Virus record (IMG/VR): IMGVR_UViG_3300042888_000509
Location: 1-30,757 of that record
Reading direction: 5' to 3' (one strand)
DNA from: a virus
DNA length: 30,757 nt
Numbering within the stretch: position 1 is the first letter of the stretch; each line of letters starts with the position of its first letter. The position numbers and the translations under genes are program-made. The notes beneath the pieces were generated by a model. It did not search any database and was not told the origin of the DNA. It saw only the letters and a list, made by a program, of their open reading frames with translations. Positions 1-30,757 of the stretch are shown here, piece by piece.

Positions 1-1
1 A

Positions 2-181
2 ATGAAGCGACTTTGCGGTTTTACTTGCGTAGTCATCATCTGCGTTACAATGTACCATAACTCATTCTACGAAACTGAACCATCAGAAGCACTTGTTTAC
101 TCTGTGTCTGCTCTTGCGTTTGGTTGCCTTGGTTTGACAAGTGCTGAGAAAATATTCAAGAAGGATGAGAACAAAGATTAG
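2..181 (+). CDS. Small membrane protein, holin-like (59 aa)
   Basis: The ORF starts at the ATG at 2-4 and encodes a 59-residue protein with two hydrophobic stretches (about residues 4-18 and 29-46) and a short charged tail ending KKDENKD. Two short membrane segments with a charged cytoplasmic tail fit a small phage holin, which would let the lysin and spanin act by damaging the inner membrane. Position supports this: it is directly followed, with a 17-base overlap, by the spanin-like gene and then the endolysin. The start lies at the edge of the window, so an upstream start cannot be excluded. No family is recognised by sequence; the role is inferred from topology and context. Confidence 0.6.
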   Translation: MKRLCGFTCVVIICVTMYHNSFYETEPSEALVYSVSALAFGCLGLTSAEKIFKKDENKD

Positions 182-620
182 TCTTTTATTGCTTTTACTT
201 ATTGGTTGCAACCCTGTTAAGCAGGTTTTGCGTGACCAAGATAAACTTGAAGAAGTCGCAAAGGTTGTGGTTAAAGGTGGATGGTGTGCGAATGACACTA
301 CTTTTGTTGTCAAGTCTGATACACTTGTTGAGGTTGATACATTGGTAATGATTGATACCCTTACCGATACCTATGTCCTTAATGATACAACCTACATCAC
401 AAAGTGGAAAACTCGTGAAATAACTAAGTCAATAACCATTCACGATACCATTAAGTCATTCATTGTAGACAATGCTCGTGTAAGGCTATTGCAAGCTGAT
501 AGCACTCGTTTAATTAACTTGGCAAATGATTACAAGTCAAAAGCAGATAGTCGCTTAAATTGGTTAATATCCCTTTTGGTTCTTATTGCACTTTTTATAT
601 ATTTAAAACTTAGGAAATGA
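165..620 (+). CDS. Probable unimolecular spanin (lipoprotein with C-terminal membrane anchor)
   Basis: A 151-residue protein starting at ATG 165; a GTG at 141 is in frame but would spoil the signal peptide. The N-terminus is MRTK followed by a run of leucines and LIGC, a lipoprotein signal with the lipidated cysteine at residue 15. The middle (about 20-125) is polar, rich in Asp, Thr and Val in short periodic motifs (for example VDTLVMIDTL), consistent with an extended periplasmic rod. The last 21 residues hold a hydrophobic helix followed by KLRK. An outer-membrane lipid at one end and an inner-membrane helix at the other is the architecture of u-spanins such as T1 gp11, which fuse inner and outer membranes at the end of lysis. 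It sits between the holin-like gene and the endolysin and overlaps both. Confidence 0.72.
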   Translation: MRTKISLLLLLLIGCNPVKQVLRDQDKLEEVAKVVVKGGWCANDTTFVVKSDTLVEVDTLVMIDTLTDTYVLNDTTYITKWKTREITKSITIHDTIKSFIVDNARVRLLQADSTRLINLANDYKSKADSRLNWLISLLVLIALFIYLKLRK

Positions 621-1081
621 AATTGTCGGAGCATCTTGATTTGTCGGAAGTAACAAGAAGCGAGTCAGCAAAACGTAAAGGAATAAGCAATATGCCAACA
701 GAGGCACACATTGCAAACTTTAAACTACTTGCTGAGAAGATATTTGAACCAATAAGAACTCACTTTAGGTGTCCTATAATTATCTCATCTGGATATAGAA
801 GCAAAGAATTGAACGCTGCCATTGGTGGATCATTGACATCACAGCATTGCCAGGGCGAAGCGATTGATATTGACATGGATGGTACACCAAATGGAGTGAC
901 CAATAGGATGGTGTTTGATTACATCAAGGATAACCTTGAGTTTGATCAGCTAATTTTTGAGTTTGGTGATAAAGAAAACCCAGATTGGGTACACGTTTCC
1001 TATGAGTCAAGTGGTAAGCAAAGAAAGCAGATATTGAGAGCAACAAGAGTGAACGGCAAAACTTCGTACAGCATCTATTAG
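617..1081 (+). CDS. Endolysin, M15-family peptidase
   Basis: This 154-residue protein is a single-domain peptidase of the M15A (D-Ala-D-Ala carboxypeptidase-like) family, which cleaves peptide bonds in the peptidoglycan stem. The visible signature is SGYRS at residues 58-62, SQHCQGEAID at 75-84 and DWVH at 123-126. H77, D84 and H126 are the expected zinc ligands. The N-terminal LSEVTRSESAKRKGI segment is typical of the lysins of Bacteroidota phages. There is no signal peptide, so export would depend on the holin upstream. The ATG overlaps the spanin stop codon by 4 bases, and a terminator follows. Confidence 0.9.
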   Translation: MKLSEHLDLSEVTRSESAKRKGISNMPTEAHIANFKLLAEKIFEPIRTHFRCPIIISSGYRSKELNAAIGGSLTSQHCQGEAIDIDMDGTPNGVTNRMVFDYIKDNLEFDQLIFEFGDKENPDWVHVSYESSGKQRKQILRATRVNGKTSYSIY

Positions 1082-1104
1082 TTTTTGGTTGATTTAATGT
1101 AGGG

Positions 1105-1139
1105 AAAACCCAGCTATTTCTATGGTTGGGTTTCTTTTT
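1105..1139 (+). terminator. Rho-independent terminator after lysis genes
   Basis: AAACCCA (1106-1112) and TGGGTTT (1127-1133) form a 7-bp stem around a 14-base loop, followed directly by CTTTTT. It lies 24 bases after the endolysin stop and would separate the lysis operon from the early block. Confidence 0.7.
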
Positions 1140-1167
1140 GATATTATTAAAAAAAATATATATCTAT

Positions 1168-1201
1168 TTTGTGTTTTGTATGTATTAAGTATATATCTTT
1201 G
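1168..1201 (+). promoter_or_regulatory. Bacteroidota-type promoter for the early block
   Basis: TATCTTTG at 1194-1201 matches the Bacteroidota -7 consensus TAnnTTTG exactly. TTTG at 1168-1171 lies 22 bases upstream and fits the -33 element; a second TTTG at 1175-1178 is spaced less well. Transcription would begin about 20 bases before the XRE start codon. It directly follows the lysis terminator. Confidence 0.65.
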
Positions 1202-1225
1202 CTTTATAAACAAAAACAAATAGCA

Positions 1226-1423
1226 ATGAAAGAAATTAGAGAACTAAGAAAACAAAAGGGTTTAACCCAAGAAAAGTTGGCATCACTTAGTGGTGTTACA
1301 ACAGTTACGGTGAACAGAGCAGAAAACTCTGGTAAGATGAGGCAATCAACTTATATCAAATTGGTCAACACATTAAACCAACTCCAAGATGCTATATCTA
1401 TGCCTGTTGCTTCTGGCTTGTAG
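1226..1423 (+). CDS. XRE-family helix-turn-helix regulator (65 aa)
   Basis: Starting at ATG 1226, behind an A-rich leader and 25 bases after a good -7 box, this is a minimal Cro/C1-type DNA-binding domain. Residues 5-58 show the XRE pattern LRKQKGLTQEKLASLSGVT with the recognition helix around TTVTVNRAE. It contains little beyond the HTH. As the first gene of the replication block it is a natural candidate to control that operon or the switch from early to late transcription, but its operator is not identified. A lysogeny repressor is possible but less likely given the absence of an integrase in the window. Confidence 0.85.
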   Translation: MKEIRELRKQKGLTQEKLASLSGVTTVTVNRAENSGKMRQSTYIKLVNTLNQLQDAISMPVASGL

Positions 1424-1439
1424 TTTAGTGGGGATAGTG

Positions 1440-1727
1440 ATGATTAATTATGACAAGAGTAATGTACAAAAAATGGTACAACGCAGAACCTTATATCAAA
1501 TCCCGTCAGCCTTTTGGGATGAGTACAACTCACTCACCCTTGACATCTACTATATGTCAAAAGGAAGTGCAGAAGCCATTAGGTATAAGATTGAGGATTT
1601 TGAGTACAAGTATAGCCAAACTGTTGACCAAATGGTTTACAACGATAAAATGGCAGAGATACTTAGGTGCTACCAAACAAAGCAAGAATTTTTAAACAAT
1701 AAAACAAAGCAAAATGGGACTAACTAA
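1440..1727 (+). CDS. Hypothetical protein (95 aa)
   Basis: Not recognised. The chosen start is ATG 1440, just after the XRE stop. An in-frame ATG at 1389 would add MLYLCLLLLAC, a lipoprotein-like N-terminus, but would lie inside the XRE gene, so it is judged less likely. The protein is hydrophilic and helix-rich, with aromatic residues in DEYNSLTLDIYYMSKG and EDFEYKYSQTVDQM. It overlaps the next gene by 14 bases, suggesting translational coupling with the SSB-like protein. No function can be given. Confidence 0.65.
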   Translation: MINYDKSNVQKMVQRRTLYQIPSAFWDEYNSLTLDIYYMSKGSAEAIRYKIEDFEYKYSQTVDQMVYNDKMAEILRCYQTKQEFLNNKTKQNGTN

Positions 1728-2280
1728 CAGTCAAGGCTTATCAAAAGTGTTTTTAAGCATCAGTAACGGAAAACTCGTGAGGAGTTTTAAAGAAAAGACA
1801 GAAGGTGCGGTGTCTCGCATCAACAAGGCAGGTCGCGAAGTCTATGAGATGTTCTATGACTCTCTTGAGGGAACAATCAAAGAAGTAGGCACAAAGGAAA
1901 GTGACTATGGCAAGTTCTTGGTAGTGCAAGTTGAGTCAAATGGTGTGAACTATCAGCTTGAGATGAACTTCTCATCTGGTTATAGCGCATCTTTCCTCAA
2001 GACTCTGCCAAATGTAAAGCTTTCTGACAGGGTGCAAATCACCCCAAAGCTGACCATTGAAGGTGACAAGAAAAAGTCAGTATGCTTCCTCAACCAAAAT
2101 GGTAGTGGGTTAAAATGGGCATTTACTCGTGAGAACCCAAATGGTATGCCTGACCTGGTTAAGATCAAGGTAAAAGGCAAAGACACTTGGGATGACTCAG
2201 ATAGGATGGAGTTCCTTGAGAACAATGCCAAAAGCCTATTTGGTGCAAAGGCTGAAGAATCAGATGAAGTTCCTTTTTAG
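1714..2280 (+). CDS. Probable single-stranded DNA-binding protein
   Basis: A 188-residue protein whose middle (about 50-150) reads as a beta-rich OB-fold-like domain, beginning EGTIKEVGTKESDYGKFLVV and ending around the aromatic segment LKWAFTRENPNG. It ends in the acidic tip EESDEVPF. Such a tip (acidic residues then a terminal Pro-Phe) is the hallmark of bacterial and phage SSBs and recruits replication and repair partners. The neighbouring nuclease, helicase and primase genes fit a role in coating ssDNA during replication or recombination. The N-terminal 40 residues are not recognised. The sequence is not an obvious E. coli SSB homologue, so the call rests on tail, fold impression and context. 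Confidence 0.6.
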   Translation: MGLTNSQGLSKVFLSISNGKLVRSFKEKTEGAVSRINKAGREVYEMFYDSLEGTIKEVGTKESDYGKFLVVQVESNGVNYQLEMNFSSGYSASFLKTLPNVKLSDRVQITPKLTIEGDKKKSVCFLNQNGSGLKWAFTRENPNGMPDLVKIKVKGKDTWDDSDRMEFLENNAKSLFGAKAEESDEVPF

Positions 2281-2287
2281 TTAACAG

Positions 2288-2370
2288 AGTCAGGTAGCAC
2301 GTAATGGGTAAATGGTTAACTCATCCTTAATAATGGTTGTGCGTTGCAGGTTCGAGTCCTGCTCTGACTC
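2288..2370 (+). tRNA. tRNA-like element, possibly CAT anticodon, non-canonical
   Basis: An 83-base element between the SSB-like and nuclease genes. The 3' half is unmistakable: a perfect T-arm GCAGG-TTCGAGT-CCTGC (2346-2362) followed by TCTGACT, which pairs with AGTCAGG at 2288-2294 (7 bp, one G-U) as an acceptor stem. One reading gives an anticodon arm GTTAA-CTCATCC-TTAAT (2315-2331) with anticodon CAT (Met or lysidine-Ile). The D-stem is then not formed, base 37 is a pyrimidine and the variable region is 14 bases. GCAC (2297-2300) can instead pair with GTGC (2339-2342). No CCA is encoded. It may be a divergent functional tRNA, a decaying one, or a tRNA mimic. Confidence 0.55.
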
Positions 2371-2372
2371 CT

Positions 2373-2391
2373 CACTTTTAAACAAACACTA
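2373..2391 (+). promoter_or_regulatory. Recurrent CACTTTTAAACAAACAC leader
   Basis: CACTTTTAAACAAACACTA immediately precedes the nuclease ATG. Closely similar leaders precede the genes starting at 4002, 5801 and 10219. It could be the 5' end of a transcript plus an A-rich translation enhancer of the Bacteroidota type. Confidence 0.45.
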
Positions 2392-3144
2392 ATGCAAAAT
2401 TTCAACATTGACATCAACAAAGGCCGAATTGAGTTCGTGGACAATCGGTTTTATGCTACTGAAAACGGCAACTATGTGCCATCAGTTACAACAATTCTTG
2501 AAGCCTATCCAAAAGACGCAGCCTTCTTTAAATGGCTCAAAGATGTGGGGCAAGATGCTGACACCATTCGTGATGAAGCAGGGCGCAGAGGGTCACTTGT
2601 GCATGAACTGACTGAGCAATATGACCAACACCAAGAAGTGACATTTGTCAACCAATATGGAAAGCCTAAGTACAAAATGCTTGAATGGGCGATGTTTGAG
2701 AGGTATGTTGACTTTTGTAATACACAGACTCCAAAGATGCGAATGATGGAGATGCACTTCTCATCTGATGTGCTTGGGTTTGCAGGCACAGTTGACAGAG
2801 TGCTTGAGATAAATGGAAAGGAGTACCTTATTGACATCAAGACATCCAACAATATGCACGAGTCGTATTGGTTACAATTAGCGGCTTATAATGAGTTGTT
2901 GAAGGAATACGACTACCATGTTGAGGGAGTGGCAATACTTTGGCTCAATGCCAAGACAAGGACAGCCGGCAAGGGAGGAGCAATACAAGGCATTGGTTGG
3001 CAATTGCTCACCAGAACACTTGAGGAGTCAGCAAAGGACTGGGAGACATTCCAAACAACATTCTCACTCTGGAAGTCAATCAATGAGGACATCAAGCCAA
3101 AGCGCACATCTTACCAAATAACACATCACAAGAATGAAGGATAA
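2392..3144 (+). CDS. PD-(D/E)XK exonuclease, RecB/Cas4-like
   Basis: This 250-residue protein carries the motifs of the RecB/Cas4-like nuclease superfamily. They are H71 in GSLVHELTE, D135 in GFAGTVDRV, D148-x-K150 in LIDIKTSN, and QLAAYNEL at 162-169 (the Q-x3-Y motif). These residues bind metal and cut phosphodiester bonds. There is no four-Cys iron-sulfur cluster, so it resembles phage recombination exonucleases rather than typical Cas4. Next to an SSB-like protein and upstream of a helicase it probably processes DNA ends for recombination or replication. The start is ATG 2392 behind the conserved leader; the end overlaps the next gene by 11 bases. Confidence 0.85.
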   Translation: MQNFNIDINKGRIEFVDNRFYATENGNYVPSVTTILEAYPKDAAFFKWLKDVGQDADTIRDEAGRRGSLVHELTEQYDQHQEVTFVNQYGKPKYKMLEWAMFERYVDFCNTQTPKMRMMEMHFSSDVLGFAGTVDRVLEINGKEYLIDIKTSNNMHESYWLQLAAYNELLKEYDYHVEGVAILWLNAKTRTAGKGGAIQGIGWQLLTRTLEESAKDWETFQTTFSLWKSINEDIKPKRTSYQITHHKNEG

Positions 3145-3322
3145 AATTGTAGAGCAAGTGGTGAACAAGTTCAACGAAAGGTCACAACGAGGCATCACAA
3201 AGTACGGGTCAACCTTAGAGAGAAATGATCTTGATGTTGTGGATTGGATGAACCACTTGCAAGAAGAACTTATGGATGCAATCCTTTATTTAGAACGAAT
3301 GAAAAAAGACATCAATGGGTAG
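3134..3322 (+). CDS. MazG-like small protein (putative NTP pyrophosphohydrolase)
   Basis: A 62-residue protein with the pattern ERSQRGITKYGSTLERND then HLQEELMDAILYLERMK. The EExxDA segment resembles the metal-binding helix of MazG-like all-alpha NTP pyrophosphatases, and the KYG element is seen in short phage members of that group. If active it would trim the nucleotide pool or an alarmone. It is shorter than typical MazG proteins (about 100 residues or more) and shows only one acidic motif, so it may need to oligomerise. It overlaps genes on both sides. Confidence 0.55.
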   Translation: MKDKIVEQVVNKFNERSQRGITKYGSTLERNDLDVVDWMNHLQEELMDAILYLERMKKDING

Positions 3323-3650
3323 TTCAGTTGTATCATGTATCCATCATTTAAAGTTAGCTGATGAGTATGCAAAGGATTTTGTTAGGTCAGCACCAGGCAC
3401 TCGTGGGGCCACAATATTTGCCAATTATTCGTTAAAGCTAAATTGGATACTTAGAGATGTTGTAACTTACCCTCACTTTGATGATGAGGTGAGAGAAGGG
3501 ATGAGAAAGGAGATTGCATCTGATGCATTTTCGTATGACTCGCTTACTGAAAAGTTGGCACTTTTAAACCCTGAACAACGTGAGGAACTTGATGGACTAT
3601 TAACCGATATTCTTAGAGGTAAAACAATTGAAGTAATAATAAAACCATGA
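3315..3650 (+). CDS. Hypothetical protein (111 aa)
   Basis: Not recognised. It is a soluble, mostly helical protein without signal peptide or membrane segment, containing SAPGTRGATIFANY and an acidic second half (LNPEQREELDGLLTDIL). The start ATG 3315 overlaps the MazG-like gene by 8 bases and the stop overlaps the next start as ATGA, so it sits in a tightly coupled early operon. Function unknown. Confidence 0.65.
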   Translation: MGSSVVSCIHHLKLADEYAKDFVRSAPGTRGATIFANYSLKLNWILRDVVTYPHFDDEVREGMRKEIASDAFSYDSLTEKLALLNPEQREELDGLLTDILRGKTIEVIIKP

Positions 3651-3853
3651 ACATAAACAATAGAACCTCATTATCTGGTGCTTTAAATAGAAAAGTAAAG
3701 GTTTATGATGTTTCAAAAAAAGAGTTGATATTTGAATTTAATTCAGCTTATGAAGCACAGAATGCACTTGGAGTTAAAAACATTACAAGTTATATAACTA
3801 ATAAATGTAAATGTTATAAAAATAATTTGGGAATTGTTTTATGTTTTAGATAA
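3647..3853 (+). CDS. NUMOD1-like DNA-binding module without nuclease (68 aa)
   Basis: Residues 16-56 follow the NUMOD1 pattern: a short beta unit KVKVYDVSKKELIFEFNS, then AYEAQNALGVKNITSYITN. NUMOD1 modules normally sit at the end of HNH or GIY-YIG homing endonucleases and contact DNA. Here the module stands alone: no HNH or GIY-YIG motif occurs in this ORF or the flanking ones. The gene is visibly AT-richer than its neighbours. It may be the remnant of a homing endonuclease or a small DNA-binding protein in its own right. The start codon overlaps the previous stop. Confidence 0.6.
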   Translation: MNINNRTSLSGALNRKVKVYDVSKKELIFEFNSAYEAQNALGVKNITSYITNKCKCYKNNLGIVLCFR

Positions 3854-3863
3854 AAAATTAAAA

Positions 3864-3950
3864 ATGACACCTTACGAACTCTGGCAACTTGAAACTTATG
3901 GCAACTATTACGAAGAAGATGAAACGCAACATGACGCCGAGTTGGATTAA
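3864..3950 (+). CDS. Micro-ORF (28 aa), acidic
   Basis: ATG 3864 to TAA 3950 encodes MTPYELWQLETYGNYYEEDE and eight more residues. It is acidic and aromatic-rich, with no known family. It fills an otherwise empty gap in a dense operon, has an A-rich leader (TAAAAAATTAAAA), and its base composition resembles the neighbouring coding DNA. Expression is unproven. Confidence 0.4.
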   Translation: MTPYELWQLETYGNYYEEDETQHDAELD

Positions 3951-3980
3951 ATGCCGATGCTGCAAATCTTTATACACTAT

Positions 3981-4001
3981 CACTTTAAAAAAACAATCAC
4001 T
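3981..4001 (+). promoter_or_regulatory. Recurrent CACTTTAAA leader, second copy
   Basis: CACTTTAAAAAAACAATCACT directly precedes ATG 4002. TATACACT lies just upstream at 3971-3978, a motif that also precedes the genes at 5801 and 10219. This leader decides the start choice for the following gene. Confidence 0.45.
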
Positions 4002-4256
4002 ATGTCCGAAATGCAATTGCCTAAATGGGGTGACCTTAACACCTACGAAAGACACAAACTCTTAGGAGAACTTATTGATGCCATGATCTACTCTGGCGAA
4101 GCAGTCCAACACCTCAAAGTAACTGTTGAGCAGTTCAGATTGATGGGGTATGTTAGGTCTGTAATATTGCCTCAGAATGAACCTGATGAGGTATGCCCGA
4201 ATTGTGAGGGTAGAGGTTGCAATGATTGTGTAATTATTTTAAACGATGAATTATGA
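4002..4256 (+). CDS. Small zinc-ribbon-like protein (84 aa)
   Basis: The first in-frame ATG is at 3951, but ATG 4002 is preferred because it follows the conserved leader and removes an odd N-terminus. Residues 1-60 are helical (LNTYERHKLLGELIDAMIYS). The C-terminus contains CPNCEGRGCNDC at 65-76, a CxxC...CxxC knuckle like the DnaJ-type CxxCxGxG repeat, likely to bind one zinc. Such small proteins are common in phage early operons, but no role is established. It overlaps the next gene (ATGA). Confidence 0.65.
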   Translation: MSEMQLPKWGDLNTYERHKLLGELIDAMIYSGEAVQHLKVTVEQFRLMGYVRSVILPQNEPDEVCPNCEGRGCNDCVIILNDEL

Positions 4257-4453
4257 CACCAAAAGAAAAAGCAGCATATTTAGTAGTTAGATATATGTCA
4301 AAAGTTGTTAGTAAAAAAGTGGCAATTGAATGTGCATTAGTAGCTGTTCAAGAAATAATATGCTCAAACCCACATAGCAATCCACTAAATACTGATCTTA
4401 CATCAACAATGAAATGGTGGATGGATGTACAAGAAGAATTAGAAAAGCTATGA
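4253..4453 (+). CDS. Hypothetical protein (66 aa)
   Basis: A small helical protein with KEKAAYLVVRYM at the N-terminus, AIECALVAVQEII in the middle and WWMDVQEELEKL at the end. Proteins with this layout are frequent in Bacteroidota phages but I know of no assigned function. It is translationally coupled on both sides by ATGA overlaps (start at 4253, stop at 4453), the downstream partner being the helicase. Confidence 0.65.
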   Translation: MTPKEKAAYLVVRYMSKVVSKKVAIECALVAVQEIICSNPHSNPLNTDLTSTMKWWMDVQEELEKL

Positions 4454-5688
4454 TACTTAGAGATTACCAGGAGAAGATAAGTAATAAGGCGGTTGAACTG
4501 CTAAGGAAGTATAAGATTGCTTATTTAGCAATGCAAGTTCGCACAGGCAAGACCTTAACTGCTATGGCAACTGCCCACAAGTTTGGTGCTAAGTCAGTTC
4601 TATTCGTAACTAAGAAGAAAGCAATTACTGATATTGTCAACCAGTTTAGTGTGAGTGGTATTGAGATGGGGATATATGTCACCAACTATGAGCAACTTGC
4701 AAATGTGCATGAGTCATTTGACCTTATCATTATTGATGAGGCGCATAGCTTGGCAGCGTTCCCTGTGCCATCAGCACGAGCAAAGGAGTTAAAACGCATT
4801 TGCTTTGGTAAGCCTATCATTTATCTTAGTGGTACACCCAACCCTGAGTCATTCTCTCAGCTTTATCATCAGTTCTGGGTTAGCAGTTACTCACCATTTG
4901 AGCACTATGCTAACTTCTACAAATGGGCCACGCAATTTGTGAACGTGAAGAAGATGAAGATAAATGGTCAGTCATTTAACAATTACGATTCCGCTGACAA
5001 GAAAATGGTCATGGACTTGTGCGGTCATTTGTTCCTCACTTTCACCCAAGAGCAAGCAGGCTTTGAGTCACTTGTAAATGAGCATATCCACCATGTTGAG
5101 ATGCTTGAGTCAACCTATACCCTTGCAAATAGGCTTAGGATTGATAAGGTGGTTAGGAACAAAGAAGGTCAGGTAGTGCTTGGGGATACGGCTGTCAAGT
5201 TGATGCAAAAATTGCACCAAGTGTATAGTGGGACTGTGATAGTTGATGAGCCTGAAAGGATGGCGAAGGTTGTGGATTACTCAAAGGTTGAATACATTAA
5301 AGAAAAGTTTAATTCGTTAAAGATTGCCATATATTATAAGTTCATCGCAGAGGAGATGGCAATAAGGTATGTTTTTGGCTCAGAAAACTTGACAAATGAG
5401 GCAACTGTGTTCAATGAGTCAACCAATTTGATATTTATCTCACAAATCCAATCAGGTCGCGAAGGGGTCAACATCTCAACTGCTGATGCGCTGATATTCT
5501 TAAATATTGACTTCTCGGCGGTATCTTACTGGCAAGCAAGAGCAAGAATCCAAACGAAAGATAGGGTCAAAGAGGCAAATATTCATTGGATATTTAGTCG
5601 TGGTGGGATTGAGGACAAGATATATGAGGCTGTGATGAACAAGAAAGATTATACAACTTATCACTTTAAAAAGGACTTCAATATATGA
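4450..5688 (+). CDS. SF2 DEAH-box helicase
   Basis: A 412-residue superfamily 2 helicase starting at ATG 4450, which overlaps the preceding stop as ATGA. Motif I is QVRTGKT (29-35), motif II IIIDEAHS with DEAH at 96-99, motif III SGTP (127-130). Near the C-terminus SGREGVN and QARARIQ are motifs V and VI with the arginine finger. The compact layout resembles phage Snf2/RecG-like helicases that remodel forks or recombination intermediates. It probably works with the RecB-like nuclease and SSB-like protein in replication or recombination. All catalytic motifs are intact. Which DNA structure it acts on cannot be read from the sequence. Confidence 0.9.
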   Translation: MILRDYQEKISNKAVELLRKYKIAYLAMQVRTGKTLTAMATAHKFGAKSVLFVTKKKAITDIVNQFSVSGIEMGIYVTNYEQLANVHESFDLIIIDEAHSLAAFPVPSARAKELKRICFGKPIIYLSGTPNPESFSQLYHQFWVSSYSPFEHYANFYKWATQFVNVKKMKINGQSFNNYDSADKKMVMDLCGHLFLTFTQEQAGFESLVNEHIHHVEMLESTYTLANRLRIDKVVRNKEGQVVLGDTAVKLMQKLHQVYSGTVIVDEPERMAKVVDYSKVEYIKEKFNSLKIAIYYKFIAEEMAIRYVFGSENLTNEATVFNESTNLIFISQIQSGREGVNISTADALIFLNIDFSAVSYWQARARIQTKDRVKEANIHWIFSRGGIEDKIYEAVMNKKDYTTYHFKKDFNI

Positions 5689-5852
5689 AAACATTTTCCT
5701 ACATCCTAATGGTAATTTATTTTTTCATCGTATCAATTCCCGTATTTATCATTATTTTTATCCTCACTCACACATTTTATACACTTAAACAAACAACACT
5801 ATGCATCAAAAAAAGACTAACTCAATTACTGAGTACATCCAAGGCAATTTAG
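5685..5852 (+). CDS. Small membrane protein (55 aa)
   Basis: The ATG at 5685 overlaps the helicase stop (ATGA). Residues 4-32 form one long hydrophobic stretch (ILMVIYFFIVSIPVFIIIF), followed by a basic tail (IKKRLTQLLSTSK), predicting a single-pass inner membrane protein. The reading frame runs 52 bases into the next gene in another frame. The strong hydrophobic bias and coupled start favour a real gene. Function unknown. Confidence 0.5.
   Translation: MKTFSYILMVIYFFIVSIPVFIIIFILTHTFYTLKQTTLCIKKRLTQLLSTSKAI
5782..5800 (+). promoter_or_regulatory. Recurrent CACTTAAACAAACA leader, third copy
   Basis: CACTTAAACAAACAACACT directly precedes ATG 5801 and lies inside the 3' part of the small membrane-protein ORF. 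TATACACT overlaps its 5' end at 5778-5785. Confidence 0.45.
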
Positions 5853-6016
5853 ATAGGAAAAACGTAAGATGGCGACTAAAAGATGGGCAATGGATGTTTG
5901 AGATACATCCTAAGATTTGGGGATCAGAGGAGATGTTTGACTTGTATTACCCAAGCTACGAGTACGTTAAGTTTAATGACAAAGGAAGCAATCCTGATAA
6001 AACTAAGATAAAATGA
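5801..6016 (+). CDS. Hypothetical protein (71 aa)
   Basis: Not recognised. A small polar protein with many aromatic residues (WRLKDGQWMFEIHPKIWG, FDLYYPSYEYVKF), probably a compact beta fold. The start is fixed by the conserved leader; the end overlaps the methyltransferase start by 4 bases (ATGA), so the two are probably translated together. No function assigned. Confidence 0.6.
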   Translation: MHQKKTNSITEYIQGNLDRKNVRWRLKDGQWMFEIHPKIWGSEEMFDLYYPSYEYVKFNDKGSNPDKTKIK

Positions 6017-7038
6017 AGCCATTTATATATAACATGGATTATGTAAATGAACAATCTGCTAAAAATTTATTTAATGTTGTATCATTATTTGCTGGAGGTG
6101 GTGGATCATCAACGGGATATCGTTTAGCGGGCGGAAAGGTTTTGGCAATCAATGAGTTTATTGAATCCGCCCAGGAAACATATAATGAAAATTATCCGGA
6201 AACCTATATTTTTAAACAAGACATCCGCGATTTAACCGGGGAAATGATTTTGGAAAAAATACAAATGAAAAAAGGTGAATTGGATATTTTAGATGGATCG
6301 CCACCATGTGCAAGTTTTTCTATTGCAGGAGCAAAGGATAAAATGTGGGGTAAAATAAAAAAATATTCAGATACAGAACAAAGAACAGATGATTTGTTTT
6401 TTGAATTTGGAAGGATATTAAATGAAATTCAACCTAAAGTATTTATTTGCGAAAATGTAGCTGGACTTGTTACTGGTGCATCAGCAAAATTATTAGGTAG
6501 TGAACAATACAGCATATTTGGAGATGAAGAAAATACGATATATCATTGTTTAGTAAATTGTGGTTACTCAGTAAGATATAAAGTTATAAATGCAAAAAAC
6601 TATGGTGTACCACAAAATAGAGATAGAACAATATTTATTGGGGTTCGTAATGATATAAAAGCAAATATCACATATCCTAAAAAATTTGATGAATTGGTTA
6701 CTATTGGAGAATCATTAAATGATATTGAATATATACAAATGAATAGAAAAGCATTTGGTGAAGAAGAGGCAAGAAAGGTTGAAAAACATAATGTTTGTTT
6801 TACAATTACAGCGGACGGATTAGGTGCAACCAGAAGATATAAAGTATTTAGAAAAAATAATGAAACCTCAAGGTTGACAATTGATGAAGTAAAAATATTA
6901 AGTTCATTTCCAACCGATTTTAAATTATCTGGTTCATATCGTAAGCAATGGGAAAGAATAGGCAGAGCAGTACCACCTTTAATGATGAAAGCAATTGCTG
7001 ATCATGTTTATAAGAATATACTTAAAAATATAAATTAA
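6013..7038 (+). CDS. DNA cytosine-5 methyltransferase
   Basis: This 341-residue protein has all main m5C methyltransferase motifs in order. They are FAGGGGSSTGY (26-36, SAM binding), GSPPCASFS (95-103, catalytic C99), ENV (147-149), QNRDRTIFIGVR (201-212) and GRAVPP (317-322). The target-recognition region between motifs VIII and X is short, so the site is probably short. No cognate restriction enzyme is evident; the next gene is a VRR-NUC nuclease more typical of replication. The likely role is to protect phage DNA from host restriction or to mark it. The gene is clearly AT-richer, with more GAA/AGA codons, than the helicase before and primase after it, suggesting separate acquisition. Confidence 0.92.
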   Translation: MKPFIYNMDYVNEQSAKNLFNVVSLFAGGGGSSTGYRLAGGKVLAINEFIESAQETYNENYPETYIFKQDIRDLTGEMILEKIQMKKGELDILDGSPPCASFSIAGAKDKMWGKIKKYSDTEQRTDDLFFEFGRILNEIQPKVFICENVAGLVTGASAKLLGSEQYSIFGDEENTIYHCLVNCGYSVRYKVINAKNYGVPQNRDRTIFIGVRNDIKANITYPKKFDELVTIGESLNDIEYIQMNRKAFGEEEARKVEKHNVCFTITADGLGATRRYKVFRKNNETSRLTIDEVKILSSFPTDFKLSGSYRKQWERIGRAVPPLMMKAIADHVYKNILKNIN

Positions 7039-7311
7039 ATGAAAGAATCAACACTCCAGACAAAAATAGTTAAGCGATTAAAAGAACATGGGTGGTTTGT
7101 CACAAAGCTGATCAGCACCTCAACACCTGGGATTTGCGACCTCATGGCGATACGAAAAGGAACAGTCATAATGCTTGAGGTTAAGACTGACACCGGAGTT
7201 GTGTCTGAACTGCAACAGTATATGATTGACAAGTTAAACAACATGGGCATATTTGCTCGTGTGGTTAGGGATGTTAGCGATGTGGATGTTTTTTGCTATA
7301 AACTACAATAA
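7039..7311 (+). CDS. VRR-NUC domain nuclease
   Basis: A 90-residue single-domain PD-(D/E)XK nuclease. It shows E3 in KESTLQ, D34 in PGICDLM, E47-x-K49 in MLEVKTD, and Q59 in the following helix, the arrangement of the VRR-NUC family. Stand-alone phage members are thought to act as structure-specific nucleases, possibly on Holliday junctions or flaps. It begins immediately after the methyltransferase stop and ends 2 bases before the primase-helicase. A restriction role paired with the methyltransferase is conceivable but not supported by a recognition domain. Confidence 0.85.
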   Translation: MKESTLQTKIVKRLKEHGWFVTKLISTSTPGICDLMAIRKGTVIMLEVKTDTGVVSELQQYMIDKLNNMGIFARVVRDVSDVDVFCYKLQ

Positions 7312-7313
7312 TT

Positions 7314-9812
7314 ATGAACTACTTACAACTCGGCATCAATACTATTGCTGTAAATGAAAATAAGCAGGCTATTTTCCCTTGGAAGGTCTACCAAGAGGAA
7401 ATGATAAAGGAAGAAGAATTAGCTCGTCAAATGGCAGATAATAGGGCAAAAGGAGTAGCCATTATTTGTGGGGCGGTGAGTGGCAATCTTGAGGTCATTG
7501 ATATAGATACAAAGTATGAGACTTATGACCTATGGGATGCTATTATGTCAGCTATACCACATGAGTTGTACAAGAAATTGCACATCGTAAAAACAAGAAG
7601 TAATGGCAAACACCTCATCTATAAATGCGAGGCGATTGAAAAGAATCAGAAACTCGCACAGCGACTACCGACATTGGAAGAGGCAAAAAATAACCCTTCC
7701 ATTAAATCTTATTGCATTATTGAGACGCGGGGAGAAGGTGGATATGTTGTTGCACCGCCTACACAAGGCTACCTCGTGGAACAAGAAGGGATAAATGTGA
7801 TCTCGCTTGATGAGCGCGAGGTGTTGTTTGAGATTATGCGCTCCTTCAACGAAATCTTTGAGGAGGCGATAATTGAAGCACACCAGAGGCCGTCAACCAA
7901 GGATTATGGGGTGTCTCCTTTTGATGACTATAATAGGAGAGGTGATGTGGTTGAGTTGATGGGTAGGAACGGATGGAGAGTTGTGAAAGAGAATAGTGAA
8001 AGGATTTACTTTCTTAGACCAGGCTCAAAGGCTGAGCATAGTGGATCATGGAACAAAGGACTTGGACTTTTTAGTGTATTTTCTGTGAACACACCTTTTA
8101 CTGTGCAGAAAGGTTACAAATTGGCTGCTGTGTTTGCTATTTTGGAATGTGATGGTGATTTTAAGTTGGCAGCAAGGCGGTTGCTTGATATGGGATTCGG
8201 AGAAAAAAAAACATCCTTCGGTGACAGAGTAGAAAGGGAGTTGTTTTCCAAGAAGAATGATGGGGCAAGTAAGGATGATATGGTGACACTTCTTGTAAAG
8301 AAGCACAATAAAAGTTTGGATGATGCCAAAGTAATGGTTGATGAACTTGATGCAAGGTGGGGTGATGAGATTTGTACCTTTTGGGATGTTGATGATAAAG
8401 GAAAGGCAAGTGTTAATCGGTATAAATTGCAAGTGTTTCTTACTACTATTGGGGGTTTTAGGCTATACTTCTATGATAGTGGGTCAACCATTTACAGACT
8501 CGTTAGGGTCAAGGATGGATTTGTTGAGGAGGCATCAACTGAGCAGATTAAAAGATTTATCAAGGATTATGTTGATAAATTGCCTGACTCGTTTGATGGT
8601 GGGGTCACACCTCAAGACTTACTTGAGTTGATTTACAAAGGAGCGACTGTGCTGTTCTCGGATGCTTTTTTTGAGTTCTTTGAGAGAGCAGAGCTATCGT
8701 TTTTGAAGGATACTAAGAATGAAGGGTATTTCCCGTTTAAGAATGGGGTTGTTGTGGTTGGAAAGGACAAGATTGAGTTGAAAAGCTATGGAGAGTTGGG
8801 AAAAGTTGTTTGGAAATCGCAAGTAATTGACCATTTTATTGTGATAGATGGGGATATTGAGTTAGAGAAGATAGAATATTTTAGGTTTATAGAGAAGATT
8901 TCTGATAGTGACAAGGATAGGTATATATATGCTTTAGGGTTGATCGGATACCTACTGCACAACTATAAAGACCCATCAAGGCCGTTTTCAGTGATCTTGG
9001 CAGAAGAGACTGAGAAGGAAGCCAATGGAGGAGGCACTGGAAAGGGGATATTTGTGAAGGCATTGGGGTATTTGCTCAATATTGTTCGGGTTGATGGTAA
9101 GAACTTCAAATTTGACAAGTCATTTGCATTTCAAAGGGTTGACCTGGATACAAGGATACTGGCAATTGAGGATACGCGGAGGAACGTTGATTTTGAGGGG
9201 TTTTATAGCATCATAACAGAAGGCATCACAGTAGAGAAGAAGAACAAGGATGAGCTTTTTATACCTTATTCCGACTCACCAAAGGTTATGTTCACCACGA
9301 ACTACACCATACCTAACTCTGGTAACCACGCTAAAAGGAGGCAGAAAGTATTGGAGTTTAGCGGATATTTCGGGCCTAAGCGGACACCAGAAGATGAGTT
9401 TGGACATAAGCTTTTTGATGATTGGGATAAAGATGAGTGGAATAGGTTTTATAATTTGATGTTTGATTGCGTTCAAGGCTACCTTGAGTTTGGAGTATTG
9501 GAGGTGGCATCGTCTGAGAAAATTAAAAGGAAGCAAATCAGGGTGCAGTTTGGGGAGGAGTTTTTAGAGTATTTTTTAGGGATTGTGGAGGAGGAAGTTG
9601 GATGGATAAAGTTAGAACAATTATATAATGATTTTATGACAATGAGTGGGTTTGATAAGAAGGATTATTCCGTAAAAAGGTTCACTAAGGGAATTGAAGA
9701 ATCGTGTACCATTTTAAATATCGCGTACCTAAATAAGAGAGAAAAAAGTGCTGGAGGAAAAAAGATGTATAATTTTAATAGCTCAAAAGTTACACATGAT
9801 GATTTATTTTAA
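7314..9812 (+). CDS. Primase-polymerase / SF3 helicase fusion
   Basis: A replication protein of 832 residues. The N-terminal ~200 residues are a primase-polymerase (AEP) domain: VIDID (D63, D65) supplies the metal-binding acids, followed by KTRSNGKHLIYKC and ETRGEGGYVVAPP. The middle (about 200-500) is a linker typical of D5/P4-type primases. The C-terminal part is an SF3 helicase with Walker A GGGTGKG at 572-578, a downstream IEDTRR element in the Walker B region, MFTTNY (sensor) around residue 660, and the basic pair in AKRRQK. It would unwind the origin and prime synthesis. It lies directly upstream of the iteron region, as expected for an initiator helicase. No DNA polymerase gene is seen, so the phage probably uses the host polymerase. 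Confidence 0.9.
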   Translation: MNYLQLGINTIAVNENKQAIFPWKVYQEEMIKEEELARQMADNRAKGVAIICGAVSGNLEVIDIDTKYETYDLWDAIMSAIPHELYKKLHIVKTRSNGKHLIYKCEAIEKNQKLAQRLPTLEEAKNNPSIKSYCIIETRGEGGYVVAPPTQGYLVEQEGINVISLDEREVLFEIMRSFNEIFEEAIIEAHQRPSTKDYGVSPFDDYNRRGDVVELMGRNGWRVVKENSERIYFLRPGSKAEHSGSWNKGLGLFSVFSVNTPFTVQKGYKLAAVFAILECDGDFKLAARRLLDMGFGEKKTSFGDRVERELFSKKNDGASKDDMVTLLVKKHNKSLDDAKVMVDELDARWGDEICTFWDVDDKGKASVNRYKLQVFLTTIGGFRLYFYDSGSTIYRLVRVKDGFVEEASTEQIKRFIKDYVDKLPDSFDGGVTPQDLLELIYKGATVLFSDAFFEFFERAELSFLKDTKNEGYFPFKNGVVVVGKDKIELKSYGELGKVVWKSQVIDHFIVIDGDIELEKIEYFRFIEKISDSDKDRYIYALGLIGYLLHNYKDPSRPFSVILAEETEKEANGGGTGKGIFVKALGYLLNIVRVDGKNFKFDKSFAFQRVDLDTRILAIEDTRRNVDFEGFYSIITEGITVEKKNKDELFIPYSDSPKVMFTTNYTIPNSGNHAKRRQKVLEFSGYFGPKRTPEDEFGHKLFDDWDKDEWNRFYNLMFDCVQGYLEFGVLEVASSEKIKRKQIRVQFGEEFLEYFLGIVEEEVGWIKLEQLYNDFMTMSGFDKKDYSVKRFTKGIEESCTILNIAYLNKREKSAGGKKMYNFNSSKVTHDDLF

Positions 9813-9827
9813 TATGACATATAAATT

Positions 9828-9858
9828 GGGTACGTCATTTTTTGTCGGGAACGTCATT
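9828..9858 (+). repeat. Origin half-iterons ACGTCATT x2
   Basis: GGGTACGTCATT (9828-9839) and GGGAACGTCATT (9847-9858) are two near-identical 12-base direct repeats, 19 bases apart start to start. They match the left half of the longer iterons downstream. Confidence 0.6.
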
Positions 9859-9885
9859 GGTACGCGATTTTTACACGATTTTGGG
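9859..9885 (+). repeat. Iteron copy, forward
   Basis: Begins GGTACGCGATTTTTACACG and continues ATTTTGGG. It shares TACACGATTTT with the copy at 9911 and CGCGAT with the inverted copy at 10001. Confidence 0.65.
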
Positions 9886-9910
9886 TAGCTAAGTGGTTGA
9901 GAATCAACGC

Positions 9911-9935
9911 GGATACGTCATTTACACGATTTTTT
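9911..9935 (+). repeat. Iteron copy, forward
   Basis: Begins GGATACGTCATTTACACGAT and continues TTTTT. It combines the ACGTCATT half-site of the first repeats with the TACACGATTTT half of the previous copy. Confidence 0.65.
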
Positions 9936-10000
9936 CTATTTTTTAGGGTATATCTGTTTTTTTTTTGGATTCTTATATATATAGAGAAAGAAGGAAAGAT

Positions 10001-10025
10001 GAAAATATCGTGTAATCGCGTATCC
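10001..10025 (-). repeat. Iteron copy, inverted
   Basis: Read on the minus strand it begins GGATACGCGATTACACGATA and ends TTTTC, nearly the same as the two forward iterons. It lies on the far side of the AT-rich stretch, giving the origin an inverted-repeat frame. Confidence 0.65.
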
Positions 10026-10170
10026 TGCTATTTTGGTTAGGGATTTTTGATAGGGGTTTTTGGTGGGGTTTTTTGCTACCAGGGTAAACCTCGGATATAC
10101 ATAGTTACATGGTTACTTAATAAGATATATTTTCATTGATAAAGAAAGGTCAATAAAGATAAAAGAAAGG

Positions 10171-10191
10171 GTACTTGGCAATACAAGGTAC
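10171..10191. promoter_or_regulatory. Imperfect inverted repeat upstream of the DnaA-like gene
   Basis: GTACTTG (10171-10177) and CAAGGTAC (10184-10191) are near-complementary around a 6-base spacer. The location just before the leader of the following gene would suit an operator or a small hairpin. Confidence 0.35.
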
Positions 10192-10200
10192 TATATTATA

Positions 10201-10218
10201 CACTTTAAATAAAAATGG
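10201..10218 (+). promoter_or_regulatory. Recurrent CACTTTAAA leader, fourth copy
   Basis: CACTTTAAATAAAAATGG precedes ATG 10219, with TATACACT overlapping its start at 10197-10204. An out-of-frame ATG at 10215 reaches a stop after four codons, so 10219 is the working start. Confidence 0.45.
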
Positions 10219-10623
10219 ATGTTAACTAAAGAGAATTTATTGTCAGTTGTTAGCTTTGTGAGTGGTATACCAGAGAGTGAGATTATGAGCCAAAATAGGG
10301 CTCGTGGTTACGTTCTTTGCCGTCATGCTTACTATTTCATTGCAAGGGAAAAAATGGGTCTTAAATTGGTTGATATTGGCTCATTGTTTGGTGCTGACCA
10401 TACTACTGTGATTCATGGCATAACAAAGGTGAGAGATATGCTTTCAATTGGTGATGAGATAACAAAGCAGTTCATTGATCAGGTTAATCTTTGTATCGCA
10501 GCGAAGTATCTAATTCCTACAAGACTAATCGTATCAATTCCAAGTGAGATTGATAGTGAGGAGGTGATAAGGTATCTAAAAGATTTAGGATGTGAAATAG
10601 AAAAGATAAATTATAACATATAA
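10219..10623 (+). CDS. Stand-alone DnaA domain IV-like DNA-binding protein
   Basis: Residues 5-70 match the C-terminal DNA-binding domain of the bacterial initiator DnaA, including SQNRARGYVLCRHAYYF, REKMGLKLVDIGSLFG and the signature DHTTVIH at 60-66, which contacts the DnaA box. The AAA+ ATPase of DnaA is absent, so it can bind DNA but not form an ATP-driven filament. A further ~64 residues (71-134) follow that are not part of the family, ending in a small alpha/beta segment. With the primase-helicase and iterons immediately upstream, it probably marks the phage origin or recruits or excludes host DnaA. It could also act as a transcription factor. It is followed by a strong terminator. Confidence 0.88.
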   Translation: MLTKENLLSVVSFVSGIPESEIMSQNRARGYVLCRHAYYFIAREKMGLKLVDIGSLFGADHTTVIHGITKVRDMLSIGDEITKQFIDQVNLCIAAKYLIPTRLIVSIPSEIDSEEVIRYLKDLGCEIEKINYNI

Positions 10624-10649
10624 AAAAAGAGGGTTGAGACCCTCTTTTT
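10624..10649 (+). terminator. Strong Rho-independent terminator
   Basis: AAAAAGAGGGT (10624-10634) pairs perfectly with ACCCTCTTTTT (10639-10649) around TGAG. The A- and T-tracts on both sides allow it to work in both directions, which suits the convergent minus-strand genes that follow. Confidence 0.9.
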
Positions 10650-10669
10650 AGTTTTGATGTTGTTGCGGT

Positions 10670-10747
10670 TTATAACCAGTTATCAGCGGTGCAAAGGATA
10701 AGTGCCAAGAGAATGATTGCGATTGTTTGGAGTGTTGACTTTTTCAT
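10670..10747 (-). CDS. Micro membrane peptide (25 aa)
   Basis: On the minus strand, ATG at 10747-10745 opens a 25-residue ORF: MKKSTLQTIAIILLALILCT and then five residues. It has a basic start and a single hydrophobic helix, like small phage membrane peptides or a signal anchor. The leader AACCAAACCAAACAACA is the A-rich type seen elsewhere here, which favours real translation. It lies downstream of the other minus-strand gene and shares its promoter. Function unknown. Confidence 0.5.
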   Translation of the reverse strand: MKKSTLQTIAIILLALILCTADNWL

Positions 10748-10764
10748 TGTTGTTTGGTTTGGTT

Positions 10765-10971
10765 TTATTTATTTGTTTGAGTTAATCTATTTGATTTTTC
10801 AGTAAAACGATTAAGGCATTTTGTGCAACAAACTTCAGGATATTTATCTGCCCACCATTTAAAAGATTCAAAGCTATTTTTATTAATTCCAGATGATTTG
10901 CGATTGCAAGCTGTAAGCGCACCATTTTCTAAATGTTGTTTCTGTGCTGATTGTCCTGATGTGATATTCAT
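10765..10971 (-). CDS. Small Cys-containing protein (68 aa)
   Basis: On the minus strand, starting at ATG 10971; an in-frame ATG at 10998 would precede the mapped promoter start and is rejected. The protein contains HLENGALTACNRKSSGINK and, toward the C-terminus, FKWWADKYPEVCCTKC. One Cys and one His in the first half plus CCTKC could form a zinc knuckle. The family is seen in phage genomes of this type but has no assigned role. It has its own promoter and runs against the replication operon, ending near the bidirectional terminator, so it is probably regulated separately. Confidence 0.65.
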   Translation of the reverse strand: MNITSGQSAQKQHLENGALTACNRKSSGINKNSFESFKWWADKYPEVCCTKCLNRFTEKSNRLTQTNK

Positions 10972-10995
10972 GTTAATTATTTTAAATTGATATAT

Positions 10996-11028
10996 CAAAT
11001 ATAATAAAGTATATCATATATACATCAA
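10996..11028 (-). promoter_or_regulatory. Minus-strand Bacteroidota-type promoter
   Basis: Read on the minus strand, TATATTTG (10996-11003) matches TAnnTTTG exactly, and TTG (11026-11028) lies 22 bases upstream as a -33 element. Transcription would start about 20 bases before ATG 10971. Confidence 0.6.
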
Positions 11029-11108
11029 TATAAGTAAATATTTATTTCATTATTATATAACTAAATAAATATCAATGATTTATAATTTTTGTATTTAATT
11101 TTAGGTAT

Positions 11109-11312
11109 ATGAAAAGGAAAGGATTTTATATAAAGAAGGCGGAGAATGGACTCTACCTCAACATCTTTAAGGCTGATTTCATTGAGTATATCAATAATCA
11201 ACCTGGGGATTGGGTTAAGTTTAAGATATATGAGAAGGCTGATGATCCCAAGGGATTCACCCATAATATGGAAGTGATACAGCAAAAGGAGAAATTGGAT
11301 AAGGCAGATTAA
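11109..11312 (+). CDS. Hypothetical protein (67 aa)
   Basis: Not recognised. A small basic-acidic mixed protein, beginning MKRKGFYIKKAENGLYLNIF and later GDWVKFKIYEKADD, probably a short beta-rich fold. It is the first plus-strand gene after the divergent AT-rich region; an imperfect -7 box (TATAATTTTTG, 11081-11091) lies upstream. It precedes the small terminase gene by 57 bases and may be the first gene of the packaging operon. Confidence 0.6.
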   Translation: MKRKGFYIKKAENGLYLNIFKADFIEYINNQPGDWVKFKIYEKADDPKGFTHNMEVIQQKEKLDKAD

Positions 11313-11369
11313 TGTTTAAACATTGATTTACAATATAAACGCATATGTGATTAACCACTAAGAAATCAA

Positions 11370-11720
11370 ATGACTGACGAACAACTACAAGCAAAGATTG
11401 ACCAAAGGACAGCAGACAAGAAGAAGGTGGGTGGCTATCGCCCAGGTTCTGGCAGAAAGAAGAAGATGGATGAGGATGCCATCATTGAGAAGCTACACCC
11501 AATGGCAACCACAGCCTTTACTAAACTACACGAAAAGATAAAGGAAGGGGATATGAAAGCCATACAACTCTTCTGCGCATACTACATTGGTCTACCCACT
11601 CAGAAGATAGAATCCAAGATAGAAGGTAACCTCAACCAGATAGCAATTGAGATCATCAAGCCTAACATCCTACTTCAGGACAATAGGACTGTTCAGATAG
11701 AAGATAAAGATAATATGTAA
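11370..11720 (+). CDS. terS: Terminase small subunit
   Basis: A 116-residue protein with the motif GGYRPGSGRKKK at 21-32. This matches the GGxRPGAGRPxK element at the N-terminus of many phage small terminases and is a basic DNA-contacting segment. The rest is helical (AIIEKLHPMATTAFTKLHEK, MKAIQLFCAYYIGLP), consistent with a DNA-binding and oligomerisation core. It would recognise the packaging site and load the large terminase, whose gene follows after a 307-base gap with repeats. It is short for the family but within the known range. Confidence 0.75.
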   Translation: MTDEQLQAKIDQRTADKKKVGGYRPGSGRKKKMDEDAIIEKLHPMATTAFTKLHEKIKEGDMKAIQLFCAYYIGLPTQKIESKIEGNLNQIAIEIIKPNILLQDNRTVQIEDKDNM

Positions 11721-11756
11721 GCAATTGATATATAACTCTTTGCGTGTCTATTTAAC

Positions 11757-11794
11757 ATAACGTTAGTTATAGGGGATACTAAAGTTGTTAGTAT
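11757..11794. promoter_or_regulatory. Two adjacent perfect inverted repeats
   Basis: ATAAC-GTTA-GTTAT (11757-11770) and ATACTAA-AGTTG-TTAGTAT (11776-11794) are perfect palindromic hairpins, 5 and 7 bp, six bases apart. They lie between the terminase genes and could be operators or a terminase recognition site. Confidence 0.45.
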
Positions 11795-11975
11795 TGAGGC
11801 TGAAATGTGGGCAAGATGGCTATATACGATGGGGGGGACTTAAAGAAATTACTTTTTGGAGGCGGTTGGGGTAAAGACCAAGAATAATTTCCTCCTACAC
11901 AACCTTTATAAATCTTATATATACGATGACCCCCCTTCCCACCTCTACTTTTCAACCTCAAATCCCATTTCCAAA

Positions 11976-12008
11976 TTTTTTTTTTCGCCCAAAACTCGCC
12001 TACCTTTG
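11976..12008 (+). promoter_or_regulatory. Promoter of the packaging/structural operon
   Basis: TACCTTTG at 12001-12008 is an exact TAnnTTTG box, 20 bases before the TerL start. A T-rich tract ending TTTCG around 11976-11986 occupies the -33 position, without an exact TTTG. The transcript leader GACTTAAAATAATACA resembles the A-rich leaders of the early genes. Confidence 0.55.
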
Positions 12009-12027
12009 GTTGACTTAAAATAATACA

Positions 12028-13173
12028 ATGAACGCAACCCTCCAAACCAACAAAATCTACGAAATCCTCAACGAAAGCGACAAACGCATCTCTGTGATGC
12101 AGGGGGGTTCACGTTCAGGCAAGACTTACAACATTCTTATATGGTTCATTGTAAAACTCCTTCAAGAAAACAACAAGACTCTCACAATAGTAAGGCAATC
12201 ACTCCCATCCATTAAAGGTTCTGTTCTCAGAGACTTTGTGGACATACTTACTAAGCTGAACATTTACAGCGAGGACAACCACAATAAGACTGAGCAGATA
12301 TACACAATGAATGGAAATACGATTGAGTTTGTAAGTGCAGATCAGCCACAAAAGATAAGGGGTAGGGCAAGAACGTACTTATTCTGCAATGAGGCAAATG
12401 AACTGTCCTACGAGGCTTGGATGCAGTTAATCATGCGTACTGAGGGCAAGATAGTGATTGACTACAATCCTTCTGATGTGGCAAGTTGGATTTATGATTC
12501 TGTGATTCCAAGGGATGATGCCGACTTCAATATCACTACCTTTAGAGATAACCCCTTCCTCCCTAAAGAACTGGTTGACGAATTAGAACGTTTGAAGGAT
12601 GCCGACCCTAACTACTGGCAAATCTATGGCCTTGGTGAACGTGGATTGAGCCAAGATTTGATATATACGCATTATAGGACTACGGCAGAGATGCCAGAGG
12701 ATGGTGAGGTGGTGTATGGTCTTGACTTTGGGTTCAACGTGCCAAGTGCATTGGTAAAGGTTATGTTTGTTGAGGGTGCTGCTTATGCCCAAGAATTGCT
12801 GTATGAGACCAGGTTGACCACAAATGATTTGGTAGATAGGCTAAAGGTTCTTAATATTGACCCGTACGATGAGATATTTTGCGATGCAGCCGAGCCAAAG
12901 ACAATTGAGGAGTTGGTAAGGAATGGGTTTAATGCCAAGCACGCAAACAAAGATGTGACGGAGGGAATTAGGACTATAAAAGGCACTCCCTTGTTTATTC
13001 AGCAAGATAGTGTAAATTTACTAAAGGAATTGAAGAATTATCGGTGGAAAACCGATAGAAATGGCAATAAACTTGATTCACCCGTAAAGTTTGGTGACCA
13101 CATACTTGATGCCCTAAGATATAGCATTTTTAGCAAGTTAACAATCCCTAAGATAACTTGGGGAGCAATATAA
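12028..13173 (+). CDS. terL: Terminase large subunit
   Basis: A 381-residue packaging motor of the PBSX/Terminase_3 type. The N-terminal ATPase has Walker A GGSRSGKT (26-33) and the Walker B-like YLFCNEANE. The C-terminal RNase H-like nuclease has GLDFGFN, IFCDAAEP and GDHILDALRY, which supply the metal-binding acids. It translocates DNA into the capsid and cuts the concatemer. It starts 20 bases after a good promoter and overlaps no other gene; the portal follows 5 bases after its stop. The length is a little short for the family but complete. Confidence 0.95.
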   Translation: MNATLQTNKIYEILNESDKRISVMQGGSRSGKTYNILIWFIVKLLQENNKTLTIVRQSLPSIKGSVLRDFVDILTKLNIYSEDNHNKTEQIYTMNGNTIEFVSADQPQKIRGRARTYLFCNEANELSYEAWMQLIMRTEGKIVIDYNPSDVASWIYDSVIPRDDADFNITTFRDNPFLPKELVDELERLKDADPNYWQIYGLGERGLSQDLIYTHYRTTAEMPEDGEVVYGLDFGFNVPSALVKVMFVEGAAYAQELLYETRLTTNDLVDRLKVLNIDPYDEIFCDAAEPKTIEELVRNGFNAKHANKDVTEGIRTIKGTPLFIQQDSVNLLKELKNYRWKTDRNGNKLDSPVKFGDHILDALRYSIFSKLTIPKITWGAI

Positions 13174-13178
13174 AAAAA

Positions 13179-14630
13179 ATGGGTCTATTTGATATTTTTG
13201 GTAAGAAGAAGGGGTTGAGTCCAAAGCAGAATGTTCCTCCTTCGTTTCAAGGTGTTAATGGTGCGGTCTTACAACAATACAATCAAGAGTCTTATGTGAT
13301 GGATGGATACCTCGGCAATGCTGATGTGTATGCCATTGTCAGCTTTCTTGCGCGCAAGTCAGCAAGCATCCCTTGGTATGTGTACAGACTCAATAATGGT
13401 GAGAAAGCCAGGACATCCTTGATGCGTTACAAGCAACTTTCTCGTGGATTGCAAGCCGGTCAAGGCGCATACGAGCAAGCCATCCTTGCAAGAAAAAACG
13501 CTTACTCTGAGAACGTAGTGATGGACACTCCTCTTGCTAAACTATTGGAAAGACCTAACCCATCGCAAGCACAAGATCAGTTCCTTGAGAACCTAATTGG
13601 GTATCATTTCCTATCTGGCGAGGGTAACATCTACGGCAACACCGGAATAAGCGGAAGCAAGGTGTTGGAGATGTTCGTTCTCCCGACACAGTTCCTTGAC
13701 ATCTACCCAGACCCAAATGACCTATATGGCATACTTGGGTATAAGCTAATGGTTGACCAAGGCATTGACATAGAGAAAAGTAGGGTGTGCCAATGGAAAA
13801 CATGGAACCCAGATTTTAACTCAAGTACAAGGTCACATCTTAGAGGACTATCACCCCTAAGAGCATCTTACAAGACCCTAAGAATGTCAAACGCTGCTGC
13901 TGATGCATCTGCGATGATGGCATTTAATGGTGGTGCAAAAGGAGCATTAACTCCTAAAGTTGTAGGTTCAATCTCTGCTCAACCATCAATGGAGCAAGCC
14001 AACCTAATTAAGAGGAAGCTCAATGATGATGTGAATGGTACACAAAACAAAGGAAGGATTGATGTACTTCAAACACCTTGGGACTACCTAAACTTTGGAT
14101 TGAGTAGTGTTGACATGGAGTTGGTAAAGACAATGCAAATGTCAATGCACCAATGGTGTAGGGTGTTTGGTTTGCCTGCTGTGTTGTTTGATACAGACAC
14201 ATCAAGCTACAACAACTATCAGAACGCGATGCGTGATTTGGTGACCAACACAATTGTACCAAAGTTATGCCAATTGAGGGATGAGTTGAACAAATGGTTG
14301 GTTCCTCAGTTCGGTGAGGATTTGTATATTGATTTTGACATTACAGCACTTCCAGAGATGCAACAAGACATGGAGAGGATGACAAGGTCACTTCGCGATG
14401 CAAACTGGTTGACCTTTGATGAGAAGCGCGTAGCGATGAACTACTCAGAGAAAGAAGGTGCTTATGAGTATTCATATGTAAATGGTGGACTTGTAAGGCT
14501 TGACCAAGTTGGGATGGATTTAACTGTACCTGATGGAACAAATAACAGCATGGACTTCGGATCAGACAATATGGTCAATGGTGATGACTCTGCATCCCAA
14601 GACGGTGTCGGAGAGGAAATGCCGAACTGA
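13179..14630 (+). CDS. Portal protein
   Basis: A 483-residue portal of the HK97/Phage_portal family, starting at ATG 13179; a TTG at 13158 is in frame but lies within terL. It begins MGLFDIFGKKKG, a typical portal N-terminus, and has NADVYAIVSFLARKSASIPW, later GLPAVLFDTDTSSYNNYQNAMRDL, the standard family landmarks. Twelve copies form the ring at one capsid vertex through which DNA passes, and it docks TerL and the connector. The last ~25 residues are acidic (GDDSASQDGVGEEM). The family's usual C-terminal basic helix may have been split off into the micro-ORF downstream. Confidence 0.93.
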   Translation: MGLFDIFGKKKGLSPKQNVPPSFQGVNGAVLQQYNQESYVMDGYLGNADVYAIVSFLARKSASIPWYVYRLNNGEKARTSLMRYKQLSRGLQAGQGAYEQAILARKNAYSENVVMDTPLAKLLERPNPSQAQDQFLENLIGYHFLSGEGNIYGNTGISGSKVLEMFVLPTQFLDIYPDPNDLYGILGYKLMVDQGIDIEKSRVCQWKTWNPDFNSSTRSHLRGLSPLRASYKTLRMSNAAADASAMMAFNGGAKGALTPKVVGSISAQPSMEQANLIKRKLNDDVNGTQNKGRIDVLQTPWDYLNFGLSSVDMELVKTMQMSMHQWCRVFGLPAVLFDTDTSSYNNYQNAMRDLVTNTIVPKLCQLRDELNKWLVPQFGEDLYIDFDITALPEMQQDMERMTRSLRDANWLTFDEKRVAMNYSEKEGAYEYSYVNGGLVRLDQVGMDLTVPDGTNNSMDFGSDNMVNGDDSASQDGVGEEMPN

Positions 14631-14634
14631 AGCA

Positions 14635-14730
14635 ATGATGATGCGCGACTTGAGGTTGTGGCATAAAAAAAGACTTGAAGATGAACGCGAAGCAAAGAGA
14701 GCAATATTGGCGCAAGTTTCAACTGATTAG
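14635..14730 (+). CDS. Micro-ORF between portal and MuF (31 aa)
   Basis: ATG 14635 lies 4 bases after the portal stop and opens MMMRDLRLWHKKRLEDEREA plus 11 residues, overlapping the MuF gene by 50 bases in another frame. The basic helix with RDLRLWHKKRL resembles the DLRRWRRKAL-type segment found near the C-terminus of many portal proteins. It may be a split-off portal tail or a small linker protein. It could also be fortuitous. Confidence 0.35.
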   Translation: MMMRDLRLWHKKRLEDEREAKRAILAQVSTD

Positions 14731-16264
14731 AAACGATATAGAGAAAAAGTATATCAATTCTATTCAGAAGTCAATATTTGCTCAATTTAAAGGCTTTGCA
14801 AAAGACATAGATAAGATAGGTGTTGAGGCATCTATTTCTAAACTTGGTTTAAATTTGTGGGAGAAGGATTTAATCAAGGTCTTTGAGGCGATGTATAAGG
14901 AAAGTGTTGTTACTTTTGGAAATGCAGTTTATAGGGCATTGAAGATTGAAGCAAACCAAAAAGCTGAGACATTTGGCTTTAATGCTCAATGGACTAAAGA
15001 GATACTTGATTTTTTGATGGTGAAAGGGTTTACACTTGTGTCTGGTATTACTCAAACAACTAAAAAGAGGTTGATTGACATTGCAAATGCAGGTGTTCAA
15101 GAAGGATTGAGTGTTGATGATATTGTGAAGTTGATTTTAGATGACAAAGAGTTGGAATACTCAAATATGAGGGCGAGAAGGATTGTGAGGACAGAGATAA
15201 TGAGGGGTTCAAATATTGGGGCGATGAAAGGAGCAGAGGCGCATGGTTTCCAAGTTGACAAGCAATGGATAAGTGCAAGGGATAGCAGAACGAGGAGGAT
15301 ACCAGATGATGAGTTTGATCATGTTGAGTTGGATGGTGTGATTGTACCTTTTGACCAACCATTTACCTCAAATGGAAAGAAGGGTGAGGCTGTGGTGGCA
15401 ATGCAACCTGGGGACATCACCGCACCTGCCGGATTTACTATTAATTGCCGTTGCACAGTTGGGTTCATTCCTAAACGTGATGCAAATGGTAGACTAATAA
15501 TGAAGCCTAAAGTTGGTGGTGTTAATATAAAGCCTAACATTAATTTTCAAAATGTAGTTAACCAATCAATTGAAGTAACAAAGCCATTAACAAAAGAAGA
15601 TATATCAGAAAATATTAAATCTATATTTTCTAATAATACAAATTTAAAAGTTAATAAAGTAAATATACCACCAAATTTGACAGTAGATCAATTAACTAAA
15701 AGACAAGAAACATTACAATCTTTGACAAGCGAATATAAATTGTCACCTGCTATAAATAATACTTATGATACTACTATTTCGTTTCAAAGTACAGCTAAAT
15801 CCTATGGTTATGTAAGATGCTCAAATGATGGTAGAGTAATTTATGAGGCAAATTTTGGTGATAGAGTAGGTGATGCTAAGTATAGGACTTTTAATGAAGA
15901 TTTTAAGGGAATTAGATTTAAAAGTAGAGTGGATGAAAAAAATTTAGATCAATCAACAACTGTGCATGAATTTGCTCACTTAATGTCATTAAGACATCAG
16001 TTAAAGCAATTTAATGCTCCAGAAGAACTTGTAAAATATTATAAAGAACTAAGAAAAATAAATAATTTATATAAAAAGGAATTAAAGGAATATTACTCTA
16101 AAGAAGATATGTATAATGTTAATCAAATTTCATTAGGTGATTATGCAAGTACAAATATTGATGAATTTATGGCTGAATCATTTACTGAGTATAGATTAAG
16201 TTCTAAACCAAGTAAATACGCTGTACTTGTTGGAAAACTTATAGATAAATACTTTAAAAAATAA
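14681..16264 (+). CDS. MuF/SPP1 gp7-like head protein fused to a C-terminal HExxH metallopeptidase
   Basis: 527 residues from ATG 14681 (a TTG at 14675 is also in frame). Residues 1 to about 275 are a MuF/SPP1 gp7 minor head protein: RRIVRTEIMRGSNIGAMKG, KQWISARDSRTR, then PGDITAPAGF and NCRC. MuF proteins sit inside the capsid by the portal and can be ejected with the DNA. Residues about 290-527 differ: they contain HEFAH at 429-433 and DEFMAESF at 494-501, a zinc-metallopeptidase pattern (HExxH plus downstream Glu). This half is visibly AT-richer than the first. MuF proteins with C-terminal enzymatic or toxin domains are known, so this may be an injected protease. The substrate is unknown. 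Confidence 0.85.
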   Translation: MNAKQREQYWRKFQLIRNDIEKKYINSIQKSIFAQFKGFAKDIDKIGVEASISKLGLNLWEKDLIKVFEAMYKESVVTFGNAVYRALKIEANQKAETFGFNAQWTKEILDFLMVKGFTLVSGITQTTKKRLIDIANAGVQEGLSVDDIVKLILDDKELEYSNMRARRIVRTEIMRGSNIGAMKGAEAHGFQVDKQWISARDSRTRRIPDDEFDHVELDGVIVPFDQPFTSNGKKGEAVVAMQPGDITAPAGFTINCRCTVGFIPKRDANGRLIMKPKVGGVNIKPNINFQNVVNQSIEVTKPLTKEDISENIKSIFSNNTNLKVNKVNIPPNLTVDQLTKRQETLQSLTSEYKLSPAINNTYDTTISFQSTAKSYGYVRCSNDGRVIYEANFGDRVGDAKYRTFNEDFKGIRFKSRVDEKNLDQSTTVHEFAHLMSLRHQLKQFNAPEELVKYYKELRKINNLYKKELKEYYSKEDMYNVNQISLGDYASTNIDEFMAESFTEYRLSSKPSKYAVLVGKLIDKYFKK

Positions 16265-16267
16265 ACT

Positions 16268-16441
16268 ATGGAAGCAGTAGACTTAATTTGTTTTAAATGT
16301 AAACACTTTGATAGAATAGGTGGTGGATGTGCAGCATTTGGAGATGATATACCTGATATTATTACAAGTGGAGAAGTTGAGCATTTTGTACCTTTACCAG
16401 AGCAAGACAATATTATTGTTTTTGAACCAATAGAAGATTAA
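16268..16441 (+). CDS. Small Cys/His protein downstream of MuF-peptidase, possible immunity or partner protein
   Basis: A 57-residue ORF from ATG 16268, 3 bases after the MuF stop. It has CFKCKHF at 8-14, C21 in GGCAAF, then DDIPDIITSGEVEHFVPLP and an acidic end. The pattern CxxCxH...C followed by IP..I..GE..H resembles a widespread small protein family seen in bacteria and prophages, of no agreed function. It shares the low-GC composition of the MuF C-terminal half and sits exactly where the immunity gene of a toxin pair would be. It could instead be a scaffold, an activator or unrelated. The Cys and His could bind a metal. Confidence 0.65.
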   Translation: MEAVDLICFKCKHFDRIGGGCAAFGDDIPDIITSGEVEHFVPLPEQDNIIVFEPIED

Positions 16442-16443
16442 AT

Positions 16444-17616
16444 ATGCCAATATATAGTTGCGGTGACGGAACATTTAGGATAGGAGATGGAGAGTGTATG
16501 TACACATCAAGAGCAAGTGTTGAACGTGCTTATGTGGCATATCTTGCACAAGAGGAAGATGAGAGTGAAGGAAGTAAAAATACTTACAAAGAAGAAACCT
16601 ACAATGACTACCCTGAAGCTGCAACCAACAATGCAAAAAGGGTTTTAAAGTGGAGAGAGGAGTATGGAGATGAAGTGACGGGTATGACAAGTGTGGGGTG
16701 GAACAGAGCCAACCAACTTGCCAACAAAGAAAGACTCAGTAGGGAAACGATAGCAAAAATGGCTGCTTTTGAAAGGCATCGTAAAAATGCCGAAGTAGCA
16801 CCAGAGTTCAGAGATACTCCTTGGAGAGACAATGGTCATGTGGCATGGCTTGGTTGGGGAGGTAGTGCAGGAGTAGAATGGGCGCAAAGAAAATTAAATC
16901 AAATAGACAATAAAAAAAGTATGATATACAATTACAAATCATTTGAGGCCAATGTCAAGGATGTTGACTCAAAGAAAGGAGAGGTAAGCGGTTATTTTTC
17001 TGCATTTGGAATGGTTGACTCTGATGGCGATATAATGATGCCAGGTGCATTTAAGAGGTCAATCCAAGATTGGGGGCCAGAGGCAAAGGGAAGGGTAAAG
17101 CATTTGCTCAACCATGATCCAAGCCAACCACTTGGTAAGATTGTTGAGCTGAAGGAAGATAGCTATGGGTTGTACTATCGTTCTCAAGTTGGAAGCCATA
17201 GGCTTGGGCAAGACTTTATCAAAATGGTTGAGAGTGGACTAATTGGTGAACACTCAATCGGTTTTAGGACTTTGAGAGAGCAGAAAAACGATAGCGCAAA
17301 TGAGATACACGAGGTGATGCTTTTTGAGGGATCAAGCCTTACCGCTTGGGGTGCAAATGAATATACACCAATTTTGGGGATAAAAAGTTTGGAGCAAAGT
17401 GCTAAGATACAAGAACAAATTAAGAGCTTTGAGAAGTTTATAAGGAACAGCGATGTGACTGACGAAACAATTGAACTATGCTTGATTAAGGTCAGGCAAT
17501 TGGCACAAGCGATAGAGAAAACGAGTAGCACAAAGGCAGTTGAAGAAACACCGGCGCAGCAAAAGAACAACGAGGAACTTGAGCAATCACTAATATCAAT
17601 TTTGAATAAATTCTAA
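16444..17616 (+). CDS. HK97-type prohead protease with N-terminal accessory domain
   Basis: 390 residues. Residues 1-155 are an accessory domain with YNDYPEAATNNAKRVLKWRE, VGWNRANQLANKERLS and HVAWLGWGGSAGVEWAQ, often fused to phage head proteases or found alone in phage head operons. From about 165 the HK97 prohead protease begins: GYFSAFGMVDSDGDIMMPGA, then H224 in LLNHD and S271 in GEHSIGF, the expected His and Ser catalytic residues. It would trim the capsid delta domain during maturation and then be degraded. An ATG at 16921 (M160), preceded by AATAAAAAAAGT, could give the protease alone. The C-terminus is a Gln/Glu-rich tail. Confidence 0.9.
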   Translation: MPIYSCGDGTFRIGDGECMYTSRASVERAYVAYLAQEEDESEGSKNTYKEETYNDYPEAATNNAKRVLKWREEYGDEVTGMTSVGWNRANQLANKERLSRETIAKMAAFERHRKNAEVAPEFRDTPWRDNGHVAWLGWGGSAGVEWAQRKLNQIDNKKSMIYNYKSFEANVKDVDSKKGEVSGYFSAFGMVDSDGDIMMPGAFKRSIQDWGPEAKGRVKHLLNHDPSQPLGKIVELKEDSYGLYYRSQVGSHRLGQDFIKMVESGLIGEHSIGFRTLREQKNDSANEIHEVMLFEGSSLTAWGANEYTPILGIKSLEQSAKIQEQIKSFEKFIRNSDVTDETIELCLIKVRQLAQAIEKTSSTKAVEETPAQQKNNEELEQSLISILNKF

Positions 17617-17628
17617 AGTAAAATTAAA

Positions 17629-18798
17629 ATGGAAGATTTAAAAAAGTTTGAAGCTGCTCTTGATGCCAAATTGGCTGAGCAGAAGGCTGAAGTAGCCGTA
17701 AACACAGAGAAGGCTGCAAAAGCATTTGAGTCAAGGATTGAGCAAATCAATGAGCAATTGGTTAAGGCTAACAAGACTGCTGATGAAGCAAGGAACGAAG
17801 TTCTTGAGGCTAAAGCATCTTTTGGCAAATTGCAAGCTAAAGAAAGTGCTAAAGTAGCAACTTCTTATGGTGAGCATATTATGAACATTAAGAACGAGAT
17901 TGGTAATGCAATTGAGAAAGGTTGGAACGACATCAAAGCTGCATCTCGTAGCAATGGTAAAGGTTTCAACTACGAAATGGATGCCAAAGCCGTTCAAACA
18001 ATGACCATCGGTACTAACCTGACTGGTTCTGTTTATACATCTTATGTTGACAACGCTTATTTGAGGTCTTATGTAAACCCACATCTGCGTTCTGTATTCA
18101 ACATCATCCCTGTTTCTACCGGATCAGTTTCTTTCCCAAGGGGTAACACTCCAGTAGGTGAAGGTTCTTTCGGTAAGCAAACTGAAGGTTCTGCAAAGCC
18201 TCAAGTTGATTATGATGTAACAGTTGTAAATACTGCTCTGTCTTTCATCGCTGGTTATGCTAAAGTAAGCCGTCAGATGATTGATGATTTGCCATTCTTG
18301 CAAGCTTATCTTCAGCAGTCTTTGATTGAAGATTTCCAAAAAGCAGAAGATACTTATTATCTTAATGCCATTGCATCTTCTGCAACCGCAGGTTCTTCTT
18401 CTGGTGCTAACACTGCTGAGAAGTTCATTGATTACGTTGCTCAGTTGGGTGCTTTGAACTGGACTCCAAACCTTTCTTTAATCACTCATGCTGGTTGGGC
18501 ATCTTTGCTTAAAACCAAGCCTGCTGATTACTCAGTACCTGGTGGAATGGTTATTGACCAAAATGGTAATGTTAGAATCGTTGGTATCCCTGTTATCCCT
18601 CATTCTTTGGTTACAGCTTCAAGGATGTATGTAATGGATACTACCAAGTTTGCCATTGCTCAACAATCTGGTCTGAATGTACGTTCTACTGAGTTTGACC
18701 AAGATGACTTCATCAAGAATCTTTTGACGTTCCGCTGCGAAGCTCGTTGTGAACTTCTTCAGTTCCAACCTACTGCTGCCGTATATGGTGCGATCTAA
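17629..18798 (+). CDS. Major capsid protein, HK97 fold
   Basis: 389 residues. Residues 1-95 are a charged coiled-coil (AEVAVNTEKAAKAFESRIEQ and neighbours), the delta/scaffolding domain that the preceding protease removes. The mature capsid part follows, with an N-arm around MTIGTNLTGSVYTS, an E-loop-like SVSFPRGNTPVGEGSFGKQT and a P-domain spine KVSRQMIDDLPFLQAYLQQS. The end FRCEARCELLQFQPTAAVYG is the A-domain strand typical of this family. Codon choice differs from its neighbours (more pyrimidine-ending codons such as TCT, AAC and ATC), as expected for the most highly expressed gene. A terminator follows directly. Confidence 0.95.
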   Translation: MEDLKKFEAALDAKLAEQKAEVAVNTEKAAKAFESRIEQINEQLVKANKTADEARNEVLEAKASFGKLQAKESAKVATSYGEHIMNIKNEIGNAIEKGWNDIKAASRSNGKGFNYEMDAKAVQTMTIGTNLTGSVYTSYVDNAYLRSYVNPHLRSVFNIIPVSTGSVSFPRGNTPVGEGSFGKQTEGSAKPQVDYDVTVVNTALSFIAGYAKVSRQMIDDLPFLQAYLQQSLIEDFQKAEDTYYLNAIASSATAGSSSGANTAEKFIDYVAQLGALNWTPNLSLITHAGWASLLKTKPADYSVPGGMVIDQNGNVRIVGIPVIPHSLVTASRMYVMDTTKFAIAQQSGLNVRSTEFDQDDFIKNLLTFRCEARCELLQFQPTAAVYGAI

Positions 18799-18829
18799 AT
18801 AGGTTGTTTTTTTAGAGTGTATATTTTGG

Positions 18830-18858
18830 GGGGCGGTATTCTTATCGCCCCTTTTTTT
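18830..18858 (+). terminator. Rho-independent terminator after the capsid gene
   Basis: GGGGCGGTA (18830-18838) pairs with TATCGCCCC (18843-18851), 9 bp with one G-U, loop TTCT, followed by seven T. It would lower expression of downstream genes relative to capsid. Confidence 0.9.
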
Positions 18859-18865
18859 AACTTTG
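18858..18865 (+). promoter_or_regulatory. Possible promoter for the glycosylation cassette
   Basis: TAACTTTG fits TAnnTTTG exactly but lies only 4 bases before ATG 18870, so a transcript would be essentially leaderless. No -33 TTTG occurs at normal spacing, since the terminator stem occupies that position. Confidence 0.35.
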
Positions 18866-18869
18866 TACT

Positions 18870-19427
18870 ATGGAAGTAAAAATACTTACTACTAAGAAAT
18901 CAAAAATGCTTGATAGTGCATTGAAAGAGATGCATAGGAACTCATTTAGTGGTGAAGTTGTTTATGCAGTTCCACATGAAAACCCAAAGACATCATTCAA
19001 TCTATCAATGCAGAAAATAATGAATAGTACGAATGGTGTACTATTGCTCTTTGAAGATGATGTTGAGATAAGGGATTTCAGTCATTTTAATGAGGCTATA
19101 TCTCAGCTACCAACTGATTGGGAGTTGTGCTACCTTGGGGCGAATCTGGTTGATCATATTGAGAAGTATAGTGAGAACCTTTACAAGACATTTGGGGCAT
19201 GGACTACTCACGCAGTTATTTACAACAACCCAAAGGAATTGTGCAAAGCATATACTGATACAACGATAATGTTTGATGATTGGTTAAAGACCAATATACA
19301 CCCAAGAGGCAATACTTATATAATCAAACCAATGATAGCTTGGCAAAAGCCACATCAAAGTGATTTGTGGAATGGTTATGTAGACTATACAAGAATATTT
19401 GATGACTCAGCAGCTAAATTGATATAA
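18870..19427 (+). CDS. Glycosyltransferase, GT25-like
   Basis: 185 residues. It starts with the Rossmann-like strand MEVKILTTKKSKMLDSAL. VLLLFEDDVEI at 57-67 contains the EDD acidic motif of GT25 (LPS-type) transferases that holds the sugar nucleotide and metal. WELCYLGANL and the later AVIYNNP match the family order. It would transfer a hexose to an acceptor in the cytoplasm. It is the first of three consecutive sugar-related genes lying between capsid and connector genes, which points to glycosylation of a virion protein. No membrane segment or signal is present. The acceptor and sugar are unknown. Confidence 0.75.
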   Translation: MEVKILTTKKSKMLDSALKEMHRNSFSGEVVYAVPHENPKTSFNLSMQKIMNSTNGVLLLFEDDVEIRDFSHFNEAISQLPTDWELCYLGANLVDHIEKYSENLYKTFGAWTTHAVIYNNPKELCKAYTDTTIMFDDWLKTNIHPRGNTYIIKPMIAWQKPHQSDLWNGYVDYTRIFDDSAAKLI

Positions 19428-20012
19428 ATGAAAAATTATGTGATAATTGGCGCAATGGATGGCATAAGCCATGACAATATATTTGATAGACTTAAAGATG
19501 AGACTGACTATCAAGCATATTTTATTGAGCCAATACCACACTACTTTAATAAGTTAAAAGAAAACGTAAAGCAACTATCAAACGCAAAGGCATCAAACTT
19601 TTTTATATCAGATACTGTTGATAGTGTTGAGATGGCTTATGTAAAGCCTGAGTGGATTTCAAAGTACTCATCATTTTTAGATGGATGCAGTTCACTTGTT
19701 GAGAATGGTGAGCCATTAAATAGGTACTTAAAAGAACTACCCAAAAGCATAATTGAGACAATTAGAATTGGTTCCATAACATTTGACCAATACTGCAATT
19801 GGTTTGATATAAAAGATATACATTATTTGCAGATAGATACAGAGGGATGTGATGAGAGGATATTAAATACGATTGATTTAGATAAGTATAAGGTAAAAGA
19901 ACTTAAATTTGAGAATCACTATATAAGTGATAATTTTTATACTGATTTACTAATAAAATATCCACATTACAAAGGTGAAATAGTTGGTGCGGATATAATA
20001 CTAAAATTATGA
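19428..20012 (+). CDS. FkbM-family methyltransferase
   Basis: 194 residues. The SAM-binding start is VIIGAMDGISHD (5-16), a variant of the family's DVGANxGxxxD, followed by YFIEPIPHYF at 31-40 and LQIDTEGCDERIL at 134-146, which matches the conserved DxEG of FkbM enzymes. The family O-methylates sugars and polyketides. Placed between two glycosyltransferases it probably methylates the added sugar, capping the glycan. It begins at the base after the GT25 stop and overlaps the next start by 4 bases, so the three genes form one transcriptional unit. FkbM proteins are uncommon inside head operons. Confidence 0.8.
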   Translation: MKNYVIIGAMDGISHDNIFDRLKDETDYQAYFIEPIPHYFNKLKENVKQLSNAKASNFFISDTVDSVEMAYVKPEWISKYSSFLDGCSSLVENGEPLNRYLKELPKSIIETIRIGSITFDQYCNWFDIKDIHYLQIDTEGCDERILNTIDLDKYKVKELKFENHYISDNFYTDLLIKYPHYKGEIVGADIILKL

Positions 20013-20980
20013 ATATAGTTGCTTCTGCGCATCTTTACCCTCCAGAGCATAACTGTGGCGCGGAATGGATGCTACACTTTATGCTCAAAGACCTTCAATC
20101 AAAGGGTCACAATGTTAGAGTTCTTTTACATGATGCGAATAAGTACAAGATAAGGGACAATTATGTCTTTGATGGAATTGATGTATTTCCTCCAAACCCA
20201 AATGTGGTTGAGAACTTAATGAGGTGGAGTCACGCTGTGTTTACTCATTTAGACTATACAAGGTGGACAATTCATGCAGCTAAACTTTACAAAAAGCCTG
20301 TTTTTCATCTTATTCACAATAGTCATCCCTACCCAGAGATTATTGATGCGGAGAAAAAACAGCACATCATTTACAATTCTTTGTGGTTAAAAGAACTTTT
20401 GAACTATAATTTTAGTAATTTTATAGTGACTCCGCCAGTAGACTACAATTACTATGACTTGGAGAATGAACCTGAGAAGTCTGAATATATCACTTTAATA
20501 AACTTAAACGAGAACAAGGGCGGTAAGATATTTGGGGAGATTGCAAGAGCAATTCCACACAAGTCATTTTTAGGTGTTTTAGGGTCATACGATGAGCAGA
20601 TAACTCCAAACCTACCAAATGTGACTTATGTGCCTAATTCGCCTAATATTAAGCAATGGTACGCAAAGACAAGAATACTTCTCATGCCATCAAAGTATGA
20701 GAGTTGGGGAAGGACAGCAACAGAGGCGATGTGTAGTGGGATTCCGGTAATTTGTACTGATACACCTGGGTTGAAGGAGAATTGTGACAAGGCAGGTGTT
20801 TATATTAAAGATAGGAATAATGTCAAAGATTGGGTTGAAGCTATTACAAAGTTGGATGACAAAAAAGCCTATTCATGGGCCTCAAGAAAAGCAAAAGCGA
20901 GATCAAGAGAGTTTGACACAAGAAAAACGCTTGATGAGTTTGAAACCTGGTTCAGAGAAAGTGTTAATAAATATAATTAA
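20009..20980 (+). CDS. Glycosyltransferase, GT4-type (GT-B fold)
   Basis: 323 residues in two Rossmann-like halves. The N-terminal half opens MNIVASAHLYPPEHNCGAEW, the usual acceptor-side glycine/PP loop; the C-terminal half has ESWGRTATEAMCSGIPVICT with the E-x7-E pair E231 and E239 that binds the nucleotide sugar. This is a retaining GT4-type enzyme. The gene is complete, without signal peptide. It is coupled to the methyltransferase by a 4-base overlap and is followed after 2 bases by the connector gene, so it is part of the structural operon. The sugar donor cannot be predicted. Confidence 0.87.
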   Translation: MNIVASAHLYPPEHNCGAEWMLHFMLKDLQSKGHNVRVLLHDANKYKIRDNYVFDGIDVFPPNPNVVENLMRWSHAVFTHLDYTRWTIHAAKLYKKPVFHLIHNSHPYPEIIDAEKKQHIIYNSLWLKELLNYNFSNFIVTPPVDYNYYDLENEPEKSEYITLINLNENKGGKIFGEIARAIPHKSFLGVLGSYDEQITPNLPNVTYVPNSPNIKQWYAKTRILLMPSKYESWGRTATEAMCSGIPVICTDTPGLKENCDKAGVYIKDRNNVKDWVEAITKLDDKKAYSWASRKAKARSREFDTRKTLDEFETWFRESVNKYN

Positions 20981-20982
20981 AG

Positions 20983-21543
20983 ATGACATATATAGACGGC
21001 ATAACAATATTAGCTGACGCGGTTGTAGAACCCGTTAGTCTTACTGATGCTAAGAATTGGTTGCGTATAACTAATTATGATAGCGATGATGTGCTAATTG
21101 GTGATTTGTTAAATGGTGCAAGGGTGCATATTGAGAAGCTGACCGGTTGTTCTTTGGTTAACAAGTCAGTAAGGATAAATGTTGAACTTACACCACAAAG
21201 CCAAGGCTTTTGGATTCTTGATGTGCCTTATGGGCCATTGCTTTGTGTTGATGAGGTTAAGATTAAGACGGGAATGAACACCTACGAGGTATTGACAAAA
21301 AATAGTGACTTTGAGGTGATAGGCGGTAAAATTTGGATATATACGGCAGGAGTATATGTCATAAAGTATCAATGTGGATTCAGCACGATTCCAGAGGACT
21401 TGGCAACTGATATACTTACTTTGACAGCTTGGTCTTATGAGAATAGGGGTAAGAAGATGAATAATGACGTTAAGAATAGAATGAGTGAGTTTCCATCTTG
21501 GGAAGGTTTAAATTATCACCAATATAAAAAGGTTGTGATATAG
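20983..21543 (+). CDS. Head-tail connector, HK97 gp6-like
   Basis: 186 residues. The N-terminal segment PVSLTDAKNWLRITNYDSDD and LLNGARVHIEKLTG is the helical pattern of gp6-like connector proteins, which form a ring below the portal and seal the packaged capsid. A beta-rich middle (LDVPYGPLLCVDEVKI) and a helical C-terminus (ATDILTLTAWSYENRGKK) complete the usual layout. Its position after the head genes and just before gp10-like and tail-completion genes matches the family's usual order, apart from the three inserted sugar genes. Confidence 0.85.
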   Translation: MTYIDGITILADAVVEPVSLTDAKNWLRITNYDSDDVLIGDLLNGARVHIEKLTGCSLVNKSVRINVELTPQSQGFWILDVPYGPLLCVDEVKIKTGMNTYEVLTKNSDFEVIGGKIWIYTAGVYVIKYQCGFSTIPEDLATDILTLTAWSYENRGKKMNNDVKNRMSEFPSWEGLNYHQYKKVVI

Positions 21544-21983
21544 TGAGTGGGTTCAAGGTAAATATAAATGATGGTAGGTTTAAAGATATGCTCAATGAGT
21601 ATAAAAAAACTGTCAACGAGGTATCTGCAATGATGGATATGGAAATTGGAGCGCATGGTGAATTAATGGCTACAAGTGCAAAAAATATGTGTCCAGTTGA
21701 TACAGGTAGATTAAGGAGTTCAATTAGCTTAAAAAAAGAGCAATTTCTTTCTTATGAATTGGTTGCTCAAACTGATTATGCTGCATATGTTGAATTTGGA
21801 ACTGGTAAATACTTTATATCAAATGGAGAGCCTTGGGATGGTGTTGCATCAAAATATAAGGGAAAAGGAATAAAACAAGTAAATTTGTTGGCAAGACCAT
21901 ATATGAGGCCAAGCATTTTGGCATATATCCCAAGTTTGACAAAAAGTATTGAGAACTTAATAAATGAAAAAAGGAAAGTATAA
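21543..21983 (+). CDS. HK97 gp10-like head-tail / tail completion protein
   Basis: 146 residues with a GTG start at 21543 that overlaps the previous stop; no ATG fits. CPVDTGRLRSSIS (about 49-61) and YAAYVEFGTGK are the family signature of HK97 gp10-like proteins, which help attach or complete the tail. The C-terminal ARPYMRPSI is also typical. The following gene starts inside the stop codon (TAATG). The DNA becomes AT-richer from here to the end of the tape measure. Confidence 0.87.
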   Translation: MSGFKVNINDGRFKDMLNEYKKTVNEVSAMMDMEIGAHGELMATSAKNMCPVDTGRLRSSISLKKEQFLSYELVAQTDYAAYVEFGTGKYFISNGEPWDGVASKYKGKGIKQVNLLARPYMRPSILAYIPSLTKSIENLINEKRKV

Positions 21984-22414
21984 TGCTTGATTGCTCAAAT
22001 AATGTAAGAAGTATTTATATAAGTGCCTTAAATGGTAACATTTCTTATGGAGGTAAGAATGTGCCTGTCTATGGTCAACAACCTTTTACAACTACACCTC
22101 AAAACTATATAGTAATTTCATCAATTAATGAGTCAGCAAGTAACACAAATAACTCATTTGGTAATAGTGTTGATGTGACAATTGATATATTTAGTGAACA
22201 ATATAGAACTTATGAAAACTCAATTGTTGATAATATATCTTCACAGATACTAAACATACTAATTCCAGATACATCAGTAAACGGATTTAGTGATATAAAC
22301 TTTGAGGTATATCCAACACAAAGAACTTCATCAAGTTATTTACCTTTGAGGGATGGAGAAAACTTTGTAGCGAGAAAGATAATAACAATTAGTAATTTAG
22401 TAAATCAAAAATAA
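21983..22414 (+). CDS. Tail completion / terminator protein
   Basis: 143 residues. The layout, with YGGKNVPVYGQQP near the start, a central beta strand VDVTIDIFSEQYRTYENS and a helix NSIVDNISSQILNIL, fits the DUF3168/gp9-like tail terminator proteins that cap the tail tube. The call rests largely on position between gp10-like and tail-tube genes. The start is coupled to the previous stop (TAATG). Confidence 0.65.
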   Translation: MLDCSNNVRSIYISALNGNISYGGKNVPVYGQQPFTTTPQNYIVISSINESASNTNNSFGNSVDVTIDIFSEQYRTYENSIVDNISSQILNILIPDTSVNGFSDINFEVYPTQRTSSSYLPLRDGENFVARKIITISNLVNQK

Positions 22415-22420
22415 AATAAA

Positions 22421-22852
22421 ATGGGACAGATTTTAGGATCATTGCAAAACATAGAGATTGATGTAGCTGGTGGCTCATCTTATAAGAATCTCGTGTGTCT
22501 GCGTACGGCTTCAGTTAATACAACTGTTGACTCAACAACAGAGCAAACAAATTGTGGGCCTTTGACATCAGTTGCTGATGCAACAATGGGTCTTGACTTT
22601 GATGCAATTTGTGAGGTTTCACCAACAGTTGCTCAAGTATCTTATGAAGATTTGCTCGTTGCTATGGCTTCAAAAACACTTGTAGCAGTAAGAGTACAAA
22701 ACCCAGTTGTTACTGGTGCAAGTGTAGGTGCTGCATACTATCATCAGTTCCTTGGCTACATAACTTCACTTACTCTCAATCAATCAACTACTGAATTTAT
22801 CAATTTTTCTGGTACTGTTACTTCTACCGGAATTGTTGATGTTACTCCTTAA
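22421..22852 (+). CDS. Major tail tube protein
   Basis: 143 residues, beta-rich, with Ser/Thr/Val-rich strands (ASVNTTVDSTTEQTNCGP, FINFSGTVTSTGIVDVTP) and one helix VSYEDLLVAMASKT, the composition of siphovirus tail tube subunits. It directly precedes the frameshifted chaperone genes and tape measure, the invariant position of this gene. Codon choice leans toward that of the capsid gene (GCT, CTT, GTT), fitting high expression. A leader AAATAAAATAAA precedes the ATG. Confidence 0.8.
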   Translation: MGQILGSLQNIEIDVAGGSSYKNLVCLRTASVNTTVDSTTEQTNCGPLTSVADATMGLDFDAICEVSPTVAQVSYEDLLVAMASKTLVAVRVQNPVVTGASVGAAYYHQFLGYITSLTLNQSTTEFINFSGTVTSTGIVDVTP

Positions 22853-22854
22853 TT

Positions 22855-23214
22855 ATGAACTATACTACTATTACTATCAACGAAACTAAGATTGGGCTAA
22901 AATTCGGGATGGCATCTTTTAGATACCTTCAAGGAAAGTTCATAGAAGGAAGGGCATTTGAGAACAATGAATTAAACGAAATAGGTGTTGCACACATTAT
23001 TTATAGTGGCTATTATAATAATTGCCTTATAAAAGATGTTGAGATAGATTTATCATTTGAGTATTTTGTTGATTGGGTTGAATCTAATTTAAAAAATGAA
23101 GATTCATTGAATCAAATAAAAAATGTGATAAATGTTTGGACTGAAAGCGATTTCATCAAACAAACACAAGAAGATGATAAGCCAAAAAAAAAGACATCTC
23201 GTTTGAAGAAATAG
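22855..23214 (+). CDS. Tail assembly chaperone, upstream frame (G-like)
   Basis: 119 residues, acidic and helical in the middle, ending in a Lys-rich tail (DDKPKKKTSRLKK). It follows the tail tube gene and precedes the tape measure, the standard place of the lambda G / G-T type chaperones that coat the tape measure during tail assembly. Near its 3' end lies A AAA AAG (23187-23193), a perfect -1 slippery heptamer in the correct frame. Most ribosomes would stop at 23214; a fraction would shift to the downstream frame and make a ~212-residue fusion. Confidence 0.85.
   Translation: MNYTTITINETKIGLKFGMASFRYLQGKFIEGRAFENNELNEIGVAHIIYSGYYNNCLIKDVEIDLSFEYFVDWVESNLKNEDSLNQIKNVINVWTESDFIKQTQEDDKPKKKTSRLKK
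23187..23193 (+). other. Programmed -1 ribosomal frameshift site
   Basis: The heptamer A AAA AAG occurs in the zero frame of the chaperone gene, inside a run of nine A. Slippage moves reading to GAC ATC TCG, opening a 99-codon extension that stops at 23492. No strong downstream hairpin is obvious. Confidence 0.85.
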
Positions 23215-23492
23215 AATCATTTGCCTTTGGTGAGTTGAATTTATTGCCTAATGACTTTTATAGTATGAGTCCTCGCCATTTTTCATTAATGATGAAAGGG
23301 CATGAGATTAAAAGAATAGATGTATATAAGCAAACAAGACTTTTGATGTTTACGATGGTGCGGTTAATGGGTGATCCTAAAACCGCACCAAAAACACCAG
23401 AAGCATTGTGGCAGTTGCCAGGTGATGAAGAAAGTGGCAACGTGATGAGTGAGGATGAGATGAGAGAAATCTTTAAAAGATTAGGAAAATGA
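23193..23492 (+). CDS. Tail assembly chaperone, frameshifted extension (T-like)
   Basis: This reading frame has no good start of its own (only a TTG at 23235), but is open from the slippery site. Read through the shift it begins DISFEEIESFAFGELNLLPN and continues to EDEMREIFKRLGK, a natural helical sequence with DFYSMSPRHFSLMMKGHE. It is expressed only as the C-terminal half of the fusion with the upstream chaperone, which would contact the tape measure while the upstream part contacts the tube protein. Its stop overlaps the tape-measure ATG. Confidence 0.85.
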   Translation, partial: DISFEEIESFAFGELNLLPNDFYSMSPRHFSLMMKGHEIKRIDVYKQTRLLMFTMVRLMGDPKTAPKTPEALWQLPGDEESGNVMSEDEMREIFKRLGK

Positions 23493-25312
23493 GTTCAAGT
23501 CCATTTGTTTTTGAGATAGGTGCTGACATCAGCAAATTCACTAAATCTATTAGTGAGGTTGATGCTGAACTGAAAGTCCTTAGAAATTCATTAAAGACTC
23601 AGACTGGCGCAGCTATTGTTGAAACAAATAAGCAAATTAAGCAACTTGAAAACAGTCTTGTTGATTTAAAAAAAGTAGGACTTGATAAATTACCAAAAGG
23701 TGCAGTAGATGGTGCTAATGCTTTATTTTCACTTAATCAAGTAGCAAGAGATTTGCCATTTGGTTTTGTTGCCATTCAGAATAACTTGCCAGGAGTATTT
23801 GATTCATTTGCAAAATTAAGCAAAGAAAGTGGAGGAGTAACAAACGCATTTAAATCAATTGGCTCTGCATTGGTAGGCCCTGCTGGTTTATCTTTTGCCA
23901 TTGGTGCAGCTATTTCAGGAATAACAAGCCTTGTTCAATCTTATGGTTCATTAGGGGCTGCTGTAACAGATATATTTGGGTTACAAGTAAAGGAAAGAGA
24001 TTTGCAAAACTCATTAAACTCAGCTTTTGCTGTGTCTAATGGAGAGATAGCCGGAGAGGTTGCAAATATGAAATCATTGAGCAGTATTCTTATAAGCACT
24101 AATTCAACATTAGAGCAAAGGAATGGTGCTTATGCTCAACTTAATAAAGAGTATCCTGGTATATTATTTGGTATAAGTAAAGAAGAAATAGCAACAGGAA
24201 AAGTTAATGAACAAATAGCAAAAAGAATTAAGTTATTTTCTCTACAATTAGAACTTGAGGGTAAAGCTGATTCAATAAGGGAACTTATATCTAAATCAGC
24301 AAAAGAACAGCTTGAGTTGGGTGCAAAATTAAAAACTGGTGGTTTCTTTGATGTTCTTGGTTTACAATTGAAAGGATTCTTCCAGACTGGTGATGCAGGT
24401 GTAACTGGTGTATTATCTGCCGTTGGAAATACTTTTCAAAAGACAAGTGCTGAAGCAGATTTCTTTAATAAAAGTTTAACCAAAGTAAACCAAGAGTTAG
24501 TTGTTGTAAATGCTGAAGTTGACAAGTTAGTAAAAGGACAAAAGGATGCAGATGCAGCTTTAAAAAATGCTTCAAAAGCAATAAATCAACAAGCTAAAGA
24601 TTGGGAGAAATTTCAAGAACAAACAAGGAAATCAAATGAAAGACTTGCTGAATTTTACACAAACCAATTACAACAGCAAGCCTTAAAAAATAGAACTGAA
24701 GAATTAAAAAAACAAGCAAAAGCACAAGAAGATTTAACAAAAGCTACTTTAGATGGTGCAATGATTGAAATGGATCAAAACCCATTTGATTGGGTTAAAG
24801 AATTCAGAAAAACTGCTGATCCTCTTAAAATAGAACAAGATATTGCATTTAATCAAGGTTCAAAAATTGACTATTTAAAGTCTCAATTTGAAAGCCTACA
24901 AGCTGTATTTGATAAAACAAAAAGTAGTATTGAATCATCATTAGTTGAGCCATTTGGTTTGTTGTTTGATAATCTAACAACTAAAGGTAAAAGTGCTTTT
25001 GAAGGATTTGGTAAAATGGCAATTGGAATAATTAAAAAAATTGCTACTCAACTTATAGTTAGTGGAATAGCTAATTTACTAACAAATATTTTATTCCCGC
25101 AAGTTGGAGCAGCAAAAGGTATAATGGCAACTCTTGGTTCATTTACCAAGGGTGGTGGATTTTTAGGGTTCGGTGGTGTAGCAAATCCTTCATTTGGTGG
25201 TGTGAATGGTGGTGGAATGAGTTTAAGTGGACAAGTTGTTTTTGTACAAAGAGGGTCAGACCTTGTTGGAGCATTGAATAGAACAAACGCACAAATTAAT
25301 AGAGTTGGCTAA
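23489..25312 (+). CDS. Tail tape measure protein
   Basis: 607 residues. It begins MSSSPFVFEIGADISKFTKS, the usual start of tape measures, followed by coiled-coil segments (about 25-60, 330-420 and 450-480). A hydrophobic Gly/Ala-rich stretch lies at about 125-155 (SALVGPAGLSFAIGAAISGI), with another hydrophobic patch near 515-540. The C-terminus is Gly-rich. It sets tail length: at about 0.15 nm per residue, a tail near 90 nm is expected. It contains no evident lytic domain. Its start overlaps the chaperone stop (ATGA). Confidence 0.9.
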   Translation: MSSSPFVFEIGADISKFTKSISEVDAELKVLRNSLKTQTGAAIVETNKQIKQLENSLVDLKKVGLDKLPKGAVDGANALFSLNQVARDLPFGFVAIQNNLPGVFDSFAKLSKESGGVTNAFKSIGSALVGPAGLSFAIGAAISGITSLVQSYGSLGAAVTDIFGLQVKERDLQNSLNSAFAVSNGEIAGEVANMKSLSSILISTNSTLEQRNGAYAQLNKEYPGILFGISKEEIATGKVNEQIAKRIKLFSLQLELEGKADSIRELISKSAKEQLELGAKLKTGGFFDVLGLQLKGFFQTGDAGVTGVLSAVGNTFQKTSAEADFFNKSLTKVNQELVVVNAEVDKLVKGQKDADAALKNASKAINQQAKDWEKFQEQTRKSNERLAEFYTNQLQQQALKNRTEELKKQAKAQEDLTKATLDGAMIEMDQNPFDWVKEFRKTADPLKIEQDIAFNQGSKIDYLKSQFESLQAVFDKTKSSIESSLVEPFGLLFDNLTTKGKSAFEGFGKMAIGIIKKIATQLIVSGIANLLTNILFPQVGAAKGIMATLGSFTKGGGFLGFGGVANPSFGGVNGGGMSLSGQVVFVQRGSDLVGALNRTNAQINRVG

Positions 25313-27749
25313 AGCAGAAAAATATAGATATAGTTTCAAGACACTTGAGGGTCAAACTTGTACAGTTAGGTTTGATTTTGAGGGATGGACAGGGGCATCA
25401 ACTACTTTAGTAGGTGCTGACAAACCATTTACTCTTGGTGAGTTTAATACTGATGAGAATATATTTAAGCCAATTAGAGCACAATTGGCAACAATGAACA
25501 TCATTGGGTCAGCAAGTGGGGTAACTACTGATGACTTTATGATGGATAATGATAATGATGTTATTGTTTATTTTGATTTTGGGACTTGGGGAAATTATTG
25601 GATAGGATATTTGACTCAAGATGATTTTCAAGAGACTTGGGTTGATACAAATCATGTTTTAACAATTAGAGCCACAGAGGGTCTTGGATTGCTAAAAGAA
25701 ACTCAACTTGGAAATAATGGGGCAGAGTTGATTGGAACTTTCACTCCATTTCAGATTGTTGAATATGCAATGCAAGGAGCAGTTCAAAATTTTGTAGACT
25801 ATAAAATTTACTCAAACCTATTTTATGCATCAATGAATGATGGTGCATTATACACAGGGTTTGATCAATGTACAGTTGATGCAAAGGCTTTTCAGATTGA
25901 TGTTCTTCAATATGATGATTCTTATACTGCGATTGAGAAGCTAAACACAGCTTGGAATCAGACCATTTATATGTATAAGGGTAAATGGGTGATATTTAGG
26001 ATTGAGGAGTTATATTGCCCTACAACAGAGAATATAAGAGGATTTAGGTCACTTCTTGGCACAAGGACATTGCTTAATGATAGATACGATGTGAATGTCG
26101 GTGTTGGAGAGAGTGTTAAACCTATAACACCAGAAATGTTAAGGTTCTTAAAAAGAAGGACAAAGAAAGACATTATACAATATAATTATGACCCAATCAA
26201 TGAGATAGTTCAAAATGGTTCATTTTCAAGAGGGTCTTTTATTAGTGATGTTTCAAATGTTAAATCATATAATCTTGATAGTTGGACAAGGCAAGAAGGT
26301 GGTACAAGTTCTACCCCAACATTTACAACACCTACAACACCTACTACTGGCACAGTCACAAGAGTTGAGGTTTATGATGGTGCTTATGGAATTTTAGAAG
26401 ATAATTATGTAAGGTTTGACTCTGCAATTGCATCATCAAATGCAGTTTATAGGTGGATTAAATCAACAGACCTTGAGATTTTGCAAGGTGAAAAAATAAG
26501 GTTTAGTGTAGATACAAGGTATAAAAATGTGTTTACTGATGATGGTAAAAAAAGGCAAGCATATATACTTTTATATGGTAATGTAAATAATTACTATTTA
26601 AAAGATGATGGTACATGGGTACAAACAAATGCAACATTTAGTACAAATGAGCAATTTTTTGGCACATCATATTTGACATCTAATGATCCATTGTATAGTG
26701 ATTGGATCACACTTAGTGTTGACTCACAGCCTTGTCCAGATTTTGGTAATATAAATATTATATTATTAAATGATTTTAGGACTTGGGAGAGTGGCGGTCA
26801 AGAGTCTTGGTATAAGTCACTACAAGTGCAAGTATTGACAGGGTTTAATGGTCAGTATGAAATTGATATTACGGGTGTTCAGTCAATCTTCACAAAGGCC
26901 GACAATCTAAAAATGGTTGACCAAAGTGAAATATACTTTGATGATAGCTTTTCAAATAACTTCAAAGGCACACTTTTAAGGGCAGATGGGGTATCACTCA
27001 CAGATAGGCAATGGCATAGGAGTAGATATGTATCAGAGATTGAAGGATTTAGAAAAGAGAACGCAATTGCTCATTGGCAGTTCAATAGAATTGATAGGAA
27101 TAAGATTGATGCTAACTTCTTTGGACTTACATGGGATGATGGAACTGAGCCAATTGGGTTAATAAATACAATAAAATTTGTTGATGATGACCCCAACAAA
27201 ATTTATGCAATATTGAACCTAAAAGAGATTGACTTTGCCTCATCAACTTGGAACGCCACACTTCTTGAGGTATTTGATAATGATAGGGATGTTGATGATT
27301 ATGTATTAAAGAATTTTGATGCTGACCCAACAAACAATACTTATATCGGAATCACTAAAGTTCCTTGGACTATTGTTAGTGGTGCTGACTTCACAATCTC
27401 AACTGGGAATACTTTTACCTACACAGGCACTACATCAATATCACCAAGTATTAGTTGTGTAATAAATGGTACAATAAACTCACTAACAAGTGGCACTGAT
27501 GTAATATTTAATTTTATTATAAATGGTGTATCAAAAGCGATACAGGTAGTTGATTGTACAACGCTTCCAAAATTATTTACCTTAAATTTGAGCAATATAT
27601 CTACTATCAATTCTGGTAATATTATGTTTGTTAGTATTTCAAACAATGTTGATGAGATTAATATAGGATTGGGTAACTTGACATTTAGTTACTATGTACC
27701 AGGCACTCCTACTTATGACCCTTATCAAGTTAAATATATATATCAATAA
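25305..27749 (+). CDS. Large tail-tip / baseplate protein (814 aa)
   Basis: It starts with TTG at 25305, overlapping the tape measure stop by 8 bases; the next in-frame ATG is about 64 codons later and would remove conserved-looking sequence. The N-terminal ~200 residues (YRYSFKTLEGQTCTVRFDF, GNYWIGYLTQDDF, TIRATEGLGLLKE) look like a distal-tail or hub-type beta domain. A Thr/Pro linker (STPTFTTPTTPTTGTVTR) follows near residue 340, and the rest is beta-rich, carbohydrate-binding-like sequence. Position after the tape measure indicates a tip component. The exact role, hub versus receptor-binding carrier, is uncertain. Confidence 0.7.
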   Translation: MAKAEKYRYSFKTLEGQTCTVRFDFEGWTGASTTLVGADKPFTLGEFNTDENIFKPIRAQLATMNIIGSASGVTTDDFMMDNDNDVIVYFDFGTWGNYWIGYLTQDDFQETWVDTNHVLTIRATEGLGLLKETQLGNNGAELIGTFTPFQIVEYAMQGAVQNFVDYKIYSNLFYASMNDGALYTGFDQCTVDAKAFQIDVLQYDDSYTAIEKLNTAWNQTIYMYKGKWVIFRIEELYCPTTENIRGFRSLLGTRTLLNDRYDVNVGVGESVKPITPEMLRFLKRRTKKDIIQYNYDPINEIVQNGSFSRGSFISDVSNVKSYNLDSWTRQEGGTSSTPTFTTPTTPTTGTVTRVEVYDGAYGILEDNYVRFDSAIASSNAVYRWIKSTDLEILQGEKIRFSVDTRYKNVFTDDGKKRQAYILLYGNVNNYYLKDDGTWVQTNATFSTNEQFFGTSYLTSNDPLYSDWITLSVDSQPCPDFGNINIILLNDFRTWESGGQESWYKSLQVQVLTGFNGQYEIDITGVQSIFTKADNLKMVDQSEIYFDDSFSNNFKGTLLRADGVSLTDRQWHRSRYVSEIEGFRKENAIAHWQFNRIDRNKIDANFFGLTWDDGTEPIGLINTIKFVDDDPNKIYAILNLKEIDFASSTWNATLLEVFDNDRDVDDYVLKNFDADPTNNTYIGITKVPWTIVSGADFTISTGNTFTYTGTTSISPSISCVINGTINSLTSGTDVIFNFIINGVSKAIQVVDCTTLPKLFTLNLSNISTINSGNIMFVSISNNVDEINIGLGNLTFSYYVPGTPTYDPYQVKYIYQ

Positions 27750-28357
27750 TGGCAGACGCAGTAAAATCAGAAGGGTTAGTTATAGCTTATCTTTATGAAG
27801 ATAATGTCTATCCATTGGCTTGCGCTAAGAACTCATCAATTACATTGAGTAGGGACTTCTTAGAGTTAGCACCAAAAACAAATGGACTATATCGTGAATA
27901 TATAACGGGGAGAAGGGGTTTCACCATTAGCGGTAGTGGATTGGTAAAGATGGCTCAAAACTACATGCACCCAATTGAGTTTTTTGGTGATTTTTTTACT
28001 GGTAGTGATACAAAATTTACTGCTTTTCTTGATTTAATTGATGCTCAAAATAATTATCGTATATATCAATTTGATTGTTATATACAAGATTTAACTCTTG
28101 ATAGCACAGTTGGAAGCATTGCAAACTATAACTATACCCTACAAGGTACTGGCAGCTTTACTGAGTTGACGGTAGTGGATACTTACACAGTAACAAGTGG
28201 TACTATTCCTGCAAGGAACCCTGCCACTCACAAACTCGTTGCAGTTGGATATGGTGGCAAGTGGTACTATAACTACACAGTTACGGGGTCATTTGTTATA
28301 TCACTTGGAACGGCATTAAATGGCACATCAGTTATTGCTGCTTACATTGCATTATAA
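27749..28357 (+). CDS. Tail-tube-like protein, second copy
   Basis: 202 residues. The segment VYPLACAKNSSITLSRDFLE then YREYITGRRGFTISGSGLV matches the N-terminal strand-turn pattern of TP901-1-type major tail proteins. That pattern is a Ser-rich strand, an acidic turn and a G-x-R/K-x-(W/F)-x-I/V strand. Yet the tail tube gene proper lies at 22421 and this one follows the tail-tip gene. It may form a tip or collar ring on the tube fold, since that fold is reused in several tail proteins. The C-terminal ~60 residues (GTIPARNPATHKLVAVGYGG) are a separate small beta unit. The start overlaps the previous stop. Confidence 0.6.
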   Translation: MADAVKSEGLVIAYLYEDNVYPLACAKNSSITLSRDFLELAPKTNGLYREYITGRRGFTISGSGLVKMAQNYMHPIEFFGDFFTGSDTKFTAFLDLIDAQNNYRIYQFDCYIQDLTLDSTVGSIANYNYTLQGTGSFTELTVVDTYTVTSGTIPARNPATHKLVAVGYGGKWYYNYTVTGSFVISLGTALNGTSVIAAYIAL

Positions 28358-28382
28358 CCATAATAAATCTTAAATTTACAAC

Positions 28383-28721
28383 ATGATAGGCGAACATAAT
28401 TTAAGGCCGATAAAGAAGGGTGACACATGGGAAATGACATTGTCATTTTATGATGATGAGTGCGAGAGTACACCTATCAACGTAAGCACTTATGTATTTA
28501 AGTTGCAAGCAAAAAACTCAAGTGGAACGGTGATGATTGAGTGGTTGGATGCTGTATTTGTTCAAATTGACAATTTTACAAGAAGGGTTACATTGACACC
28601 TACTACTACTAACTCATACGCAGCAGGCGAATATACTTATGAATTACAAGTAGGAATTTCTACTAATTCATATACTTGGATGCAAGGATTTGTGCAAGTT
28701 GAATCGCAAATAACATCATAG
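28383..28721 (+). CDS. Baseplate upper / Ig-like protein, BppU-N-like
   Basis: 112 residues in a single beta sandwich: LRPIKKGDTWEMTLSFYD, FKLQAKNSSGTVMIEW, AGEYTYELQVGI and WMQGFVQVE. The KGDTW...D start and the sequence of strands resemble the N-terminal domain of BppU-type baseplate proteins, which attaches fibres to the tail tip. It begins after an A/T-rich leader (CTTAAATTTACAAC) and is followed directly by the first fibre module gene. Confidence 0.6.
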   Translation: MIGEHNLRPIKKGDTWEMTLSFYDDECESTPINVSTYVFKLQAKNSSGTVMIEWLDAVFVQIDNFTRRVTLTPTTTNSYAAGEYTYELQVGISTNSYTWMQGFVQVESQITS

Positions 28722-28976
28722 ATGGCAACATTTATAAAAATAGTATATAGCGTTACTAACCCAATAATTAAAGTAACGTATGACGTTACTAATGTTACAA
28801 TTGGTGGGCAGCAAAATGCTCCTGTGTATATAAGAATGGATTATGCTGAAAAAAATTATTTAAGTACATTATATGATGTTTCAGCTTTAAATGCATCTGA
28901 TGGTGATGTGTTGCAATATATTTCAAGTACTGGGTTATGGACTAAAACTTCATCAATTAATTTTGGTACCTGGTGA
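28722..28976 (+). CDS. Short fibre-linker protein (84 aa)
   Basis: 84 residues, beginning at the base after the previous stop. The N-terminal half alternates Val/Thr strands (YSVTNPIIKVTYDVTNVTIG). The C-terminal half LYDVSALNASDGDVLQYIS...TGLW is one copy of the LxDVxLxxPxxGQVLxYxxxxW module that recurs in the next two genes. It ends INFGTW, similar to the DYGTW end of the next protein. It probably adapts the fibre to the baseplate. Its stop overlaps the GTG start of the next gene. Confidence 0.6.
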   Translation: MATFIKIVYSVTNPIIKVTYDVTNVTIGGQQNAPVYIRMDYAEKNYLSTLYDVSALNASDGDVLQYISSTGLWTKTSSINFGTW

Positions 28977-30085
28977 GAATAAATAGATCATTTAGAGCAT
29001 TTATTGAACCTAATACAGTTACATCAGTATTTGGTAGGTCTGGCGCAGTAGTTGCTGAAGAAGGTGATTATACTTTGACTCAACTTGGTGATGTTACTTT
29101 AACAAGTCCAACAAATGGTCAAGTTCTTAAATATAATGGAACTGCTTGGGTAAATAATAGCGATTCTGGACTAACATCGGTTGGTCTTTCTATGCCTTCA
29201 GCATTTGGGGTCAGCAATTCACCCTTAACGAGCAATGGAACGATAGCGGTAACAGCAGTCGGTACTTCTTCTCAATATATTCGTGGAGATGGTCAATTAG
29301 CAACCTTACCAAGTGGTTCAAGTGGTGGTTCTTCTGTTAATTATTATTTAAATGGTAGTGTTGCAGCAAGTGTTGCAGGATATCAGCAGATGGCAAATAG
29401 TGCTGTCATTGGTGCAGGAACAGACTTTGCTTTAGTGGGTAATGGATTGATTGCACAGTTCTTAACTGATGTAGCTAATCCAAATAGATTATTGATTCCT
29501 GGCGGTGCGTGGAACTTTGAGATGTATTTCAATGTTAGTTCAAGTGGTGGCAATACTAAATTTTATGTTGAACTATTAAAATATGATGGTACAACTTTTA
29601 CAAGCATTGCAAGTTCATCTGCTGTACCTGAAGAAATCACAGGAGGTACTACAATAGATTTATACCTCACTTCTTTAGCAGTGCCCGAAACAGTTTTATT
29701 AACTTCTGATAGGTTAGCTATTAGGGTTTATATAGTAGATAATAGCGGTGGCAGAACAGCAAGATTACATACAGAGAATAGTCATCTGTGCGAGGTTATT
29801 ACAACCTTTGCAGGAGGTATTGCAGCACTAAACGGACTTACTGCAAATACACAATACTTTGCAACGGGTACAAGCGGAACAGACTTTGCGATTAGTTCAG
29901 TAACAGACACACATACATTTAACCTTCCAACTGCATCAGCAACAAATAGGGGTGCGTTAAGTAGTGCTGATTGGACTACATTTAACAATAAAGTCCCAAC
30001 TACACGCACACTTACTATAAATGATGTGAGTTATGACTTGAGTGCGAATAGGACTTGGGATGTTGGTGATTATGGAACTTGGTAA
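28973..30085 (+). CDS. Tail fibre protein
   Basis: 370 residues with a GTG start at 28973 overlapping the preceding stop. After a short N-terminus (FGRSGAVVAEEGDYTLTQLG), a module LGDVTLTSPTNGQVLKYNGT is followed by a Ser/Gly linker. A beta-rich middle domain lies at about 125-275 (IPGGAWNFEMYFNVSSSGGN, TSDRLAIRVYIVD), and short HTFNLPTASATNRGALSSAD repeats typical of trimeric fibres come next. It ends WDVGDYGTW. It is a likely receptor-contact or fibre-shaft protein. Confidence 0.75.
   Translation: MRINRSFRAFIEPNTVTSVFGRSGAVVAEEGDYTLTQLGDVTLTSPTNGQVLKYNGTAWVNNSDSGLTSVGLSMPSAFGVSNSPLTSNGTIAVTAVGTSSQYIRGDGQLATLPSGSSGGSSVNYYLNGSVAASVAGYQQMANSAVIGAGTDFALVGNGLIAQFLTDVANPNRLLIPGGAWNFEMYFNVSSSGGNTKFYVELLKYDGTTFTSIASSSAVPEEITGGTTIDLYLTSLAVPETVLLTSDRLAIRVYIVDNSGGRTARLHTENSHLCEVITTFAGGIAALNGLTANTQYFATGTSGTDFAISSVTDTHTFNLPTASATNRGALSSADWTTFNNKVPTTRTLTINDVSYDLSANRTWDVGDYGTW
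29100..29170 (+). repeat. Fibre module repeat, copy 1
   Basis: DNA encoding LTSPTNGQVLKYNGT...WVN. It is clearly similar at base level to 30315-30383 in the next gene. Confidence 0.65.
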
Positions 30086-30109
30086 TTAAAATAAGATAAT
30101 ACAAGATAT

Positions 30110-30757
30110 ATGGCAAATACATTAAGATTTAAAAGGGGTTTAGTTGCAACAATACCAACTGCGGTAGCAGGTGAGCCATTATTTACAACAGATACATTTG
30201 ATTTATATATAGGCAATGGAACTAACAATACTCGCTTCCAAAAGTATATTGCAAGTGGAACAACATCACAACTTTTAAGGGGTGATGGATCGTTGCTTAC
30301 AATGCCTATTGTATTAACAAGTCCATCCAATGGTCAAGTGCTAAAATACAACGGCACTAATTGGGTCAATGATAGCGATGCAGGTGTGACAGGTAGTGGA
30401 ACAACCAACTACCTACCTAAGTGGACAAGTGGTAGTGCGATAGGGAATAGTAATTTAGAAGACATAGGTGGAAATATTGTAAAACTTGGTAATACTTCTA
30501 TAAGCAATGCTGCATTAATTACATTTCAAAATAGTGTTAACGGATTTCAGTTTGGATTTAATTCAACAACAACTCAAAGGTTTGTTTGGAATAATGGTGC
30601 TCCTACTGAAATTATGTGCCTAACAGGAACTGGCAACCTCGGTCTCGGAGTAGTGCCGAGTGCGTGGAGTTCATTATGGTCTGCTCAACAATTTGGACAA
30701 GCAGGTAGTTTGTTTGCATATAAATCTGGCTCAAATTATACTGTATTAACCAATAAC
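30110..30757 (+). CDS. Tail fibre protein, 3' end outside window
   Basis: The ORF opens at ATG 30110 and is still open at the window end after 216 codons, so it is partial. The N-terminus MANTLRFKRGLVATIPTAVA is a common fibre start in Bacteroidota phages. Then come LRGDGSLLTMP, the module LTSPSNGQVLKYNGT and KWTSGSAIGNSNLEDIGGN, followed by GNLGLGVVPSAW. The last is the NxGIGxxxP-type turn seen before long-tail-fibre collar and chaperone domains. It is probably the main fibre or tailspike. The missing 3' part may carry an intramolecular chaperone. Confidence 0.75.
   Translation, partial: MANTLRFKRGLVATIPTAVAGEPLFTTDTFDLYIGNGTNNTRFQKYIASGTTSQLLRGDGSLLTMPIVLTSPSNGQVLKYNGTNWVNDSDAGVTGSGTTNYLPKWTSGSAIGNSNLEDIGGNIVKLGNTSISNAALITFQNSVNGFQFGFNSTTTQRFVWNNGAPTEIMCLTGTGNLGLGVVPSAWSSLWSAQQFGQAGSLFAYKSGSNYTVLTNN
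30315..30383 (+). repeat. Fibre module repeat, copy 2
   Basis: DNA encoding LTSPSNGQVLKYNGTNWVN. It shares long stretches with copy 1 at 29100-29170 (for example AATGGTCAAGT and ATAGCGAT), indicating module copying between fibre genes. Confidence 0.65.

Follow-up and report, generated by a model that had tools for sequence, protein, structure and literature searches.

The window, i.e., the whole stretch of 30,757 nucleotides that was analyzed, very probably derives from a phage of Bacteroidota-type bacteria, with the 406-bp gap at 9813-10218 as its replication origin. We consider it likely that this gap is the iteron origin of a self-loading initiator of the SaPI/P4 type, with an IHF-like bend site between the iteron blocks and a DnaA domain IV protein (DnaA-IV) as a separate companion. 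The origin is conserved and of a known type, and it is the tightly linked companion gene that is unusual; no report of this arrangement was found among the papers searched.

A primase-helicase gene immediately precedes the gap

The proposed initiator gene contains the following features:

7314-9812, + strand: primase-helicase, 832 aa, proposed initiator (Pfam, AlphaFold2 model, PDB matches)
9603-9779, + strand: winged-helix codons, residues 764-822, proposed iteron-binding domain (AlphaFold2 prediction, covariation)
9735-9779, + strand: wing hairpin codons KREKSAGGKKMYNFN, residues 808-822 (covariation with the iterons)

The protein comprises an N-terminal Prim-Pol domain, a central SF3/D5-type helicase and a C-terminal winged helix. 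Pfam matches were obtained to Prim-Pol and DUF5906 (the latter at 33 bits, with a cut-off of 27.6), and GGTGKG was invariant among 31 relatives. Using an AlphaFold2 model (31 sequences; mean pLDDT 81.7, pTM 0.51), the best PDB match was the SaPI5 primase-helicase (7ola/7om0), which was ranked top by both Foldseek and VIA-align. SaPI5 Rep aligned to the helicase model with a Z of 18.6 and an rmsd of 3.6 over 306 residues, and the prim-pol of pRN1 ORF904 aligned to the N-terminal Prim-Pol domain with a Z of 16.3. The winged helix was predicted as three helices with a hairpin end (pLDDT about 80-89), with helical elements at residues 767-778 and 787-800 and strands at 804-810 and 816-822; structural alignments to 7om0 and others, using the whole helicase model as query, reached residues 816-822. 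These data support the claim of an earlier note on this DNA that an SF3 primase-helicase lies beside an iteron origin.

The match to NCBIfam TIGR01613 (P4-family primase_Cterm) was weak, at 13.5 bits against a cut-off of 108.7, and no informative NCBIfam family was found for the helicase C-terminus; in its manner of working the protein resembles P4 alpha, yet it falls outside the curated P4 family. A scan of genome contigs for relatives returned only three, all of them remote and from Bacteroidetes or Fermentimonas MAGs. Two genes before the helicase there is a C-5 cytosine DNA methyltransferase (6013-7038; PF00145, E 1.2e-52); CpG occurs in some iterons and is absent from others. Elsewhere in the window, three consecutive ORFs at 18870-20980, between the genes at 17629-18798 and 20983, were assigned by eye as putative glycosyltransferase, FkbM-like methyltransferase and glycosyltransferase genes.

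Iteron half-sites flank an AT-rich stretch

The sites in and next to the gap are as follows:

9701-9708, - strand: iteron-like half-site TACACGAT within the helicase gene (pattern search; variably retained in relatives)
9720-9727, - strand: iteron-like half-site TACGCGAT within the helicase gene (pattern search; variably retained in relatives)
9831-9838, + strand: half-site 1, TACGTCAT (pattern search; position kept in relatives)
9850-9857, + strand: half-site 2, AACGTCAT (pattern search)
9861-9868, + strand: half-site 3, TACGCGAT (pattern search)
9872-9879, + strand: half-site 4, TACACGAT, 11 bp past site 3 (pattern search)
9890-9902, - strand: IHF-like site TCTCAACCACTTA, 8 of 9 consensus positions (consensus match)
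9897-9907: conserved near-palindrome TTGANAATCAA, overlapping the IHF-like site (relatives)
9914-9921, + strand: half-site 5, TACGTCAT (pattern search)
9923-9930, + strand: half-site 6, TACACGAT, 9 bp past site 5 (pattern search)
9931-10000, unstranded: AT-rich stretch (T-rich strand), proposed unwinding element (sequence; retained between opposed iterons in relatives)
10007-10014, - strand: inverted half-site TACACGAT (pattern search)
10015-10022, - strand: inverted half-site TACGCGAT (pattern search)

The half-site pattern [AT]AC[AG](CG|TC)AT was found eight times in the gap, six times in direct and twice in inverted orientation, whereas the count over 2000 dinucleotide shuffles averaged 0.11 and never exceeded 2. 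Given that the pattern was defined after these sites had been seen, the main evidence for them is the conservation of their position and layout in relatives. In an unbiased repeat count, the top words were G/T-rich and the iterons were not singled out by count alone. The forward, half-site and inverted copies that the earlier note had placed here proved correct in position, and the AT-rich stretch that it described between direct and inverted copies is present.

The same note had regarded the iteron core as close to a DnaA box, which was not borne out. One half-site has two mismatches to the box TTATNCACA and the others 3-5; over ten sites the mean was 3.8 mismatches, compared with 3.57 at random nearby positions. 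As the sites are no closer to the box than random positions, we rejected the iterons as degenerate DnaA boxes. An exact DnaA box was not found in 9813-10218. GC skew, a suggested check on the origin, was positive nearly throughout the window and showed no turn at the gap. The half-sites at 9701-9727 sit in winged-helix codons and, in relatives, shift partly in step with the gap iterons.

The layout recurs in relatives with lineage-specific iterons

A search for the same gene-iteron arrangement recovered this layout 3' of the primase-helicase gene of dozens of related phages; their lineages span helicase identities from 44% up to 100%, with a further one at 31%. Read from the left, the layout comprises three to four direct iterons, a central near-palindrome TTGATNATCAA, two direct iterons about 9 bp apart, a T-rich/AT-rich stretch, usually a purine-rich run and, in most lineages, inverted iterons. 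The parts that recur are the direct iterons, a central TTGATNATCAA-like element, the 9-bp-spaced pair and the AT-rich stretch, while the spelling of the repeats is lineage-specific and very divergent (TACGCGAT, AACATCAT, GTAGTCCAT, GTACCACTT, GTAACCGAT). By lineage, the iteron spellings are:

Window: TACRCGAT/TACGTCAT
L004, L008, L018, L039, L042, L046: AACATCAT
L044, L064, L068: GTACGCGAT
L134 group: GTACACGAT
L053 group: TGTAGTCCA/TGTAGCGCA
L056: TGTACCACT
L066: GTTCCACTT
L081, L180: GTAACCGAT

Iteron sets flank the AT-rich region on both sides in the window and in most lineages; no inverted (right-side) iterons were detected for the lineages of L053, L056 and L062. With WATCAANNNNTTR as the IHF consensus (PMC5742627), 13 of 27 representatives showed a match at all 9 positions, where 0.6 were expected, and 26 showed one at 8 or more (10.2 expected), mostly at the central element. 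We infer that this element is an IHF site, of which the window copy carries one mismatch, although the consensus may not be that of the host group. It was also considered as a DnaA-IV site and rejected, since the element is present in lineages without DnaA-IV.

Several variants of the region were observed. Within the first 260 nt past the helicase gene of L082 and L083, which have no DnaA-IV gene, the origin is apparently flipped relative to the helicase. In L111 (Fermentimonas MAG, contig JAQUIZ010000204.1), ACAACC-type repeats surrounding a TTGATATTCA element come after the gene of the remote helicase (27% identity). G-rich GGGTTTTTGG-type units (10031-10075) separate the inverted iterons from the DnaA-IV gene and are also present in L053, L059, L084 and L088; several relatives carry long variable arrays of these units at this place.

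A DnaA domain IV gene is tightly linked to the gap

The region downstream of the iterons contains:

10196-10204, + strand: DnaA-box-like TTATACACT, one mismatch, just 5' of the DnaA-IV gene, probably chance
10219-10623, + strand: stand-alone DnaA domain IV protein, 134 aa (PF08299, AlphaFold2, Foldseek)
10624-10649, + strand: strong intrinsic terminator with a perfect 11-bp stem, closing the DnaA-IV gene

PF08299 (E 1.6e-14, residues 6-71 of 134) was the sole domain in the 134-aa protein, in which no AAA+ ATPase domain was detected. The AlphaFold2 model (pLDDT 90) has a predicted domain IV fold with about 40 extra residues C-terminal to it, and the top Foldseek matches were 3pvp and 1j1v, i.e., the DnaA DNA-binding domain on a DnaA box. 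The protein is thus, as first read, a DnaA domain without AAA+. Residues aligned to E. coli DnaA R399, R407, D433, H434 and T435 are kept in DnaA-IV proteins, and DnaA mutants at R399 and T435 lose box binding (PMC5742627). These box-reading residues are nearly invariant across DnaA-IV proteins while the iterons change completely.

The DnaA-IV gene was present at most 900 nt after the origin in 21/21 distinct loci with at least 85% helicase identity, and within 900 nt in 40/41 loci at 60-84%, 4/12 at 40-59% and 0/7 below 40%. This tight linkage suggests a role for DnaA-IV in this module. Olleya phage Harreka_1 and Pelagibacter phage Skadi-3 also carry stand-alone DnaA-IV genes, and the annotation shows no primase-helicase within 4-5 kb of these. 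The protein may act at host boxes, in autoregulation, or with a new specificity at the phage origin.

The box-like site TTATACACT of the window clade is not conserved across relatives. The idea of a conserved DnaA box ahead of this gene was rejected, as an exact box was seen there only in L044 and L045 (36 bp upstream). Nor are boxes enriched in the phage loci: 485 kb held 35 exact copies, with about 41 expected by a composition estimate. In close relatives a conserved element, GGTACTnnGCAATnCAAGGTACT, lies 5' of the gene (10170-10195) and is a possible operator or promoter.

The winged helix is the most likely reader of the iterons

Iteron distance correlated with that of the wing hairpin (Mantel r 0.945; partial 0.91, p 0.0002) in 16 close relatives, a sample with about three hairpin spellings and hence few independent events. 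The wing and the iterons are neighbours on the DNA, and linkage was only partly controlled; once the wing was controlled, the C-terminal tail codons, which lie closer to the iterons, gave a partial of about 0.04. The DnaA-IV helix-turn-helix (HTH) gave a partial of -0.10 (p 0.8) with winged helix and helicase body controlled. Embedded coding half-sites were rejected as the cause of the wing-iteron covariation, since the embedded segment had a partial of 0.014 and the hairpin signal stayed. When all families are compared, the recognition helix likewise varies together with the iterons, but this is confounded with lineage.

Individual genomes point the same way. The mosaic L008 combines helicase residues 1-700 like those of the window phage and an L007-like DnaA-IV with iterons of the L004 type, AACATCAT, and its wing hairpin is the L004-type KRDKGSGGKKL, compared with KREKSAGGKKM in the window phage. 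L004 and L039 have iterons and winged helix in common, with DnaA-IV identities of 73% (HTH) and 56% (C-terminal), whereas the window phage and L002 have nearly identical DnaA-IV proteins and different iterons. Iterons are also kept in L081-L083 (records of 64, 57 and 47 kb), which gave no PF08299 match, and in L075, L178 and L180, in which several kb separate the helicase from a DnaA-IV gene located 5' of it. Taken together, the comparisons indicate that the iterons are most likely read by the C-terminal winged helix of the helicase and not by the small DnaA-like protein, and that the beta-hairpin wing seems to set iteron specificity. The covariation, the iteron phages with an absent or distant DnaA-IV gene and the DnaA-box comparison all argue against the DnaA-like protein as reader.

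Proposed mechanism and alternative explanations

The repeats, their conserved layout, the predicted folds and the covariation were observed; we infer iteron binding, bending, melting, helicase loading and use as an origin, in a scheme that would run as follows. The gap would be an origin of the SaPI/P4-alpha kind, immediately 3' of its initiator gene, and the primase-helicase would bind the iterons through its C-terminal winged helix, with specificity set by the wing. The conserved site that separates the 9-bp-spaced pair from the iterons upstream of it would be bent by a protein of the IHF/HU type, which would bring both iteron blocks together. Helicase seated to the left on direct iterons and to the right on the inverted pair would face inward and melt the AT-rich stretch, then load and use its own Prim-Pol domain for priming. 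DnaA-IV would have no part in reading the iterons. With its AT-rich stretch enclosed by opposed iteron sets, the gap fits the picture for SaPI Rep, apparently one of two hexamers.

The earlier note had proposed a split initiator, with DnaA-IV for site recognition at the iterons and the SF3 primase-helicase for opening. Its iteron origin and primase-helicase are supported, but its iteron reader is not. The DnaA-IV gene adjoins the origin in 61/62 distinct loci with at least 60% helicase identity and encodes a DNA-binding fold; against this, the iterons do not track DnaA-IV sequence, persist where the gene is missing or remote, and are wholly changed and not DnaA-box-like while the box-reading residues hardly vary, which leaves a split initiator very improbable. 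The gap might instead be a regulatory, partition or packaging site, as repeats flanking AT-rich DNA are also known at partition and operator sites, and the gap holds a promoter-like sequence for the DnaA-IV gene, although not above shuffles. We find this improbable for a gap directly 3' of a self-loading-type initiator gene, which covaries with the winged helix of that initiator and has an AT-rich stretch between opposed iteron sets and an IHF-like site. Nor do we give much credence to a pRN1-like stem-loop, in which the inverted copies would matter by folding and not by duplex binding. The window can form a hairpin with 9911-9936 and 10001-10025 as its arms and 64 nt of AT-rich DNA as its loop (fold z -2.3), and in the archaeal plasmid pRN1 the origin, located 3' of orf904, has a stem and a loop of 58 nt (PMC4234260). 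Arm pairing, however, is weak in AACATCAT lineages and was not found in L053, L056 and L062, while single half-sites are kept; duplex iterons are thus the better reading.

A further explanation is about the second protein and does not conflict with the iteron origin of a self-loading initiator. A box-reading domain without an ATPase could occupy host sites, and DnaA-IV might therefore be a decoy or competitor at host DnaA boxes (TTATCCACA), occupying oriC or the dnaA promoter and slowing host initiation. Interference with host DnaA was also the alternative raised in the earlier note, and for a protein with no target found in the phage it is the most attractive idea. This role, which is possible if on balance doubtful, fits the conserved box-reading residues better than iteron reading does, and is consistent with the stand-alone DnaA-IV genes of phages with no helicase neighbour and with exact boxes in phage loci near composition expectation. 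The tight linkage to the origin suggests instead a part in phage replication, and the exact box upstream of the gene in L044 and L045 would fit autoregulation. That the stand-alone DnaA-IV of this phage group silences or delays host initiation via host DnaA boxes, with the phage initiating independently of DnaA, strikes us as rather unlikely.

Implications and comparison with known systems

Since repeat spelling and wing hairpin co-vary among these phages, their initiator-origin pairs form a natural series on which swaps can test the specificity of a self-loading primase-helicase. For annotation, the lesson is that a DnaA-like gene may lie beside an origin without encoding the reader of that origin.

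The alpha protein of phage P4, with its ori1, likewise unites primase, SF3 helicase and a C-terminal winged-helix origin-binding domain in one protein that works with iterons. Part of this domain make-up with iterons is described in PMC4234260, and the P4 primase, unlike the one here, is of the Toprim type (PMC4234260). The 134-aa protein resembles bacterial DnaA domain IV in its fold and box-reading residues, but differs from DnaA in having neither AAA+ nor domain I and in its roughly 40 extra C-terminal residues; unlike bacterial DnaA systems, the phage origin has no DnaA boxes. The pRN1 ORF904 protein shares Prim-Pol, SF3 helicase and winged helix, as well as an origin 3' of its gene, although that origin is described as a stem-loop without iterons. 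In SaPI Rep helicases, the C-terminal domain reads iterons directly 3' of their own gene, apparently as two hexamers (PMC7581432). SaPI Rep and SCCmec Cch2 resemble the present protein as self-loading helicases of the D5/SF3 type, and SaPI5 Rep (7ola/7om0) also has a primase domain. Unlike those systems, the one described here belongs to a phage genome and not an island, carries an N-terminal AEP Prim-Pol of the pRN1 type, and has an IHF-like element between its iteron blocks and a DnaA-IV gene beyond the origin.
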